In this document: positions 1 to 64,000 of the stretch, one piece after another
Position numbering within the stretch: the first letter of the stretch is position 1
Layout of the letters: the number at the start of each line of letters is the position of its first letter
Origin: Bacteroidota bacterium
GTDB lineage: Bacteria > Bacteroidota > Bacteroidia > M30B66
Reading direction: 5' to 3'
DNA length: 64,000 bases
Assembly (NCBI GenBank): GCA_027483445.1
Contig: JAIXUS010000003.1
Coordinates: 1-64,000, forward strand
Notes under the pieces: generated by a model
Told to the model about the DNA's origin: nothing
The model's database searches: none
Seen by the model: only the letters and a program-made list of their open reading frames with translations
Program-made: the position numbers and the translations under genes

Positions 1-2210
1 CCACCGCTGGCCACCAGGGTAATTGTGTTGGGCGAGCAAACGGTGGCCGGACCTTGAACACTAATGGCTGCTTGTGGAGCCTGCAATACGTTGGTGGTTT
101 GGGTGCTGCTCACCGTTTCGCCCAGTCCGTTTACCACCGAATAGGTGATAGAAACCGTACCGGTAGTTCCGGTGTTGGCTGGGTTAAACACATTGCCGCT
201 AATGCCCGGTCCGCTGAATGTTCCACCCGCTGGAGAACCTACAAGGGTTGATGGCTGGGCATTGGTACAATAACTTGGCAACAAACCGGTGAAACTGGCG
301 GTGGGCTGAACCACCGTTACAGTTACCTGATCGCTTCCCACACAGCCATTTGCACCGGTTCCCTGAACCGAATACGTGGTTGTTTGGGTAGGTGTGGCAA
401 TCACGCTTGCTCCGGTAGCGGTGTTAAGTGATGAAGCGGGACTCCACACATAGCTTGCGGCTCCGGTGGCGGTAAGCGTAGTGCTTTGGCCAAGAGCGAT
501 AGATACATCGTTACCCGCATTCACCACCGGTGTTGGCAGTTGAGTAACAACAATACTTGCCGTTCCGGGACATCCGCCGGCAGGCGTTATTGTTGCGCTA
601 AACGTACCACCGCTTGTAGCAGTAATGGTTCGGGTAGTTTGATTGGTATTCCAAGCGTATGTTGCTCCGGCTGGATTCGCGGTTAACTGTACAGAACCAC
701 CCGGGCAAATCGAGGTAGGACCACCGGCGGTTATGCTCACAGCCGAAGCCGGTGCAGCATTAATGGTAACAGGCGCTGAAGTGGCCGAACAACCGTTGGT
801 ATACGTAACATTAACGGTATATGTGCCGGGTCCCACGTTTACTTGCTGGGTAGTACCGGCTCCATTGCTCCAAATGTATGCGGAGCCCGAATTGGTGCTG
901 AGTTGAACGGTAGTTCCGGTGCAAATCGTGGTGTTGTTTCCAGCCACAGTAATGGTTGGTGGGTTTACCGTAGGAACATTGATTGTTCGGGTAACCTGCG
1001 CTACACAATTGGCCTCGGTAATTCTTAAAACCGCAGAAAAACTACCTGCTGTGGAATAGGTAAACTGATGAGGACCAACGCCATTGGCATCAATCACTCC
1101 ATCGTTGTTAAAATCCCACTGAAACGTGGCCCCATTCGGAACATTGGTCGAGGTATTGGTAAATGTTACGGCTTGGTTCGGACAAGGTGTAGTAGAGGTA
1201 AAATTAGCAGTAGAGGTAGGCTGACAAATGGTAAACGGTGCCGATAAATGCAAACTCCATTTTCCCCTTTGATCTCTTACCCGAATGCTAAGTCGCTGAT
1301 TGGGTTCGATTAAGTTGAGGCTGGCAATGTTAATGTCGGCAAGTACGCTAACATTGTTGCCGGCCGGTATTGGGGTGATGGCCGTTCCGTTTCCAACGCC
1401 CGGATCTTCACCTACAAACCACTCTGCGGCAGTAATCTGCTGTTGTTGCTCGGTGGGTGATGTTGGTAAAATGTAGAACAAACTTGAGAAATGATGGCTC
1501 CAGCTTCCGTTTCCGTTTCTCACCCGTACATTTAATCGATGAAAACCCAGGCTTAAGGTGTTTACCGGGATTGAAAAGGCTGAACTAACGGAGGTTCCTG
1601 CGGTGAATTGAGGTATAGCAGTACCATTTCCAACACCGGGATCGGCATCAATAAAATATTCAGCCCGGGTGATGTTTGAATTAGCCGTGGTTGATGCAGG
1701 AGACAACACGAAAAACAAATTGCTTAACTGCTGGCTCCACACTCCACTGGTATTTCTCACCCGAACCACCAAACGATGGAACCCTTGGCTGAGGTTTCCG
1801 ATGTTTATCCCAATATTTTGGCTTACAGAGGCTCCTGAATTCGCAATGGAGATTGGAATTCCTGCACCAAGGCCAGGGTCTGTGTCAATGAAATATTCTG
1901 CACGATTGATGTTGGCATTAGCACCAGCACCTAGGTTAGGTAAAACAAAAAACAAACTTGTCAATTGATGGCTCCAGGTGCCACTCGTATTTCTACAACG
2001 TACACCCAGCCGATGGAAACCCTGTGAAAGCGTGTTAACAGGGATGCTAAACGACTGACTGACTTGATTGCCCGCCGTTGAAATGGTAATGGGAGTGCCC
2101 AATCCAACTCCATTGTCGGTATCGATAAAATACTCAGCCCGATTAATCTGCTGAGCTCTGCTGGCAAAGGCGATTAAGCTGATGGCCAGCAGAAGAAGAC
2201 TTCGCTTCAT
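1..2210 (-). CDS. Secreted multi-domain adhesin-like protein with four EYFID repeats, PKD and SprB-like domains (partial)
   Basis: The reading frame opens at an ATG complementary to 2208-2210 and runs without a stop to base 1, so the C-terminus lies outside the window. About 736 residues are present. A signal peptide (MKRSLLLLAISLIAFASRAQ) is followed by four tandem units of 79 residues. Each unit begins I(N/T)RAEYFID-D-PG-G and holds a GFHRL-VRVRN-SG-WS core. Next come a PKD-like domain (around residue 330, 'ATFQWDFNNDGVID') and several short domains of the SprB/PKD-like type ('GTYTVNVTYTNGC', 'SAYIWSNG'). Such proteins are normally exported by T9SS and anchored by a C-terminal sorting domain, which I cannot see here. 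The gene lies 36 bases after the beta-helix gene 2247-3332 and is probably cotranscribed with it. Surface adhesion is an inference; no enzyme motif was seen. Confidence 0.85.
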   Translation of the reverse strand, partial: MKRSLLLLAISLIAFASRAQQINRAEYFIDTDNGVGLGTPITISTAGNQVSQSFSIPVNTLSQGFHRLGVRCRNTSGTWSHQLTSLFFVLPNLGAGANANINRAEYFIDTDPGLGAGIPISIANSGASVSQNIGINIGNLSQGFHRLVVRVRNTSGVWSQQLSNLFFVLSPASTTANSNITRAEYFIDADPGVGNGTAIPQFTAGTSVSSAFSIPVNTLSLGFHRLNVRVRNGNGSWSHHFSSLFYILPTSPTEQQQQITAAEWFVGEDPGVGNGTAITPIPAGNNVSVLADINIASLNLIEPNQRLSIRVRDQRGKWSLHLSAPFTICQPTSTANFTSTTPCPNQAVTFTNTSTNVPNGATFQWDFNNDGVIDANGVGPHQFTYSTAGSFSAVLRITEANCVAQVTRTINVPTVNPPTITVAGNNTTICTGTTVQLSTNSGSAYIWSNGAGTTQQVNVGPGTYTVNVTYTNGCSATSAPVTINAAPASAVSITAGGPTSICPGGSVQLTANPAGATYAWNTNQTTRTITATSGGTFSATITPAGGCPGTASIVVTQLPTPVVNAGNDVSIALGQSTTLTATGAASYVWSPASSLNTATGASVIATPTQTTTYSVQGTGANGCVGSDQVTVTVVQPTASFTGLLPSYCTNAQPSTLVGSPAGGTFSGPGISGNVFNPANTGTTGTVSITYSVVNGLGETVSSTQTTNVLQAPQAAISVQGPATVCSPNTITLVASG
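1225..2147 (-). repeat. Four tandem 79-residue EYFID repeats
   Basis: Within the 1-2210 coding region, units start near 2147, 1910, 1673 and 1436, a regular 237-base period. Conserved residues are RAEYFID, D-PG-G-G, GFHRL, VRVRN and WS. The fourth unit has diverged (AEWFVGEDPG, no GFHRL). I read this as an internal protein repeat rather than a mobile element. Confidence 0.85.
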
Positions 2211-2246
2211 GGTTTCTGCTTTTAAATGATTTCGAAACGATGAGGC

Positions 2247-3332
2247 TTAGTTCTGACGTTGGCCGCTAAACTGTATATTCAAAGTGCCATTCTGAGGTAA
2301 AGTGCTGTTGTTGATCAGGAGCGAAACCATTTGTGGGATTGGACTCATGCTCTGAGTTCTGTAATTAAAATTGGTAGAGCCACCGGTTGGACCAATATCC
2401 GTGTTGTCGGTTCCCTGATTAATAGCTGGAGAACTGGCTTGAAGCAACAAGTTGGCATCATTAAAAAATGGTAAAATTGACGACGGAGCTGTATTTCCAT
2501 AAACTCCAACCGGGAAAGGAGTAACGAACAAAGGGTCAGTATTTACAATGGTATTGCTGGTTGTTGCTCCTACAAAAGTTAAGGTATTGTTGTCGGTGGC
2601 AAAGGTTAGATTTCTGTTATAGGTACAGCCGGTTTGAGCACCGAAATTGTTGCAACGGTAGAAGATGTTGTTTGTAAAAATGGTATTGGTGATGTTGTTC
2701 GGCCCGGAACTATTACCGTAAAACAAACAATTGCTAACCACAGTATTGGCATCGGTTTGACTGCCAGAGGTAATTCTGCCATTGCTAAAAAAAGTATTGG
2801 TCACCAATACACTTGCAAAGTTGTCGGTGTTTATTGAACCAAAAATAACATTCTGTTCTGCAATAAGCGATGAAGTGATATTACTCGAAACCGCGCCTGA
2901 AATGCTACTGCAGGCATTGCGGCTCACGAAAAGGCCTTCTACCGGTGCTCCAACTGAACCCACAGCATTAGCACCCACACGAATTTGGCTGGTAATATTC
3001 ATCCCAATAATGGCAACATTGTTAACAGCACCTGGGGTTGTGGAAAAAATAAATATTTGAGAAACTTCGGCCCGATTTTGATTTTGAAACTGAGGAAAAT
3101 ACCCGGGGCCAATAATTGCAAGTCGTCTGTCAATAACAAAGTTCGAATACACATTGGGCGATCCATGCACATACACGGTATCGCCTGCTACAGAGGCATC
3201 AATAGCCGATTGAACATTGTTAAACTGCGCCGGTATGTTTGCCCAATTACTCACCGTGCGAACAGTGGCATTAGAAACTGTTGAATAGCTTAAGCAAGCA
3301 AGTAGCGCAAGCGTAGAAAAAAAAGTCTTCAT
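2247..3332 (-). CDS. Secreted right-handed beta-helix (pectin-lyase-fold) protein
   Basis: 361 residues with an N-terminal signal peptide (MKTFFSTLALLACLSYSTVSNA). The body resembles parallel beta-helix proteins. A DUF1565-like start ('VQSAIDASVAGDTVYVHG', residues 40-57, then 'IDRRLAIIGPGYF') is followed by coils rich in N, T, S and V, such as 'NNVAIIGMNITS' and 'NTIFTNNIFYRC'. No catalytic residues or T9SS sorting domain were recognised. The C-terminus (LNIQFSGQRQN) lacks the usual YPNP block. A good promoter with an overlapping palindrome lies just upstream (3355-3403). The gene is first in a two-gene unit with the adhesin at 1-2210. A carbohydrate- or surface-binding role is possible but not shown by the sequence. 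Confidence 0.8.
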   Translation of the reverse strand: MKTFFSTLALLACLSYSTVSNATVRTVSNWANIPAQFNNVQSAIDASVAGDTVYVHGSPNVYSNFVIDRRLAIIGPGYFPQFQNQNRAEVSQIFIFSTTPGAVNNVAIIGMNITSQIRVGANAVGSVGAPVEGLFVSRNACSSISGAVSSNITSSLIAEQNVIFGSINTDNFASVLVTNTFFSNGRITSGSQTDANTVVSNCLFYGNSSGPNNITNTIFTNNIFYRCNNFGAQTGCTYNRNLTFATDNNTLTFVGATTSNTIVNTDPLFVTPFPVGVYGNTAPSSILPFFNDANLLLQASSPAINQGTDNTDIGPTGGSTNFNYRTQSMSPIPQMVSLLINNSTLPQNGTLNIQFSGQRQN

Positions 3333-3354
3333 GGTTTGGTTATTAAGGTTTCAG

Positions 3355-3385
3355 CAAACCTATCTCGATAATCCATGAAGGTCAA
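3355..3385 (-). promoter_or_regulatory. Bacteroidota-type promoter for the beta-helix/adhesin pair
   Basis: On the minus strand TTG (complement of 3383-3385) is followed by exactly 20 bases and then TAGGTTTG (complement of 3355-3362). This fits the Bacteroidota consensus TTG-N19-21-TAnnTTTG. The inferred transcript starts near 3348, giving a leader of roughly 16 bases before the ATG at 3332. Confidence 0.65.
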
Positions 3386-3403
3386 TCCCTAAAACTAGGG
3401 ATT
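3384..3403. promoter_or_regulatory. Operator-like palindrome AATCCCTAAAACTAGGGATT
   Basis: Two perfect 8-base arms (AATCCCTA/TAGGGATT) are separated by 4 bases. The palindrome abuts and overlaps the -33 TTG of the promoter at 3355-3385, where a bound regulator would act on transcription. A shorter echo (CCTAAATAGG) follows at about 3411-3420. The binding protein is unknown. As it lies upstream of the inferred transcript start it is unlikely to be a terminator. Confidence 0.5.
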
Positions 3404-3416
3404 TTGCAGTCCTAAA

Positions 3417-3663
3417 TAGGGCTTACTGAAAACTCAGAAATGCAGCAGATGCGAGGCGACTAGGCGGAGCTGTATATTGAATACTGTGAGCCGCGGGCAA
3501 CGAAGCAGATGCTGTATTTCAGGCTAACGAAAAATTGAACTCCACGAATTTAAGCGTGCATGGATTTTCAAAAGCACGACTAAAACCCCTTGCACTAGGT
3601 CTAATTCAAACAGAGGCTAAAGCGATAGCAATAAAACTATTGAGTGTTTTTCAGTAAGCCCTA
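3417..3663. repeat. Intergenic palindrome-ended repeat, long copy
   Basis: The left end (TAGGGCTTACTGAAAA) and right end (TTTTCAGTAAGCCCTA) are inverted repeats. The inside contains CAGAAATGCAGCAGATGC and, at about 3494-3519, GGGCAACGAAGCAGATGCTG. The same blocks occur in the 89-bp copy at 40558-40646. This copy is 247 bp with an extra internal segment (3451-3490 and 3530-3645). It fills most of the gene-free stretch 3363-3823; I see no gene or RNA in the remaining bases (3664-3823). Confidence 0.65.
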
Positions 3664-3823
3664 AATAAACGCAATTACAATTGAATTAATCACTGATTGG
3701 TTTCCATTTCGGCAATAAGCTACGCTTAACATTTATAATTATTAAATCCGTTTTATTGGCCATTTTCCGCGATTAAAACGAATACCTTATTTAGAAACCC
3801 AATAGTTAACTTTTTTTGTAAAA

Positions 3824-4165
3824 TTAAGGAATAACTTCAGAAATAGTAATGATTTGACCGGGTGTGTTGGTGCTTTGTGAAAAACTCAGTTCCTTATTGA
3901 TGTAGACCTGTATCGTTGTATTTCCACCCAAACCGTGCATTGCTGAAAGATACACTGAAGACCCTTGTCGATGGCGAAACGATACACGCCAGCTTCCTGA
4001 AACTTGTTCCTGACGGGGTGTCGGCGTAGCCATTGTGTAAGTAAGTAAAGCGCTGGAACTGCTGTTGACCCTGTATTCAATGCGCGGGTATTCTTCTTTG
4101 GAACAGGATAAACCTCCGAGCAAGAATACGATGGTAATCAAGGCAATGGTAAATGTTCGAAGCAT
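3824..4165 (-). CDS. Small lipoprotein resembling MmpS-like beta-sandwich proteins
   Basis: I start at the ATG complementary to 4163-4165, because the protein then opens with a lipoprotein signal (MLRTFTIALITIVFLLGGLSC, lipobox LGGLSC). A longer frame reaching 4231 adds 22 residues that would spoil the signal. The mature part of about 90 residues has the pattern 'RIEYRVNSSSSALLTYTMAT', then 'SWRVSFRHRQGSSVYLSAM' and 'TTIQVYINKELSFSQSTNTPG'. This resembles the small MmpS-type membrane-associated beta-sandwich family common in Bacteroidota. It would be anchored in the periplasm or outer membrane. It stands alone between two repeats/intergenic regions, so context gives no function. Confidence 0.7.
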   Translation of the reverse strand: MLRTFTIALITIVFLLGGLSCSKEEYPRIEYRVNSSSSALLTYTMATPTPRQEQVSGSWRVSFRHRQGSSVYLSAMHGLGGNTTIQVYINKELSFSQSTNTPGQIITISEVIP

Positions 4166-4285
4166 AAAAATGGATTTACACTTCGCCGCAGACAAAAATC
4201 GCTCCACAACGAATCCCGAAGAGTCAATCATTGGGGAGGCCTACTTCCTGTAAAAACCGACCAAAACAACGTTTCATGTCATGCT

Positions 4286-4315
4286 TTGAATGTCCTTCAG
4301 GATATTCTACCTTAG
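4286..4315 (+). promoter_or_regulatory. Possible promoter for the choice-of-anchor-B gene
   Basis: TTG at 4286-4288, 19 bases, then TACCTTAG at 4308-4315. This is one mismatch from the Bacteroidota -7 consensus TAnnTTTG. The gene start at 4334 lies shortly downstream. Confidence 0.35.
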
Positions 4316-4333
4316 CGGCTTCTACACCATCAC

Positions 4334-6694
4334 ATGTACATACGATTTCTTTTCGTTGCGCTTTTATTCAGCGTAACCTTATTTGGACAGGAGAACTACA
4401 ATATGCAGGTTCGTTCTCATCTACCATTTACCGGAAAAACCTGCGCAAATATTTGGGGCTACGCTGATCAGCAAGGCAGAGAGTATGCACTGGTGGGAAC
4501 AAGCACCGGGCTTTCTATTGTCGACGTGAGTAATCCCGATAACCCTGAATTACTCTTCGAAGTGGCTTCCGTGAACAACTTCTGGAGAGAAGTGAAAACA
4601 TGGCAAGGCTATGCCTACATGACCACCGAGGGAAATGGTGCTGGATTAACGGTTATCGACCTCAATTTTCTTCCTGATACCATCTACACACAAACCTATT
4701 TTGGAGATGGAGACATTGAGGGTGATCTTTCTACCATCCACGCTTTGCATATCGACAATGGACGGTGTTACCTCTACGGCTCGAACATCGGAGTTGGAGG
4801 TATGATTATCCTCGATCTGACCGACCCCTGGAATCCCACTTTTGCCGGCTTATACGACAATTACTACGTACACGATGGAATAGTTTTAGGCGATACAGCA
4901 TGGGCCGGTCACATTTACGATGGCTTTTTCACTGCCATTGATGTTTCCGATCCCGCAAATCCGGTTGAGCTCATTCAGCAGGAAACACCCGGGAATTTCA
5001 CCCATAATACATGGCTAACCGACGATCGTAAATATCTGCTTACCACCGACGAGGTAAGCAACTCTTATCTGGCATCGTACCGCATCGACGACTTGAACAA
5101 CATCACCGAAGTTGATCGATATCAAACTGCTCCGGGCAGCGATTGTATCGTTCACAATACACATATATTAAACGACTACGCTGTAACTTCATGGTATACC
5201 GAAGGAGTGGTGATTGTGGATAACGACAGGCCCGATAATCTTGTAGAAGTGGCCAAGTACGATTTTTCCAATTTCGAAGGTGATGGCTTTCACGGTTGCT
5301 GGGGAGTTTACCCTTATTTGCCGAGTGGAAACATCATTGCCTCAGACATCGAAACAGGGCTTTGGGTACTCACGCCTACTTACATTCGCGGCTGCTACCT
5401 CGAAGGAGTTGTAACCGACGCCAACTGCGAAACGCCGCTCGATGGAGTAACCATAACCATAACGCAGCCAAACATCACGGAAGTAACCGGAGTTAGTGGA
5501 GTGTATAAAATGGGTACAGTAAACCCAGGAACCTATACGGTTACCTTTTCAAAACCGGGTTATGACACCCAAACCTTTGAAAATGTGAACCTCGCGAATG
5601 GCGAACTCACTTCCATCAATGTCGAATTATTCTCGCCAAACACCCTTTCTCTGGAAGGCCTGGTGCAAGACGAAAACAGTCAGGCGCTGGCCAATGCCCA
5701 AGTAAACCTCACCGATGCCGGTAATTCCTTCAACTTCGACACCGATGCCAATGGCCAATATGAGCGTTGCGACATTTTACCCGGAACCTACACCTTGGTG
5801 AGCGGGCAATGGGGAAAGGTAACCGATTGCCAGCCTAATTTAGCTTTATCGAGCACCAACAATACGCCTGTAAGTGTTTTGGAGGATGGCTATTACGACG
5901 ATTTCCAGTTTAACTTCGGATGGCAAACAAGCGGTCCGGCCTCAGCAGGAACCTGGCAAAGAGCCATTCCTCAAGCAACCACATTTGAAGGAGCTACAGT
6001 GAACCCTGGTACCGATATTTTGGACGATTGCAACGGATTTGCCTTTGTAACAGGAAACAGCGCCGGCACCGGAGCAGGTTCTGATGATATCGACGGGGGC
6101 TGCACCATTCTAACCTCGCCTACAATGGACCTTAGCGCATACACCAATCCTTACGTAACCATATTTACCTGGTTTTATAACGGCGGCGGTCAGGGAAGTG
6201 CGCCAAACGACAGTTTAAGCCTAAGAATCCGCAAGGGAACAGTTAACTACACCATCAAAAGCATCGGCGCTAATCAACCTCAATCGACATGGATACAGCA
6301 CCAAATTCGTTTGCTCGACTTTATTCCAGATTTAAACGGCGATATCCGTTTTGTGGCGCAGGCCTGCGATTTTGAGCCCGGGCACCTTGTAGATGCGGCG
6401 ATCGATGGCTTCGAGATACGCGATAGTATTACTGTGGGACTCGAGAACACAGCTGAAATCGAAAATATGTACATTGTGCCCAACCCTTCGATTGATGAGG
6501 CGTTTCTGAAGAGCTCAGCTCCGGTCTACGACTTATCGATTCACGATTTAGGTGGACGATTGCTTTTCCAAACTGCCGTCAATGGCGAGTTTCAGGTTGG
6601 ACTTCCGCAACGTTTGCCTGTTGGGGTTTATGTGGTTACCGCCACGAAAGGCAATGGCGAGAAAGAAACCCTACGTTGGTTAAAACAAGAGTAA
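4334..6694 (+). CDS. T9SS-secreted choice-of-anchor B / LVIVD-repeat protein with carboxypeptidase-like regulatory domains
   Basis: 786 residues. A signal peptide (MYIRFLFVALLFSVTLFGQ) is followed by about 330 residues of LVIVD-type beta-propeller repeats ('GTSTGLSIVDVSNPDNPELL', 'GGMIILDLTDPWNP', 'GFFTAIDVSDPANPVEL', 'TEGVVIVDNDRPDNLVEV'), the choice-of-anchor B family. Two carboxypeptidase-like regulatory domains follow ('LEGVVTDANCETPLDGVTI', about 355-435; 'LEGLVQDENSQALANAQVNL', about 437-500), then a jelly-roll-like region. The protein ends in a type A T9SS sorting domain ('MYIVPNPSIDEAFLKSS ... LPVGVYVVTATKGNGEKETL'). It is probably secreted and surface-attached. No enzymatic motif was seen. 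Its stop codon sits in AGTAAGCCCTAGA, which matches 13 bases of the repeat end at 40637-40649; this may be chance. Confidence 0.88.
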   Translation: MYIRFLFVALLFSVTLFGQENYNMQVRSHLPFTGKTCANIWGYADQQGREYALVGTSTGLSIVDVSNPDNPELLFEVASVNNFWREVKTWQGYAYMTTEGNGAGLTVIDLNFLPDTIYTQTYFGDGDIEGDLSTIHALHIDNGRCYLYGSNIGVGGMIILDLTDPWNPTFAGLYDNYYVHDGIVLGDTAWAGHIYDGFFTAIDVSDPANPVELIQQETPGNFTHNTWLTDDRKYLLTTDEVSNSYLASYRIDDLNNITEVDRYQTAPGSDCIVHNTHILNDYAVTSWYTEGVVIVDNDRPDNLVEVAKYDFSNFEGDGFHGCWGVYPYLPSGNIIASDIETGLWVLTPTYIRGCYLEGVVTDANCETPLDGVTITITQPNITEVTGVSGVYKMGTVNPGTYTVTFSKPGYDTQTFENVNLANGELTSINVELFSPNTLSLEGLVQDENSQALANAQVNLTDAGNSFNFDTDANGQYERCDILPGTYTLVSGQWGKVTDCQPNLALSSTNNTPVSVLEDGYYDDFQFNFGWQTSGPASAGTWQRAIPQATTFEGATVNPGTDILDDCNGFAFVTGNSAGTGAGSDDIDGGCTILTSPTMDLSAYTNPYVTIFTWFYNGGGQGSAPNDSLSLRIRKGTVNYTIKSIGANQPQSTWIQHQIRLLDFIPDLNGDIRFVAQACDFEPGHLVDAAIDGFEIRDSITVGLENTAEIENMYIVPNPSIDEAFLKSSAPVYDLSIHDLGGRLLFQTAVNGEFQVGLPQRLPVGVYVVTATKGNGEKETLRWLKQE

Positions 6695-6956
6695 GCCCTA
6701 GAGTAATTGCTCATCGATACGTTTTTTTCCGGTCAAGTGCATTGCGCAATACACCTTTGAATGCTGGGCATGAACTCGGTTTCAGCCATACGACCATAGC
6801 AACCCATTCACTTGTATAGTGGCCGGAGAGTGCGTCGAAACTATCGCGGTGGTCTTAATCGTTTTTTAAAGGAGAACGGACTTCGAATTGCGAGAATTAA
6901 TAAATCAACTTCCAGTTTCGAATAGCACTCGAAGCCCCAAACACTGGAATTCCGTC

Positions 6957-6996
6957 AAACAACAAAGGCTGCCCCGAAGAGCAGCCTTTGTTGTTT
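6957..6996 (-). terminator. Hairpin terminator, probably bidirectional
   Basis: A perfect 16-bp stem (AAACAACAAAGGCTGC / GCAGCCTTTGTTGTTT) with an 8-base loop, 15 bases beyond the stop of the DUF4468 gene. Read leftwards, the stem itself ends in AAACAACAAA/TTTGTTGTTT, which supplies the U-rich 3' side. It could also stop transcripts from 4334-6694. The rest of the gap (6695-6956) shows no gene. Confidence 0.75.
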
Positions 6997-7011
6997 ATGG
7001 GTGAAACAATC

Positions 7012-7581
7012 TTACCAATCATCTTTCTTCTTCACCGGATCTGTCTCCACGAAACGCTCAAGATTTTTAATGAGTTCTTTCATGAAGGCATCCGTTTGTT
7101 GAAGGTACATAGCGAAATTCGGATCATAATTGCTGGCCTTATCGTCCATCCATCGCTCAATTGGGTAGTATGAGGTTTGCTTCCAGCTGATGTTGGTTAT
7201 TTCATACTTAAACTTCCCATCCTTGCACATTACTTTAATCTTGTAGTTAACCAACCCGGCATCAACCATCGGTGCAGGTTGCTTTTTGGCTCCTGGCTCC
7301 GGACGTTGAATGGTGAAACGATAGCCACCCTCAACCACACGACCTTCAGGATCTTGTTTTTTCATGGCCTCCAAAGGGTTTTTGTAATACGACTTAAACC
7401 AACGTACTACGCGGTTGTATATCGTGTCCTTGTTCATTCCCGGCTCCTCCACAACATCAGTGTAGGTAATCAGGTTTGTGGCTTCATCAATTGGCATCCG
7501 CGGAGCGGCCGTCGACTGAGCCTGCACGCCATTAGCGATTAACAGGCCGCCCAATGCCCAACAAAGAAGATTTCTTTTCAT
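7012..7581 (-). CDS. DUF4468 domain-containing secreted protein
   Basis: 189 residues with a signal peptide (MKRNLLCWALGGLLIANGVQAQ). The mature part begins 'MPIDEATNLITYTDVVEEPG' and continues 'KDTIYNRVVRWFKSYYKNPLEAM', 'GRVVEGGYRFTIQRP' and 'VNYKIKVMCKDGKFKYEIT'. This is the layout of DUF4468, a Bacteroidota periplasmic domain with a TBP-like fold. Its function is unknown. It ends in a charged tail (VKKKDDW) just before a strong terminator. A -7 match (TAAGTTTG, complement of 7602-7609) lies 20 bases upstream of the ATG, without a well-placed -33. The 346-base region to the divergent gene at 7928 holds no other gene that I can support. Confidence 0.85.
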   Translation of the reverse strand: MKRNLLCWALGGLLIANGVQAQSTAAPRMPIDEATNLITYTDVVEEPGMNKDTIYNRVVRWFKSYYKNPLEAMKKQDPEGRVVEGGYRFTIQRPEPGAKKQPAPMVDAGLVNYKIKVMCKDGKFKYEITNISWKQTSYYPIERWMDDKASNYDPNFAMYLQQTDAFMKELIKNLERFVETDPVKKKDDW

Positions 7582-7927
7582 GTGTATTCAGTTTCGTGCT
7601 ACAAACTTATTAGCCTCCAATGAAAAATAAGAAAACAACCAACTCCGGTTATCACCCGGTTTATTAACAGGGGCCTCCATGCGAATTGAACAAACCCGAC
7701 ATGCAGATTTAAGGATTTCCAAAACACAATCAACCATTTCTTACACAACAGAGCCAAACGCCAAAGTCATCAAACCATTAATTAACAACACTTTACAGAA
7801 TTACAGCATCAAATACGTGCATTTACCCCCAACAAACTTACAGGTGTAACCAGGACAGCATTCGTTGCAGAATTTATCGAAACGCAGATGCAACATTTGC
7901 AGTAAACCATAGCAACACACACTGTTT

Positions 7928-8623
7928 ATGATACGAACGTTTTACCTTGTTACTTCACTTTCCTTATTCAGCTTTGTTGCTCAAAGTCAAACGGAAAACG
8001 CTCGAACCCATGCCCTCATTCAAAGTGCAATGCAGGAAAAGGGGCAACAGGACCCCAATTTCGCAGTGTTTAGAACCATGGAATCGGTACGACACGGTAT
8101 GCTTCCGGGCTATAAGGGCGTTGAAGTGCGGGTCGAACAACCGGTGTGCGATGGTCAACAAGGAGCCATTTATTTGGTGAACCCAAGTGGAGAACCCTGG
8201 AAATACAAGATCATCGACAAAAGTGGACCGATGATTACAGAAGGCCAGGTTGGATACAATCGTCATATTCCGTCATTAAATACCGGTACCTATCTCATTC
8301 AGTTTACGCTGGCGGATGGCACATCGGTAATTGATGAATTCAGTATCAGAAAAGGCAAAGGTCTTCAGGCTTCTTTGAAGCAGGTTGATAAAGCAGCCGG
8401 AAACACCGTAAAGCTCAAGTGTGAAGCCCCTGGTGCAAACGAATTTACCTGGGATTTTGGCGATGGCACTACCGCTTATGGAGGCGCAGAGATGGAGCAC
8501 AGATATAAAGCATCAGGAAACTACATTGTAAAAGTTTCTGCAAACAATTTCGACTGTAAAGCCGAGACCAACATGCCACTGGAAATAGCGACTGCTGTGG
8601 CGGCTGAGGTGAAAGGCGAATAA
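7928..8623 (+). CDS. Secreted protein with a C-terminal PKD domain
   Basis: 231 residues. A signal peptide (MIRTFYLVTSLSLFSFVAQSQ) is followed by an uncharacterised helical stretch (residues 22-65), a beta domain resembling T9SS sorting-type or Ig-like folds ('YLVNPSGEPWKYKIIDKSG', 'GTYLIQFTLADGTSVIDEF'), and a PKD domain ('NEFTWDFGDGTTAYGGAEME ... SGNYIVKVSANNFDC', about 172-215). No separate sorting domain follows, and the end (AVAAEVKGE) is short. It is a monocistronic unit closed by the terminator at 8648-8680. Surface or periplasmic location is inferred. Confidence 0.8.
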   Translation: MIRTFYLVTSLSLFSFVAQSQTENARTHALIQSAMQEKGQQDPNFAVFRTMESVRHGMLPGYKGVEVRVEQPVCDGQQGAIYLVNPSGEPWKYKIIDKSGPMITEGQVGYNRHIPSLNTGTYLIQFTLADGTSVIDEFSIRKGKGLQASLKQVDKAAGNTVKLKCEAPGANEFTWDFGDGTTAYGGAEMEHRYKASGNYIVKVSANNFDCKAETNMPLEIATAVAAEVKGE

Positions 8624-8647
8624 ATATTTGGTTGTTTATATTGGGTT

Positions 8648-8680
8648 AGAGCATGCAGCCTTGGCTTCATGCTCTTTTTT
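8648..8680 (+). terminator. Rho-independent terminator
   Basis: AGAGCATG (8648-8655) pairs with CATGCTCT (8668-8675) across a short loop that may pair further (CAGCC/GGCT), followed by a run of T to 8680. It ends the PKD gene. It also argues that the next gene starts at 8694, because the longer frame from 8628 would run through this hairpin. Confidence 0.75.
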
Positions 8681-8693
8681 GTTTCTTGCAACT

Positions 8694-9608
8694 ATGGATT
8701 TACTCAAAAAACTTTGCGAAATCAGGTCGGTATCTGGAGATGAAAGGCCAATGCGTGACTTCCTCATACATTACGTTTCAGAACAGAGCAAAGACTGGAA
8801 ATGCAAACCCCAAATGCTATCGGGTGACCCATTTCAGGATTGTCTAATTTTGATTTTTGGCGAACCCAGAACCGCCATTTACGCCCATATCGACACCATA
8901 GGCTTTACCAGTGGATACGGCAAATCACTCATTCGAATAGGTGGCCCGGCTTGTGCAAGCGGTTTTCCGCTTTGGGGAGCCGATAGCCATGGCGAGGTTC
9001 GGTGTAAATTAGTTGTCGATGAGGAGGAACATTCCTTAATGCACGACTTTGAACGCGAGCTTGACCGTGGCACTCTGCTCAGTTTTGTGCCCGATTTCAT
9101 CGAGGATGACACCTCGGTTCAGTGCTGCTACCTCGATAATCGTTTGGGAATCTACAATGCCCTTAAGGTTGCTGAACAGCTGGAACATGGTGCAATTGTC
9201 TTTTCAACGTACGAAGAGCATGGTGGGGGGATGGCAGGATTCATCGCCGGATACCTCTTCCAGCATTATGGAATTCGACAGGCATTAATCAGCGATATTA
9301 CCTGGGTTACTGATGGCGTTAAGGCCGGCGGCGGTGTGGCCATTTCGATGCGCGACTCCGGTATACCCCGAAAACAATACCTCAACCGGATTGTGGAAGA
9401 AGCACGGGCCTGGGGCAAGCCATTTCAGTTAGAAGTCGAAAGCGCCGGAGGCAGCGATGGTAGCGAAATCCAAAAGTCGCCATTCCCCATCGATTGGTGC
9501 TTTATTGGTGCTGCAGAAGACAACGTACATACCCCTTTCGAAAAGGTGCACAAAAGCGACATCAACAGCATGATTGATTTATACAACTGGCTGATGAAAA
9601 AGCTGTAA
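8694..9608 (+). CDS. M42-family-like metallopeptidase / glutamyl aminopeptidase homologue
   Basis: I use the ATG at 8694 (MDLLKKLCEIRSVSGDE); the open frame from 8628 crosses a terminator. The resulting 304 residues carry the M42/M28-like metal-site series. H is in 'AHIDTIGF', D in 'YLDNRLG', EE in 'STYEEHG', D in 'LISDITWVTDG' and H in 'NVHTPFEKVH', and a 'GGSDGSEI' loop is present. These enzymes are cytosolic co-catalytic zinc or cobalt aminopeptidases that trim peptides. No signal peptide is present. The protein is somewhat shorter than classical M42 enzymes (about 340-360 residues), and its ligand motifs are variant (HIDTIG for HMDEVG, EEHG for QEEVG), so substrate preference is open. It is convergent with 9624-14006. 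Confidence 0.8.
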   Translation: MDLLKKLCEIRSVSGDERPMRDFLIHYVSEQSKDWKCKPQMLSGDPFQDCLILIFGEPRTAIYAHIDTIGFTSGYGKSLIRIGGPACASGFPLWGADSHGEVRCKLVVDEEEHSLMHDFERELDRGTLLSFVPDFIEDDTSVQCCYLDNRLGIYNALKVAEQLEHGAIVFSTYEEHGGGMAGFIAGYLFQHYGIRQALISDITWVTDGVKAGGGVAISMRDSGIPRKQYLNRIVEEARAWGKPFQLEVESAGGSDGSEIQKSPFPIDWCFIGAAEDNVHTPFEKVHKSDINSMIDLYNWLMKKL

Positions 9609-9623
9609 GGTATGGCTATTCAA

Positions 9624-12600
9624 CTATAGAACAACCGTCACAGCACCTTCAATCAAATGCTCAAAACCTTGTTTGTCGGTAGCTTTGATTCTGTAGAAGT
9701 AAACTCCAGATTGCACTTCCTCATCACTCAATGCTGTAGTGCCATCCCAACCATTGTCCAAATCGAATGAGGCATAAATCTGCTGCCCCCATCGATTAAA
9801 CACAACTATAGAAAAGTCGCTGATTTCTTCACCATATACCTTAAAGAAGTCATTCACTCCATCTTTGTTGGGCGAGAAACTGCTAGGCACATAAATTTGA
9901 GTTCCGGAATTCAAGCGAACAGATCGGGTAATGCTATCAATACACCCAAACTGGTTAACCATAAATTGCTGAATAACATACATACCCACATCTTCGAGGG
10001 TAAGCGAATGATCCGGTCCGAGTAAAGTGTCTTTCCCATTTACATAATACCACACAGAGTCGGTGGCACTATTTGCGGCAGTAATGGTCAAATCGGGCGA
10101 AATCAAGAACAAATCGGTAGAACTCAAACTAAACATTGCATCCGGGGTCGGATACACCTCAACGAAGTCTGTGCGCTCCATCACTGCTTCACAACCATTT
10201 GAAGTACGTGCCTTCAAAACCACGTCGAATACCCCGTGCTTGTTGTATGTGTACTTAGGATCGCTAGAGGTTGAAACACTTCCATCACCAAAACTCCACG
10301 TGTAGAAGGTATTGCTGGGACCACTGCTCAGGTTTACAAAAGACACCTCAAGCGGTGCGCAACCGGTATTCAACTCGGCTACGAAATTTACAGTTGGGTC
10401 GGGGTAAACGAGCAAGTCGGCCGAAAACAAGTTGCTTAAACAACCTCCATCATTTACCTGTAAAGTGACGGTTTGTGATCCGGTAGTTCCAAAGCTGATA
10501 TTCTGCGGATTTTGAACTCCCGAAGAAATAACGTTGGAATTGGAGCCAAAATTCCAGATAAAGTCGGCCGAATTACTAAAACCACCCAAGGCTATAAAAT
10601 CAAAAGAATTTACAGAAAAACACTGCCCTTGCGGGCTTTCAAAAGACACGAATGGAGGCGCAGTAACCTCATAGTAAACCGAATCTACATTTGAACACAT
10701 ACCATCAGATACGGTCAAAACATACAGGTAATCAACAGGTTGGTTGAGATTATTCTGACGTGTCGCCTCTGTTTGCGAAGCGCTTGGATTGGCTAATCCT
10801 GTCGAGGGCGACCATTGATAGGTTAATCCGGCCAAAGGCGGATGACCTAAGGTAACCGAAGCGCCCGAACAACTTTGTTGATCTAACCCGGCATCAGCAA
10901 CCGGCAATGGCATCACTTCAATGTTATTGGTTGATACCGTCGACTCACAACCCAGTGAAGTAACTTTCAGGCTAATGACCTTTGTACCGGCAGTTGTCCA
11001 GGCAACATTAAAAGGCCCGGGACCAATCTGACTGGCAGATTGCCCTCCGTCGAATTCCCAATCAAATACTGCATTTGAAGGAGCATTCCCTGCATACTGA
11101 ATATCAGAAGTTCCATCCAAACAGATTGGTGTAGATACTGTGAAGTTGGAATTGGGAATCGGGTTTACCACTACAGGAATTTGGGTTGTGGTAGAAAGAC
11201 ACCCATTTTCTTCAACCACGAGACTTACGAAATATGTTCCGGCAAGTGCCCAGGTTAAGGAGTGCGGTCCCTGTCCGGCGACATTGGCTGGAGTGCTCCC
11301 CGCGGAAGTCCATGTGAAGTTAGCCGTTGGTCCGGCGTTACCCGTGTAAGTGAGTAAGCTTACTTCATTCTCACATACTGGAGTGGCCGCAGTAAAACTA
11401 GAAGTGGGTGGAACGAAAACTGTTACTGTTTGCGTAAATGGCTGTGAAGCACACCCATTTTCAGTAACCACTAAGCTTAGCGTTTTTAGGCCTGGTGTTG
11501 CCCAACTCACAGTGTATGGACCGGCTGCTGCGCCAGCACTATTGCCTCCATTGAAGTTCCAGTTGTAGGTAGCTGCTGCTGTTCCGGAACCTTGATAGGT
11601 TGCTACAATAGTGGCTTCCGGACAAACTGTTGGGGGAATCGTGAAGTTGGCACTCGGTGTTGGGAAAACGGTAACTACGTTTGTTACGACTGAAGAGGAA
11701 CAACCCGAGGCCACCACCCTCAAACTTACAGTTCTTTGTCCATCGCTTGGGAACGTGACATCTTGAGTAGATGAATTTGTTCCACCGGGAGAGGCTGTAC
11801 CATCGGCAACATTCCAAATAAATGTTGAGCCAGCCGATGTTTGGCCGGTATGCTGAAGGGTGATGGCCTCTCCAACACAAACACCCGAAGGACTCGCGGT
11901 AAAGTCGGCAGTTGGTACCGGATTTACAGTAACGGTTTGAGTAAACAGGGTAGATACGCAGCCATGGGCTGAAGTAACCGTTAATCCAATTGTTTTAACT
12001 CCGGCAGTAGACCAGTTTACTGTGTACGGACCAACGCCCGTTCCAGAAGCCACGGTACCACCGTCAAAGCTCCAGGCATACGTATTGTTTCCGGCGGTTC
12101 CGGTGTAGGTTATTGTAGCATTCTGGCCCGGACATACACCAGCAGTTGCCGTGAATGAAGCAGTTGGGATGGCATGAATAGTTACCGGAACAGTGGTTGT
12201 GTTTGAGATACAACCATTATCGCTCACCTGTAAGGTTACATTATTAACACCAGAAGTACTCCAAGTAACATTAATTGGCCCGGCGCCTGTATTTGGATTG
12301 GCAGTGCCGCCGGCGAAGTTCCAGTTAAACGTTGCACTTGCGGGTGCATTGCCGGTGTAGGTTAACGTTACCGGAGAGCCTGGACAAACGCCTGAAGGTG
12401 TGGCAGTAAATGTAGAGGTTGGTGCAGGCAACACAACCACGGTTTGGGTTACTTCTTGCGATACACAGGTTCCGACAGATACCGTTAAACGAACGGTTTT
12501 TGTTCCTGGCGTAGCCCAGGTAACACTCAATGGCCCCTGGCCACCGGCCGGACTGGCAACGCCCCCATCGAAGTTCCAGGTGTAGGTTGCATTGGCTGGT

Positions 12601-14006
12601 GCAACGCCTGTAAAAGTTATTGTGGCTGGCGCATTACCACAAACCTGCGGAGTAGCTGTAAATGAAGCGGTTGGCCCAGGTGTAACATCAACAGTTTGTG
12701 TAGATGATGCAGGTAAACAACCTCCCCCAGTAATGTTTAGGGTAACTGTTTTTTGTCCGACGGTAGACCAGCTAACCGTATGCGGACCAATGGTATTCGC
12801 TGTTGCCGGAGTGGCTCCTGAACCGAAGTTCCAGGCAATGGTTGCGTTATTGGGTGGTGTTGGTGTACCTGTAAACTGAATGGTAGAATTGCTGCCCAGG
12901 CAAACCGGCGATTGAACCGTAAATGAAGGATCGTAGTTTCTGAGGCGGATAACGAATGTGTCGACATAAACGACGTCGTTCGCACAAGGCACATCATAAG
13001 TAACTTTGATGATGTATCTTCTGGGTGCCTGATTGGCCGAGAGCATACTGGTTTGCGCCGTAGTGTTGGTACCGGTTACCGCGAAGGTAGTACCATTACC
13101 TGCGCCTTGAAGCCCTTCCCAGGTAACACCGGAAACAAAGGCTGTGATGGGAGCCGCACTTCCCGGAACGAATGGAGTATACTGATATGCGGTGTTGGTT
13201 TGCGCAATATCCGCTCCTGCATACCCATAAGCCGGACAAGGCTGACTAGTTGGTGTATATGGACAAGGAACTCCAAGACCTGTTAAACCTGAACCTTGCC
13301 ACATGGCTGCACATTGTGGCTTTTCTTGAATGTGAATTTGAATCACATTGGTAGTTTCGAAAAGCCGAATATAAAAGGTCGAAGTTCCCCCACAATTGTT
13401 AAAAAAGGGGAGCCCTGTATAGTAAACCGTGAGAACTCTGTTCGGTGCTGTGCCCGTTGTTTGATAGCGAATAGCATTCGGTAAGGCCCCCGGGTTAAAA
13501 TCCTGGTACCACCCAAAAATCGCGTTCTGAGGATACGCTGCATTGCCGCAAGGATCGTTCTCCATGTCATCGGCATTGTAACTGAATGTACCTGGAATAG
13601 GAGGCGTAAATCCAATAAACCCATTTGCACTGATGTAGAAATTGGTGTAATTGGTACCGTAGTAATTGAATGTGAATCCGATGGGAAAAGGACCAGCAGA
13701 AGCATCATCAGTTAAAGGAACATTGGTTCCCGCTGGGGTAGAAGCGGTGAAAGGAATGGGTTCGGGGAGATATCCTGTACCTGTAACCGTGCCTGCAGGC
13801 ACAGTAATACTTGGTGGATAGGTAGCATTGATGGTTTGAACACCCAACGGCGCACATGCTGTAATATCGGGTGGTAAAATATTGTTTACGACAGTTACCT
13901 GAGATTGAAGGGAAGTGTAACTAAACAATCCCAAAATCAGTAGAATTCGTACTAAAACCTCCGTTTGCTTTGTAAGTGTTTCGCGAATAAGCATTTCGTT
14001 TTTCAA
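9624..14006 (-). CDS. Giant PKD-repeat surface protein with type B T9SS sorting domain
   Basis: 1,460 residues. The N-terminal hydrophobic segment lies at about 18-36; MLIRETL (residue 5) is an alternative start. Residues about 100-300 form a beta-rich domain ('GFTFNYYGTNYTNFYISANG', typical of T9SS adhesin N-domains). From about residue 360, eight tandem PKD-like units of about 82 residues each begin FT--P-VC and contain W-F-GG and G---V-L-V---GC. More diverged domains follow, including a canonical PKD ('YTWSFGDGSVSTSSDPKYTY'). The end is a gliding-motility-associated C-terminal domain ('YVPSSFSPNKDGVNDFF', 'VFNRWGQQIYAS', 'GVYFYRIKATDKQG'). That domain directs export by T9SS with type B sorting. 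It is the last of three such genes in a row on this strand. Adhesion or a gliding-related surface role is inferred. Confidence 0.9.
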   Translation of the reverse strand: MKNEMLIRETLTKQTEVLVRILLILGLFSYTSLQSQVTVVNNILPPDITACAPLGVQTINATYPPSITVPAGTVTGTGYLPEPIPFTASTPAGTNVPLTDDASAGPFPIGFTFNYYGTNYTNFYISANGFIGFTPPIPGTFSYNADDMENDPCGNAAYPQNAIFGWYQDFNPGALPNAIRYQTTGTAPNRVLTVYYTGLPFFNNCGGTSTFYIRLFETTNVIQIHIQEKPQCAAMWQGSGLTGLGVPCPYTPTSQPCPAYGYAGADIAQTNTAYQYTPFVPGSAAPITAFVSGVTWEGLQGAGNGTTFAVTGTNTTAQTSMLSANQAPRRYIIKVTYDVPCANDVVYVDTFVIRLRNYDPSFTVQSPVCLGSNSTIQFTGTPTPPNNATIAWNFGSGATPATANTIGPHTVSWSTVGQKTVTLNITGGGCLPASSTQTVDVTPGPTASFTATPQVCGNAPATITFTGVAPANATYTWNFDGGVASPAGGQGPLSVTWATPGTKTVRLTVSVGTCVSQEVTQTVVVLPAPTSTFTATPSGVCPGSPVTLTYTGNAPASATFNWNFAGGTANPNTGAGPINVTWSTSGVNNVTLQVSDNGCISNTTTVPVTIHAIPTASFTATAGVCPGQNATITYTGTAGNNTYAWSFDGGTVASGTGVGPYTVNWSTAGVKTIGLTVTSAHGCVSTLFTQTVTVNPVPTADFTASPSGVCVGEAITLQHTGQTSAGSTFIWNVADGTASPGGTNSSTQDVTFPSDGQRTVSLRVVASGCSSSVVTNVVTVFPTPSANFTIPPTVCPEATIVATYQGSGTAAATYNWNFNGGNSAGAAAGPYTVSWATPGLKTLSLVVTENGCASQPFTQTVTVFVPPTSSFTAATPVCENEVSLLTYTGNAGPTANFTWTSAGSTPANVAGQGPHSLTWALAGTYFVSLVVEENGCLSTTTQIPVVVNPIPNSNFTVSTPICLDGTSDIQYAGNAPSNAVFDWEFDGGQSASQIGPGPFNVAWTTAGTKVISLKVTSLGCESTVSTNNIEVMPLPVADAGLDQQSCSGASVTLGHPPLAGLTYQWSPSTGLANPSASQTEATRQNNLNQPVDYLYVLTVSDGMCSNVDSVYYEVTAPPFVSFESPQGQCFSVNSFDFIALGGFSNSADFIWNFGSNSNVISSGVQNPQNISFGTTGSQTVTLQVNDGGCLSNLFSADLLVYPDPTVNFVAELNTGCAPLEVSFVNLSSGPSNTFYTWSFGDGSVSTSSDPKYTYNKHGVFDVVLKARTSNGCEAVMERTDFVEVYPTPDAMFSLSSTDLFLISPDLTITAANSATDSVWYYVNGKDTLLGPDHSLTLEDVGMYVIQQFMVNQFGCIDSITRSVRLNSGTQIYVPSSFSPNKDGVNDFFKVYGEEISDFSIVVFNRWGQQIYASFDLDNGWDGTTALSDEEVQSGVYFYRIKATDKQGFEHLIEGAVTVVL
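10905..12935 (-). repeat. Array of eight PKD-like repeats
   Basis: Inside the 9624-14006 gene, units with a period of about 82 residues (about 246 bases) recur between FTVQSPVC (near 12930) and the start of 'VADAGLDQ' (near 10905). Copies are diverged at the DNA level, so this is an old protein repeat and not a recent tandem duplication. Confidence 0.75.
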
Positions 14007-14161
14007 TTCCGTTTACCCCTGTGTAAAGATAAGGAAAAATGCCTGTGAGGCAACTTTTCCCAATAGGTAAAGAATGAACAGTAATCAAAAAACGTTGCAT
14101 GCTTGACTTAACGTAAGCCTAACAGCTTGTTTACAAAACACTTAATTTAGAGAGGTTGAAC

Positions 14162-16336
14162 TCAACGCACTAGCGTTACACTACCTAGATAACTTCGCTC
14201 ATTACGAAGAATATCTAACACCTTTATCGTGTAAGTGTACACCCCTAAGGGCGAAATGTTTTTGCCTCCATTGGATTTTCCGTCCCATTGTTTGCCAATG
14301 TCGGTAGTCCGAAAAACCTCATCGCCCCAACGGTCAAAAATGACCATTTCATAGCGTTTAAAGCCCTCAATTCTAGGGTAAAAGGTGTCATTTACACTAT
14401 CCCCATTCGGGGTGAAGGCATTGGGAACATAAAACGTAAAGATCGGCTCAATTTTTATTTTGATGCTAGCCGTGTCATAACAGCCCACTTCGTTTACCGC
14501 AATAACTCTCGCATCGAATGTGCCTGTATCGGTGTAGATATGCATAACATCAGGGAACTCATACCTGGAACCGTCGCCAGGCTCTAACCACGTATCCAGA
14601 TCGTTCTCAGAAAGATCTTCAAACGTAACTTCAGGAGTTAGGATGCTCTGAACCAAAGGACTGGCATCAATTCCGGCGTCGGGACTTTCACGAACAGTTA
14701 TGTAAGCCGGTCGCGAAAGAGTGCTTGTATCAGTGCACCCAACGATGTTGTTCACCGTAAGGCTAACATCATAAGAGCCCGGAGTTAGGTATTGGTGTAT
14801 GGGGTTTAGCAATGTTGATGTATTGCCATCCCCAAACTCCCATAAAAAAGAGGCGCCGGGCGAAAAGGCTGAGGTATTGGTAAAAATAATGGTCGCCGGT
14901 TCACACACATTGTTGGCATTTACAGTAAATCCGACCTCCAATTCGGGATGAACAACAACAATGGTGGAATCGAAAGCCGTGCAGTATGGATTGCTGATTA
15001 ACAAAGTTACCGGAAAAACTCCGGCTTCATTCCATGAAATATTGGCTGGGTTTTGATCAGTAGACGTGCTCTGGTTTACACTTCCACCGAATGTCCAGGC
15101 AAAATTGGCATTGCTCTCAAACTCTCCGCCAGCCACAAAATCAAAAGAATTTCCTGTAATACATTGCGGATCAGGTAATGCAATATCTGCGGTGAGTTCA
15201 CGATATACCGCAATATTTAAAAATGCTGTATCGGAACAGTTGAATCCAGGATTTGAGATAAGCATTACTGTATATACGCCAGTATCAGGATAAACGAATA
15301 CTGGATTAGCAAGCTCACTAATATCGGTGGTAATGCCATCTACCCCGAAATCCCATTGAAAAAAAGTAGAAAATTCACTTTGATTGACAAAACCTACAAC
15401 GAGACCGTTGCAAACATTGCCAGTGGCGATATCAGCCTGAGGAGCTTCAAAATCGGCAATTGAAATTCCGGAGCAGTTGATTACATTGAATTGAAAGTCT
15501 CGCTTGTTGACAGACAAAAGCACGCCATTTCGGTACTCCTCCACACATACGGCAACCACATATTGTCCCTGCGCTGTAGGCATTCCATTAATTTCGCCCG
15601 TAACCGGATCAACGGTGGCGCCCGGGGTTGAGGCCAATGGATTTGTAGCAGAGTAAGGTGGAATGAAGTTCACAAAGTTGTATGGTGGTGGAGCAGCCGG
15701 CACCGGCATTGGATCGGTCGTAGATCCACCTTCGAATGGAGAACAGAAAGAATACACCAATTGGTCTCCATCGGGATCGGTGGCTGAATGGTCGAAAATC
15801 AACGGGTCGTTAACGCAAAGCACTATAGGTGGGAAATTGTTGAACCGCGGCGACGAGTTGCAGTCAGTCCAAGCCGACTCAGGAATTTGAATGGTGTAAG
15901 TAGAACCTGTTTCCCCCGGATCAAAAATGTTCAGGATCGACTCATTGCGGCAACAACGCTGATAGGATAATGTGTACCCTCCGGGGCTTGCAGGCAAACT
16001 TATAATTTCCTCATAAACAGCTTCTTCTACACATACCTGTGCGTTATCCTGATAACACGGTGTGAGCGCGTTGATAGGCAACACATTGCTACCGGGGAAC
16101 TGCATGAATAGGTTTTGAACAAGTACCCCAGAACTGTTATACACACTTACCGTTGCCGGATTATCGTAGGGCGCCTGACCCAGAAAACAGTCGCGATACA
16201 ACTTCAGAGTGACCCTAAACTGACCGTTACCTAAGCAATCGTAGAAAATCTCACCTCCGATAATATGCGTCGCTTCTACTCTGTTAAAAACAGAAAGCAA
16301 TAAGCCAATAAGCAAAATTCGAAGGTATAATTTCAC
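14162..16336 (-). CDS. PKD-domain surface protein with type B T9SS sorting domain
   Basis: 724 residues with a signal peptide (MKLYLRILLIGLLLSVFNRVEA). The N-terminal domain 'THIIGGEIFYDCLGNGQFRV ... LYRDCFLGQAPYDNP' is a Bacteroidota motif often found at the start of type-B-sorted proteins; its function is unknown. It is followed by a cadherin/PKD-like section ('SATDPDGDQLVYSF', about 190) and PKD domains ('FFQWDFGVDGITTD', 'ASFLWEFGDGNTSTLLNPIH'). The C-terminus is the gliding-motility-associated sorting domain ('YVPNAFTPNGDSVNDTF', 'IFDRWGDEVFRT', 'PLGVYTYTIKVLD'). A -7-like box (TATATTTG, complement of 16374-16381) lies upstream, so it may have its own promoter despite the 80-base gap to the preceding gene. 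Confidence 0.9.
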   Translation of the reverse strand: MKLYLRILLIGLLLSVFNRVEATHIIGGEIFYDCLGNGQFRVTLKLYRDCFLGQAPYDNPATVSVYNSSGVLVQNLFMQFPGSNVLPINALTPCYQDNAQVCVEEAVYEEIISLPASPGGYTLSYQRCCRNESILNIFDPGETGSTYTIQIPESAWTDCNSSPRFNNFPPIVLCVNDPLIFDHSATDPDGDQLVYSFCSPFEGGSTTDPMPVPAAPPPYNFVNFIPPYSATNPLASTPGATVDPVTGEINGMPTAQGQYVVAVCVEEYRNGVLLSVNKRDFQFNVINCSGISIADFEAPQADIATGNVCNGLVVGFVNQSEFSTFFQWDFGVDGITTDISELANPVFVYPDTGVYTVMLISNPGFNCSDTAFLNIAVYRELTADIALPDPQCITGNSFDFVAGGEFESNANFAWTFGGSVNQSTSTDQNPANISWNEAGVFPVTLLISNPYCTAFDSTIVVVHPELEVGFTVNANNVCEPATIIFTNTSAFSPGASFLWEFGDGNTSTLLNPIHQYLTPGSYDVSLTVNNIVGCTDTSTLSRPAYITVRESPDAGIDASPLVQSILTPEVTFEDLSENDLDTWLEPGDGSRYEFPDVMHIYTDTGTFDARVIAVNEVGCYDTASIKIKIEPIFTFYVPNAFTPNGDSVNDTFYPRIEGFKRYEMVIFDRWGDEVFRTTDIGKQWDGKSNGGKNISPLGVYTYTIKVLDILRNERSYLGSVTLVR

Positions 16337-16416
16337 AATAGATAAAGATGTGATGACTGATGTTTACGATTCACAAATATAGGATTTCGTTGCAGCAGGT
16401 CGATAACATTCAGTAA

Positions 16417-18531
16417 CTAACGGATTACGGTAACACGTCCAATAAACTGCTTTCGGTCGAGTGTAGGTAAGCCGATGTTTATTTTGTAAGAATACACATC
16501 AATAGGAATGTTATCGAGGATTCCACGCGGTCCGGAACCCCACTTTTGATCATAGTTTTCAGTGTAAAATATTTCTTCGCCCCAACGGTTGAAAATAGTC
16601 AGTTCGTAAGAAACAAAGCCTTCACCAACGCCCGAAAACTGATCATTCACGCCATCGCCGTCGGGAGTGAAGGCATTGGGAATCCAAAAGTTAAACGGTG
16701 GGTATGAACGAATCACGTTTGTTACGGTGTCTTCGCAAGCTGCAGAATTAGAGGCAATTAATGTAACAACGTATGTTCCTGTATCGGGAAACGTGTACAG
16801 TGGGTTCCGATCGGTTGATTCCCCAACACCATCTCCAAAATCCCATTCCCAGGTTACTACATCGTCGTACGACAAATCGATAAACTGAACGGTGGAATTA
16901 TCCACATACGACACATTGAAAACAGCTTCTACCTCAATAACGTTCACAACAATGCTTTTCGTTACGCTAATCATGCAGGAGTCGGTTACCGTTAATTTGT
17001 ACTCGGTAGTTTCTTCAGGCTGCACAAAGCGAATAGGCTGATTAAATCCGGGGGTTTCCCAAGCATAAGAAATTGGAGCCTTGCCACCGGTTGAAAAGCC
17101 GGCTATGCGGGCTTCAACACCTTTGCAAATGGTAGTATCGGGACTCAAAAAAAGCTTGAGTGGAACATAATCTACAATGGTAATCAGCACGGAATCTGTG
17201 AATACGCCTCCACATTGATCCTCGACAGTTACCGTATAATAAGCCGTTGAATCGGGGAAAACGATGGCCGGGTTTCCGGGCGAGGCCGTTTCCCATTGCA
17301 CGGTATATGGGCCAACTCCACCCGTTAGCACCGCGTTGAGTGTTACAGGTACTTTGGGACAGCGCTCATTCACCGGTGGCCCGGGAGAGATGGCCAATGG
17401 CGATGGCGGATCAAAAATTTCAAAATCCAGCCGCTTCTCCTCTACCCCGGAACATCCGCTATCGCGGTAAACAATGCTAATGGTTTCTCCATTAGGTTCG
17501 GCGATGCCATCATTAAAGGCAACTACCTGAAAGCTAACAGTAGACTGGTTGGCCGGGAAAGTTACCGTGGTTGGAAAACCTGTGTAATCGACGCCATAGG
17601 TAGCTGTGCCTTCTGCGTCGAGCTCGATGGTCATCGGATTGGCCAAAGGACCGGTTCTGCTGAGATTTACCGTGATAAGACCGCAGTTTTCATACAGTTC
17701 CGTTCCGCCATCTACATAGGAAATTTGTCCCTCTATCTCTACTTCCGGACTGGTAAAGCTTTGTCCTTCAAGAAACACAGCACTGTCGTAAATTCCATCA
17801 CTCACATCGGCAATCACAATGGTAATGGTGTAGGTTTCGCAAGGCTGTACGTTGGCTTGGGCGATAAGCGGGCGGGTAAACCCATCATATTGAACGGTTT
17901 GTCCTCCACCGGAGGTGCCATTCCCATTATTCACGAAATAGATTTGATTGCTTCCGGCATTGATGTTATTGATCGCCACCGGATTTCCGGTACCGGGTAT
18001 GAGGGCGATATTCTGAACCCCAGCGATTCCGGGGCCCTGAATAAAGAAGGCAAACGCATCGTTGTATTGTGAGCCTACAAATTCAGGATATTCTTCGGAG
18101 GCGAATACATATCGGAATTGAACGAGATCGCCTTCGCACACAAAGTTGAAACGAAGCACTGCGGCATCTTCAGTTTCGCCTCCATTGATGAGGGCCTCAA
18201 GCTGAGGAAAGCCGTTGCGGCCTAAATCTTCACCTTCGCTGGGGGAATTATTGGGACCAATCGCATCCTGAATGCGACCGGTTGATAAGATAATTCCGTT
18301 GTTAAGTCCAATATTTGAGTTGCTGCCATTAAACGAACCAATCATTGCAGCGTCTCCCGAAAAAGTTATGCTGGATGCCGTTACGCCATCACCCAACAAC
18401 ACATTATTTACAAGATTGCCTGCAGGTTGCTGACTTACAGACAACTGCGCCTGTGATGTCATCCATGCAAAAGCCAGAATTGAAAAACACAATTCTTTTC
18501 GAAACGATAACAACTTCAACAGGACCTTCAT
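16417..18531 (-). CDS. Choice-of-anchor L / Calx-beta / PKD surface protein with type B T9SS sorting domain
   Basis: 704 residues. The signal segment is MKVLLKLLSFRKELCFSILAFAWMTSQAQ. Residues about 35-260 match the choice-of-anchor L domain ('LVNNVLLGDGVTASSITFSG', 'GIILSTGRIQDAIGPNN', 'FASEEYPEFVGSQYNDAFAF'). A Calx-beta-like domain follows ('GLITVNLSRTGPLANPMTIE ... ATYGVDYTGFP', about 280-370), then Ig/PKD-like domains ('VTWEWDFGDGVGESTDRNPL'). The type B sorting domain closes the protein ('WIPNAFTPDGDGVNDQF', 'IFNRWGEEIFYTEN', 'VYSYKINIG'). It is the first gene of the three-gene minus-strand set and is divergent from the M20 peptidase. Calx-beta domains bind calcium in other proteins; whether this one does cannot be read here. 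Confidence 0.9.
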   Translation of the reverse strand: MKVLLKLLSFRKELCFSILAFAWMTSQAQLSVSQQPAGNLVNNVLLGDGVTASSITFSGDAAMIGSFNGSNSNIGLNNGIILSTGRIQDAIGPNNSPSEGEDLGRNGFPQLEALINGGETEDAAVLRFNFVCEGDLVQFRYVFASEEYPEFVGSQYNDAFAFFIQGPGIAGVQNIALIPGTGNPVAINNINAGSNQIYFVNNGNGTSGGGQTVQYDGFTRPLIAQANVQPCETYTITIVIADVSDGIYDSAVFLEGQSFTSPEVEIEGQISYVDGGTELYENCGLITVNLSRTGPLANPMTIELDAEGTATYGVDYTGFPTTVTFPANQSTVSFQVVAFNDGIAEPNGETISIVYRDSGCSGVEEKRLDFEIFDPPSPLAISPGPPVNERCPKVPVTLNAVLTGGVGPYTVQWETASPGNPAIVFPDSTAYYTVTVEDQCGGVFTDSVLITIVDYVPLKLFLSPDTTICKGVEARIAGFSTGGKAPISYAWETPGFNQPIRFVQPEETTEYKLTVTDSCMISVTKSIVVNVIEVEAVFNVSYVDNSTVQFIDLSYDDVVTWEWDFGDGVGESTDRNPLYTFPDTGTYVVTLIASNSAACEDTVTNVIRSYPPFNFWIPNAFTPDGDGVNDQFSGVGEGFVSYELTIFNRWGEEIFYTENYDQKWGSGPRGILDNIPIDVYSYKINIGLPTLDRKQFIGRVTVIR

Positions 18532-18685
18532 AATTGGTAACGTAAATTAAACGAAAAAAGAAATGGGTTGTTTTCAATTGGGAAAGTTCCCTGAGAGAAA
18601 CACAAAACCATCATAAATTTTATGCCAGTTTTTTAGTCATCGAGATAAAAAATCTCCGACATTCACCCCATTCAAAAATTCACCC

Positions 18686-20059
18686 ATGAGCGCATTGAAA
18701 GATCTTGTAGAACAGCACAAAGAACAGTTTTTAAACGAGTTATTCGATTTATTGAGAATCCCGTCGGTGAGTGCAGACCCGAAATATAAAGCCGATGTTT
18801 TGCGGATGGCAGAAGCGGTAAAAGACAGTTTGATTCGTGCAGGAGCCGATAAAGTTGAAATTTGTCCGACGCCAGGCTACCCCATTGTATACGGGGAAAA
18901 AATAATCGACCCGAGCTTGCCTACGGTATTGGTTTACGGTCATTATGATGTTCAGCCTCCCGATCCGCTTGAGTTGTGGACCTCTCCGCCATTCGAGCCA
19001 GTAGTGAAGAATGGTAACATTTATGCCCGCGGCTCGGCCGACGATAAAGGTCAGTTTTTCATGCATGTGAAAGCCTTCGAGTTGATGCAAAAGAATAACC
19101 TGCTGCATTGTAACATCAAATTCATGATTGAAGGCGAGGAAGAAGTAGGTTCGTCGAACCTCGATGGCTTTCTGCTGGCCAACAAAGAACGGTTAAAGGC
19201 CGACTGCGTGTTGGTTTCAGACACGTCGATGATTGCCAACGATATTCCATCCATCAATACCGGTTTGCGCGGATTGAGTTATGTTGAAGTGGAAGTTACA
19301 GGACCGAATCGCGACTTACACTCAGGTGTTTATGGCGGTGGTGTGGCTAACCCCATTAACGTATTGTGCGAGATGATTGCCTCGCTGAAGGATGACAATC
19401 TGAGAATAACCATTCCTCACTTTTATGATGACGTTGTGGAACTCAATGAAGAGGAACGCAATGCTTTGAATTCTGCCCCTTTTGAGGTTGAAGAGTACAA
19501 GCGCGAACTGAACATTGGCGATGTGATGGGTGAAAAGGGTTACACGACCCTGGAACGAACTTCTACTCGACCAACTTTGGACGTAAACGGAATTTGGGGT
19601 GGTTATACCGGCGAGGGCGCTAAAACAGTTCTGCCTTCTAAGGCGTATGCAAAAATCTCCATGCGATTGGTTCCAAATCAAAGTCCTGATACCATTACCG
19701 AGCTCTTTCAGCGTCATTTTGAATCCATTGCGCCCGCTGGCGTGAAGGTTATCGTGAAGCCGCACCATGGCGGGTGGCCTGTGGTTACGCCCACCGATTC
19801 TGATGAATATCGAGCTGCTGCGATGGCCATGAAAACAACCTTTGGTAAAGACCCTATTCCAGCTCGCGGCGGAGGAAGCATTCCAATTGTAGCTTCGTTT
19901 GAGAAAATCCTGGGATTAAAAACGGTATTGATGGGCTTTGGTCTTGACACCGACGATATCCACTCGCCGGATGAACATTACGGGGTATTTAATTACCTCA
20001 AGGGTATCGAAACAATTCCTTACTTTTATCAGTACTACGCCGAATTAAAACGGAAGTAA
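18686..20059 (+). CDS. M20-family dipeptidase
   Basis: 457 residues, the normal length for M20 family dipeptidases of the CNDP2 type. The di-zinc site is complete: H in 'VLVYGHYDVQPP', bridging D in 'GSADDKGQ', general base/ligand EE in 'EGEEEVGSSN', D in 'LVSDTSMI' and H in 'DDIHSPDEHYG'. The dimerisation-lid region around 'GPNRDLHSGVYGGGVANP' is also typical. No signal peptide is present, so it acts in the cytosol and hydrolyses dipeptides. It stands between divergent surface-protein genes and a lipoprotein operon; the downstream gene begins about 30 bases later and could be cotranscribed. Confidence 0.92.
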   Translation: MSALKDLVEQHKEQFLNELFDLLRIPSVSADPKYKADVLRMAEAVKDSLIRAGADKVEICPTPGYPIVYGEKIIDPSLPTVLVYGHYDVQPPDPLELWTSPPFEPVVKNGNIYARGSADDKGQFFMHVKAFELMQKNNLLHCNIKFMIEGEEEVGSSNLDGFLLANKERLKADCVLVSDTSMIANDIPSINTGLRGLSYVEVEVTGPNRDLHSGVYGGGVANPINVLCEMIASLKDDNLRITIPHFYDDVVELNEEERNALNSAPFEVEEYKRELNIGDVMGEKGYTTLERTSTRPTLDVNGIWGGYTGEGAKTVLPSKAYAKISMRLVPNQSPDTITELFQRHFESIAPAGVKVIVKPHHGGWPVVTPTDSDEYRAAAMAMKTTFGKDPIPARGGGSIPIVASFEKILGLKTVLMGFGLDTDDIHSPDEHYGVFNYLKGIETIPYFYQYYAELKRK

Positions 20060-20090
20060 TATATTCGTAGGCAACGCGTTGTATAGATCG

Positions 20091-20975
20091 ATGATGAAAA
20101 AAACGCTTCTGAATCCCTTCTTTGGGCTGCTGTTATTGTTCAGTTTAGTTTCGGCTTGTACCAAAACAGAGGAGGTTGTGGTTGAAGGCAACAAGCCTCC
20201 ACCCGACAATACTTTACCGGCGGGTGTTCAGGAGAACTTTATCACCAAATCGTATATCGGGTTGCTGGGAAGAGAGCCTGATGATGCGGAGTTTGATGCG
20301 GCTATGCAAAGTTTTAGCACGGATGGATTTACGGCTTCGGTGAGAAAAACAGTGATCAACAGCATTACCGCAAAACCCGATTATCTGCGACGAGAGTTTG
20401 AATTGGCCAACAACGACCTTTTGAATGGCCTGGATACCTTTCAGGTAGTGGATATCATCAACACGTTTACCTTTCTACTCACCCAACCGCAATACGAGCC
20501 CTTTTACGAAACACTGCAGATGGAGCTTGTACGCCTCAATGCTTACCTCAACACCTTTGATCAGGTTCAAAACGGAGGCATTAGTATTCCTGAGATTCAC
20601 CGAAATTGTGTGAACAATTACTTCTTTGATCAAATCAATATGGGTTCGCTCAACTTTGTGCTTGCGACCTTCCAGCTATTGGCTTTGCGCAACCCAACGC
20701 AATTTGAGTTGGACGAAGGAGTTAAGATGACCGATGGCCTCAATGGCATCCTCTTTTTGCAGGAAGGAGATTCGAAATCAGAATTCCTCGACATTTTCTT
20801 TGATTCGGAAGACTATTATTCCGGACAGGTGAAAACCTTGTTTACCCGTTTTCTGTTCCGCAATCCAAGCTCAGAAGAGGCGGTTTATTACACACAGTTA
20901 ATCCGCCAGGCGGATGGCTTTAGAAAATGCATAGCAGAAATTCTTAGCACTGATGAATATGCAGGTCGTAATTAA
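20091..20975 (+). CDS. Lipoprotein with DUF4214/DUF1553-tail-like repeats
   Basis: The open frame begins with a TTG at 20079, but I start at ATG 20091 (MMKKTLL), which opens the lipoprotein signal (lipobox 'LVSAC'). Two segments look alike and like the 'GREP' repeats of DUF4214 and the C-terminal tail of planctomycete DUF1553 proteins. One is 'SYIGLLGREPDDAEFDAAM' (about 55-73) with a following helix ending near 'KPDYLRREF'. The other is 'LFTRFLFRNPSSEEAVYYTQ' at the C-terminus, ending 'ILSTDEYAGRN'. It is predicted to be helical and membrane-anchored on the periplasmic or outer face. It overlaps the next lipoprotein gene by 23 bases and heads the coupled DUF1501 cluster. The family link is from motif shape only. 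Confidence 0.7.
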   Translation: MMKKTLLNPFFGLLLLFSLVSACTKTEEVVVEGNKPPPDNTLPAGVQENFITKSYIGLLGREPDDAEFDAAMQSFSTDGFTASVRKTVINSITAKPDYLRREFELANNDLLNGLDTFQVVDIINTFTFLLTQPQYEPFYETLQMELVRLNAYLNTFDQVQNGGISIPEIHRNCVNNYFFDQINMGSLNFVLATFQLLALRNPTQFELDEGVKMTDGLNGILFLQEGDSKSEFLDIFFDSEDYYSGQVKTLFTRFLFRNPSSEEAVYYTQLIRQADGFRKCIAEILSTDEYAGRN

Positions 20976-21447
20976 AGTAATTGCGGGCATCATGCTCCTA
21001 ACGTCGGTTTCGTGTAAAAAGGAAACAGAGTATGTGTATGCCGTTGAAGATGTGCAGGTTCGCAAAGGTGATGGCTCAAAGACCGTAGCCAAAACGATGG
21101 TTGAGTTTATTTCCATCGCCTATGCGGATGTGTTTGGAAATGCGATTAGTCAAAACCAACTTTCGCAGTTGAGTTTGCTGTACTTATCGTTTGGCGACAA
21201 GCGGCTCCTCGAAGACATGCTGGTGAAGAACATGCTCAATTCTCAACTGGCGGCCATCCCCAGTGATACAGAAATGCGTGCTGATGTGAATGCTTACGTG
21301 AGGAGTACTTATTTGAAGCTTTACAACCGCGAGCCTAACGAGTTAGAAGCCTTTACGCTGGCCAAAGACATCAATGATGATGCAGCAATGCGTTCATCGA
21401 TGGTGTTTTATGCGATGATGACCTCAGATGAATATCGTTTTTACTAA
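20953..21447 (+). CDS. Small lipoprotein, paralogue-like partner of the preceding gene
   Basis: 164 residues. A lipoprotein signal (MNMQVVIKVIAGIMLLTSVSC) leads into two helical blocks. The second ('VRSTYLKLYNREPNELEAFTL ... FYAMMTSDEYRFY') repeats the 'REP ... TSDEY' pattern of the preceding gene and of DUF1553 C-termini ('LsRxPtaeE ... NSxEF'). The start overlaps the preceding gene by 23 bases, which favours translational coupling. ATG 20959 is an alternative start. It precedes the DUF1501 gene by 11 bases, the position a DUF1549/1553 or DUF1800 partner usually takes. The function is unknown. Confidence 0.7.
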   Translation: MNMQVVIKVIAGIMLLTSVSCKKETEYVYAVEDVQVRKGDGSKTVAKTMVEFISIAYADVFGNAISQNQLSQLSLLYLSFGDKRLLEDMLVKNMLNSQLAAIPSDTEMRADVNAYVRSTYLKLYNREPNELEAFTLAKDINDDAAMRSSMVFYAMMTSDEYRFY

Positions 21448-21458
21448 ACAATGGCTTT

Positions 21459-22775
21459 ATGAACAATAGAAATGGGAGAAGAGCCTTTTTAAAAAAGGCA
21501 GCCGCCGCAGGTGCCGGAGCTATTATTGCCCCATACATATTGCCTTCGGGTCGATTGTTTGCGGCCTCAGGCAACAGGGTTGCAAACCATGTGGTGTTTT
21601 GCCTTTTTGCCGGTGGTGTACGAAACATCGAGTCGGTCGCTCAGGATCGGGGAAACTTAATGCCCGGAGTGCTGGGTGGCGGCTTTTCAGTAGCACCTTC
21701 GATTGCACCCGGTATTGACGTATTGCCAAGCTTGCCGGGTGCTTCGCTCAGAAGCCAGGGTACATTGTTTCGGAATTTCCGTTATGCTCAAGGTCCAACC
21801 GGCCATTTTAATGGTCACTCTACAGCCATCACCGGCAGTTATACCCTTCAGGACTTGAGCATTAAAGAGCCGCCAAAGATGCCCACCATTTTTGAGTACT
21901 ACCGGAAGCACAACGACCCGGCTCAATCGGCTCTGAATGCCTGGTGGATTTCGAATACGCTTGGCCCCTACCCTTCGCTCAACTACAGCACATATCCGGG
22001 CTATGGAGCGCTGTACGGGGCGAACTACATGCAGCCGGCCTCCTTAATTACCCAAAGCGGACTAAGTGCCTTGTCGAATCCAATAGCATTTACGGCCCAG
22101 GAGCAGGAGAAAATTGATGGGTTGAAATCTTTTTTCAATCAGAGCTTTCGGTCGGGAGGCACGGTAGACACCGATGGAATTACCAACGCCGAGCTTGATG
22201 GCCTTGAGCTTCAGGATTATATCCGTCAAACCCTTCAGGAAGGCAGCACCGGAGCATTTATTAATCCATGGGGCGTTGGAGCAGCGAACATGAACAACGA
22301 CATGGTGAATGTGTTCTTTGCCGAGCGCATCATACAACGGTTTAAGCCTGAATTACTGGTCGTAAACATGCAGGGAGTGGATATTTGTCACTCGAATTTT
22401 ACCGAATACTGCAACCAGTTGCACAAAGCTGATTATGCGGTGGCTCATCTGTGGCAAACCATTCAGAGTACGCCGGGCATGGCCAACGATACTATTTTAA
22501 TTGTAGCACCTGAACATGGCCGGAACTTTGAGCCGAACACCATATTGGATGTATATGGGCAGCCGGCCATAGACCATACTTCTGATGCTACCTCCAGAGA
22601 GATCTTCTGCCTTGTGGTTGGGCCTCCCGGAAAGGTTGTCCAAAACCAAAGCATCACGCAGGTTACCGGAGAAAGCATTGATATCGTTCCAACCATTGCC
22701 CATGTGCTGGGTTTCCGGGAAAACATTCCGGGAGGCCTTTTAGCCGGTCGGGTGTTAAATGAAGCCTTTGTATGA
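21459..22775 (+). CDS. DUF1501-family protein with twin-arginine signal
   Basis: 438 residues. A Tat signal is clear: RR at residues 7-8 in 'NGRRAFLKKAAAAGAGAIIA'. The rest follows the DUF1501 plan, an alkaline-phosphatase/sulfatase-like fold. An early strand runs 'NHVVFCLFAGGVRNIES', then 'TGHFNGHSTAITG', 'LLVVNMQGVDICHSNFTEYC' and 'ILIVAPEHGRNFEPN' with a conserved H near residue 352. The end reads 'SIDIVPTIAHVLGF'. DUF1501 proteins are exported folded and are usually paired with DUF1800 or DUF1549/DUF1553 proteins. Their reaction is not established. Here the partners are two small lipoproteins upstream and a cytochrome-like lipoprotein that overlaps its stop codon (ATGA). Confidence 0.85.
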   Translation: MNNRNGRRAFLKKAAAAGAGAIIAPYILPSGRLFAASGNRVANHVVFCLFAGGVRNIESVAQDRGNLMPGVLGGGFSVAPSIAPGIDVLPSLPGASLRSQGTLFRNFRYAQGPTGHFNGHSTAITGSYTLQDLSIKEPPKMPTIFEYYRKHNDPAQSALNAWWISNTLGPYPSLNYSTYPGYGALYGANYMQPASLITQSGLSALSNPIAFTAQEQEKIDGLKSFFNQSFRSGGTVDTDGITNAELDGLELQDYIRQTLQEGSTGAFINPWGVGAANMNNDMVNVFFAERIIQRFKPELLVVNMQGVDICHSNFTEYCNQLHKADYAVAHLWQTIQSTPGMANDTILIVAPEHGRNFEPNTILDVYGQPAIDHTSDATSREIFCLVVGPPGKVVQNQSITQVTGESIDIVPTIAHVLGFRENIPGGLLAGRVLNEAFV

Positions 22776-23716
22776 TCAAACCGATTCGTGCAGCCTTGTT
22801 TGGGATTACCGCAATTGCGGTGATGATTTCGGCCTGCCGCAAAGAAGAGCCGATACCCGAAAACCCTTACAGTAAGATTGATTATGGGAGTGATGACCCT
22901 GATGTAGACACTCTGCAACAGAACAGTTTAACGGCCATTCACCGCGACATCCTTTTTCCTAAGTGTGCAGTTCCGGGCTGCCACGACGGAAATTTTGAGC
23001 CCGATTTTCGAACGGTACAGTCGAGCTTCAGCACGCTCGTTTATGCCCCAATTGTTAAAAACAATGCAGCCGGAAGCTTTTTGTTTCGCGTAATTCCAGG
23101 TGATACGGCAGGTTCAGTTTTGCACGAACGCATTACCAATTGTTGCTTTGTGAACGTAGACGATCGAATGCCACAGGACAATATCGGAACAGGCTTACCG
23201 GCTGCCGAAATCAACCGCATCAGCACCTGGATTTTACAGGGAGCCAAAGATGCGGAAGGTAACGAAGCGGAGCGGCCCGACATTGAGCCATCGCTTTCGT
23301 TTTACGTGGCCGCAAACAGTACGTTTAACGTCGAGCTTTCGGCACTCGCATTTCGCGAAGACTCGCTGATTTACAATCCCTTCAGGCTACCGGCGGGCAC
23401 CACCAGCTTCTTTTTTGTTCCATTGGTAACTGATGACATCACGCCTTTGGCGCAACTACAATACAACAAACTGTATCTGAGCACCTCGATGGACGATTTT
23501 AGCAATGCCATTCAACTGCAGGCGAGCTTCGTAAATGTGCCCAACCAGCAACCTGTGTGGGTGGTTAATGTGCCCGCCTCAACCTTAAATACCGGTGTGC
23601 AGTACTTTATGCGTTACTACGTGAACGACGGCAACCACACCAACAATACCGAATTTCCTAAAACCGAATCCAACGACTTGTACAAGTCATATTGGAGCTT
23701 CATCATCACTCCTTAA
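22772..23716 (+). CDS. Lipoprotein with a PSCYT1-like c-type cytochrome domain
   Basis: 314 residues. The lipoprotein signal ends 'VMISAC' (Cys22). Residues about 55-160 resemble the planctomycete-type cytochrome c domain (PSCYT1). 'HRDILFPKCAVPGCHDG' holds a candidate heme site Cys65-x4-Cys70-His71. It is followed by 'FRVIPGDTAGSVLHERI', 'DDRMPQDNIGTGLPAAEINR' and 'ISTWILQGAKD', the usual 'PGdxxxSxLxxri ... MP ... I..WI..GA' signature. The CX4CH spacing differs from the standard CXXCH, so heme attachment is not certain. The C-terminal half is an uncharacterised beta domain. The gene overlaps the DUF1501 stop by four bases and the next start by one base. Confidence 0.78.
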   Translation: MIKPIRAALFGITAIAVMISACRKEEPIPENPYSKIDYGSDDPDVDTLQQNSLTAIHRDILFPKCAVPGCHDGNFEPDFRTVQSSFSTLVYAPIVKNNAAGSFLFRVIPGDTAGSVLHERITNCCFVNVDDRMPQDNIGTGLPAAEINRISTWILQGAKDAEGNEAERPDIEPSLSFYVAANSTFNVELSALAFREDSLIYNPFRLPAGTTSFFFVPLVTDDITPLAQLQYNKLYLSTSMDDFSNAIQLQASFVNVPNQQPVWVVNVPASTLNTGVQYFMRYYVNDGNHTNNTEFPKTESNDLYKSYWSFIITP

Positions 23717-24156
23717 TGCGCGCTACCTTACTTTTGATTTTTGGCCTTTTCCTGATTACCTCCTGTAACAAAGACGATAACCAGGAAGTGGGCGACACCC
23801 CAGTAATTATGTTTGAGAGTATCTCGCCTGGAACGGCAAAGGCTTACAGCGATTCTGTAGTTATTCGTGTTCAATACGAAGATGGCAATGGCGATTTGGG
23901 AGAGAACAACACCACCGAATCGAATGCTTTTGTTACCGATACTCGGAGCGGACTAGAGTACCAATTCAGAATCAGGCAGTTGGCGCCAAACGACGCAAAT
24001 ATTCACATCCGTGGAAGCCTGAATATTGTGGTTCCTCAGGTTGCGTTTATTGGCAGTGGAAGCAGCGAAACAGCCACCTTTAAGGTAAAGATAGAAGATC
24101 GAGCAGGCAATATGAGCAACGAGATTACGACCACGGCCATTACAGTTACACCTTAA
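23716..24156 (+). CDS. Small Ig-like lipoprotein
   Basis: I start at ATG 23716, which overlaps the previous stop as TAATG. The frame open from 23692 begins with TTG and adds eight residues before the signal. The lipoprotein signal (MRATLLLIFGLFLITSC) precedes a beta-sandwich-like domain ('SDSVVIRVQYEDGNGDLGEN' ... 'ATFKVKIEDRAGNMSNE'). The 'YEDGNGDLG' motif recurs in Bacteroidota lipoproteins of unknown function. The junction suggests coupled translation with the cytochrome-like lipoprotein. Confidence 0.78.
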   Translation: MRATLLLIFGLFLITSCNKDDNQEVGDTPVIMFESISPGTAKAYSDSVVIRVQYEDGNGDLGENNTTESNAFVTDTRSGLEYQFRIRQLAPNDANIHIRGSLNIVVPQVAFIGSGSSETATFKVKIEDRAGNMSNEITTTAITVTP

Positions 24157-24627
24157 ATGAAGCTTATCAGGCTTGGCCTTTTAATTTTTACACTTGCCTT
24201 TAGCTTCGGCTCATGCGCCTCGTATAAAGATGTGCAAATGCCAGAGATAGAACGCATCAGCAATGTTCGTACGGGCGATTTAAAGGAGGGTCGATTGGCC
24301 ATTAGTTTTACAACAGAAATAAGGAATCCCGATAAGCTCAAGTTCAGAATCAGGCGTGTTCAGCTCGATGTGATGCTTAATGGAAACAAGGTGGGTGAAA
24401 TCAGCAGTAACCGTGTGATTCGCATCCGCAACTTGTTGCAGGCTCAGGTAGAATGGACGCTTATGGCCGATCTGAAGGCATTGATTAAACCGGGAATGTT
24501 ACTCAACCTTGCACTTTCGGGGCGGCCTCAGCTGGGCGTTGAAGGCCATGTGCGGGTTTCGAAGTTTCTGTTTCGCAAAACCATACCGGTGAAGCTGAAT
24601 ACGCCCGTCAGCCTGCCTAAATTTTAA
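24157..24627 (+). CDS. LEA14-like (LEA type 2) lipoprotein
   Basis: 156 residues. A lipoprotein signal ([20 protein letters not shown]) is followed by a single LEA type 2/WHy-like beta domain ('[20 protein letters not shown]', '[16 protein letters not shown]', '[20 protein letters not shown]'). Such Bacteroidota lipoproteins sit in the periplasm or outer membrane and have no known enzymatic role. The ATG directly follows the previous stop codon with no gap, so it belongs to the same transcript. Confidence 0.82.
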
Positions 24628-24650
24628 GCGCATCGGCTACCTTTGGGCAC

Positions 24651-26630
24651 ATGGAAACGAAGTCGCAAAAGCCCAATGCCTTAATTGAAGAGAGCAGTCC
24701 TTACCTGCTCCAGCATGCCTACAATCCGGTTCAATGGTACCCATGGTCGGAGGCAGCGTTGAAAAAGGCGAGCGACGAAGACAAGCTGATTTTGGTGAGC
24801 ATTGGTTATTCGGCTTGTCATTGGTGCCATGTGATGGAGCGTGAGTGTTTTGAAGATGCCCTTACAGCCGAGCTCATGAATGAGCATTTTGTGTGCATTA
24901 AGGTTGACCGCGAAGAAAGACCTGATATTGACCAGCTTTACATGACGGCCGTTCATTTAATGGGCGGAAGGGGCGGCTGGCCCTTGAATGTGTTTACGCT
25001 TCCGAACGGAAAACCGATCTACGGAGGCACCTATTACCCTAAGCCTCAGTGGCAAAAGGTATTGAGCGAACTCCGCAACTTGTACAACGATCAGCGTGCC
25101 GAAGTGGAAGAATATGGAGAGCGGCTCAGCTCGGGAATCCGGCAATCGGAGTTGTTTAAGGTGCAAGACGGAAGCTCGATTGAACGCGCAGATTTAGAGG
25201 CCTCAATTAAAAAATGGAAAAAGGGCATGGATGACCTTGATGGCGGTCCGAACAGAGCTCCTAAATTCCCTTTACCTAACAATTACAAGGCTTTGCTAAG
25301 GTTTGCGCACCTCAGCGGCGACACTGAGCTTATGCGTCATGTACACCTCACGCTCGACAAAATGGCCATGGGTGGCATTTACGATCAGGTTGGTGGTGGC
25401 TTTGCCCGCTACTCGACCGATCAATATTGGAAGGTTCCTCATTTTGAAAAAATGCTTTACGACAACGGGCAGTTACTCAGTTTGTATGCAGAGGCGGCGC
25501 TACAATCGAAAAAACCCCGTTACCGCGAAGTTGTAGAAGAAACCATCGAATTTGTGATGCGGGAGCTTCGTTCGCCAGAAGGGGCATTTTATTCGGCTTT
25601 AGATGCCGACAGCGAAGGTGTGGAAGGTAAATTTTACGTGTGGGAGTTGTCCGACTTGCAAAAGAGCCTTAGTGCGAGCGAGTATACGCTTTTAGAAAGC
25701 CATTTTTTCCTCGATGAAACCGGTTATTGGGAGCACGACCAATATGTACTTATGCGCCGTTCGGCGGATGGCAGTAGCGACGAACTGAAAGCCCTCTTGC
25801 AGCGCCTTTTACAGTTACGTAGCACCAGAGTAAGGCCCGGACTTGACGACAAGATTTTGTTGAGCTGGAACGCAATGATGCTGCGTGGATTGGCCGATAG
25901 TTACAGGGTTTTCAGAGACAAACGCTGGCTTAAGGCTGCCGAAGAAAATTGGCAGTTTATTCGCCAAAACATGATGCAGGAAAACGGGGAGCTCTGGCAC
26001 AGCTGGAAAAATGGAAAGAGCAGCATTCATGGCTTTTTAGAAGATTACGTTTGGCTCATTGAGGCCTTGTATGGCCTGTATGAAGCCACCTTTGAGGAAG
26101 AATATTTAAATGAAGCCATTCGATTAATGTATGTCACCCTGTCGATCTTCCCAACCGCCGGTAAAGGCTTGTTGTATTACACCTCTGATCGCCACGGCGA
26201 ATGGGTGGCCCGAACCCTAGAAACGAGCGACAATGTGATACCGGCCTCTAACTCGATGCTGGCGTTGAATTTATACCGTTTGGGATTGATAACCGGAAAG
26301 CCTGAATGGATTGCCAGGGCCGAGGAAATGAGCACAACCGTTCGCAACGAACTTTTGAATTACGGTCCGGGCTATTCCAACTGGATGATCCTGGCATGCT
26401 TCAAAGCATTTGATGGCAGGGAGCTGGTGATACGCGGGCAAAATTCGAAACAACAGATGCAGCGTATTCAGGAAGTATATCATCCAGTACTTGTTCCTGT
26501 GGCAGCCACTGTAGATTCGGCTCTTTCCATTGTGCGTGATCGCCGCGAAGACCATTGGTACCTTTGTCGAGAAGGGGCCTGTGAGTTGCCGCTACGTTCG
26601 GTGGATGAAGTGCTACAAACGCTGCACTAA
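24651..26630 (+). CDS. Thioredoxin-domain protein of the YyaL / spermatogenesis-associated protein 20 family
   Basis: 659 residues, the normal family size. The N-terminal thioredoxin-like domain (DUF255) starts '[19 protein letters not shown]' and carries '[20 protein letters not shown]', with the CHWC dithiol at about 57-60. The rest is an alpha/alpha toroid of the glycosidase-like type ('[20 protein letters not shown]', '[15 protein letters not shown]', '[16 protein letters not shown]'). No signal peptide is seen, so a cytosolic location is likely. The family is universal, with no firmly assigned reaction. A -7-like TACCTTTG lies at 24638-24645, right before the ATG, without a clear -33. 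It lies in the run between the DUF1501 cluster and the di-heme peroxidase. Confidence 0.92.
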
Positions 26631-26644
26631 CTACTCATAAACCT

Positions 26645-27763
26645 ATGAAAAACGCTACGCTCATCAGTGCACTTTTTCTGGCCATAGCCTGGCAATCGTG
26701 CAAAAAAGAAGAAGTGCCTTCAACTACGGCCACTGGCAGTCCGGTGCTTCCCGCGACGCCTTATGCGTATTACGACGCCAGTCATTCCGATTCCCAGATT
26801 AACCACAAGGCCACTTTGGGAAGAGTGTTGTTTTACGAAAAGCGCCTTTCGCTGAACAACAGTGTTTCATGCGGTTCCTGCCACAAGCAATCGGCGGGTT
26901 TTGCCGATAATGCGAGGTTTAGTCGTGGATTGAACAATGAACTCACCGACCGAAATTCGATGCCGGTGATGAACCTTCCTACCGTGCTGGGCGTGTTTCC
27001 CGGCATTGGTCCCGGCGTCGACCTCTTTATGACCAGGGTTTTCTTTTGGGATGGCCGTGAGCGCGACTTGCGCAGTTTGGTAAGCCGCCCGATTGCCAAT
27101 CACATCGAGATGGGTGTTGATGACCCTTCATCGCTCATTCCGCGCCTTCAGGCTTTGCCCTATTATCCAGAATTGGTGAAAAAAGCATTTGGTGATGAGC
27201 AAATTACCCTGAATAGGCTGGCCGATGCCGTTGCGGTATTCATGGAATCGATTCAATCGAAAAACACCAAGTTTGATGAATACATCGCGCAACAAAGCAA
27301 ACCCGGAATACTCAACGCGCAAGAAGAGGCAGGGTACCAATTGTTTCTCAGCAAATACAACTGCAGTGGATGCCATAACCCTTTCCCGGGCGAATACAAT
27401 AGTCCAGAACCCAAGAACATTGGGCTTGACGCTTATTCACCCGACCCCGGAATGGCAAGCATAACCGGGAATGCAGCCGATCGTGGAAAGTTTAAAGTAC
27501 CGATACTCCGAAATATCGCTCAAACCGCACCGTACATGCATGATGGTCGATTTAAGACGCTGGAAGAGGTAATTGACCATTATTCGAATGGAATTCAAGA
27601 TTCTGAAAGTTTGCATCCATTGCTTAAAAATGCACAAGGAAGCCCGTTAAAGATGACAATTCCAGATCACGAAAAGCGCGCACTTATTGCTTTCCTGCAC
27701 GCACTTACCGATTACCAAGTTTTGTCGGACCCCAAGTTTTCTGATCCTTTCCAATCATTCTGA
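26645..27763 (+). CDS. MauG/cytochrome c peroxidase-family di-heme lipoprotein
   Basis: 372 residues. A lipoprotein signal ends 'AIAWQSC' (Cys19). Two heme-binding motifs are present: C76-GS-C79-H80 and C240-SG-C243-H244. Family blocks 'GRVLFYEKRLSLNNSVSC', 'RVFFWDGRERDL', 'VPILRNIAQTAPYMHDGRFK' and 'TLEEVIDHYSNGI' are all there. These are bacterial di-heme cytochrome c peroxidase/MauG proteins that reduce H2O2 or carry out oxidations in the periplasm. The lipid anchor would fix it to a membrane. The gene overlaps the next start by one base (TGATG). Confidence 0.93.
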   Translation: MKNATLISALFLAIAWQSCKKEEVPSTTATGSPVLPATPYAYYDASHSDSQINHKATLGRVLFYEKRLSLNNSVSCGSCHKQSAGFADNARFSRGLNNELTDRNSMPVMNLPTVLGVFPGIGPGVDLFMTRVFFWDGRERDLRSLVSRPIANHIEMGVDDPSSLIPRLQALPYYPELVKKAFGDEQITLNRLADAVAVFMESIQSKNTKFDEYIAQQSKPGILNAQEEAGYQLFLSKYNCSGCHNPFPGEYNSPEPKNIGLDAYSPDPGMASITGNAADRGKFKVPILRNIAQTAPYMHDGRFKTLEEVIDHYSNGIQDSESLHPLLKNAQGSPLKMTIPDHEKRALIAFLHALTDYQVLSDPKFSDPFQSF

Positions 27764-28452
27764 TGCGCAGTTTACTTATTACCGGCCTGTGTTTGCTCAG
27801 TGTTGGGCTCAGGGCTCAGAATTCCGGAGAAACAACGGCAAAATGGCAGCATACGATAAGCGTCCAGATAAATCCGTTGCTTCGACAACTCTTCAGTTTC
27901 GGTGATGTTGAAGCAGACAACACACCCTTTTTGATGAACTATCACCTCAACTCAGCCAAACATGGCTGGGGAGCTCGGGTTGGGGTTGGACTGAACTATT
28001 TAGAGGTGAAAGACAATGATGGAATTACGGCGCGCAATACCGGACAAACGCAGTATGCCATCCGCCTTGGCGCCGAACGTAAAATAGACCTGGGAAAACG
28101 CTGGGAAGTAGGTTATGGCTTGGATGCCGTAATGCAGCGCGACGAAAACAATACAACCACGGTGGTGAGTTCGTTCGACACGATCACAACAGTTTCGAGG
28201 AACAGCATCACCCAACTGGGTGGTGGGGCCATGGTTTGGATTCGGTTTCGGTTGTCGGAACGCATCCTCATCGGAACAGAAAGTAGCGTTTACTACCAAA
28301 CCGGAACTTTGCGCGAAAATATTGAGGTTACACGGCGAAATTTCAGCATACCCGGAGCGCCTCAAACCACCACCAAAAACACATTCAACACCACGCTCAC
28401 GGAGCTTCCTTTCAGGGTTCCCATTTCGGTGTTTCTGGCGATTCGTTTTTGA
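27763..28452 (+). CDS. Outer-membrane beta-barrel-like protein
   Basis: 229 residues. A signal peptide (MRSLLITGLCLLSVGLRAQ) is followed by alternating amphipathic strands rich in aromatic and glycine residues ('GWGARVGVGLNYLEV', 'AIRLGAERKIDLGKRWEVGY', 'RILIGTESSVYYQTG'). It ends in a terminal aromatic strand 'VPISVFLAIRF'. The final Phe is typical for barrels folded by BamA. It overlaps the di-heme peroxidase gene by one base, so the two are probably coupled. No substrate can be read from the sequence. Confidence 0.78.
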   Translation: MRSLLITGLCLLSVGLRAQNSGETTAKWQHTISVQINPLLRQLFSFGDVEADNTPFLMNYHLNSAKHGWGARVGVGLNYLEVKDNDGITARNTGQTQYAIRLGAERKIDLGKRWEVGYGLDAVMQRDENNTTTVVSSFDTITTVSRNSITQLGGGAMVWIRFRLSERILIGTESSVYYQTGTLRENIEVTRRNFSIPGAPQTTTKNTFNTTLTELPFRVPISVFLAIRF

Positions 28453-28523
28453 AAATTCGCGATATCGATGCTTTCCCTTTCGCGAGTATTGCGGCAAACC
28501 CTATTTTCGTGAGCCTTAACACG

Positions 28524-31500
28524 ATGATACGATTTCTTTTCATTTCCGGGTGGATGTTCCTCAGCATGGGCTTATTGGCTCAACGCGGCAAACAAGGTCC
28601 AGCGAACATTTCCACAGCCAATACCATTGTTAACGAGTACACTACACTGATTGCAGATGCCGCCCCGGGCGACCAGCAGCTTTTGGTGAGCGCTTCGGGT
28701 TTGAATGCCAACAATCGTTTTCCCAACACATTACAACCGGGCGACTTGCTTTTAATCATTCAGATTCAGGGTGCCAGCATCTCGGGAGGCGACAATCCTG
28801 ATTTTGGGCAAATTACCAATTACAACAACTGTGGGAATTACGAGTACGCTGAAGTACGTTCGGTAGGTGGCCCAACGACCATCAATCTGTTGTGCGGACT
28901 GCAAAAAGGCTACACGGCAAGTGGTAAGGTACAGGTGGTTCGTGTGCCCCGTTTCCAAACTCTCAGTATTGCTTCTACGGGTAGTGTTACCGCACCTTCG
29001 TGGGATGGCAATACGGGCGGAATAGCAGCCATTGAGACCAATCAGAATTTGAGTTTTACCGGAAGTGCCAGTATTAATGTTTCTGCGAGGGGGTTTAGAG
29101 GAGGCATCGACCCAACAACTAATGTATCGGCTTACGGCGTGCAGGAGTATGCCACGGTAAATCCCGATTTTGCTGCCCAAAAAGGAGAGAGCATTGCCGG
29201 CTGGGTTGCCGAATATGATGCAGTTGGTGGCCGCTTGGGGCGTGGTGCGGCGGCCAATGGCGGTGGTGGAGGAAATGCACACAACCACGGCGGCGGCGGC
29301 GGTGCCAATGCAGGAGACCCTTTTCTATACAACGGTTTGGGCAATCCCGACATTAGCAATACGAGCTGGATTCAAGCCTGGAACCTTGAGTCGCCCGGGT
29401 TTGCAAACAATGTTTCGTCGGGAGGAGGCCGCGGAGGCTACAGTTTCAGTGGAAACAATCAGAATGCCCTTACAACGGGTCCAGGCAATTCGTCTTGGGG
29501 AGGCGACCTCAGAAGCAACAATGGAGGGCGTGGTGGTCGCCCGCTCGACTACAGCAGCGGACGTCTGTTTATGGGCGGTGGTGGCGGTGCCGGTGAAGAA
29601 AATGCCGATGATGGTGGTGATGGTGGAATTGGAGGCGGAATTGTGCTGCTTAGGGTATATGGCAATTTGACCGGAACCGGAGCTATCAGGGCCAATGGTG
29701 GAAGCGGAGGAAATGCTCAGGGCTCAGTGTTTAACGGCGGTAAAGATGCCGCCGGTGGTGGTGGTGGCGGTGGTGCCGTAGTTGTGGAATGTGTCGGAAC
29801 TCTCAGTGCAATTAGCATAGAGGCCCGTGGTGGAAATGGCGGAAACCAGGATGTTCCAATCAATACCAACGAAGCCGAAGGTCCGGGAGGTGGCGGAGGT
29901 GGCGGCTACGTGGCCTTGAGTGCCGGTGGGCCTTTGGTTAATGTATCCGGCGGCAACAACGGAACCACCGACAGTGCGGCGCTAACGGAGTTTATCCCAA
30001 ACGGAGCCACCCGTGGAGGCGCCGGAATCAGTGCGGTTTTAAGCCCATTACACCAGCTCGATTTTAGCCAAAACACCTTGTGCGGACCCGGAAATGCCAT
30101 CCTCACGGCAAGCGCCGGAACTGCAAGTCCTAACTACCAATGGAGCAGCATTTTGAGCGATCCTCCTTTGTTTACTGGAAATCCCTTCACGCAGAACATC
30201 AGTACAAACCAGAACTACTGGTTAACGGCTTGCGGCTTGGCTCAAACCATTGCTGCTCAAGCCATCATTAGCGAAATACCAACAGTAAATGCGGGCAGCG
30301 ACGAGTCTATTTGTTTCGGGAATTCAGTTACGCTCAATGGACAAAGCAACGGCAGCGTATCATGGTCGAATGGCATTTGGCTCAGTGATCCATTCGCGCT
30401 AAGTACCATTGCACAACCTGATACCTCGGTAGCTTTCGTATTGACGGCCAGTTTACCGAATGGCTGCGCTGCCAGCGATACGGTTGTGGTCAATGTACTT
30501 CCACAGGTTGACCTCACTGCTCCATTAACGGTTTCGGTTTGTGAAGGAAATACGGTGTTGCTTACAGCCCAAAGCAGTGGACAGATTACCTGGTCTGGAC
30601 CGGTCCAATTCAGTACTACCAGCGGAAATTCTACCACTGTAAGCGCTAGTGCATCGGCCGACATAAATCTACAAGCAACAGCGCCTGGCTTTTGCGAAGC
30701 AACTGCAACCATTGGTTTAACCGTATTCTCGTTACCACAAGTGAATGCCGGAACTGATCAAAGTGTATGTCCGGGCGGAAGCATTAGCCTGAACGGAAGC
30801 GGGGAAGGTTTGCTAAGCTGGGCACCCAATCCGTTGATTAGCGATACATTGGATATGAATCCGGTGGTTAGTCCAAGTAGTAATACACAGTTTATTCTGC
30901 AGGCTCTCAGTCAAGAGGGTTGCAGCAGGAACGACACAGTGAACATCAGCATTGGCAATGGCTTAAGCTTATTTCTAAGTGCTGATACAGCGATATGTGC
31001 GGGCAGTTCAGTTACTCTAACGGCCAGCGGAGGAGCCCAATATGAATGGTTAAACTCCGATTATCTTGATAATCCAAACAGTCCTACGCCGGTAGCAAGT
31101 CCGGTTGAAACCACTGTTTTCATCGTTTCTGCAACTGATGTAAGCGGACTTTGCGCGGCACAGGACAGTGTTCGAATTGAGGTTTACCCGCAGTCGAACC
31201 TCAGTATTAGTGGCGGTGGGTTGTTTTGCGATGGTGAGGGTGTAGAAATTGCGGTGAGCGGTGCTCAGTCGGTAATTTGGACGCCCACCGAAGGACTGAG
31301 CGACCCGGCAAGCGTGAATCCATTGGCGAATCCATTGGCTGAAACCAATTATTCGGCGGTGTATGTCGACCAAAATGGCTGTTCGGGCGATGCCGGAAGT
31401 GTTACGGTAATTCCGGGTGTTCCGGCATTGGCAGATTTCAGTTTTGAGCAGATTTCAAATTATGAAGTTGTGTTTTCATCGCCCGGGCAATCGGGCGTAG

Positions 31501-31910
31501 TGTACAACTGGCAGATGAACGGTGCCACATTAACCGGCGACACCGTATTGTACAATTTCCCTTTCGATAACGTTTATTCTATTACCCTCATCGCCAACTC
31601 AGCATGCGGAGCTGATACCTTAGTGAGAACTATTGAGGTACTCAAGTTGGTTGGATTTGAGCCTGTAGTGCATCAAAGTATTGCGGTGTATCCTAATCCG
31701 GCCAACGAAATTGTTTGGTTCGAGCTACCTGAAAGTGTTGCAGGCAATGGGCTATTGCAGGTATTTGATTTATCGGGGCGCTGTGTTTGGATGCGTGAAA
31801 CGGAGGGACATACGGCAATATTGGCTGCTGAATATCTTGCGCGCGGGTTGTACCAGGTGGTTTGGAGCAGTGGGGGAAAAATGTTCGGGGCGAAATTGCA
31901 GTTGCAGTGA
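28524..31910 (+). CDS. Large glycine-rich T9SS-secreted surface protein
   Basis: The open frame extends up to a TTG at 28449, but I start at ATG 28524 (MIRFLFISGWMFLSMGLLAQ), which opens a proper signal peptide; 1,128 residues result. Residues about 40-150 form a domain common in Bacteroidota secreted proteins ('NTLQPGDLLLIIQIQGASIS'). Residues about 220-470 are glycine-rich with G-G-G runs ('GGGGNAHNHGGGGGANAGD', 'GGGGGAGEENADDGGDGG'), probably a repetitive beta structure. Several SprB/PKD-like units follow ('VNAGSDESICFGNSVTLNG', 'VNAGTDQSVCPGGSISLNG'). The C-terminus is a type A sorting domain ('IAVYPNPANEIVWFELPE ... LARGLYQVVW'). It is probably a surface adhesin. Confidence 0.87.
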   Translation: MIRFLFISGWMFLSMGLLAQRGKQGPANISTANTIVNEYTTLIADAAPGDQQLLVSASGLNANNRFPNTLQPGDLLLIIQIQGASISGGDNPDFGQITNYNNCGNYEYAEVRSVGGPTTINLLCGLQKGYTASGKVQVVRVPRFQTLSIASTGSVTAPSWDGNTGGIAAIETNQNLSFTGSASINVSARGFRGGIDPTTNVSAYGVQEYATVNPDFAAQKGESIAGWVAEYDAVGGRLGRGAAANGGGGGNAHNHGGGGGANAGDPFLYNGLGNPDISNTSWIQAWNLESPGFANNVSSGGGRGGYSFSGNNQNALTTGPGNSSWGGDLRSNNGGRGGRPLDYSSGRLFMGGGGGAGEENADDGGDGGIGGGIVLLRVYGNLTGTGAIRANGGSGGNAQGSVFNGGKDAAGGGGGGGAVVVECVGTLSAISIEARGGNGGNQDVPINTNEAEGPGGGGGGGYVALSAGGPLVNVSGGNNGTTDSAALTEFIPNGATRGGAGISAVLSPLHQLDFSQNTLCGPGNAILTASAGTASPNYQWSSILSDPPLFTGNPFTQNISTNQNYWLTACGLAQTIAAQAIISEIPTVNAGSDESICFGNSVTLNGQSNGSVSWSNGIWLSDPFALSTIAQPDTSVAFVLTASLPNGCAASDTVVVNVLPQVDLTAPLTVSVCEGNTVLLTAQSSGQITWSGPVQFSTTSGNSTTVSASASADINLQATAPGFCEATATIGLTVFSLPQVNAGTDQSVCPGGSISLNGSGEGLLSWAPNPLISDTLDMNPVVSPSSNTQFILQALSQEGCSRNDTVNISIGNGLSLFLSADTAICAGSSVTLTASGGAQYEWLNSDYLDNPNSPTPVASPVETTVFIVSATDVSGLCAAQDSVRIEVYPQSNLSISGGGLFCDGEGVEIAVSGAQSVIWTPTEGLSDPASVNPLANPLAETNYSAVYVDQNGCSGDAGSVTVIPGVPALADFSFEQISNYEVVFSSPGQSGVVYNWQMNGATLTGDTVLYNFPFDNVYSITLIANSACGADTLVRTIEVLKLVGFEPVVHQSIAVYPNPANEIVWFELPESVAGNGLLQVFDLSGRCVWMRETEGHTAILAAEYLARGLYQVVWSSGGKMFGAKLQLQ

Positions 31911-31964
31911 TTCGGTGAGCGCGGAGGCGCTTGATTTTTCGGTATGTTTGAAGCCTTGAACACC

Positions 31965-33704
31965 ATGGGCATTAGAGTAAGGTTGCTAGGATTATTCCTG
32001 TTACTTGGCTTGTTTGGCTGCGTAAAGCGCCGCAACCTGAGCGACAACACCTTGATTGTTCATCTGCTGGCAGACCCCAAAGGATTACACCCTACGAACA
32101 ACAACGATGGCTACCAACGTATGGTGTTTCACTGTACTCAAAAGCGATTGATCACACTCAACCTCGAAACCAGTAAGCCTGAAGCCGATTTACTGGAAAC
32201 GATGCCGATTTTATTGCCTGATTCACTCAGTTATTTGTGCACCCTTCGTGAGGGAATTTTTTGGGATGATGGCAGTGTGGTTGATGCAGAAGATGTTGAA
32301 TTTACACTCAAGGCCATCGTCTGCAAAGGCGTGAGTAATCCCGAACAAAAGAGCCTGTTTAACAATTTCCAAAGTATCGAACTTGATCCAACAAATCCGC
32401 TCAGCTTTGTATTGAGAATGAAAGAGCGGTTTTTCGACAATACCAATCTGATGATGAATCTGGTGTTGTTACAGCCAGAATTTCATGATTCCAAAGGGTT
32501 GCTTAAGCCGTATTCGGTTCAAAATCTGATGGATCCGGGCGATGATTCATTCGTAGCTTTAGCCATGGAAACCTTCAGTGCGGAATTCAACAAGGCAGAA
32601 TATGGAAGAGATCCCAAGCATTTGAATGGATTAGGGCCTTATAAGTTGGTTGACTGGCAAACGGGGGCAAGCATTACGCTGGAAAAAAAACAGAACTGGT
32701 GGGGAAGAAAAAGTCTGAGGATTTCAGAAAAGGCCTTCCCCGACAAGATTATTTTCCGTGTGATTCGAGACATGGAGGCCACGATTTTGGCTATTAAGCG
32801 TGAAGAGATCGACATTAGTACCGAGCTATCGGCTGCGGCCATGGCAAGGCTTCAGCAAAAACAACACTTCAATGAGAATTTCCACAGCGAGTATGTAGGC
32901 TCGTTTTCCTACACCTACATGGGTATGAATATGCGTCCGGAAGCCGGGCGAACGCCCTTCTTTACCGATCGACGGGTGAGGCGGGCAATGGCTCACCTTG
33001 TACCGGTTGATGAGATTATTGCCGTATTGGCCAAGGGCAAGGCCAACCGCCTCGCTGGATTTATACAACCTGGACAACCCGACTATAACCCAAACCTGCC
33101 TTTCATTGAAAAAGACCTTTCAAAAGCTATCGCTTTACTCGAAGATGCTGGCTGGAAAGACAGTGATGGCGACAATGTGAGAGATAAAATTATAGATGGC
33201 AAGCGGGTGCAGTTTTCGTTTAGCTTGAGTTACATGATTTCGCCGGTAACCACAGAGTTAGCCAAAATGATTCAGCATGAATTCTACAAAGCCGGTTTGG
33301 ATGCCCGTACTGAGCCGATGGAATTTTCGGTGTTCTATCAACAAGCTTTTGCGCATCAGTTTGATGCTATGCTTGGAAGTTGGTCAACCTCCGCGTTACC
33401 TGAAGATCCCCGCCAATTGTGGCATAGCGACAGCTGGGAAGAGAACGGGAGCAATTTTGTAGGTTTTGGTACGGCTTACTCCGACTCTTTAATTGAGCGC
33501 GCCAACCGCGAACTTGCTCCTTCGCGAAGAACTGAACTCATCCGCGAGCTTGAAAAAATCGTTTGGGAAGAACAGCCCTACGTTTTTCTCTTCAATGCGA
33601 CCCGAAAGGCTGTGGTACACCGTCGATTCGACAACATTGAGCTGCATACGGAAAAACCTCATATTTACCTGAATAATCTCCGACTTAAGCCGGGCTATCA
33701 GTAA
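31965..33704 (+). CDS. Oligopeptide-type ABC transporter substrate-binding lipoprotein (SBP family 5)
   Basis: I choose ATG 31965 (MGIRVRLLGLFLLLGLFGC, lipobox LFGC). ATG 31944, seven codons earlier, lies inside a -7-like TATGTTTG (31943-31950). The protein of about 579 residues follows SBP family 5: 'PLSFVLRMKERFFDNTNLMM', 'NGLGPYKLVDWQTGASITLE', 'RVRRAMAHLVPVDEIIAVL', 'ALLEDAGWKDSDGDNVRD' and 'EKIVWEEQPYVFLFNATRKA'. It would bind peptides or other solutes in the periplasm and deliver them to the permeases encoded directly downstream (3-base gap). The symbol oppA is withheld because the substrate is not evident. Confidence 0.9.
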   Translation: MGIRVRLLGLFLLLGLFGCVKRRNLSDNTLIVHLLADPKGLHPTNNNDGYQRMVFHCTQKRLITLNLETSKPEADLLETMPILLPDSLSYLCTLREGIFWDDGSVVDAEDVEFTLKAIVCKGVSNPEQKSLFNNFQSIELDPTNPLSFVLRMKERFFDNTNLMMNLVLLQPEFHDSKGLLKPYSVQNLMDPGDDSFVALAMETFSAEFNKAEYGRDPKHLNGLGPYKLVDWQTGASITLEKKQNWWGRKSLRISEKAFPDKIIFRVIRDMEATILAIKREEIDISTELSAAAMARLQQKQHFNENFHSEYVGSFSYTYMGMNMRPEAGRTPFFTDRRVRRAMAHLVPVDEIIAVLAKGKANRLAGFIQPGQPDYNPNLPFIEKDLSKAIALLEDAGWKDSDGDNVRDKIIDGKRVQFSFSLSYMISPVTTELAKMIQHEFYKAGLDARTEPMEFSVFYQQAFAHQFDAMLGSWSTSALPEDPRQLWHSDSWEENGSNFVGFGTAYSDSLIERANRELAPSRRTELIRELEKIVWEEQPYVFLFNATRKAVVHRRFDNIELHTEKPHIYLNNLRLKPGYQ

Positions 33705-33707
33705 CCG

Positions 33708-35171
33708 ATGCTGCTATACTTAATCAAACGCCTGTTGTTATTCATCCCCACGCTGATGGTGGTGTCGCTGGTGGCGTTTTTGATAAGTATTCATGCTCCG
33801 GGCGATCCTACCGACCAGCTCGCGGCAGAGCAAAGTGCGGGCGCTGATCAAGTTTCCATGCGCCAGCTGAAGCAGGAGATTCGGGAGAAGCTTGGATTAA
33901 ACCTTCCGGTATTTTATGTGAGTTTGGTTACACGTGCCGATATAGACACTGTTTACCGCATTACTGATGCCGACCAGCGCGACATGCTGGTTCGGTTGAG
34001 CCGACACAGTGGTCAGCCGGGAATTACCATGCAATGGTTTGCTTCTTTGATGAAAACCGATTCCTTCGCTACCGTTTTCGACCCGCAGAAGGTAAACTTA
34101 AGCAGTCAGGGCTATTTGGCTCAGGTTGATCGCATCCGTAGCTTATTGCGGCAAATCAGCCGAACCTCCGACCCCAATATTCGTGAGGCAAGGGGCGACA
34201 GTTTGGAGAGTTTGTTGAGCACCACTTCGGGCATGGCAGACGTTCGTGCTTCATGGAGAGAAACAATTCAGCTTTACGCGCGACTGGAAAACGAGCGTAT
34301 TGCATGGAAACAATGGATTCCGGCTTTAGATTTTCATGGTACCGAAAATCGCTACCACCGTTGGTTGTTTGGTCATGGCGATGAAATGAAAGGTATACTC
34401 AAAGGCGATTTTGGGGTTTCCTACCGCGATGGTCGTAAGATTTCCGACATCATTTTACCCAAAATGAAATGGTCGTTGAGCATTGCCCTTGGGTCGTTGC
34501 TGCTGGCCTGGTTGATTTCAATTCCGCTTGGCTTAGTGTCGGCCTACCGCTTGGGAGGCTGGTTCGACCACATTTCAGGGGCATTGGTTTTCCTGTTTTG
34601 GTCGGTACCCGGATTTTTTCTGGGGACACTCTTGCTGCTTTGGTTTGCGAATCCCGACTTCCTCGATTGGTTCCCTTCGGGAGGCGTCAAAGATCCCGCG
34701 TCGTTCGACCCTGAGTGGCCATTTCATCAGCGCATAGCGCATTACCTCCCCTACCTCGTTTTGCCTGTTTTAACCTATACGCTAGGCGCTTTAGCTTTTA
34801 TTTCGCGCCAAATTAGAGCAGGAATTCGTAAAGAGCTCCAGAAAGACTACGTAAGAACTGCTCGTGCGAAAGGACTTAGTGAGCGGCGCGTGTTAATTGT
34901 CCATGCCTTTCGAAATACCCTTATTCCGTTGATTACCATTATGGGACAATACCTACCTCTTTTGTTTGCGGGTAGCATTGTGATTGAAACTATTTTTTCG
35001 ATTCCCGGAATGGGGCTTGAGATTTACGAAAGCATTATTGCGAACGACTATCCAATGATTGTGACCTTGTTTACCCTCTTTGGATTTCTCACCATGTTAG
35101 GCTTTTTACTTGCCGACATAGGTTATGCATTGGCCGATCCACGAATACATTATTCAGGAACGAAAGCATGA
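33708..35171 (+). CDS. Oligopeptide-type ABC transporter permease (OppB/DppB family) with large periplasmic insert
   Basis: 487 residues against about 310 for typical OppB. TM1 ('LIKRLLLFIPTLMVVSLVAF') is followed by the expected 'HAPGDPTDQLA' segment. A roughly 200-residue soluble insert then runs from about 55 to 245 (for example 'QGYLAQVDRIRSLLRQISRT'). The transmembrane core follows with the permease motif region 'FISRQIRAGIRKELQKDYVR TARAKGLSERRV', which includes the EAA loop contacting the ATPase. The core aligns with BPD_transp_1. The four-base overlap ATGA with the next gene shows coupling. No ATPase gene lies in the window. Confidence 0.9.
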   Translation: MLLYLIKRLLLFIPTLMVVSLVAFLISIHAPGDPTDQLAAEQSAGADQVSMRQLKQEIREKLGLNLPVFYVSLVTRADIDTVYRITDADQRDMLVRLSRHSGQPGITMQWFASLMKTDSFATVFDPQKVNLSSQGYLAQVDRIRSLLRQISRTSDPNIREARGDSLESLLSTTSGMADVRASWRETIQLYARLENERIAWKQWIPALDFHGTENRYHRWLFGHGDEMKGILKGDFGVSYRDGRKISDIILPKMKWSLSIALGSLLLAWLISIPLGLVSAYRLGGWFDHISGALVFLFWSVPGFFLGTLLLLWFANPDFLDWFPSGGVKDPASFDPEWPFHQRIAHYLPYLVLPVLTYTLGALAFISRQIRAGIRKELQKDYVRTARAKGLSERRVLIVHAFRNTLIPLITIMGQYLPLLFAGSIVIETIFSIPGMGLEIYESIIANDYPMIVTLFTLFGFLTMLGFLLADIGYALADPRIHYSGTKA

Positions 35172-36496
35172 GGCGCAAAACAAACATACCTTACTGGAAA
35201 TTAGCTTACCAGCGCGCAACCGAATCCCTTTCGGGCAAACTGGCAACCTGGTTTTTGTTGTTTGTGCTTTCGGTGGGGGCTCTTGCTCCAATTTTAGCTA
35301 CCGGACAACCTTGGTTTATTGCCTACAAAGGCGAATGGTGGATGCCTGCATTCACTTCCTTATGGAATGCGGAACGCAGCGAGACGGTTGTTGATCCTGA
35401 AACAGGAGTTAAAGAAACCATACAGTTCGACATTCAAAATTGGCGTGAGCTGGACGCTGAGTTCATTTGGTGGGCGCCGGTGCCTTGGTCGCCTAACCAA
35501 CCCGATCCGTATAACCGCGACTTTATTTCGCCCGGTGCTCAGCAAGTCGGAAAACTTCCTGATGGTCGAATTGTGCCTCTGAGTGGTTTTCACAGGCATC
35601 ACCTGGGCACCGATCAATTGGGGCACGATGTGCTTTCGCGCATTCTCAACGGGGCTTCTACCTCGATGCAAATTGGGCTCATTTCCACATTGATTGCAGT
35701 AGTGTTGGGGTTGTTCTTCGGAGCACTCTCGGGTTATTTCGGCAACAATCGTCTAAAGCTTTCCCGCGCTGCTGTCTGGCTCGGCATACCCGGATTATTT
35801 ACCGGCTACTTTTGGGCATTTCATGTGCGCGGCTTTGTGCTAACCGATGCCTTGAAAGAAGGATTTCTTAGCACCACCTTTCAAGTCATTTGGAGCCTAA
35901 TCCTAATGTTCACCGTTTTGGGGATTTTCCTCTTTTTGGGGCAATGGATTGGACGTAAGGGCTGGATTAAAGGCTCCATGGCCGTGCCACTCGATAGCCT
36001 GGTTCAGCGCTTCTCAGAAGTATTCATGTCGATGCCCCGTTTAATGATTATTCTCACCCTGGCTGCCGTGTTTCGCGAAAAAAGTGTAGCCATGGTCATC
36101 ACCATTATCGGACTAACTCATTGGACCTCCGTTTCGCGTTTTGCAAGGGCAGAAATGCTCAAAGTGCGTGATCTGGATTATGTAATTGCTGCCCGCACAT
36201 TGGGGTTTCCGTGGTATCGCGTTTTTCTTAAACATGCATTGCCGGGTGCAATGCAGCCGGTGCTCATTGAAACCTCATTTCTTGTGGCCGGCAGCATTCT
36301 GGTTGAAAGCAGTTTGTCGTTCCTCGGAATTGGTGTTCCAGAAAACATTGTGAGTTGGGGCGCCCTTCTAAAAACCGGACGACTCCAACTGGATGCCTGG
36401 TGGCTCGTGGTATACCCCGGATTGATGATTTTCTTCACCCTCGTGAGCCTCAATACCCTCGGCGAAGTGTTGCAAAAATTGGGGAAAAGGCTCTAA
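35168..36496 (+). CDS. Oligopeptide-type ABC transporter permease (OppC/DppC family), extended
   Basis: 442 residues against about 300 for typical OppC. TM1 is 'LATWFLLFVLSVGALAPILA'. An inserted soluble part covers about 45-140 and contains 'WWAPVPWSPNQPDPYNRDF' and 'HHLGTDQLGHDVLSRILNGA', the last being the conserved OppC entry to the core. The core has additional hydrophobic segments (about 200-265), then the EAA region 'RFARAEMLKVRDLDYVIAAR TLGFPWYRVFLKHALPGAM'. It pairs with the preceding permease. It is convergent with the DUF1223 gene; no clear hairpin terminator was found in the 79-base gap. Confidence 0.9.
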   Translation: MRRKTNIPYWKLAYQRATESLSGKLATWFLLFVLSVGALAPILATGQPWFIAYKGEWWMPAFTSLWNAERSETVVDPETGVKETIQFDIQNWRELDAEFIWWAPVPWSPNQPDPYNRDFISPGAQQVGKLPDGRIVPLSGFHRHHLGTDQLGHDVLSRILNGASTSMQIGLISTLIAVVLGLFFGALSGYFGNNRLKLSRAAVWLGIPGLFTGYFWAFHVRGFVLTDALKEGFLSTTFQVIWSLILMFTVLGIFLFLGQWIGRKGWIKGSMAVPLDSLVQRFSEVFMSMPRLMIILTLAAVFREKSVAMVITIIGLTHWTSVSRFARAEMLKVRDLDYVIAARTLGFPWYRVFLKHALPGAMQPVLIETSFLVAGSILVESSLSFLGIGVPENIVSWGALLKTGRLQLDAWWLVVYPGLMIFFTLVSLNTLGEVLQKLGKRL

Positions 36497-36575
36497 TCGC
36501 CACCCAAGTCGCGTATAAAAAAGCGGAGCCATCCATACCCAATCGTCTTTCTCAGCAGCACCACTTCCTAAGTCC

Positions 36576-37283
36576 TCAGGGCGCCACGGCCATCTGCCCG
36601 GCCGCCATAATAGCACCGTTGTCGACCCGCTGTAAAAACGCCACCAGCCAGTGTTTTTCGCCGGCCCGTTCTTTTGGAATGGTGAAAACACGACCCTTAC
36701 TTTCCGATGGATCAAGCGTTACAAAGCCCCTCACCGTTCGGTAGCTCTTCAGCAACTGATTTTTGTTTTCTCCCTGCTGAGGCCTGAGTTCATCCACATC
36801 AGTGCAAAGGGCAATAATTAACACTGAGCTTGGCAAGCTCTGAGGAACGGTGCAACGTACCTGCAACTCCTGCAAACCGGAAGTGCTGCGCTTAATCAAG
36901 GTATCCATGCGGAGAGTAGGCAGCGTGTCGCGTGTGGTTTCCCTGAAAAGACGGGCTTTGTTGGAGGCCGAAAACACCGAACGCCCATTCACAATTGCCT
37001 GAGGTGTATAAATGGCCTCCGAAATACCGGCCTGCATGTACTGCTGTTGCCTGGCCATAAAATAGGGACTGCTTAGCGAATCGGTAAAGCCATCGTGCTC
37101 ATCAAAATCTACGTGAAAACTGAGCATTACCAGCCCTTCCGTGCGCATTCTCAGCAGAGAATCGATGTTGGCCGAAGCCTGCGCACAATTATGGCATCCA
37201 TCGTAGGTGTAAAGCTCAAGAACAGTTTGCTGCGCCCGAACACCGGGCAACCAACACAGCATAGCCATCAACAAAACTCGCAT
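36576..37283 (-). CDS. DUF1223-family secreted thioredoxin-like protein
   Basis: The open frame reaches 37340, but a promoter at 37309-37340 implies a transcript start near 37302. I therefore use the ATG complementary to 37281-37283, which opens a signal peptide (MRVLLMAMLCWLPGVRAQ). The 235 residues show the DUF1223 pattern: 'VLELYTYDGCHNCAQASANI' with a CxxC pair, 'VMLSFHVDFDEHDGFTDSL', 'MARQQQYMQAG' and 'IYTPQAIVNGR'. DUF1223 proteins have a thioredoxin-like fold and sit in the periplasm; their reaction is unknown. The CHNC pair suggests redox activity (inference). Confidence 0.85.
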   Translation of the reverse strand: MRVLLMAMLCWLPGVRAQQTVLELYTYDGCHNCAQASANIDSLLRMRTEGLVMLSFHVDFDEHDGFTDSLSSPYFMARQQQYMQAGISEAIYTPQAIVNGRSVFSASNKARLFRETTRDTLPTLRMDTLIKRSTSGLQELQVRCTVPQSLPSSVLIIALCTDVDELRPQQGENKNQLLKSYRTVRGFVTLDPSESKGRVFTIPKERAGEKHWLVAFLQRVDNGAIMAAGQMAVAP

Positions 37284-37308
37284 GCCATAACACTTCTCTG
37301 CCATGCGC

Positions 37309-37340
37309 CAAAAGTACACAATGCCCAAGCAAAGCGACAA
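37309..37340 (-). promoter_or_regulatory. Bacteroidota-type promoter for the DUF1223 gene
   Basis: On the minus strand TTG (complement of 37338-37340), 21 bases, then TACTTTTG (complement of 37309-37316), a full consensus match. Its position decides the start codon of the gene downstream, since upstream ATGs would fall before or at the transcript start. Confidence 0.6.
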
Positions 37341-37366
37341 AAATCCTTGTAGATTGGTTTTGTTGA

Positions 37367-37465
37367 GGGCGTTCCCCTACGGGTCGTGCTTTCTGCTGCA
37401 AGTCCTCGCCCTTTCCGCTACGCTCCATGGGCTGTGGGCTTTTCGCGCCAATCACTAACGCGGGC
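37367..37465. repeat. GC-rich Bacteroidota intergenic element, copy A
   Basis: Runs from GGGCGTTCCCCTACGGGTCG to CAATCACTAACGCGGGC, with CTTTCTGCTGCAAGTC and CTTTCCGCTACG arms between. It shares this design (GGGCGt ... GCTaTCCGCT ... CGCTTCAATC-cTaaCGcGGGC) with 46911-47098, 50860-50986 and, inverted, 40787-40859. It lies in the 270-base gap between the DUF1223 and PIN genes and carries no ORF of interest. Confidence 0.55.
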
Positions 37466-37553
37466 TTTCGGTTACCGCTAAATTTCCAAATGACCGCGAG
37501 CTCAATTTCTCCTCAAAAACCCAACTGGCAGTTATGCGCTGTTAGCCAAGTGC

Positions 37554-37970
37554 CTAAATGCCTTTTATGAATTCATTAATTGAAACAATGTGAGTTCCTT
37601 TTATTTTCTTTAGTTCAAGCAAATCGTTATCACCTGTCACTAAAAAATCTGCCTTTGAGTCAATTGCTAATGATAGAAGAAAATTGTCTTTTTCATCCCG
37701 GCATATTTTGATTGAAGTCTTTACTTCGATAAAATATGCCACTTCATCAATTCGTTGCAAAAGAATATCAATATCCTCTTTGTCAAAATATTTCTTGAGT
37801 TTGGGGCGCTTAGATACTTCAATAAATTCATTTAGAAGCTCTTCGCTAAAGATAAGTTTGACTTTTTTGCTAATTAATAGTTTGTCAAATTTTTTAAAGT
37901 CTTTCTTTATAAGCCAACTTATCCAAAGATTAGTATCGACAATGACTTTAACATCATTGTTATTTGCCAT
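37554..37970 (-). CDS. PIN-domain toxin of a toxin-antitoxin pair
   Basis: 138 residues, typical PIN toxin size. The acidic PIN active site is complete: D in 'KVIVDTNLWISWL' (near residue 12), E in 'FSEELLNEFIEVS', D in 'CRDEKDNFLLSLA', and D in 'ADFLVTGDNDLLEL'. PIN toxins are Mg-dependent endoribonucleases, held inactive by the cognate antitoxin. The upstream antitoxin gene overlaps this one by 11 bases. The pair is clearly more AT-rich than its neighbours, which fits horizontal acquisition. Confidence 0.9.
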   Translation of the reverse strand: MANNNDVKVIVDTNLWISWLIKKDFKKFDKLLISKKVKLIFSEELLNEFIEVSKRPKLKKYFDKEDIDILLQRIDEVAYFIEVKTSIKICRDEKDNFLLSLAIDSKADFLVTGDNDLLELKKIKGTHIVSINEFIKGI

Positions 37971-38172
37971 ATCTTCTTGCCCTTACAATTTCAACTTCTT
38001 TAGTTATTTCTTCTAAACTAGGCGCAGAACTTTCTTTACTTCTTAGTTTTTCTAACAATGCTGAAAGACTTTTCTTTTTAGGTTTTTTGATGGAGATTAA
38101 ATCCATTTCCTCCAAATCCTTCAGTAGTTTTGCAGCTTTGGGGTTTAATATTTCAATTTGCAATGTTCTCAT
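37960..38172 (-). CDS. Putative antitoxin of the PIN toxin
   Basis: 70 residues: 'MRTLQIEILNPKAAKLLKDL', then a lysine-rich middle and a C-terminal helix ('LEEITKEVEIVRARRYGK'). Small, charged, and immediately before and overlapping a PIN toxin gene, it fits the antitoxin role. The N-terminal 'IEILNPKAAKLLKDLEEM' motif recurs in Bacteroidota antitoxins next to PIN proteins. A -7-like box (TACCTTTG, complement of 38177-38184) lies only 5 bases before the ATG, so the transcript may be leaderless. Confidence 0.75.
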   Translation of the reverse strand: MRTLQIEILNPKAAKLLKDLEEMDLISIKKPKKKSLSALLEKLRSKESSAPSLEEITKEVEIVRARRYGK

Positions 38173-38280
38173 ATCTCAAAGGTAGTGAATATTCGAACTG
38201 AATCCGTATCAGTCTTTTAGTTCTAGAATCACTTGTTCTTGCGTATGTTATCTCTTTGTAAAAAAAGGCATTGGGCTAAC

Positions 38281-40296
38281 TTATGGGTTTACGAAATACA
38301 TGCTCACCTTGCCCTTACCCTTGGCATCCACCTCGCCACGGTAGCTGCACTGGAAATGGGAGTGCACAAGGGCGTATGTGGCTTCCGAAATATTCACCCG
38401 GCCAATGTCGCCACTGCTTTCCATCCGCGCTGCGGTGTTTACCGTGTCGCCCCAGATATCGTACGCAAACTTCTTGATGCCCACAATACCGGCCACTACC
38501 GGACCGGAATGCACACCGACTCGAATTTCAAAGTACGGCAGACCCTTTTCAATCTTGAGGGCCTTTCCGGTTTCAATAAACTCAACCATCTCAAGGGCAG
38601 CCTTTACCGCAGCAATGGCATGCTCTCCATTGGGTGTTGGAAGTCCGCTGGCTGCCATGTAGGCATCGCCAATGGTCTTAATTTTCTCAATGCCATACTT
38701 TTCCATAATCCGGTCGAACGCCGAAAAACACTCGTGAATGTCGCGCACCAGGGCTTGCGGACTAAGCACCTCAGCCATTTGAGTAAAGCCTTTAAAATCG
38801 GTAAATATCACAGTAACCTCTTCGATAAGCTTAGCCTCTGCGGCTCCCTTTTGTTTAAGTTCTTCGGCCACCTCAGCGGGCAGAATATTGAGCAAGAGGT
38901 CGTCGGATTTCTGCTTTTCATCCTTTAACTGCCGGGTGCGTTCATCAACCTTTATTTCCAATTCCTGCTTCTGATTTTCGAGAATCTGCTGCTTCTCCAG
39001 CTCCTGCCGTATTGTTTGGGCACTCAATTCTTGCACCTGCACCAATTGTTTCTGCAGGTTTTTATTGAGCTGGGCAAAACCCCAGGCCTGGTAAACCGAC
39101 ATGGATAAGGGTATGCTAACAATGGCCAAAGCAAGTCCGAACAAAGCGATCTGCCCCAAAGTAGTTTCCGTATTGGCTTCGATAGTCCCGAAAATTCCTA
39201 CCAGCAGAAAGGAAAGAATCGAAACAACAGTAAAAGCTGTACCTATTCCAATAATCCATGTACCGGGTTGCTTACGAATTAAAGATACGATGATGCGTAT
39301 CAGCGCATGAACGAACACCAGAAAGACTCCTATCATGAGCATTTCTTCGCTTTCTTCAAACCATTCAAAAATCTCAGTGAGGTAATAAACTAACGTAATG
39401 GCAGCTGTTGTGTAAATCCAAACTCTTGTTTTCTCATGAAAAGTAAAATGGATGAATAGGGAGAAGCTGAGCATACTAACCGGTGTAATCAGCGACGAAA
39501 TAAGGCTTAGCTGCTCGTAATCGCCAGGATTGTCGGTTAATAACATAATTTGTAACAGCGCCATGATTGCAGCCACCGAAATCATGAAAACACTAAACAC
39601 CAGGTTGGCTAGAATACTTCGGTAATACAGAAAGAAAAACAAATGGATAAGTCCCAGTGTGAGGAAAATCACACCAACAAACACATTGATAAAGGTGATT
39701 AAAATCCCTTCGGAATAAAAGTCAATTAAGCTCTTTTGGTATGAGCTTAAGTCGATATCGAGACCTAAGAAATAGTTGTTGTATACAGGATATTCCTCAA
39801 CCCGAATAGCCAATACATGCTTACCTGCCCTGTCGAGTTGAAAGGCCAACGGAGTTAACTTTGGATTTTCATAACGGGTTGCTTTCCCGGCTTCGATGGT
39901 CCCGAACCGATATATCAGTTTACCGTCTAGATAAAGATCGAAGGCTCCATCAAACTGGATCGTAAAGGCGAGTACTTTACCTACCAGCGACGTATCGGCC
40001 TCAAAGTGTGCGCGAAACCAACCTTTACCTTGATAAACCTCTCTTTCTGCAGCACTCATGCGATTAACCGAGGAAAAGCGCTGCCATGTGCTGTCGTTGA
40101 ACTCCGGGCGGGCATAATTGGGGTCATCTCCAGACTTAAAACGCCAGTACCGATCTAATGCGATGGGCAAACTATCGGCAGAAAGCTTTAATTGTTGGGC
40201 TATAGCTGGGTAATTGGCCGCGAAAGCGAGACTTAACAAAAAGACGAATCGGATGATATTTAACACCGGCATCGGAAATTTAGGCGTTAGGCTCAA
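38281..40296 (-). CDS. Membrane class III adenylate cyclase with 7TMR-DISM sensor
   Basis: 671 residues. A signal segment (about 9-34) is followed by a jelly-roll-like extracellular domain ('LPIALDRYWRFKSGDDPNYA', 'FDLYLDGKLIYRFG'; about 40-190). Seven hydrophobic helices (about 195-400; 7TMR-DISM type) and a coiled coil (about 405-470) lead to a class III cyclase domain. Metal-binding Asp500 ('VIFTDFKGFTQM') and Asp544 ('IKTIGDAYM') are present. The adenine-selecting Lys ('KTIGD', about 540) and Asp ('FAYDIWGDTVN') point to ATP as substrate, and the transition-state Asn/Arg ('VNTAARM') are intact. It should make cAMP in response to an outside signal. ATG at residue 9 is an alternative start. 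Confidence 0.92.
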   Translation of the reverse strand: MSLTPKFPMPVLNIIRFVFLLSLAFAANYPAIAQQLKLSADSLPIALDRYWRFKSGDDPNYARPEFNDSTWQRFSSVNRMSAAEREVYQGKGWFRAHFEADTSLVGKVLAFTIQFDGAFDLYLDGKLIYRFGTIEAGKATRYENPKLTPLAFQLDRAGKHVLAIRVEEYPVYNNYFLGLDIDLSSYQKSLIDFYSEGILITFINVFVGVIFLTLGLIHLFFFLYYRSILANLVFSVFMISVAAIMALLQIMLLTDNPGDYEQLSLISSLITPVSMLSFSLFIHFTFHEKTRVWIYTTAAITLVYYLTEIFEWFEESEEMLMIGVFLVFVHALIRIIVSLIRKQPGTWIIGIGTAFTVVSILSFLLVGIFGTIEANTETTLGQIALFGLALAIVSIPLSMSVYQAWGFAQLNKNLQKQLVQVQELSAQTIRQELEKQQILENQKQELEIKVDERTRQLKDEKQKSDDLLLNILPAEVAEELKQKGAAEAKLIEEVTVIFTDFKGFTQMAEVLSPQALVRDIHECFSAFDRIMEKYGIEKIKTIGDAYMAASGLPTPNGEHAIAAVKAALEMVEFIETGKALKIEKGLPYFEIRVGVHSGPVVAGIVGIKKFAYDIWGDTVNTAARMESSGDIGRVNISEATYALVHSHFQCSYRGEVDAKGKGKVSMYFVNP

Positions 40297-40557
40297 AATA
40301 CCAATCGTTTTTAAAGATGATCGGGCAAAGTGAGCCTAACAAAGGGATAATTTTTTAGGGTTATTTATTCAATGCAAGGTACTGGATTATCGGTAACTTT
40401 TGCTTCCCGTTCAATCGCTGAAGCAAATTCAGAGGCCAAAGAACTCGAGCTGTTTCTACTGCGGTTGACAGAGGTTAGAAAAACTACCGCGACGACTCAA
40501 TAATCTGATAAACAACCAGATTTTCAAAGCAGTCGTTTACACAAATGCAATACTAGT

Positions 40558-40646
40558 TAGGGCTTACTGAAAATTCAGAAATACGGCAGATGCAAGCCGG
40601 GGGTAACGAAGCAGATGCCGCATTTCTGAATTTTCAGTAAGCCCTA
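40558..40646. repeat. 89-bp palindromic intergenic element
   Basis: TAGGGCTTACTGAAAATTCA at the left end is mirrored by TGAATTTTCAGTAAGCCCTA at the right. Arms of about 31 bases match with one mismatch around a core of GATGC ... GGGTAACGAA ... GCAGA. Shared core words and ends link it to 3417-3663. Fold and size suit a miniature inverted-repeat element or REP-type palindrome; no transposase for it is visible. It lies in the 793-base gene-free stretch 40297-41089. Confidence 0.7.
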
Positions 40647-40786
40647 GATTGAGCGTGTTTTACAAACAACCCAAAATCAAGAACCCAGAGATTCACGGAA
40701 CAACAGAGCTCTCCATCAATGAATTATGGTTTGGGCCTCGTTCATTTGCCAAAGAAATCAGTGGCTTGCAGTGTTATTGAGTGTAT

Positions 40787-40859
40787 CCGGCAGCGATTGA
40801 AACGGGTAGCCCCCGGAAGCTGAGCGAACCGGGGCTACGAGTGGAAAGCGCGGCGCCCC
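40787..40859. repeat. GC-rich Bacteroidota intergenic element, copy D (inverted)
   Basis: A hairpin of GTAGCCCCCGG (40806-40816) with CCGGGGCTAC (40829-40838) is flanked by CAGCGATTGAAACGG and AGTGGAAAGCGCGGCGCCCC. Its reverse complement aligns closely with copy C (CCGCGCTaTCC-CTCGTAG ... GCTACCCG-TTC-ATCGCTG-CGG). The other parts of 40297-41089 hold the 89-bp palindrome at 40558-40646 and no gene I can support. Confidence 0.6.
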
Positions 40860-41089
40860 AGAAAAAAGCCGCAATCACCGAAAAAGCAAGGGTGGCGGCC
40901 GGCCAAAACAACACACTGAATATGGCCTGATTAGCAATTTACAAGCGAGAACATCGGTCGAGAGCATGAGGCCTTGAGAGGCTTGTTGAAAAAATTGGAA
41001 ATGAAAAGCCTCAGGAATTGATTTAGACTTCACTTTGTATTTACACATTGTTTATTTTGGGTGCAAGAAACCAACCCATCACAAACCTT

Positions 41090-44000
41090 ATGAAGTTAAC
41101 TTTTACGCGGCGCTTATGGCGCAACTGTTTGATTGTGGGGATTTTGACTACCTTTGCGCTTTGGCATAATCCCGCGCAAGCCCAAAATTCTCGTGTGTAT
41201 GCGATGAGCCCCGATGGCCGCATTGCTTATGATCGTTGTAACGACGAACTGCTGGTTCAATTCGAGCCAAGCCTGAATGCCGGCGAGGTACTTAGGCTCC
41301 TGGCAAAGGAAGAGTCGATTGCCCGACTGAAAACCGACGAGGTGCTACCCTCGCCCAAAAACCTGGTTCGGGTGCGACTGAACAAGGCTTTGCCTGCAGA
41401 TGATGTGGAAAAGCTGCGTAAAAGACTTGAGCAAATGCCTCAGGTGCGCTTTGCCCAGCCTGTGCTGGTACATGAGGACGGCACCCGGCAAGGCATCAGC
41501 AATCGGATTGCTGTAAAATTGAAAAACGAGAGCGATTTCGGTCTGCTTCAATCGCAGCTTAACCGCCTTGGTGCTGTGCTTCAGGAGAAGTATGCCTACG
41601 ACAATCGTTTGTTTTTTGCCGAATTGCCTAAAACAGCAGGCAGTCCGCTCGATGTGGCCAACCGCCTCGCCGAATCTGGTCAGTTTGCCTGGGCTGAGGT
41701 GGATTTCTTCCGCTTCATGCAGCGTTTTTCGACCAACGATCCATTTCTGGCCAATCAATGGTCGCTGAACAATACCGGTTCAGCTCTGCAGTTTAACGGA
41801 ACACCGGGTGCCGACATGCGTGTGTTTAACGCGTGGACAGTGAGCACCGGCTCGGCCAATATTAAGGTTGCGATTCTCGACGAAGGGGTTGACCTTGCTC
41901 ATCCCGATTTGCTGGGCAATATGCTACCCGGCTTTGATGGCACAGGACTGAACAGTGCGGGTGGCCCCAGCGGAAATGATGCCCACGGAACGGCTTGTGC
42001 CGGAATTGTGGCTGCGGTAGGTAACAATAACCTCGGAGTGGCCGGGGTGGCCTATCAATCGAAAATTATTCCCGTACGGATTGCCTACTCTTCTGGCAGC
42101 AGTTGGATTACCCAAAACTCGTGGATTGGAACGTGTATCGACTGGTCGTGGCAAACGGCTGGCGCTGATGTACTGAGTAACTCCTGGGGCGGTGGGGGAA
42201 GCTCGGCCCTGATTAACGACCCAATTACTCGCTCTGTTACACAAGGCCGCGGAGGGCTGGGGGCGCCGGTACTTTTTGCAGCCGGTAACAACAATGGAGC
42301 GGTAAGCTATCCGGCCACGTTAACCAATGTAATTGCGGTTGCGGCGATGAGCATGTGTAACCAACGCAAAAGCCCAAGCTCATGCGATGGAGAGAACTTC
42401 TGGGGCTCCAATTTCGGCGCAAACCTCGACGTATCGGCACCCGGCGTAAAAATCTACACCACCGATATTTCGGGCAGCGCAGGCTACAGCTCGGGCGATT
42501 ACACGGCAACCTTTAATGGAACCTCTTCGGCTTGTCCAAATGCCGCTGGTGTAATGGCGCTAATCCTTTCGGTAAATCCGGGATTGAATCAAACACAGGC
42601 CCGACAAATCATCGAATCTACCTGCGATAAGGTGGGTGGATTTACGTATAGCACCAATGTGAATCAACCCAACGGTACATGGACTAACGAACTGGGCCAC
42701 GGAAGGGTAAATGCCTTTGCCGCCGTTCAATTGGCGAACCCGCAACCTTGCACCACGCCTGCGGTTGGAACCGTAACGGCTAGTCCGGCCGCCGTTTGTG
42801 GCTCCGGAACGGTTAACTTAAGCTTAAATGGAGTAGGCTTTGGTACCGGGCAAACCTATCAATGGCAATCGTCTACCGACAATGTGAACTGGACTAACCT
42901 CAGCGGGCAAACCGGACAAACCGCTTCTGCCACGATTGGCAGCGCTACATGGTTTCGCTGCGTAGTAACCTGCGCTACAGCTGTTGCCAGTCAATCGACC
43001 CAGGTAACCATAAGCAACCCGCTGGTAACGAGCTTTCCTCACACCCAAAATTTCGATGGAAGCACCTCTTTGCCTTGCGGTTGGTCGGTTCAAAATGTAA
43101 ATGGCGATGGCAATACCTGGAATTTAGGCTCAACCAGCGCACGATCAGCACCCAACAATGTGGCTTACAGCTACAACACTACAAATGCCGCAAACGATTG
43201 GCTATTCAGCGCTCCGTTACAACTTGTGGGTGGACAAAATTATCGGGTGCGCTTTTGGTTCCGTGCCCGTTCGGCGAGCTTCCCCGAACAAATGGAGGTG
43301 CGTTGGGGGAATGCGGCCAATGCCAGTGCCATGACTTCTGCAGCCATCTTCTCCAACACCAACATCACCAATATTACCTACGCGGAGGGCACAACAATAG
43401 CTTTTGCCCCAAGCGTTTCGGGTACTTATCACGTGGGCTTCAGAGTGTTTAGCGCCGCCGATCGTTTCGATTTATACCTCGATGATGTAACTATTGAGTT
43501 AACAACAGCTTGCACCACGCCAACGGTGGCCGGAACCATCGCCGGTAGCACCACACTTACCGCAGGAACCGCATCTTCGTTCACATACAGCGGTGGTAAT
43601 GGCACCTCCGTGATCTGGCAACAAGCCATCGGCACAACAGGAGCATTCACCGATATTTCAGGTGCTACCTCCTCTACCCTATCTTACACCAATGCGCCCG
43701 GCACCTACCGTTTGAGAATGCGTGTTTCGCGCACAAACTGCGTGGATGCCTTCTCAAACGTACTAACCCTCACCATCAATCCGCGTGTTGGCGACAACCT
43801 CAATCTGCCAATTGTGGCGAATTTGCCATTGAGCACCACTGGCAGCACTGCGGCAGGTAGTGGCTTCTCGAACGCCTACACTGGGGCCAACAATCAGGCT
43901 TCGCCGGATGTCTTTTACCGTTTCACTACCGGTCCATGCACCGACTCGATTCGCATCAATTCCTGTGCTTCTGGTTTCGACACGTATTTACATTTGCTCA

Positions 44001-46852
44001 ATGCAGCCGGAACCAATTTGGCTTCAAACGACGATAACGGCCCCTTGTGCACTGGTAACAGAGCCTCGCTGAGAGCCGCTGTTTTGCCCAATACCACTTA
44101 TTTTGCAGTAATTGAAGGCTTTAACACATTAACAGGTAGTTTCAGCCTAAGCATCAATGAAATCGACAATCCGGTTGCTTCAGCAAGCATCAGCGCTTCC
44201 GGACCACTGAGCTTCTGCCAGGGCGGATCAGTTACCCTTACAGCCTCTGCGGGCAGCAGCTACAGCTGGTCGAACGGCGAGAGCACGCAGAGCATTACCG
44301 TGAGCGCAGCCGGCAACTACAGCGTCACAGTAACCGATGTAAACGGCTGCAATAGCTCCGCTTCGGCCACAGTAAATGTATTTACACCTCAAGCCGCAAG
44401 CATCAGCGCTTCCGGCCCACTGAGCTTCTGCCAGGGCGGATCGCTGAGCCTTACAGCCTCAGCCGGCAGCAGCTACAGCTGGTCGAACGGCGAAAGCACA
44501 CAGAGCATTACCGTGAGTACAACCGGCAACTACAGCGTCACAGTTACCGATGCAAACGGCTGCATCAGCTCCGCTTCGGCTACAGTAAATGTATTTACGC
44601 CACAAACGGCAAGCATCAGCGCTTCCGGACCACTGAGCTTCTGCCAGGGCGGATCGGTTACCCTTACAGCCTCTGAAGGCAGCAGCTACAGCTGGTCGAA
44701 CGGCGAGAGCACACAGAGCATTACCGTAAGCGCGGCCGGCAACTACAGCGTTACAGTAACCGATGCGAACGGCTGCATCAGCTCCGCTTCGGAGAATGTG
44801 ACCGTGTTTACACCTCAAGCCGCAAGCATCAGCGCTTCCGGTCCATTGAGCTTCTGCCAGGGCGGATCGGTTAGCCTTGATGCTGTTGGAGGTACTTCAT
44901 GGCTTTGGAATACCGGTTCTACCTCACCAGGCATTCAAGTAAATTCCAGCGGAACATACTCCGTGAACATCACTGATGTGAATGGTTGCAGCAGTCAGGC
45001 TGAAGCAGTAGTTACCGTATGGCCGGCACCGGTTGTCGACGCCGGCACTTATGCCGCAATTACCACCTTGAGCGGACCACTAACTTTAACTGGTAGTCCC
45101 GCCGGTGGCACATTTGCCGGGAACTTTGTGAATGCGAACAGCTTCGACCCAGCCTCCAGTGGTGTGGGCAATTTCACCGTTACCTATAATTATGTTGATG
45201 CCAACGGTTGCTTTGCCAGCGATGAGGCTACCATTACTGTTCTTCAGGGCTGTTCGCTTTCAGTGGGAAGCATCAGCGGCCCTACGAACAGCTGTCCACA
45301 CCAGGGAACCACCGGCGTTTTGGCCACCTACAGCGTTACAGCAATCGATGCCAACACTTACCTGTGGACCCTTCCGGCAGGGGCAACCAATGTGAGCGGA
45401 CAAGGCACTTCGAGCATCAGCTTCCGCTTTGCCAGCACATTTACCAGCGGTGCCGTTTCGGTAGTGGTGAGTGGCTGTAATGCCAGCGAAACCCGCAGTA
45501 TTTCTGTAAGCCGAACCAGTCCTGCAACACCTGGAACCATTACCGGTCCGGCCAATGTGTGTGCCTTCCGCGGAACCGGCAACACGGCCACCTACAGCAT
45601 TGCACCGGTAGCCGGCGCATTGTCGTACACCTGGACTGTTCCCACCAATACCACGCTCGTTTCAGCCAATGGAGGCACCAGTATCGAGGTGCTTGTGGGT
45701 AGCGCTTTCACTTCAGGAAGCATCACAGTGAGGGCCAATTCTGGCTGCGCCAACAGCAGCACGCGTAGCATCAGCCTCAATACCAGCATTCCGGGAACAC
45801 CGGGCACAATTAGTGGCAACGCAAGAGCTTGTCCGGGCGACATTCGCACATACACCATTGCAGCAGTAAGCAATGCAACAGGTTACTTGTGGACCATCCC
45901 AACCGGAACCAGCATTGTTTCGGGGGCGGGAACCACAAGTATACAACTCGCCTTCGACGCCGGATTTACAGCCAGCGGAACCTTGAGTGTGAGAGCCACA
46001 AACGGCTGCGGACAAAGCACTACTCCGCGTACACTCACCTTAAGCCGCAACACACCAGGCACGCCTGCCGGCATTTTGGGTCAAGCCACCGGTATCTGCG
46101 GCATTAGCAGCGCAGTTTACTCAGTGCAAAGTCCGGTTGCCGGAATGACTTATACATGGACCGTTCCGAGCGGTGTGAGCATCGTATCCGGTCAAGGCAC
46201 CACGAGCATCGAAGTGAGTATTGCGCCAACGTTTGTTTCGGGCAACCTTTCAGTGAATGCCTCCAATGCCTGCGGCATCAGCAGCAATAGAACGGTTGGA
46301 TTAAGCACCCGTCCGGCCACTCCGGCCAGCATTACCGGCCCTGCAACCGGCGTATGCGTGGGTAGCGTAGTGGAGTACTCCATCAGCGCCCTTGCCGGAG
46401 CCACCAGCTATACATGGACCGTTCCGAGCGGCTGGACGATTCAAAGCGGACAAGGCAGCACCACCATTGCTGTGTTGGTCGGCAGTGCGGGCGGCAACAT
46501 CAGTGCCCGTGGCGTAAATGCCTGCGGTAGCGGCAGCACACGCACACGTGCCGTAACAGTGGCCAACTGCGCGCGTATGGCAGGTGGTAGCGATGAGTCG
46601 TCACCGGCGGCCCAGGTAGAGATTTATCCAAACCCATTCAACAGCGAGCTGAATCTTCGCATGCCGGGCAGCAGCGGCGAAGCCTTACAGGTTGAAGTGT
46701 TCGACCTCAGCGGCCGTTGCGTATTCCGCGATGAGATCACCATCACCGAAAACTACGTGTTACAGCCAACGCTTGATGCCGGAATTTACACCCTCCGCAT
46801 CATCAGAAGCAGCGGCGAAGCAAAAAGTTTCCGCATCGTTCGCGCGAACTAG
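41090..46852 (+). CDS. T9SS-secreted subtilisin-family (S8) serine protease with tandem repeats
   Basis: I start at ATG 41090 (MKLTFTRRLWRNCLIVGILT), not the open frame from 41048; 1,920 residues. After the signal, a propeptide-like region (to about 230) precedes the S8 domain with the full triad: Asp264 ('AILDEGVDLAHPDL'), His299 ('NDAHGTACAGIV') and Ser479 ('FNGTSSACPNAAG'). Next come a cleaved-adhesin/choice-of-anchor J domain ('FPHTQNFDGSTSLPCGWSV', about 645-810) and a PPC-like domain ('SPDVFYRFTTGPCTDSIRI'). Four 71-residue repeats and five PKD-like units follow. The protein closes with a type A sorting domain ('VEIYPNPFNSELNLRMPG'). It should be secreted and retained on the surface, degrading protein. 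A terminator follows at 46873. Confidence 0.93.
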   Translation: MKLTFTRRLWRNCLIVGILTTFALWHNPAQAQNSRVYAMSPDGRIAYDRCNDELLVQFEPSLNAGEVLRLLAKEESIARLKTDEVLPSPKNLVRVRLNKALPADDVEKLRKRLEQMPQVRFAQPVLVHEDGTRQGISNRIAVKLKNESDFGLLQSQLNRLGAVLQEKYAYDNRLFFAELPKTAGSPLDVANRLAESGQFAWAEVDFFRFMQRFSTNDPFLANQWSLNNTGSALQFNGTPGADMRVFNAWTVSTGSANIKVAILDEGVDLAHPDLLGNMLPGFDGTGLNSAGGPSGNDAHGTACAGIVAAVGNNNLGVAGVAYQSKIIPVRIAYSSGSSWITQNSWIGTCIDWSWQTAGADVLSNSWGGGGSSALINDPITRSVTQGRGGLGAPVLFAAGNNNGAVSYPATLTNVIAVAAMSMCNQRKSPSSCDGENFWGSNFGANLDVSAPGVKIYTTDISGSAGYSSGDYTATFNGTSSACPNAAGVMALILSVNPGLNQTQARQIIESTCDKVGGFTYSTNVNQPNGTWTNELGHGRVNAFAAVQLANPQPCTTPAVGTVTASPAAVCGSGTVNLSLNGVGFGTGQTYQWQSSTDNVNWTNLSGQTGQTASATIGSATWFRCVVTCATAVASQSTQVTISNPLVTSFPHTQNFDGSTSLPCGWSVQNVNGDGNTWNLGSTSARSAPNNVAYSYNTTNAANDWLFSAPLQLVGGQNYRVRFWFRARSASFPEQMEVRWGNAANASAMTSAAIFSNTNITNITYAEGTTIAFAPSVSGTYHVGFRVFSAADRFDLYLDDVTIELTTACTTPTVAGTIAGSTTLTAGTASSFTYSGGNGTSVIWQQAIGTTGAFTDISGATSSTLSYTNAPGTYRLRMRVSRTNCVDAFSNVLTLTINPRVGDNLNLPIVANLPLSTTGSTAAGSGFSNAYTGANNQASPDVFYRFTTGPCTDSIRINSCASGFDTYLHLLNAAGTNLASNDDNGPLCTGNRASLRAAVLPNTTYFAVIEGFNTLTGSFSLSINEIDNPVASASISASGPLSFCQGGSVTLTASAGSSYSWSNGESTQSITVSAAGNYSVTVTDVNGCNSSASATVNVFTPQAASISASGPLSFCQGGSLSLTASAGSSYSWSNGESTQSITVSTTGNYSVTVTDANGCISSASATVNVFTPQTASISASGPLSFCQGGSVTLTASEGSSYSWSNGESTQSITVSAAGNYSVTVTDANGCISSASENVTVFTPQAASISASGPLSFCQGGSVSLDAVGGTSWLWNTGSTSPGIQVNSSGTYSVNITDVNGCSSQAEAVVTVWPAPVVDAGTYAAITTLSGPLTLTGSPAGGTFAGNFVNANSFDPASSGVGNFTVTYNYVDANGCFASDEATITVLQGCSLSVGSISGPTNSCPHQGTTGVLATYSVTAIDANTYLWTLPAGATNVSGQGTSSISFRFASTFTSGAVSVVVSGCNASETRSISVSRTSPATPGTITGPANVCAFRGTGNTATYSIAPVAGALSYTWTVPTNTTLVSANGGTSIEVLVGSAFTSGSITVRANSGCANSSTRSISLNTSIPGTPGTISGNARACPGDIRTYTIAAVSNATGYLWTIPTGTSIVSGAGTTSIQLAFDAGFTASGTLSVRATNGCGQSTTPRTLTLSRNTPGTPAGILGQATGICGISSAVYSVQSPVAGMTYTWTVPSGVSIVSGQGTTSIEVSIAPTFVSGNLSVNASNACGISSNRTVGLSTRPATPASITGPATGVCVGSVVEYSISALAGATSYTWTVPSGWTIQSGQGSTTIAVLVGSAGGNISARGVNACGSGSTRTRAVTVANCARMAGGSDESSPAAQVEIYPNPFNSELNLRMPGSSGEALQVEVFDLSGRCVFRDEITITENYVLQPTLDAGIYTLRIIRSSGEAKSFRIVRAN
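44186..45037 (+). repeat. Four tandem 213-bp (71-residue) repeats
   Basis: Units begin at 44186, 44399, 44612 and 44825, each opening AGCATCAGCGCTTCCGG. The first three are nearly identical at the DNA level (SISASGPLSFCQGGS ... SWSNGESTQSITV). The fourth diverges after about 25 residues. Exact spacing and high identity show recent duplication; unit number may vary among strains. Confidence 0.9.
45268..46567 (+). repeat. Five PKD-like repeats
   Basis: Units of about 85-90 residues begin near 45280, 45544, 45816, 46082 and 46337 (SGPTNSC, TGPANVC, SGNARAC, LGQATGIC, TGPATGVC). Each contains Y-W-(I/L/V)P-G ... VSG-GT-SI and ends in a cysteine-containing strand. They are diverged in DNA sequence, unlike the 213-bp array upstream. 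Confidence 0.8.
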
Positions 46853-46872
46853 AGTCATAAACTTTCATTGAT

Positions 46873-46910
46873 AAATCCCGGAATGCCGTTGGTGTTCCGG
46901 GATTTTTTTT
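46873..46910 (+). terminator. Rho-independent terminator of the protease gene
   Basis: AAATCCCGGAA (46873-46883) pairs perfectly with TTCCGGGATTT (46895-46905), followed by eight T residues (46903-46910). It lies about 20 bases after the protease stop codon. Confidence 0.85.
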
Positions 46911-47098
46911 GGGCGTGCCGGCACCCAAACCTGGGTCTACGCCGCAGCCTCTTCGGCGGCCGTCGTGTGCTACGCTGCAATCCTTCAGGGCTTTATGCAC
47001 ATCGCCTAAGGCTCTAAAACCCATAAAGCCACTCAACTCCACACCAAACTCAACCATGCCGCCCTTCAGGGATTTCCGCTGCGCCCACTCACGCGGGC
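46911..47098. repeat. GC-rich Bacteroidota intergenic element, copy B
   Basis: Starts GGGCGTGCCGGCACCC right after the terminator's T run and ends ACTCACGCGGGC. It contains GTGCTACGCTGCAATCCTTC and CAGGGATTTCCGCTGC, the paired arms seen in the other copies. An 81-codon open frame crosses it but has no protein-like features. It occupies the first part of the 653-base gap 46853-47505; bases 47099-47415 show nothing I can name. Confidence 0.55.
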
Positions 47099-47415
47099 AT
47101 TGCGGTTCACTGGAAAACCTGCACTTCCCACTCAACCCAATGCCTCGAAATTAATCCACGCCATTCCAGTTAAAAGACTCAGAACTCCAATTGCGGCTAT
47201 GTAAAAGGCCTTAGGTTAAAACCCTGCAAGCTCGAAGAGTCTTCAGCTTCGCGCGATATTATGCTTCAGCAACGAATACCGTGAATTCAGTCATTCTAGC
47301 TCAACGAGGTGTCAACAACCCAATCACCTCGGGAGACACGTGTCCCCGCCCTGTCTTAAGTTCGGGAAAAAGCCGACCATGAACAAGCTAACTTATGAAC
47401 GAACCTGTTAAAAAC

Positions 47416-47435
47416 TAAACGTTTATAAACGTTTA
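47416..47435. promoter_or_regulatory. Perfect 20-bp palindrome TAAACGTTTATAAACGTTTA
   Basis: Fully symmetric over 20 bases and made of two AAACGTTT half-sites. On the minus strand it is followed by GTTTTTAACAGG, so it could be a weak terminator for the MarR gene that ends at 47506. Equally, it could be a protein-binding site. No promoter was seen beside it. Confidence 0.4.
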
Positions 47436-47505
47436 ACGCTTGATGGTCATTATGAGATTTCCGATCTTGAACTCGGGGAGGAGGTTGGAGGCCCCCGCAA
47501 GCCCC

Positions 47506-48189
47506 CTACCCCACCAACTCCTTCCAGCTGCGATTCTTCGCCTTTTCGTGCAGCTCCAAATGAAATCCATACAAGCGGTTGAGGCTGTGCAGGAGGCGGT
47601 TCTTTTCGGCATCGTTCAATGGGCCGCAAACCAGGCGACCAAAGGATTCTAAGTCGGCCAAGAGCTCCAACACGAGGCGCTGCCCGGCTTCGGTGAGACG
47701 CATGAGGCGCTGCCGGCCATCGCTGGGGTCGCTGCCCTGCTCCATCAGGCCTAAACGGGTAAGTCGCTTAATGATTTCCATGCCCGTGGTTTTTTCGTGA
47801 AGGTTCGCCTGAATCAAGGCCATTTTCCCCGAAGGGCCCCGAAACATGAGCATTAACAAATACGGCACATCGTCGATCGAGCTCAGGGGCTGGCCATGCA
47901 AGAGCTTCTTGCCGTATCCGCGGGCGAAACGATACATATATACTATCTGCCTTGCTATCTGTGTCTCGATGCTCTCCGGCACGCCGGCCGTATTCACCGC
48001 AGCAGGAACCGCATTGTCATCCTGCGGAGCAGCACCCACCTCCTCGCTGAGCCATTGGCCAAACGAAGCGATGCTGCCATCAGGCTGTGCCCGCCTGAAA
48101 TCGGCCGCCTTTTGCAACAAGGCCTGCATAAAGCCGAAATCGCTCCTTTCGGAATCTGCTGATTGATATGCACTTAAATCCATCTTCAC
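47506..48189 (-). CDS. MarR-family transcriptional regulator
   Basis: 227 residues. The central and C-terminal part is a MarR winged helix: 'VPYLLMLMFRGPSGKMALIQ', 'NLHEKTTGMEIIKRLTRLGL' (recognition helix) and 'DPSDGRQRLMRLTEAGQRLV' (wing with the DGR motif), about 110-180. An N-terminal extension of about 80 residues is unusual for MarR proteins (normally about 150). It is divergent from the TonB-dependent receptor, with an imperfect TTGT-N11-ACAA palindrome in the 79-base space between them. It may control itself and the receptor (inference). Confidence 0.85.
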   Translation of the reverse strand: MKMDLSAYQSADSERSDFGFMQALLQKAADFRRAQPDGSIASFGQWLSEEVGAAPQDDNAVPAAVNTAGVPESIETQIARQIVYMYRFARGYGKKLLHGQPLSSIDDVPYLLMLMFRGPSGKMALIQANLHEKTTGMEIIKRLTRLGLMEQGSDPSDGRQRLMRLTEAGQRLVLELLADLESFGRLVCGPLNDAEKNRLLHSLNRLYGFHLELHEKAKNRSWKELVG

Positions 48190-48206
48190 CGTAATTTGAT
48201 ATTTTT

Positions 48207-48225
48207 TTGTACCAATTTAGAACAA
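48207..48225. promoter_or_regulatory. Candidate MarR operator
   Basis: TTGTACCAATTTAGAACAA matches its reverse complement at 14 of 19 positions, with intact TTGT/ACAA ends, like known MarR sites in shape. It sits midway between the divergent MarR and TonB receptor starts. Confidence 0.35.
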
Positions 48226-48268
48226 AAAAGAACCAATAAGGTTTTGTTCGCATTCATTAAACGCATTT

Positions 48269-50716
48269 ATGTTGACCTCTCCTCTACACCTTCGAATTTC
48301 ACTTTTTCTGCTGCTCATTGCGGGCAGCGCTGTCGCCCAAAAAACCGGCATTGTGCGCGGCGTGGTGCTCGACAAGAACACCCAGGAACCGCTGATCGGC
48401 GCCGCGGTGGGCATTCCGGGCACCAGCTTCGGCGCCTCAACCGACCTTAACGGAGCCTATAAAATCAGCAACGTTCCGGTAGGTAACATCAACCTAAAAG
48501 CTACGCTGGTGGGCTATGAGCCCCAAAACAAATTCAACATCCTAATTAGCTCGGGCAACGACCAGGTGGTGAACTTCGAGCTGATGGAAACCTCAACCGA
48601 CCTGAAGGAAATCGAAATCACCTTCGACAAGGGCCGGTCGGCGGCGGCGGTCGACATGGTAACTCCGCTTTCGGTGCAAACCCTCACCACCGAAGAAATC
48701 CGCTCCAACCCGGGTGGTAACTTCGATATTTCACGCGTTATTCAAGCATTACCAGGAGTTGCCGGGGCTTCGGCGGCGGCTTTCCGTAACGACATTATCA
48801 TCCGCGGAGGCGCGCCCAACGAAAACGTCTTTTTCCTCGATGGCATTGAGATTCCGGTAATCAACCACTTTCAAACGCAAGGCAGCTCCGGCGGCCCGGC
48901 CGGAATCCTGAACACCGCCTTTATCGAAGATGTGAAGCTGGCCTCCTCGGCCTTCGATGCGCGCTACGACAATGCCCTGGCATCGGTGTTCGTGATGAAA
49001 CAACGCGAAGGCAACCCCGAAAGGCTCTCAGGAAACCTCCGCCTGAGCTCTACCGAATTTGCGGCAAGCTTCGAAGGTCCGGCCGGTAAAAAAACCAACT
49101 ACCTCGTTTCTGCTCGCCGCTCATACCTGCAGCTGCTCTTTGAAGCCATCGACCTCCCGATTCGTCCAAATTACTGGGACTTCCAATTCAAAATCACCCA
49201 CAAAATCAACGAAAAAACAACGCTCACCGCATTAGGCGTTGGGGCCATCGACGAATTCCGCTTTGGTGTTCCACGGGAATCGACACCCGATAAAACCTTC
49301 ATTCTGAACTCTACTCCATCCATCAACCAATGGAATTACACCAATGGAGTGTCGATTAAGCGTCTGATTAAAAACGGTTTCGTAAACATCGCCCTGAGCC
49401 GGAATATGTTCAACAACGAACTCGACCGCTTCGAAAATCAAGACGAAGGCAACGAAGAAGCCCGCATCCTCAAAATCCGTTCACAGGAAATCGAGAACAA
49501 GCTGCGCATCGATGTGAACCGCTTCGTAAACAACTGGAAGTTTTCCTACGGCGTTGTTGGGCAGTATGTAAAATTCAACAATTCCATTTTCAACCGTTTA
49601 ATTAAAGAGCAGGTTTTGTCCAACGGCGATACCATTCCCGGTTTGGCCATCAACTTTAACACTGCTATCGACTTTTTCCGCTATGGCGCTTTTGGTCAGG
49701 TATCACGTCGTTTCTTCTCGAACAAATTGTTGGTTTCAGCAGGTTTACGTACCGACGGCAACAGCTTCACCACCAATGGCAACGATTTGTTGAGCACCCT
49801 TTCGCCCCGCCTTTCAATCTCCTGGAACTTCCTCCCAAAATGGAACCTCAACGCATCGGTAGGCGACTATTACAAGATACCAACCTACACCGTTCTGGGT
49901 TTCCAGGAGGAAGGAAAAGGCTTTGTGAACCGCGATGCCAAATACATCCGCTCTACACATTATGTAACCGGCTTCGAATTCCTGCCCCGCGACGACATGC
50001 GGTTCACCCTCGAAGGTTTCTTCAAGCGCTACAGCAACTACCCGGTATCGGTGGCCAACGGAATCTCACTGGCTAACCTGGGCGGAGGTTTCGATGTACT
50101 GGGCAACGAAGCCGTTACCTTTATCGGTGGTGGCGAAACCTATGGAATGGAATTCTACTATCAACAAAAGCTCGTAAAGCGCACATTTGCAGTGTTCTCG
50201 TACACCTTTGTAAGGAGCCGCTTTTCGGGAGCCGACGGTAATTTGATCGCCTCTTCATGGGACAATCGCCACCTGATTTCGGCCCTCTTCGGCTATAAGC
50301 TAAAGCGTGGCTGGGAGCTTGGCGCCAAATTCCGCTTCGCCGGAGGTACCCCATTCACACCCTTCGATACTGTGGCTTCGCGCTTCAGCTTTGCCACCAC
50401 CGGTGTGGGCGTGCTCGACTTCAACCGTCTTAATACTGAGCGCCTGATCAACTTCTCTCAATTCGACATCCGCATCGACAAGAAGTTTTACTTCAAAAAA
50501 GCCACGCTCAACATCTTCATCGACATCCAAAACCTATTGCGGGCGCCAAACCCCGACATTCCCGATTACTCCTTCAAGCGCAACGCCGACAATACCGCCT
50601 TCGAAACCACCGATGGTCAGGCATTGCGTCCCGATGGCTCCAACGGAATTCCGGTGCTCCTCCGCGACGAAACACCGCTAATCACCCCTGCAATCGGGAT
50701 TATTTTCGAGTTTTAA
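48269..50716 (+). CDS. TonB-dependent outer-membrane receptor
   Basis: 815 residues. A signal peptide (MLTSPLHLRISLFLLLIAGS) is followed by a carboxypeptidase-like regulatory domain ('GVVLDKNTQEPLIGAAVGIP ... GAYKISNVPVGNINLKATLV', about 28-110). The plug comes next ('LTTEEIRSNPGGNFDISRVIQ', 'ALPGVAG', 'FRNDIIIRGGAPNENVFFLDG', 'ADNALAS'-like end 'ARYDNALASVF'), then a 22-strand-type barrel ('LSPRLSISWNFLPKWNLNAS', 'SYTFVRSRFSGADG') ending in 'PAIGIIFEF'. It should import a nutrient using TonB energy. No SusD partner is encoded next to it, so the substrate is unknown. It is divergent from the MarR gene and closed by the terminator at 50756. Confidence 0.92.
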   Translation: MLTSPLHLRISLFLLLIAGSAVAQKTGIVRGVVLDKNTQEPLIGAAVGIPGTSFGASTDLNGAYKISNVPVGNINLKATLVGYEPQNKFNILISSGNDQVVNFELMETSTDLKEIEITFDKGRSAAAVDMVTPLSVQTLTTEEIRSNPGGNFDISRVIQALPGVAGASAAAFRNDIIIRGGAPNENVFFLDGIEIPVINHFQTQGSSGGPAGILNTAFIEDVKLASSAFDARYDNALASVFVMKQREGNPERLSGNLRLSSTEFAASFEGPAGKKTNYLVSARRSYLQLLFEAIDLPIRPNYWDFQFKITHKINEKTTLTALGVGAIDEFRFGVPRESTPDKTFILNSTPSINQWNYTNGVSIKRLIKNGFVNIALSRNMFNNELDRFENQDEGNEEARILKIRSQEIENKLRIDVNRFVNNWKFSYGVVGQYVKFNNSIFNRLIKEQVLSNGDTIPGLAINFNTAIDFFRYGAFGQVSRRFFSNKLLVSAGLRTDGNSFTTNGNDLLSTLSPRLSISWNFLPKWNLNASVGDYYKIPTYTVLGFQEEGKGFVNRDAKYIRSTHYVTGFEFLPRDDMRFTLEGFFKRYSNYPVSVANGISLANLGGGFDVLGNEAVTFIGGGETYGMEFYYQQKLVKRTFAVFSYTFVRSRFSGADGNLIASSWDNRHLISALFGYKLKRGWELGAKFRFAGGTPFTPFDTVASRFSFATTGVGVLDFNRLNTERLINFSQFDIRIDKKFYFKKATLNIFIDIQNLLRAPNPDIPDYSFKRNADNTAFETTDGQALRPDGSNGIPVLLRDETPLITPAIGIIFEF

Positions 50717-50755
50717 GGCACCGCACAAGTCCTTTTCAAACCCTATTTCACGGCC

Positions 50756-50785
50756 AAAGGGAGGAGATTCAGTCTTCTCCCTTTT
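50756..50785 (+). terminator. Terminator of the TonB receptor gene
   Basis: AAAGGGAGGAGA (50756-50767) pairs with TCTTCTCCCTTT (50773-50784) with one mismatch and a 5-base loop, followed by TT. It lies about 40 bases after the stop codon. Confidence 0.7.
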
Positions 50786-50859
50786 CCATTTCAAAGCGCG
50801 TGTAGAAGCAAGGCCAACGGCGTAATCACGAGCACCAGAACAGCATTGGTACTTTTTTT

Positions 50860-50986
50860 CGGGCCGCCTGCCTTTTGGAGTATCGCGAAAGCCTCAGGTA
50901 TCTCTTCAGGCACCGCGCTATCCGCTCGTAGTCGCCGCGCCGCCTTGCTCTGCGGACGAGCTACCCGCTTCTATCGCTGGCGGGGG
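50860..50986. repeat. GC-rich Bacteroidota intergenic element, copy C
   Basis: Contains CCGCGCTATCCGCTCGTAG (50913-50931) and, mirrored, GAGCTACCCGCTTCTATCGC (50958-50977), around a CGCCGCGCCGCC centre, ending GGCGGGGG. It is closest to copy D at 40787-40859. With the terminator it fills most of the gap 50717-51147; I see no other gene there. Confidence 0.55.
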
Positions 50987-51147
50987 CAGAACGGGTAAAC
51001 TCAAGAGGCCGTTTAGTTTTAATGTGCGTGGTAATGGTTGGTGTGCAAAACATTCCTCTATAATTACACATCGTATAGGTAGTCTTTGTGATTTTCTATG
51101 GATATTTAGACTTGAATATTTTCATCACCTACCTTATTTACCTAAGA

Positions 51148-51675
51148 ATGCGATTGAATAACAATACCTCCTCGATGATAAAATCACTAAATCGTTTTTA
51201 TAACGAAGACCGCGCGCCCAATATGCAGAAGTACCGTATTGGTATGGATTTAAGTGATTATCCTAGCGCCCAAGCGATGGAATTGTTGGGTGTTGTTAAT
51301 GTTGATAATGTAGCATTCATACAATTGGTGTTTTTTTTTCGTCGCAAGTACAATTCAAATAGCCTCGTGCTATTGGAGGTGATGAACCAGCTTATTGAAA
51401 AGTCACCTACAAACAGACAGCTTTTGCAAGCCAATGTGCGCTTGGCTCTATTAATCGAGCGGTTTTTGTCTTCAGGTGAAGAAGCAAAACAAAGGAAGAC
51501 TGCACTGGAGCAAATAAATAAGCACATGGTTAAGCAATTAGAGGATCTGTATTATGCAGTAAGGCCACACATCGATCGAAAGATAAAGCGGGCTGTGGTT
51601 CATCGATTTAATTCTAAGGATTCAGGTATACATATCAATACACCCTTGTCGATTCGAACTGTCAAACCCCAGTAA
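51148..51675 (+). CDS. Hypothetical protein upstream of the restriction island
   Basis: The frame is open from a GTG at 51088; I choose ATG 51148 (MRLNNNTSS), and ATG 51175 (MIKSLNRFY) is also possible. The 175 residues show no family I recognise. It is helical and charged with no signal or membrane segment. 'VLLEVMNQLIEKSPTNRQLL' and 'QRKTALEQINKHMVKQLEDL' would form long helices, and the C-terminus is basic ('HIDRKIKRAVVHRF'). A run of nine T residues (51332-51340) lies in the coding sequence at 'VFFFRR', a place where slippage could shift the frame. AT-rich composition links it to the restriction island rather than to the TonB gene. Confidence 0.6.
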   Translation: MRLNNNTSSMIKSLNRFYNEDRAPNMQKYRIGMDLSDYPSAQAMELLGVVNVDNVAFIQLVFFFRRKYNSNSLVLLEVMNQLIEKSPTNRQLLQANVRLALLIERFLSSGEEAKQRKTALEQINKHMVKQLEDLYYAVRPHIDRKIKRAVVHRFNSKDSGIHINTPLSIRTVKPQ

Positions 51676-51831
51676 GGCAACAAGGTGGTTAATGTATGCT
51701 TCGGCTGTACTATGTAAAGGCGGTGATCAAACAATGTCGATAGGCTACAAGGCTAAAAATAAAGCAACCAACAAAAATTTCAATCCATTGATTAACAAAT
51801 ATTTATGCTATATATTCATATTTTGTAGGCA

Positions 51832-51862
51832 TTGTACTAAGGTAAATAATTGAATAAATTTG
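51832..51862 (+). promoter_or_regulatory. Bacteroidota-type promoter of the restriction-modification operon
   Basis: TTG at 51832-51834, 20 bases, TAAATTTG at 51855-51862, a full consensus match. The inferred transcript starts near 51868, about 45 bases before the first HsdS ATG at 51913. Confidence 0.6.
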
Positions 51863-51912
51863 GAAACAACAATGGGGTTCGCTACTTTTGTACATTCAAT
51901 ACTCAGCATTAA

Positions 51913-52479
51913 ATGTTCAATCTCGGGTCGCTCCTTCACATTCAAACTGGACTATTCGCCAAAGGCTATGGCGAAGGAGATGTGCATTATTTGCAAGTGC
52001 GGCACTTCAATGAGCAAGGCAAACGCATTGAGGCATTGTATGGCGACCTTCTTTCAAATGAACTTTCTCAAAAGCATCTTTTACAGGAAGGCGATGTGTT
52101 GTTCGCGGCAAAGGGAATGAAAAACTATGCCGTAGCAGTAGATAAAGATTGGCTTCCTGCTGTTGCCTCCACCTCATTTTTTGTATTGAGAGTCACCAAT
52201 AAAAAACTGAGCCCCAACTACCTTATGTGGTACTTGAATAGTCCCACCATACAAGGCAATTTGAAAAACAAAGCCATTGGAACCGCTATGCCTTCTATTT
52301 CGAAGCAAGCGCTCGAATCCATAGAAATACCAATTCCAAGTCTCAAAACACAAGAAGTGATTGTTAAGCTTTCAGCATTGCGGCAAAAAGAGCTTGAAAT
52401 CAAACAAAACATTGAATTGCTTCGCACCGAAATCATCCATCACACCATTCTAAAATCCCTTCATAAGAGTCATGAATAA
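51913..52479 (+). CDS. Half-length type I restriction specificity subunit (HsdS)
   Basis: 188 residues, about half a normal HsdS. An in-frame TAA directly precedes the ATG, so it is not an obvious 5' truncation. It holds one target-recognition domain ('LGSLLHIQTGLFAKGYGEGD ... EGDVLFAAKGMKNYAVAV', 'STSFFVLRVTNKKLSPNYLM', 'WYLNSPTIQGNL ... IPIPSLKTQE', about 3-145). One conserved coiled-coil spacer follows ('KLSALRQKELEIKQNIELLR', about 150-170). A single-domain S could act as a homodimer to recognise a symmetric site. It overlaps hsdM by 8 bases and is the first gene of the operon. A second, full-length S lies at 54861. Confidence 0.82.
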   Translation: MFNLGSLLHIQTGLFAKGYGEGDVHYLQVRHFNEQGKRIEALYGDLLSNELSQKHLLQEGDVLFAAKGMKNYAVAVDKDWLPAVASTSFFVLRVTNKKLSPNYLMWYLNSPTIQGNLKNKAIGTAMPSISKQALESIEIPIPSLKTQEVIVKLSALRQKELEIKQNIELLRTEIIHHTILKSLHKSHE

Positions 52480-54034
52480 GATTACGCAAAAAGACATTAA
52501 CGACGCCGTTTGGAAAGCATGCGACACCTTTAGAGGCAGCATAGACCCCAGCGTTTATAAAGACTATGTGTTGACCATGCTCTTCCTCAAATACCTCAGC
52601 GATGTGCATGACGATAAAATGGAAGGCTACCTGAAAAAGTACAATGGTGATGTGGAACGGGCCAAACGTGCCATGCAACACGAACGCTTTATTGTGCCGG
52701 AACATAGCCATTTTAAATACTTATATGACCACCGCAACGAAGCCAATATTGGCGAACTCATCAATATTGCCTTGACGGATTTGGAAGAAGCCAACCGGGA
52801 AAAACTCTACAGCGAAGACGGTGCGGGCATTTTCCAGAACATCGACTTTAACAACAGCAAACTCGGCGAGCCCAAAGACAAAAACCAGCGCCTGAAAACC
52901 CTGTTGATTGACTTCAATTCCGAAAAGCTCGATCTGCGTCCTTCGCAAGTGGGCGGTGCCGATATCATTGGTGGAGCCTACGAATTTCTGATTGCCAACT
53001 TCGCCAGCGATGCCGGAAAAAAGGCGGGAGAATTCTTCACACCTTCTGAAGTATCAACCCTCCTCGCGAAACTCACCAAAAGCAAACCGGGTTCCCGCAT
53101 CTGCGACCCCACTTGTGGCTCAGGTTCCCTGCTCATCAAGGCCGGACAAGAAGTAGGTTCGGATAATTTCTCACTCTACGGACAAGAAGCCAACGGCAGC
53201 ACCTGGGCTTTGGCGGTAATGAACATGTTTTTGCATGGCTTTGACAATGCCACCATTCGTTGGGGCGATACCATACGTAACCCCAAACTGAAAGAAGGCG
53301 ACCAATTGATGAAGTTTGATACTGTGGTGGCGAACCCACCGTTTTCGCTCGACAAATGGGGCAAAGTAGAAGATAAAGACGGTGATAAAACTACCATTAG
53401 CTACGACCCTGAAACCGACAAATACAACCGTTTTTGGCGTGGCGTACCACCCAAAAGCAAGGGCGATTGGGCATTTATCAGCCACATGATTGAAACGCTG
53501 AACGAACACGGCAAAGCCGGTGTGGTTGTGCCACATGGGGTATTGTTCCGGGGCAGCAGCGAAGGTCGTATTCGCCAACGCACCATTGAAGAAAACCTGC
53601 TCGAAGCGGTAATTGGTTTGCCTGCCAATCTGTTTTTTGGCACCGGCATTCCGGCTGCTATTTTGGTGTTTAACAAACAGAAGAGCAGCAATAACGTATT
53701 GTTTATTGATGCCAGTAAGCAATTTGATAGTGCGAAAAATCAGAATAAACTGGATGAGAAACGCCACATCCAACCCATTGTGGATACCTATCGAGCTTTT
53801 AATGAAGGCAAACTACAGCCCGGTGTGGTGGAAGATAAATACAGCTACGTAGCTACTGCCGAAGAAATACAGGAAAACGATTTTAACCTGAATATTCCAC
53901 GTTATGTCGACACCTTTGAAGAAGAAGCCGAAGTAGATATTGCTGCGGTGCAGAAGGAGATTGATAAGCTGGAAGATGAATTGGTGAAAGTGCAGGCAGA
54001 AATAGATGGCTATTTGAAACAACTCATTTCATAA
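52472..54034 (+). CDS. hsdM: Type I restriction-modification methyltransferase subunit (HsdM)
   Basis: 520 residues, normal length. The HsdM N-terminal helical domain ('DINDAVWKACDTFRGSIDPS VYKDYVLTMLFLKYLSD') precedes an N6-adenine methyltransferase fold. That fold has 'KKAGEFFTPSEVSTLLAKL', SAM-binding 'DPTCGSGSLLIKAG' (about 211-220) and the catalytic 'VVANPPFSLDKW' (NPPF, about 289-292). A C-terminal coiled coil ('IAAVQKEIDKLEDELVKVQA') contacts the S subunit. With HsdS it methylates adenines in the recognition site. It is coupled to the half-S gene upstream and 3 bases from the KilA-N gene downstream. Confidence 0.95.
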   Translation: MNKITQKDINDAVWKACDTFRGSIDPSVYKDYVLTMLFLKYLSDVHDDKMEGYLKKYNGDVERAKRAMQHERFIVPEHSHFKYLYDHRNEANIGELINIALTDLEEANREKLYSEDGAGIFQNIDFNNSKLGEPKDKNQRLKTLLIDFNSEKLDLRPSQVGGADIIGGAYEFLIANFASDAGKKAGEFFTPSEVSTLLAKLTKSKPGSRICDPTCGSGSLLIKAGQEVGSDNFSLYGQEANGSTWALAVMNMFLHGFDNATIRWGDTIRNPKLKEGDQLMKFDTVVANPPFSLDKWGKVEDKDGDKTTISYDPETDKYNRFWRGVPPKSKGDWAFISHMIETLNEHGKAGVVVPHGVLFRGSSEGRIRQRTIEENLLEAVIGLPANLFFGTGIPAAILVFNKQKSSNNVLFIDASKQFDSAKNQNKLDEKRHIQPIVDTYRAFNEGKLQPGVVEDKYSYVATAEEIQENDFNLNIPRYVDTFEEEAEVDIAAVQKEIDKLEDELVKVQAEIDGYLKQLIS

Positions 54035-54037
54035 GCC

Positions 54038-54871
54038 ATGGCAAAAGAAAAGAAAAGCACAATCAATGTTCAGGGCACAGCTATAACCATTGTAAGCCAT
54101 AAGGAAGATGATTACATCTGCCTTACGGATATGGCGAAGAAGTTTGGTGGCGATGACCTGATATACAGTTGGATGCGAAACCGAAATACCCTTGAATTTC
54201 TGGGTATATGGGAGCAAATGCACAACCCCGATTTTAAAGGTGGCGAATTCGACACCTTTAAAAAAGAAGCCGGTCTCAATAGTTTTCACCTAACGCCAAA
54301 AAAATGGATTGAGGCTACGCAAGCCATTGGCATTCAAAGTCGTGCCGGAAGGTATGGCGGAGGCACCTATGCCCATAAGGATTTGGCTTTTGAGTTTGGC
54401 AGCTGGCTTAGCCCGGAGTTCAAACTGTATCTGATAAAGGAATTCCAACGGCTTAAAGAAGATGAAAACCGCAGACTTTCGCTGGAATGGAACCTAAACC
54501 GCACCTTATCCAAAGTAAACTACCGCATACATACCGATGCGATTAAGGACAATATCATACCCGCCAATATTACCAAAGAGCAGGAACAATATATCTATGC
54601 CAGCGAAGCCGATGTGCTGAATGTAGCCTTGTTTGGAATGACCGCCCAGCAATGGCGAAAAGCCAACCCTGGCAAAGAGGGCAATGTGCGGGATTACAGC
54701 AGCATAGAGCAACTGTTGGTTTTGGCCAACTTAGAAAGCATGAATGCCGAGTTTATCCGTATGGGCATGCCACAAGGCGAACGCCTAAGAAAGCTCAATG
54801 CCATTGCCATACAACAATTAAAATCTTTGGTAGGAAATACTAACCTTAAACAATTGGGCGATGGCAACTGA
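54038..54871 (+). CDS. KilA-N domain protein in the restriction operon
   Basis: 277 residues. The N-terminal KilA-N domain covers about 10-130: 'DDYICLTDMAKKFGGDDLIY SWMRNRNTLEFLGIWEQMHN', then 'KKWIEATQAIGIQSRAGRYG GGTYAHKDLAFEFGSWLSPE'. That last part is the classical KilA-N end. A helical C-terminal part follows ('EADVLNVALFGMTAQQWRKA', 'YSSIEQLLVLANLESMNAEF'). KilA-N is a DNA-binding domain from large phages and viruses and is often seen embedded in type I restriction loci, where its role is unknown. It sits between hsdM and the full-length hsdS, overlapping the latter by 11 bases. Confidence 0.88.
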   Translation: MAKEKKSTINVQGTAITIVSHKEDDYICLTDMAKKFGGDDLIYSWMRNRNTLEFLGIWEQMHNPDFKGGEFDTFKKEAGLNSFHLTPKKWIEATQAIGIQSRAGRYGGGTYAHKDLAFEFGSWLSPEFKLYLIKEFQRLKEDENRRLSLEWNLNRTLSKVNYRIHTDAIKDNIIPANITKEQEQYIYASEADVLNVALFGMTAQQWRKANPGKEGNVRDYSSIEQLLVLANLESMNAEFIRMGMPQGERLRKLNAIAIQQLKSLVGNTNLKQLGDGN

Positions 54872-56015
54872 AACACAAAATACCAAAGCGTTTTACAATA
54901 CGGAGATTCCGAGTGATTGGGAGGTGAAGCGTTTAGAAGATGCTTGCAGCCATTTTAAAAGTGGGTTTGGAATTACTTCTGAACAAATATCTGGTTATGG
55001 GAAATATCCTGTTTATGGCGGAAATGGGCTAAGGGGATTTGCAGAAAAATTCACTCATGAAGGTGATTTTTTACTTATTGGAAGACAAGGAGCTTTGTGT
55101 GGTAATATTCAAAGGGTATCTGATAAAGTTTACATTTCTGAACATGCAATAGCCGTTCAAACTAACTCAAAAAATGATATCGACTTTTTAGCCTACAAAC
55201 TGGAATTTAAAAATCTTAATCGACTTTCAGAGTCTTCTGCTCAACCAGGATTAGCTGTTGAAAAATTAGTTAGGCTTAAGATTGAATTCCCCCCACTCTC
55301 TGAGCAAAAAGCCATAGCCCAGGTGCTCAGCACGGCAGATGCCGCCATACACACTACCGAAAAACTCATTGCCCAAAAAGAACTCCGCAAAAAATGGTTG
55401 ATGCAAAATTTGCTGACGGGGAAGATGCGGTTGAAAGGGTTTTGTGGGGAGTGGAAGGAGTTCCAAATAGGTGATTTTATTGAGGAAAGCAGAATTCCTT
55501 CTATTTGCAATGATGTCAACAAACGCATTACTGTCAAACTGAATTTGAAAGGGATTGAAAAAAGAGATGTTAGAGGATCCGAAGCGGAAGATGCTACTTA
55601 TTTTTTCGTTCGTAAAAAAGGACAGTTTATTTACGGTAAACAGAACTTACATAAAGGGGCGTTTGGAATTATTCCTGAAGAATTGGATGAATTTGAAAGC
55701 TCCCAAGACATCCCATCTTTCGATTTTAAAGATGGAGTGAATCCAAGGTTCTTCTTAATGTTCATGAGTCAAGAATACTTTTATCAGTCATTGGAAAAAA
55801 TATCAACTGGTACAGGTTCAAAAAGGATACACCCGGAGAATTTATACAAAGTCAAAGTGAAATTTCCTTTACTCGAAGAACAAACAGCGATATCCCAAGT
55901 GTTGCAAGCGGCCGATAAAGAAATCAGCCTGCTCAAAGCCAAAGCAGAGAAGTTGAGGGAGCAAAAGAAGGGCTTGATGCAGGTTTTGTTGACTGGGAAA
56001 AAACGACTATTGTAA
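54861..56015 (+). CDS. hsdS: Full-length type I restriction specificity subunit (HsdS)
   Basis: 384 residues with the usual two-domain plan. The first target-recognition domain (about 12-150) begins 'DWEVKRLEDACSHFKSGFGI' and has 'GNGLRGFAEKFTHEGDFLLI'. The central spacer is 'PPLSEQKAIAQVLSTADAAI HTTEKLIAQKELRKKWLMQN' (about 150-190). The second domain (about 200-335) ends in the distal spacer 'FPLLEEQTAISQVLQAADKE ISLLKAKAEKLREQKKGLMQ'. The two spacers mirror each other (LLTGKMRLKG / LLTGKKRLL). It determines the bipartite recognition sequence. The domains are more AT-rich than the spacers, as expected from exchange of recognition domains. Confidence 0.93.
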   Translation: MATETQNTKAFYNTEIPSDWEVKRLEDACSHFKSGFGITSEQISGYGKYPVYGGNGLRGFAEKFTHEGDFLLIGRQGALCGNIQRVSDKVYISEHAIAVQTNSKNDIDFLAYKLEFKNLNRLSESSAQPGLAVEKLVRLKIEFPPLSEQKAIAQVLSTADAAIHTTEKLIAQKELRKKWLMQNLLTGKMRLKGFCGEWKEFQIGDFIEESRIPSICNDVNKRITVKLNLKGIEKRDVRGSEAEDATYFFVRKKGQFIYGKQNLHKGAFGIIPEELDEFESSQDIPSFDFKDGVNPRFFLMFMSQEYFYQSLEKISTGTGSKRIHPENLYKVKVKFPLLEEQTAISQVLQAADKEISLLKAKAEKLREQKKGLMQVLLTGKKRLL

Positions 56016-56016
56016 T

Positions 56017-56036
56017 GGCAGACCTATGCGTCTGCC
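56017..56036. repeat. REP-type palindrome before the transposase gene
   Basis: GGCAGAC-CTATGC-GTCTGCC, a 7-bp perfect stem, 15 bases upstream of the transposase ATG. The same stem occurs at 56329-56350 inside the gene. Confidence 0.65.
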
Positions 56037-56051
56037 CAAAAAGAAAAATAT

Positions 56052-56687
56052 ATGCCATACAATCCTAATATACACCACCGCAAATCCATCCGCCTGAAAG
56101 GATACGATTATTCGCAGGCAGGGTTATATTTTATTACCATTTGTGTACAGGGCAGGTTGTGTTTATTGGGTGATGTGGTAAATAATGAAATGGTATTGAA
56201 TAATGCGGGGGAAATGGTGAAAAAATGGTATTACGAATTGGATAACAAATTCCCGGATATAAAATGCCATGAAATGGTGGTTATGCCCAACCATTTTCAT
56301 TGCATAATCGAAAATGTTGGTCCTGTCGGGGCAGACCTGCGTGTCTGCCCAAATAATAACGGGCATCGGATTGCCCCAACGGGCGAACCGCCGATATTGG
56401 GCGAACCGCCGATATTGGGTGAACCGCCGATATTGGGTGAACCGCCGATATTGGGCGAACACACGGGTTCGCCCCTACATCGGGTCATTCAATGGTTCAA
56501 AACCATGACAACCAATGAATATATCCGTGGCGTAAAAAAATTGGGATGGCAACCTTTCAACGGCAAATTGTGGCAACGCAATTATTGGGAACACATTATC
56601 CGTGATGAACAATCTTATCAACGGATTTCACAATATATCATTAATAATCCGAAAAATTGGAATATCAATAAATTAAATAGAAAATAA
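56052..56687 (+). CDS. REP-associated tyrosine transposase (RAYT, Y1/IS200-like superfamily)
   Basis: 211 residues. Family motifs are present: N-terminal 'YNPNIHHRKSIRLKGYDYSQ AGLYFITICVQGR', the metal-binding HUH-type pair in 'MVVMPNHFHCIIENVG' and the catalytic-Tyr helix 'RISQYIINNPKNW'. 'KLWQRNYWEHIIRDEQSY' is the typical C-terminal block. RAYTs are single-copy relatives of IS200 transposases that act on REP palindromes. Residues 94-140 are an in-frame insertion unlike the family. It is encoded by two REP-type palindromes and four copies of an 18-base unit (GEPPIL repeats). The gene splits the restriction operon, lying between hsdS and the metallophosphoesterase. Confidence 0.9.
   Translation: MPYNPNIHHRKSIRLKGYDYSQAGLYFITICVQGRLCLLGDVVNNEMVLNNAGEMVKKWYYELDNKFPDIKCHEMVVMPNHFHCIIENVGPVGADLRVCPNNNGHRIAPTGEPPILGEPPILGEPPILGEPPILGEHTGSPLHRVIQWFKTMTTNEYIRGVKKLGWQPFNGKLWQRNYWEHIIRDEQSYQRISQYIINNPKNWNINKLNRK
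56329..56474 (+). repeat. REP palindromes and 18-bp tandem repeats inside the transposase gene
   Basis: GGGCAGAC-CTGCGT-GTCTGCCC at 56329-56350 and GGGCGAAC-ACACGG-GTTCGCCC at 56453-56474 are 8-bp-stem palindromes. Between them, GGGCGAACCGCCGATATT occurs four times in tandem (56381-56452) with C/T changes at one position. All of it is in frame and read as ADLRVCPN ... (GEPPIL)4 GEHTGSPL. Confidence 0.9.
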
Positions 56688-56690
56688 ACA

Positions 56691-57455
56691 ATGTCAATTA
56701 ACCTCCAATACGCATCCGACCTGCATTTAGAATTTCCTGCCAACAAGGAATTTCTAAAACAACATCCCTTGCAGCCAAATGCAGATGTATTGGTATTGGC
56801 AGGTGATATTGTGCCTTTTGCGGTAATGGATAAACACCATGATTTTTTCTCTTTTGTGAGTGATCATTTTAAAACAACCTATTGGCTGCCCGGCAATCAT
56901 GAATACTACCATTTTGATATAGCCCAAAAAAGCGTTGTGCTGCACGAGAAGATCCGCAGCAATGTGTTTTTGGTGAACAATACTTCGGTAATGCACCAAA
57001 ATGCGAAACTCATTTTTTCTACCCTGTGGAGCCAAATCAGTCCTGGCTACCAATGGCAAATAGAACGTAGCCTGAATGATTTCCATTTGATTAAACACAA
57101 AGGCTACCGTTTTTCGGTTGAGCAATACAACCGACTGCATGAGGCGAGTTTGGCGTTTATTCAACAAGAACTAAAGATGACCAAAGAAGAGAAAATTGTC
57201 GTTTTTTCCCATCACTGCCCCACCTTCTTAAATTATCCAGAGCAATACAAGGGCGATGTGCTAAATGAAGCCTTTGCAGTGGAACTCCACGACCTGATTG
57301 GATCATCTAATATTGAATATTGGGCTTTTGGGCACCACCACAGCAACATTCCGGAATTCAGTATTGGTAAAACCAAACTCATTACCAATCAGTTGGGCTA
57401 TGTGCAGCGAAACGAGCATCGGCTTTTTGAACCCAACAAAGTGTTTGAAATATGA
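56691..57455 (+). CDS. Metallophosphoesterase
   Basis: 254 residues of the calcineurin-like metallophosphoesterase fold. Metal ligands are in 'LQYASDLHLEFP' (DxH), 'VLVLAGDIVPF' (GD), 'TYWLPGNHEYYH' (GNHE), 'IVVFSHHCPT' (H) and 'YWAFGHHHSN' (GHxH). No signal peptide is present, so it is cytosolic. It could be a nuclease or a nucleotide phosphoesterase. It begins 3 bases after the transposase stop, in the AT-rich restriction island. Whether it takes part in restriction or defence is unknown. Confidence 0.9.
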   Translation: MSINLQYASDLHLEFPANKEFLKQHPLQPNADVLVLAGDIVPFAVMDKHHDFFSFVSDHFKTTYWLPGNHEYYHFDIAQKSVVLHEKIRSNVFLVNNTSVMHQNAKLIFSTLWSQISPGYQWQIERSLNDFHLIKHKGYRFSVEQYNRLHEASLAFIQQELKMTKEEKIVVFSHHCPTFLNYPEQYKGDVLNEAFAVELHDLIGSSNIEYWAFGHHHSNIPEFSIGKTKLITNQLGYVQRNEHRLFEPNKVFEI

Positions 57456-57527
57456 AAATCAGCGTGATAAGCCAAAATCTACACAATAAACTTCGCCTTT
57501 TTATCGTGCAAAACCCATAATGCAGAC

Positions 57528-58199
57528 ATGAATAAGACATTTAATTTTTACTGCGATGAAAGTTGTCATCTAGAAAATGACAATCATCCTTACATGCTAA
57601 TAGGTTATGTGAGTTGTGCTGTTAATCAGGTTAAGCTACACTCTAAAAACATTAAGCAATTAAAAGCCAAGTATCATGTATTTTATGAAACCAAATGGAG
57701 TGGTTTATCAAAATCAGCCTATCCGCTTTACAACGATTTGATAGATTACTTTTTTGCTACCGATTTGCAGTATAGGGCTATAGTAATAGATAAAAGTCAG
57801 TTGAAGCATGAAGAGTTCAACCAAGACCATGATGACTTTTATTACAAAATGTATTTCCAACTACTCAGTAAGAAATTGGTTCCTGAATACAACTACAATA
57901 TTTATTTGGATATAAAGGACACCCGGAGTGCCCAAAAAGTGAATGGGCTAAAAAACTTCCTGAACAACAATTTCATTGCAGTCCGAAACTTGCAAAATAT
58001 ACGATCGCATGAAAGCGAACTGATGCAGCTAACTGATATTATTACAGGAGCACTATCATATCACTTAAGAGGTCTGAATACAGTAATTGCTAAAAACAGA
58101 ATTATCGAAAAAATTCAACAGCACAGTAAGCTACCCTTGAATCACTCCACCCCCAAAGACCACCAAAAGTTTAACCTATTTTTTATTGACCTAAAATAG
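57528..58199 (+). CDS. DUF3800 domain protein
   Basis: 223 residues. It starts 'KTFNFYCDESCHLENDNHPY MLIGYVSC', the characteristic YxDES start of DUF3800. 'FYETKWSGLSKSAYPLYNDL IDYFF' and a C-terminal 'HESELMQLTDIITGALSY' with the conserved D follow. DUF3800 is an RNase-H-like fold with acidic residues that could bind metal. It occurs repeatedly in restriction and other defence loci without an established role. It is followed after 5 bases by 58205-58741, probably in one transcript. Confidence 0.85.
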   Translation: MNKTFNFYCDESCHLENDNHPYMLIGYVSCAVNQVKLHSKNIKQLKAKYHVFYETKWSGLSKSAYPLYNDLIDYFFATDLQYRAIVIDKSQLKHEEFNQDHDDFYYKMYFQLLSKKLVPEYNYNIYLDIKDTRSAQKVNGLKNFLNNNFIAVRNLQNIRSHESELMQLTDIITGALSYHLRGLNTVIAKNRIIEKIQQHSKLPLNHSTPKDHQKFNLFFIDLK

Positions 58200-58204
58200 T
58201 TGCT

Positions 58205-58741
58205 ATGCCATTCAATCTATTAAAGACATATCCGCAGCTTTTAGAATTAGGTCACTTGAACGAGTATCAACGAGCACAATCGTTGCAAGGTGTTTTCAAG
58301 CGGGATATTGAAGGAAATCCGGGATTAATTTTTAGAACCAAAACCATTCGGCCAATAAAAGGAGAAGAACCTGCGATGGTGATTTTGTTTCGCCATTTAA
58401 CCACAGAAGAAATTGAAGTGGAAGACGAAAACGGCAATAAATATCCAAAGCGAATTTTTGAAATGGACAGATCGCAGCGTCTGCATTGGATTAGGTATCA
58501 TTTGGAAGAAAAGAAAAAAGAAAAGGTAGAAGTATTTAGCGTAGAAGAAAGAGACCAAAAGAAAAGGAAGGATATTGTCAGGACATACATTTATGATGTG
58601 GAGCAGAAATACATCATCGTGCTAGACCCGCAGCGGACCCAAAAGGACTATTATCTGTTAACAGCCTACCATTTGAACAAGGATTATGGCGAAAAGAAAA
58701 TCAAAAAGCTAATGAAGAGACGATTGCCAGAATTGCACTAA
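58205..58741 (+). CDS. Unrecognised protein of the restriction island, possibly RelE/PBECR-like nuclease fold
   Basis: 178 residues, highly charged, with no signal peptide or membrane segment. The N-terminal third is helical ('LLKTYPQLLELGHLNEYQRA'). The middle has 'RSQRLHWIRYHLEEKKKEKV'. The end 'YIIVLDPQRTQKDYYLLTAY' followed by a basic helix ('EKKIKKLMKRR') has the 'xYYLLTAYxl' shape of phage Barnase-ColicinE5-RelE-like (PBECR-type) nuclease domains. I cannot assign catalytic residues. It follows the DUF3800 gene by 5 bases and precedes a hairpin terminator, so it ends the upstream half of the island. Confidence 0.6.
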   Translation: MPFNLLKTYPQLLELGHLNEYQRAQSLQGVFKRDIEGNPGLIFRTKTIRPIKGEEPAMVILFRHLTTEEIEVEDENGNKYPKRIFEMDRSQRLHWIRYHLEEKKKEKVEVFSVEERDQKKRKDIVRTYIYDVEQKYIIVLDPQRTQKDYYLLTAYHLNKDYGEKKIKKLMKRRLPELH

Positions 58742-58748
58742 AAGCGCA

Positions 58749-58795
58749 AGGCTCGGTACATTTCTGGATGTATCGAGCCTCGAAACTCCTTTTTC
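58749..58795 (+). terminator. Terminator separating the methylase half from hsdR
   Basis: AGGCTCGGTACAT (58749-58761) pairs with ATGTATCGAGCCT (58768-58780) over 13 bp, with one G-T pair and a 6-base loop. CGAAACTCCTTTTT follows to 58795. The T run is 8 bases from the stem, so efficiency is uncertain. Confidence 0.6.
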
Positions 58796-58857
58796 CGAAT
58801 GGCAAAATGAGCACAGCAAAGGTAAGTACATAAATTGAAAAAGCAAACGAAATCAAA

Positions 58858-59028
58858 ATGAATTGGAATGATAACAGTCAAATAATAAGGAACATCAATT
58901 CTCTGAATTGCTGTGGAAATTCTCCAAAAGCAAGTTGGATTTGGGGAATTAGCCTTGATTATCAAATAGTTAATCAAATTTTCAATTCTCTGTATCCAGC
59001 TCCGGATTCTCTAAAAATGAAAAAGTAA
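58858..59028 (+). CDS. Small ORF (56 residues) coupled to hsdR
   Basis: ATG at 58858, after an A-rich stretch typical of Bacteroidota starts. It runs 56 codons to a TAA at 59026-59028 that overlaps the hsdR ATG as TAATG. The frame has an in-frame stop upstream at 58831, so it is bounded. The peptide begins MNWNDNSQIIRNINSLNCCG and holds 'SPKASWIWGISLDYQIVNQI' and a lysine-rich end (KMKK). No family is recognised. Overlap with hsdR suggests translational coupling: the peptide may be a small protein or a leader whose translation sets hsdR expression. Confidence 0.5.
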   Translation: MNWNDNSQIIRNINSLNCCGNSPKASWIWGISLDYQIVNQIFNSLYPAPDSLKMKK

Positions 59029-62000
59029 TGGACACACCATCATTCAAAGAAGACCATATCAGCCAGATTCCGGCATTGCAAATGTTGGTGAATTTGGGCT
59101 ACACGTATTTGAGTCCAGCAGAAGCCGACAGGCAAAGAGGCGGTAAAACCACCAATGTATTGCTGGAAGATGTATTGCGCAAACAGTTAAAGGAAATCAA
59201 TAGCATCCGTGTAAGTGCCACCAAAACCAGCATTTTCACAGACGAAAACATTGAACGGGGGATTTTGGCACTGAAAAACCTTCCCATGAACGAAGGCTAC
59301 ATTGCAGCCAGTGAAAAGGCCTACAACCTGCTAACCCTAGGTCAGGCATTGGAGCAAAGTGTAGATGGCGACAAAAAGAGTTTCACCCTGCAATACATCG
59401 ACTGGAAAAATATTGGCAACAATGTGTTTCATGTAACGGAAGAATTCAGCGTAATGCGAAGCACCAGCAAAGAGCATTACCGCCCTGATTTGGTTTTGTT
59501 CGTGAATGGCATTCCACTTTGCATCATCGAGTGCAAACGACCCGACATGAAAGAGCCATTGAAACAGGCTATCAGTCAGCATTTACGAAATCAGCAAGAA
59601 GATGGCATTAGAAGTTTGTATGTATATTCTCAACTCACCTTGAGCATTGCCACACAAGAAGCTGCTTATGCTACCAACGCCACGCCTGAAAAGTTTTGGG
59701 CAAAGTGGCAGGAGAAATTCAGCACTGATGAAGAAGAACGCAACTTCAAAAGCAAACTACTGGAATTCAAAAACAAGCCACTAACAGTTTCAATAAAAGA
59801 ACAATTGTTTTCTGACCGTTTCAAATACGTTCGTCAATACTTCGATGCATTAGAGCAAGAGGAAATTCTACCCACTGAACAGGATAATTATTTGTTTGGC
59901 TTGTGTCGCCCAGAACGCTTGATGGATATTGTATTCAATTATGTTTTGTTTGACAACGGAGAAAAGAAAGTTGCTCGATATCAACAGTTTTTCGCCATCA
60001 AAAAATCCATGCAACGGATAAAGCAAATCGAACATGGAAGACGCAAAGGCGGGGTAATTTGGCACACCCAAGGAAGCGGAAAATCATTAACGATGGTAAT
60101 GTTGGCTCAAGCCATAGCTATGGAGCCGAGTATTCGTAATCCGAAAATTGTATTGGTGACAGATCGCACGGATTTGGACAATCAAATTACAGGCACATTT
60201 CGCAAGTGTGGCAAATTTGTAGAGAATGCCACTACAGGCCAACGCTTGGTTGATTTACTGGAAAACAAAAGCGATGCAGTAGTAACCACCATCATCAACA
60301 AATTTGTTGCGGCAGTCAAGAAAATCAGTAAACCCTTAGAGAGCCATGATATCTTTGTTTTGGTAGATGAAGGTCACCGAACGCAGCATGGTACCTTTAA
60401 TATTGACATGCAAAAAACAATGCCCAATGCGTGTTTCATTGCTATGACTGGCACACCGCTTTTCAAAAGAGATAAGAGTACTGCTGAAAAGTTTGGTGGA
60501 ATGATTGATGCATATACCGTTGACCAAGCTGTAAAAGACAAAGCGGTCGTCCCGCTGCTTTATGAGGGGCGATTGGCTAAGCAAGATGTAAACTCCAGTC
60601 CGATTGATACCTTTTTTGGAATGGTTTCAGAGCCATTAACCGAATACCAAAAAGCAGACATCAAGAAGAAATTTGCACGATACGACCATTTGAATTCAGC
60701 CGAGCAAAAAATGAGAATGATCGCCTGGGACATCAGCTATCATTTCCGAGACAACTGGCAGGGTAAAACGCCATTCAAAGGTCAATTGGTTTGCGATAAA
60801 AAGGTGAATGCCATTAAATACAAAGAGTATTTAGATGAAATTGGAATTGTATCTTCAGAAGTTTTGATTTCTGCGTTGGATGATAGAGAGGGAGAGGATA
60901 GTGCTTACGTTAAATCGACAGAGAAGGAGAATCGATTCTGGCAAAAAATGATGGATGAACATGGCAATTCTAAAAGCTATGAAAAAAACATTATCAGTCG
61001 CTTCAAAAATCAGGAAGATCCGGAAATTATCATTGTAGTTGATAAACTGCTAACAGGATTTGATGAACCCAAAAACACTGTTTTATACCTTACCAGAAAT
61101 CTTCAAGGCCACAAATTATTACAAGCTATTGCAAGGGTAAACCGAATTTATCCCGACAAAGAATTCGGTTACATCATTGACTATTATGGTGTAATTGAAA
61201 ATTTGGATGATGCATTGCAAATGTATTCTTCATTTGAGGATTTTGATGAGGAAGATTTAACGGGAACACTGATTAACATTTCGGAAGAAATTAAAAAACT
61301 TCCGCAAAAGCATTCTGAACTTTGGGATATTTTTAAAACCATTGCAAACAAGAGAGATGCAGAGGCCTATCAGCAGCTATTGAAAGACGAAGCCATACGG
61401 GTATTGTTTTACGATAAACTGGCTGCATTTGCCAAAGGCTTAAAGTTGGCTTTATCGTCCATCCAATTTCATAAGGAAGTTGAAGAAAAAGTAATCAACC
61501 GCTACAAAGATGATTTAGCCATGTTCCTCAAATTGCGTTTGGCAGTTGTGGAACGCTACAGTGATGAAATTGACTACAAACAATATGAAGGTCAGATTCA
61601 AAAACTGATTGACACCCACATTACCACAGAGAAAATTGAAACCATTACAGAATTGGTTAACATTTTCGATAAGGATAAATTTCAGCAAGAAGTAGAAAAC
61701 ACCACAGGCAAAGCAGCCAAGGCAGACAAGATTGCCAGTCGCACAGCGAAGCACATCATAGAGAAAATGGATGAAGACCCTGCGTTTTACAAGAAGTTTT
61801 CGCAAATGCTGAAAGAAACGATTGCCGACTATGAAGCAAAACGCATCAGTGAAGCACAATACTTGAGCAAGGTTCAAGACATCATGAACAATGTATTGGC
61901 TCATACCGACAATGATATTCCGGAGCAATTGATAAACAGGGATGTTGCCAAAGCTTTTTATGGTTTGACGGTTGAAGCACTTGCAGAAAAGATTCAGGAC

Positions 62001-62255
62001 AATATTGTTCGCAAAGAAGTTTCAACACAAACAGCATTGCAAATTGATGATTTGATTCAGCATTCTGTTTTGGACAACGGTAAACCCATAATTGACTGGC
62101 AGTACAAGACAAACATAACGGGCAAAATGCTTATTGAAATTGGAGACTACCTGATTGATGAAGTCAGAGATAAATATAACGTGGACTTGTCGTTCAAGGA
62201 AATGGATAAGATTGCTGAAGTTTGTATTGAAGTAGCTAAAAAGCGTTACAAGTGA
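59028..62255 (+). CDS. hsdR: Type I restriction endonuclease subunit (HsdR)
   Basis: 1,075 residues, normal length. The N-terminal nuclease (PD-(D/E)xK) site has Asp154 ('EHYRPDLVLFVNG') and Glu168-x-Lys170 ('IIECKRPDM'). The SF2 translocase motor follows: Walker A at 349-353 ('HTQGSGKSLTMVM'), DEGH at 447-450 ('VLVDEGHRTQHG'), 'MTGTP' at 473, and the second RecA domain ('IIVVDKLLTGFDEPKNTVLY', 'LLQAIARVNRIYPDKEFGYI'). The helical C-terminus joins the S/M complex. It cuts DNA away from unmodified sites after ATP-driven translocation. It lies 5 kb from hsdM, behind a terminator and a coupled small ORF, and overlaps ygjP-like 62252 by four bases. Confidence 0.95.
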   Translation: MDTPSFKEDHISQIPALQMLVNLGYTYLSPAEADRQRGGKTTNVLLEDVLRKQLKEINSIRVSATKTSIFTDENIERGILALKNLPMNEGYIAASEKAYNLLTLGQALEQSVDGDKKSFTLQYIDWKNIGNNVFHVTEEFSVMRSTSKEHYRPDLVLFVNGIPLCIIECKRPDMKEPLKQAISQHLRNQQEDGIRSLYVYSQLTLSIATQEAAYATNATPEKFWAKWQEKFSTDEEERNFKSKLLEFKNKPLTVSIKEQLFSDRFKYVRQYFDALEQEEILPTEQDNYLFGLCRPERLMDIVFNYVLFDNGEKKVARYQQFFAIKKSMQRIKQIEHGRRKGGVIWHTQGSGKSLTMVMLAQAIAMEPSIRNPKIVLVTDRTDLDNQITGTFRKCGKFVENATTGQRLVDLLENKSDAVVTTIINKFVAAVKKISKPLESHDIFVLVDEGHRTQHGTFNIDMQKTMPNACFIAMTGTPLFKRDKSTAEKFGGMIDAYTVDQAVKDKAVVPLLYEGRLAKQDVNSSPIDTFFGMVSEPLTEYQKADIKKKFARYDHLNSAEQKMRMIAWDISYHFRDNWQGKTPFKGQLVCDKKVNAIKYKEYLDEIGIVSSEVLISALDDREGEDSAYVKSTEKENRFWQKMMDEHGNSKSYEKNIISRFKNQEDPEIIIVVDKLLTGFDEPKNTVLYLTRNLQGHKLLQAIARVNRIYPDKEFGYIIDYYGVIENLDDALQMYSSFEDFDEEDLTGTLINISEEIKKLPQKHSELWDIFKTIANKRDAEAYQQLLKDEAIRVLFYDKLAAFAKGLKLALSSIQFHKEVEEKVINRYKDDLAMFLKLRLAVVERYSDEIDYKQYEGQIQKLIDTHITTEKIETITELVNIFDKDKFQQEVENTTGKAAKADKIASRTAKHIIEKMDEDPAFYKKFSQMLKETIADYEAKRISEAQYLSKVQDIMNNVLAHTDNDIPEQLINRDVAKAFYGLTVEALAEKIQDNIVRKEVSTQTALQIDDLIQHSVLDNGKPIIDWQYKTNITGKMLIEIGDYLIDEVRDKYNVDLSFKEMDKIAEVCIEVAKKRYK

Positions 62256-62950
62256 TGACAGCAGCAATTCAATTTGGCAGTAAATCAATAGATTTTCGTT
62301 TGGAGTATTCCGATAGAAAATCGCTTGGCATTACTGTAACCCCTGAAATGGAAGTATTGGTGAAAGCACCAATAAATACGACAATTGAAAAAGTCAAAGA
62401 GAAAATTAGAAAAAAAGCACCTTGGATTATTAAACAACAAAGCTTCTTTCTTTCCTTTCAACCAAAGACACCACAACGCAAATACATAAGCGGTGAAACG
62501 CATTTGTACCTTGGCAGACAATACCGTTTGCAAATTTCGATAGGCAAAGAGGAATCTGTAAAACTTAAAGGGAAATTCATTGAATTAACTGCCAGAGAAA
62601 AGGCGAGAGCAGAAGACTTGTTAAACGATTGGTATTTGCAACACGCAAGAACAAAGTTTCATTCCATTGCAGCACCACTTATCGACAAATTCAAGAAATA
62701 TAAAGTAGAACCCAGTTCAATTGTAATCCGTGACATGCCGACACGTTGGGGAAGCTGTACACCACATGGAAAAATCATATTAAATCCGGAATTGATTAAA
62801 GCACCAAAAGGTTGTATTGAATATGTTATCATACATGAATTATGTCACCTTCTTCACCCTAACCATACTCAAAATTTCATCGATCTACAGAGAAAGGAGA
62901 TGCCTGATTGGGAAAAATGGAAATCAAAACTTGAACACATACTAGCTTAA
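62252..62950 (+). CDS. YgjP/SprT-like zinc metallopeptidase (DUF45)
   Basis: 232 residues. The DUF45/YgjP layout is complete: 'FRLEYSDRKSLGITVTPEME VLVKAP' at the start, 'MPTRWGSCTPHGKIILNPEL' in the middle, and the zinc site H195-E196-LC-H199 in 'VIIHELCHLLHPNHTQNF', with a later His as third ligand. Members are cytosolic and often follow hsdR in type I loci. The start overlaps the hsdR stop as ATGA, so they are coupled. Its substrate is not known. Confidence 0.92.
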   Translation: MMTAAIQFGSKSIDFRLEYSDRKSLGITVTPEMEVLVKAPINTTIEKVKEKIRKKAPWIIKQQSFFLSFQPKTPQRKYISGETHLYLGRQYRLQISIGKEESVKLKGKFIELTAREKARAEDLLNDWYLQHARTKFHSIAAPLIDKFKKYKVEPSSIVIRDMPTRWGSCTPHGKIILNPELIKAPKGCIEYVIIHELCHLLHPNHTQNFIDLQRKEMPDWEKWKSKLEHILA

Positions 62951-63000
62951 TCATCAAACACTTTTCGAATCTTAAATTACTAACCCAATAGCAGAGCAGC

Positions 63001-64000
63001 CTACTCCTTTATCCACTTCACACCGCCCCGCTCGCTGAGCACATAATACAGGCCGGGGCTTAAATGAGATGCGTCGCAGTATTTGGATGGGCCTCGCTGC
63101 AAGACAACTCTTCCGGCCGCGTCCATAATTTTAAGCCATTGTACCGGGGCACTCCACTCAATATGTCCATTAGACGGATTGGGAAACACACGCCAAACTA
63201 GCTTTTCGGGCGATTCTATACCTACAATTTGATTGCTCGCATCAGGACTCGGCGTACCAAACTCTACCCAAAATGCCGACCCATCACTTAACCGTCCGTA
63301 GCTGCGGTTTTCGGGAACTGCCGGGAATAAAATACGGTCGATAACCTGGTAGCCCCCTTGATTTTGTTGGTACAGCCGCAAGTCTTCACCATCCGCATTT
63401 AACGAAAAACTCGTGTGATAACGGTTTAACTCAGGTTGGCCATCAGCCCAAAAAAGCTCGAATCCATTCACCGGTATGGTATTGATCGGCAAGGGCCACT
63501 TGGCAGGATCTTCCGGATCGTCGCTTAAAAATTTACCACTCAGGCTAAAGGGCACCGACGAACCATTGTACAACTCAAGCCAATCGCTGGGCCGGCCGAA
63601 ATCGTCGAGTACCACTCCGGTATTATCGGCCATCAACTCATTGATAAAAACCGGAAGCTCACTTTGCTGAATGAAAATACGACGGGGCGAACAGAAAGGC
63701 TCCGTGGTAGCACTGCTGGCTATTCCAACCAGAACAGACTCCGCCTCGTTAAATGCATTCCCATCCATCGAGGCCGTAAATCGTCCATCTGAAGCCTGCT
63801 CATCGGGGAATTGGCCATCGTCGCGCAGCTCGCCTCCAAGCGTCCAGCTTCCCCCTTGATTCCACACCCAAACAATGGGTGCGTTTTCGGGTTTACCCCA
63901 GGCAATCACCTTGGCTTCGCTGGAGTATGGAAAATCGTGAACTACCTGAAATCCCATCCAGGCTTGAGGCGCTTCCGGATTGTCATCCAGCTGCGATAGC
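63001..64000 (-). CDS. T9SS type A-sorted lamin-tail-domain protein (partial)
   Basis: The frame stays open to the last base, so the N-terminus lies beyond the window; about 332 residues are present. First visible is a choice-of-anchor X-like segment ('GGELRDDGQFPDEQASDGRF TASM'). A lamin-tail domain follows ('VFINELMADNTGVVLDDFGR PSDWLELYNGSSVPFSLSGK'). The end is a type A sorting domain ('VWRVFPNPSNGHIEWSAPVQ', 'LSPGLYYVLSERGGVKWIKE'). Such domains often close CotH-kinase-type secreted proteins, but no kinase part is visible here. It is convergent with the YgjP gene and returns to the GC content of the core genome. Confidence 0.88.
   Translation of the reverse strand, partial: LSQLDDNPEAPQAWMGFQVVHDFPYSSEAKVIAWGKPENAPIVWVWNQGGSWTLGGELRDDGQFPDEQASDGRFTASMDGNAFNEAESVLVGIASSATTEPFCSPRRIFIQQSELPVFINELMADNTGVVLDDFGRPSDWLELYNGSSVPFSLSGKFLSDDPEDPAKWPLPINTIPVNGFELFWADGQPELNRYHTSFSLNADGEDLRLYQQNQGGYQVIDRILFPAVPENRSYGRLSDGSAFWVEFGTPSPDASNQIVGIESPEKLVWRVFPNPSNGHIEWSAPVQWLKIMDAAGRVVLQRGPSKYCDASHLSPGLYYVLSERGGVKWIKE

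Follow-up and report, generated by a model that had tools for sequence, protein, structure and literature searches.

A conserved five-gene set of Bacteroidota joins a PSCyt1-related haem lipoprotein to a protein of predicted alkaline phosphatase fold with an altered active site

Systems made up of PSCyt1-DUF1549(PSCyt2)-DUF1553(PSD1) proteins and DUF1501 proteins occur in Planctomycetes, Verrucomicrobia and some Bacteroidota. Five adjoining genes, here called A to E, in a 64,000-nucleotide stretch of a Bacteroidota genome (contig JAIXUS010000003.1 of assembly GCA_027483445.1; hereafter the window) were originally predicted to be a split version of such a system, which raises the question of whether they form a unit, what its parts are related to and what they may do together.

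The spacing of the five genes (Table 1) is exactly as the original prediction described it: A and B overlap by 23 bases, the conserved A ending 'DEYAG' being read from the sequence over the B start 'MNMQ', an 11-base gap separates B from C, C and D overlap by 4 bases (ATGA), and D and E by a single base (TAATG). The GREP...(S/T)DEY motifs that it had pointed out are found in both A and B. Lipoprotein signals stand at the start of A, B, D and E and a Tat signal at the start of C (TIGR01409, 18.8 bits against the NCBIfam cut-off of 16.7). When homologues are read as simple first-start frames, lipobox-like signals appear in 65 of 71 A, 63 of 75 B, 67 of 76 D and 68 of 74 E proteins. Among the export signals of Bacteroidota lipoproteins, an acidic pair after the lipid-modified cysteine points to the cell surface; roughly half of the homologues of A and of E carry such a pair, fewer D and few B proteins do, and its presence would place A and E at the surface. 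A promoter and terminator scan of the locus gave signals near or below the shuffled expectation. Because the LEA_2 gene directly downstream follows E only in close relatives and a few others, it is regarded as a neighbour and not as a part of the module.

Table 1. Positions of the five genes, their notable regions, neighbouring genes and related loci
Feature	Position	Strand	Description
Gene A	20091..20975	+	Lipoprotein, all-helical, two related DUF4214/PBS-linker-like units (GREP...DEY)
Gene B	20953..21447	+	Lipoprotein; single DUF4214/PBS-linker-like unit at C-terminus
Gene C	21459..22775	+	Tat-exported protein of predicted alkaline phosphatase superfamily fold; altered active site; C-specific helical insert
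Conserved stretch of C	21531..21572	+	PYILPSGRLFAA(S/T)G, codons 25-38, end of Tat signal region
Helical-insert region of C	22026..22340	+	Codons ~190-294; proposed docking region
Gene D	22772..23716	+	Lipoprotein; monohaem PSCyt1-like domain (CX4CH, later Met-Pro) and C-terminal domain without family assignment
Gene E	23716..24156	+	Small lipoprotein, possibly Ig-like, without family
LEA_2 lipoprotein	24157-24627		Directly after E
T9SS protein	16417-18531	-	Choice-of-anchor L, Calx-beta and PKD protein with T9SS (CHU_C) sorting domain
Di-haem peroxidase	26645-27763		MauG/MbnH-type lipoprotein; CCP_MauG 7e-46; MbnH model 214.9 bits, below cut-off
Possible outer-membrane beta-barrel	27763-28452		After the di-haem peroxidase gene; judged from sequence
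Shortened C proteins	L052:9626-10723; L226:2168-3094		No helical insert, C-terminal motifs kept; genomes in which A and D were not found
Module remnant in G082	L225:6704-8311	-	Pieces of A and D with E
Broken type 1 D (L046)	G064:C1:3985995-3986888		Interrupted by stop codons
DUF1501-DUF1800 pair (L147, L173)	G000:C9:78634-81182		Canonical pair in the genome of the window

The evidence that A to E belong together comes from two surveys, in which most genomes are metagenome-assembled: a search with C as query against 100 related genomes, and a scan of GTDB genome contigs that gave 80 loci, labelled Bacteroidota or uncultured bacterium, from genomes partly shared with the first set. The search returned about 23 close copies of C, 53-74% identical to it, and a further group with identities near 40%; these groups are the types 1 and 2 described below. 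In the contig scan, the A-B-C-D-E order is complete in 70 of the 80 loci, all from other genomes; six loci run into the end of a contig, and the remaining four are real exceptions. Flanking genes outside A-E differ from locus to locus; because the order is kept while they vary, A-E can be treated as a unit and chance association excluded. The conservation of gene order on which the original prediction had been made to depend is therefore present. One carrier among cultured species is Phaeocystidibacter luteus (L129).

The strongest evidence for the unit is provided by the exceptions, in which the operon is scattered. C stands alone in two Cytophagales (L128 and L130), with D in L124 and with B in L132; A, D and E of the same four genomes are found elsewhere, save that D lies beside C in L124, and B adjoins A in three of them. 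All four retain the five genes, spread over three to four loci. Strong matches of A, C and D coincide in 32 of the 100 related genomes, and three more hold a trace, in the form of reduced or damaged remnants only. In G082, an N-terminal piece of A adjoins a fragment of D and an E that looks intact, and a search of this genome found no C. G008 and G002 carry a shortened C, and A and D were found in neither; this absence is probably real in G008, since that genome is rated 100% complete, while G002 is 84% complete and its C locus lies at a contig end. One of the shortened proteins, L226, has exchanged the GHF of motif 2 for SHY and is truncated by the end of its contig. The two partnerless genomes show that C can persist by itself, for some time at least. 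Of 296 genomes sampled from the whole phylum, the same two contain A and full-length C, so the module is rare overall; environmental Bacteroidia retain or lose the five genes as a set. Altogether, A-E are well supported as one five-part unit and very probably form one machine, of which no published description was found in the papers searchable around DUF1501, DUF1800, DUF1549/DUF1553, PSCyt1 and DUF4214.

C had been taken for a Tat-exported DUF1501 protein; the Tat signal is borne out and the family assignment is not. The PF07394 model missed C in a search of its own genome, in which it found the true DUF1501 protein, and it gives weak matches in 3 of 31 C homologues (best 2.6e-4). A first profile match between C and DUF1501 (91%, 1e-6) was discarded, the scoring segment being the Tat signal; outside the signal peptide, the comparison gives P values of 0.012-0.1 for a best decoy of 0.069. 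C itself scores 25.1 bits against PF01663 (cut-off 23), and its family matches are Phosphodiest first and Sulfatase next. Its AF2 model (pLDDT 83) has 442 fold matches in the PDB with E <= 0.001, the best at 8.9e-11, and the top ones are sulfatases and phosphodiesterases, so that the predicted fold is that of the alkaline phosphatase (AP) superfamily. In the conserved stretch that closes the Tat signal region, P25, P29, G31, R32, L33, F34 and A35 are invariant in 31 homologues. The closest relatives found for C are phosphodiesterase-like proteins of the AP superfamily in Bacteroidota and relatives (P 2e-36; e.g. L207 and L208), which have neither its helical insert nor its partner genes and most of which keep a complete site (DGxR, T..GH, DxxxH, DHGR and HG). 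Several of these proteins (L207-L217) have a C-terminal extension that, by eye, resembles a secretion-sorting tail.

C departs from these relatives in its motifs. Gly replaces the metal-binding Asp of DGxR (motif 1); their nucleophile Thr falls, in a low-identity alignment, opposite an invariant His; and their DxxxH, DHGR and H-G read DxxH, E-x-G-R and D-H in C. The aligned C proteins therefore do not present a complete two-metal site with a Thr/Ser nucleophile. These changes bear on the reading, rather unlikely in our view, that C is an AP-superfamily enzyme which actively hydrolyses phospho- or sulfo-esters at an unusual metal site and is held and fed by A, B and E, with D as a redox sensor or structural haem protein and the operon serving to scavenge phosphorus or sulfur. 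The family matches, the fold matches and the complete metal sites of the closest relatives all speak for such an enzyme; against it, all 31 aligned homologues have Gly for the motif-1 Asp and Glu for the Asp of DHG, the residue after that Glu varies between His, Cys and Ile, and among the loci compared no transporter or regulator gene is conserved beside the module.

The same altered states (GG, H, D-x-H, E-x-G-R and D-H) are shared by DUF1501 proteins, given that C has D-x2-H for their D-x-H, that one DUF1501 protein has Ala as the second residue of GG and that the motif-2 His was matched by eye, the joint alignment misplacing DUF1501 there. These apparently shared states may reflect either common descent or convergence. 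A further mark of C is the helical insert. The stretch from codon 184 to codon 299 measures 112-116 residues in all module C proteins, as against 31-55 in the phosphodiesterase-like relatives; it is of full length in the four scattered operons and measures 45 and 56 residues in the two partnerless C proteins, which come from one family and may represent a single event. Because the insert is full length where the partners are present, even when scattered, and shortened where they are missing, these lengths suggest that it is a docking site.

For the remaining proteins, the likeness of A, B, D and E in untrimmed profiles proved to be largely lipoprotein signal, and all comparisons were redone on sequences trimmed of their signal peptides, 11 unrelated local families serving as decoys. 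D has invariant C65, C70, H71 and M133 in 28 homologues, and its CX4CH haem motif is present in 74 of 76 D proteins, the two exceptions coming from N-terminally truncated frames; its conserved Met-Pro likely provides the axial ligand. None of the 28 homologues gives a direct Pfam match to PSCyt1, and the motif CXXCH is absent. Even so, the first domain of D matches PSCyt1 with a P value of 4e-11 (best decoy 0.18), and by this profile evidence the haem domain is related to PSCyt1. The original description of D as a PSCYT1-like cytochrome lipoprotein thus holds by homology, with a haem motif of its own.

A is all helical in its AF2 model (pLDDT 90); its two halves are homologous to each other (P 1e-8) and B is related to both (P 1e-5). 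The A protein of the window passes PF00427 (29.2 bits, cut-off 28.7) and falls below PF13946 (20.6 bits, cut-off 23.2). DUF4214 matches are found in 27 of 29 A and 24 of 32 B homologues, the window's own DUF4214 scores lying under the cut-off. The sequence unit and motif that A and B have in common are thus those of phycobilisome linkers (PF00427) and DUF4214; unlike phycobilisome linkers, A and B are lipid-anchored, and there is no phycobilisome here. A search of the PDB by fold gave weak matches for A, with phycobilisome linkers among the best and none with E <= 0.001. The second half of A matches the middle of DUF1800 (P 2e-5, best decoy 0.08), for which one of the 29 A homologues has a Pfam match, at 0.041. 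Its first half matches DUF1549 at P 5e-4 (decoy 0.025), and A is not above noise against DUF1553; the alignment of PSCyt1-DUF1549-DUF1553 proteins comprises five sequences. The expected kinship of the two lipoproteins is therefore found with DUF4214 and, moderately, between A and DUF1800; that with DUF1549 and DUF1553 is weak and not demonstrable. E gave no significant family in domain searches and no match to solved structures. It is a small lipoprotein with a conserved place in the module, and its putative Ig-like character is plausible.

How far, then, does the module correspond to the known systems? Like the PSCyt1/DUF1501 systems, it has a PSCyt1-type haem domain and a Tat-exported AP-like partner whose motif states are those listed above. 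Unlike them, it consists of separate lipoproteins, with CX4CH in D, with a C protein that does not pass the DUF1501 model, with A and B of the DUF4214/PBS-linker type and with E as an extra subunit. It resembles DUF1800-DUF1501 pairs in that a helical protein, its C-terminal half moderately similar to DUF1800, stands beside a Tat-exported AP-like protein; such pairs are themselves without a cytochrome, and a canonical one lies elsewhere in the same genome. We consider it unlikely that the module is a true split homologue of the planctomycete system, with each part derived from the matching part and the same function retained. The homology of D to PSCyt1, the weak PSD1 and PSCyt2 matches among A homologues (9 and 3 of 29) and the residues common to C and DUF1501 favour this origin, but C is far nearer to the phosphodiesterase-like proteins than to DUF1501 (P 0.013), A and B reach PSCyt2 and PSD1 at P values of 5e-4 to 0.02, the former being the best, and E has no counterpart. 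What survives of the original prediction is one conserved Bacteroidota unit of five lipid-anchored or exported parts, with a PSCyt1-related D, DUF1501-like active-site residues in C and a DUF1800-like stretch in A.

The genome of the window also carries a second, paralogous set (G000:C51), and the two are distinguished as type 1 (that of the window) and type 2. Both types keep the A-B-C-D-E order, and the split between them, supported at 0.999-1.0 in all five gene trees, is as would be expected of a duplication of the whole module; the distance correlations between the five trees would also be expected from plain vertical descent. In one genome (G064), D of type 1 is broken by stop codons and the type 2 copy is open. 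Type 2 sets usually carry a sixth gene, X, directly after E, which encodes a T9SS-secreted giant; PKD and T9SS type B sorting domains are present in it, and one of the two X proteins scanned has a CUB domain as well. The loci compared show no conserved sixth gene for type 1. A T9SS type B protein is encoded near several type 1 sets, including that of the window, where the gene is divergent from an M20 peptidase gene upstream of the module, a layout recurring in several type 1 loci. The M20 peptidase gene is often beside type 1 sets but often absent, and was set aside as a neighbour, as were the downstream MbnH-type di-haem gene and a DsbH gene, which are not generally conserved beside the module. 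That the complex is an assembly or attachment module that processes or anchors T9SS-secreted giants such as X is very unlikely: the frequent presence of X in type 2 and of T9SS type B proteins near type 1 fits this role, but type 1 has no conserved sixth gene, and T9SS cargo genes are so common in Bacteroidia that neighbourhood alone is a weak argument.

The best explanation of the whole, which we hold tentatively, is that A-E form a complex of the cell envelope, where C, whose metal site would be non-canonical, works together with the electron carrier D on scaffolds made of A and B. In this model, A and B would form a helical scaffold at the outer membrane, on which C would dock via its extra helical insert. 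C would have lost the ordinary phosphoesterase role, because its motif-1 Asp is replaced by Gly and an invariant His takes the place of the nucleophile, and its D/H/E/H/H cluster is predicted probably to hold a metal. D may carry single electrons to or from C and is the one part from which the putative redox role is derived, the chemistry of the complex being inferred. Redox chemistry is preferred to hydrolysis because a cytochrome adjoins the rebuilt AP fold. The complex would then use redox chemistry to modify a substrate in the envelope or outside the cell; in type 2 sets, the giant X may be its partner or its product. A carbohydrate-type substrate is the best guess, because of the company kept by PSCyt proteins: in Verrucomicrobia, PSCyt genes come with carbohydrate-binding modules and sulfatase neighbours (PMC5615132), and DUF1501-DUF1800 pairs travel with bacterial chitin synthase genes (PMC5122149). 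Both associations may serve as leads.

In its furthest form, which we regard as doubtful, this explanation would make the module an undescribed five-component envelope redox machine, in which a remodelled AP fold provides a metal centre that does not hydrolyse and that a cytochrome serves. DUF1501 proteins would have undergone the same remodelling, in one event or two, so that the module could hold the clue to what the PSCyt1/DUF1501/DUF1800 group as a whole does. Here the related parts are separate subunits, kept together even after the operon has been broken, and they are present in a cultured species. They can thus be deleted and purified one by one, which the fused proteins of the planctomycete type do not allow.
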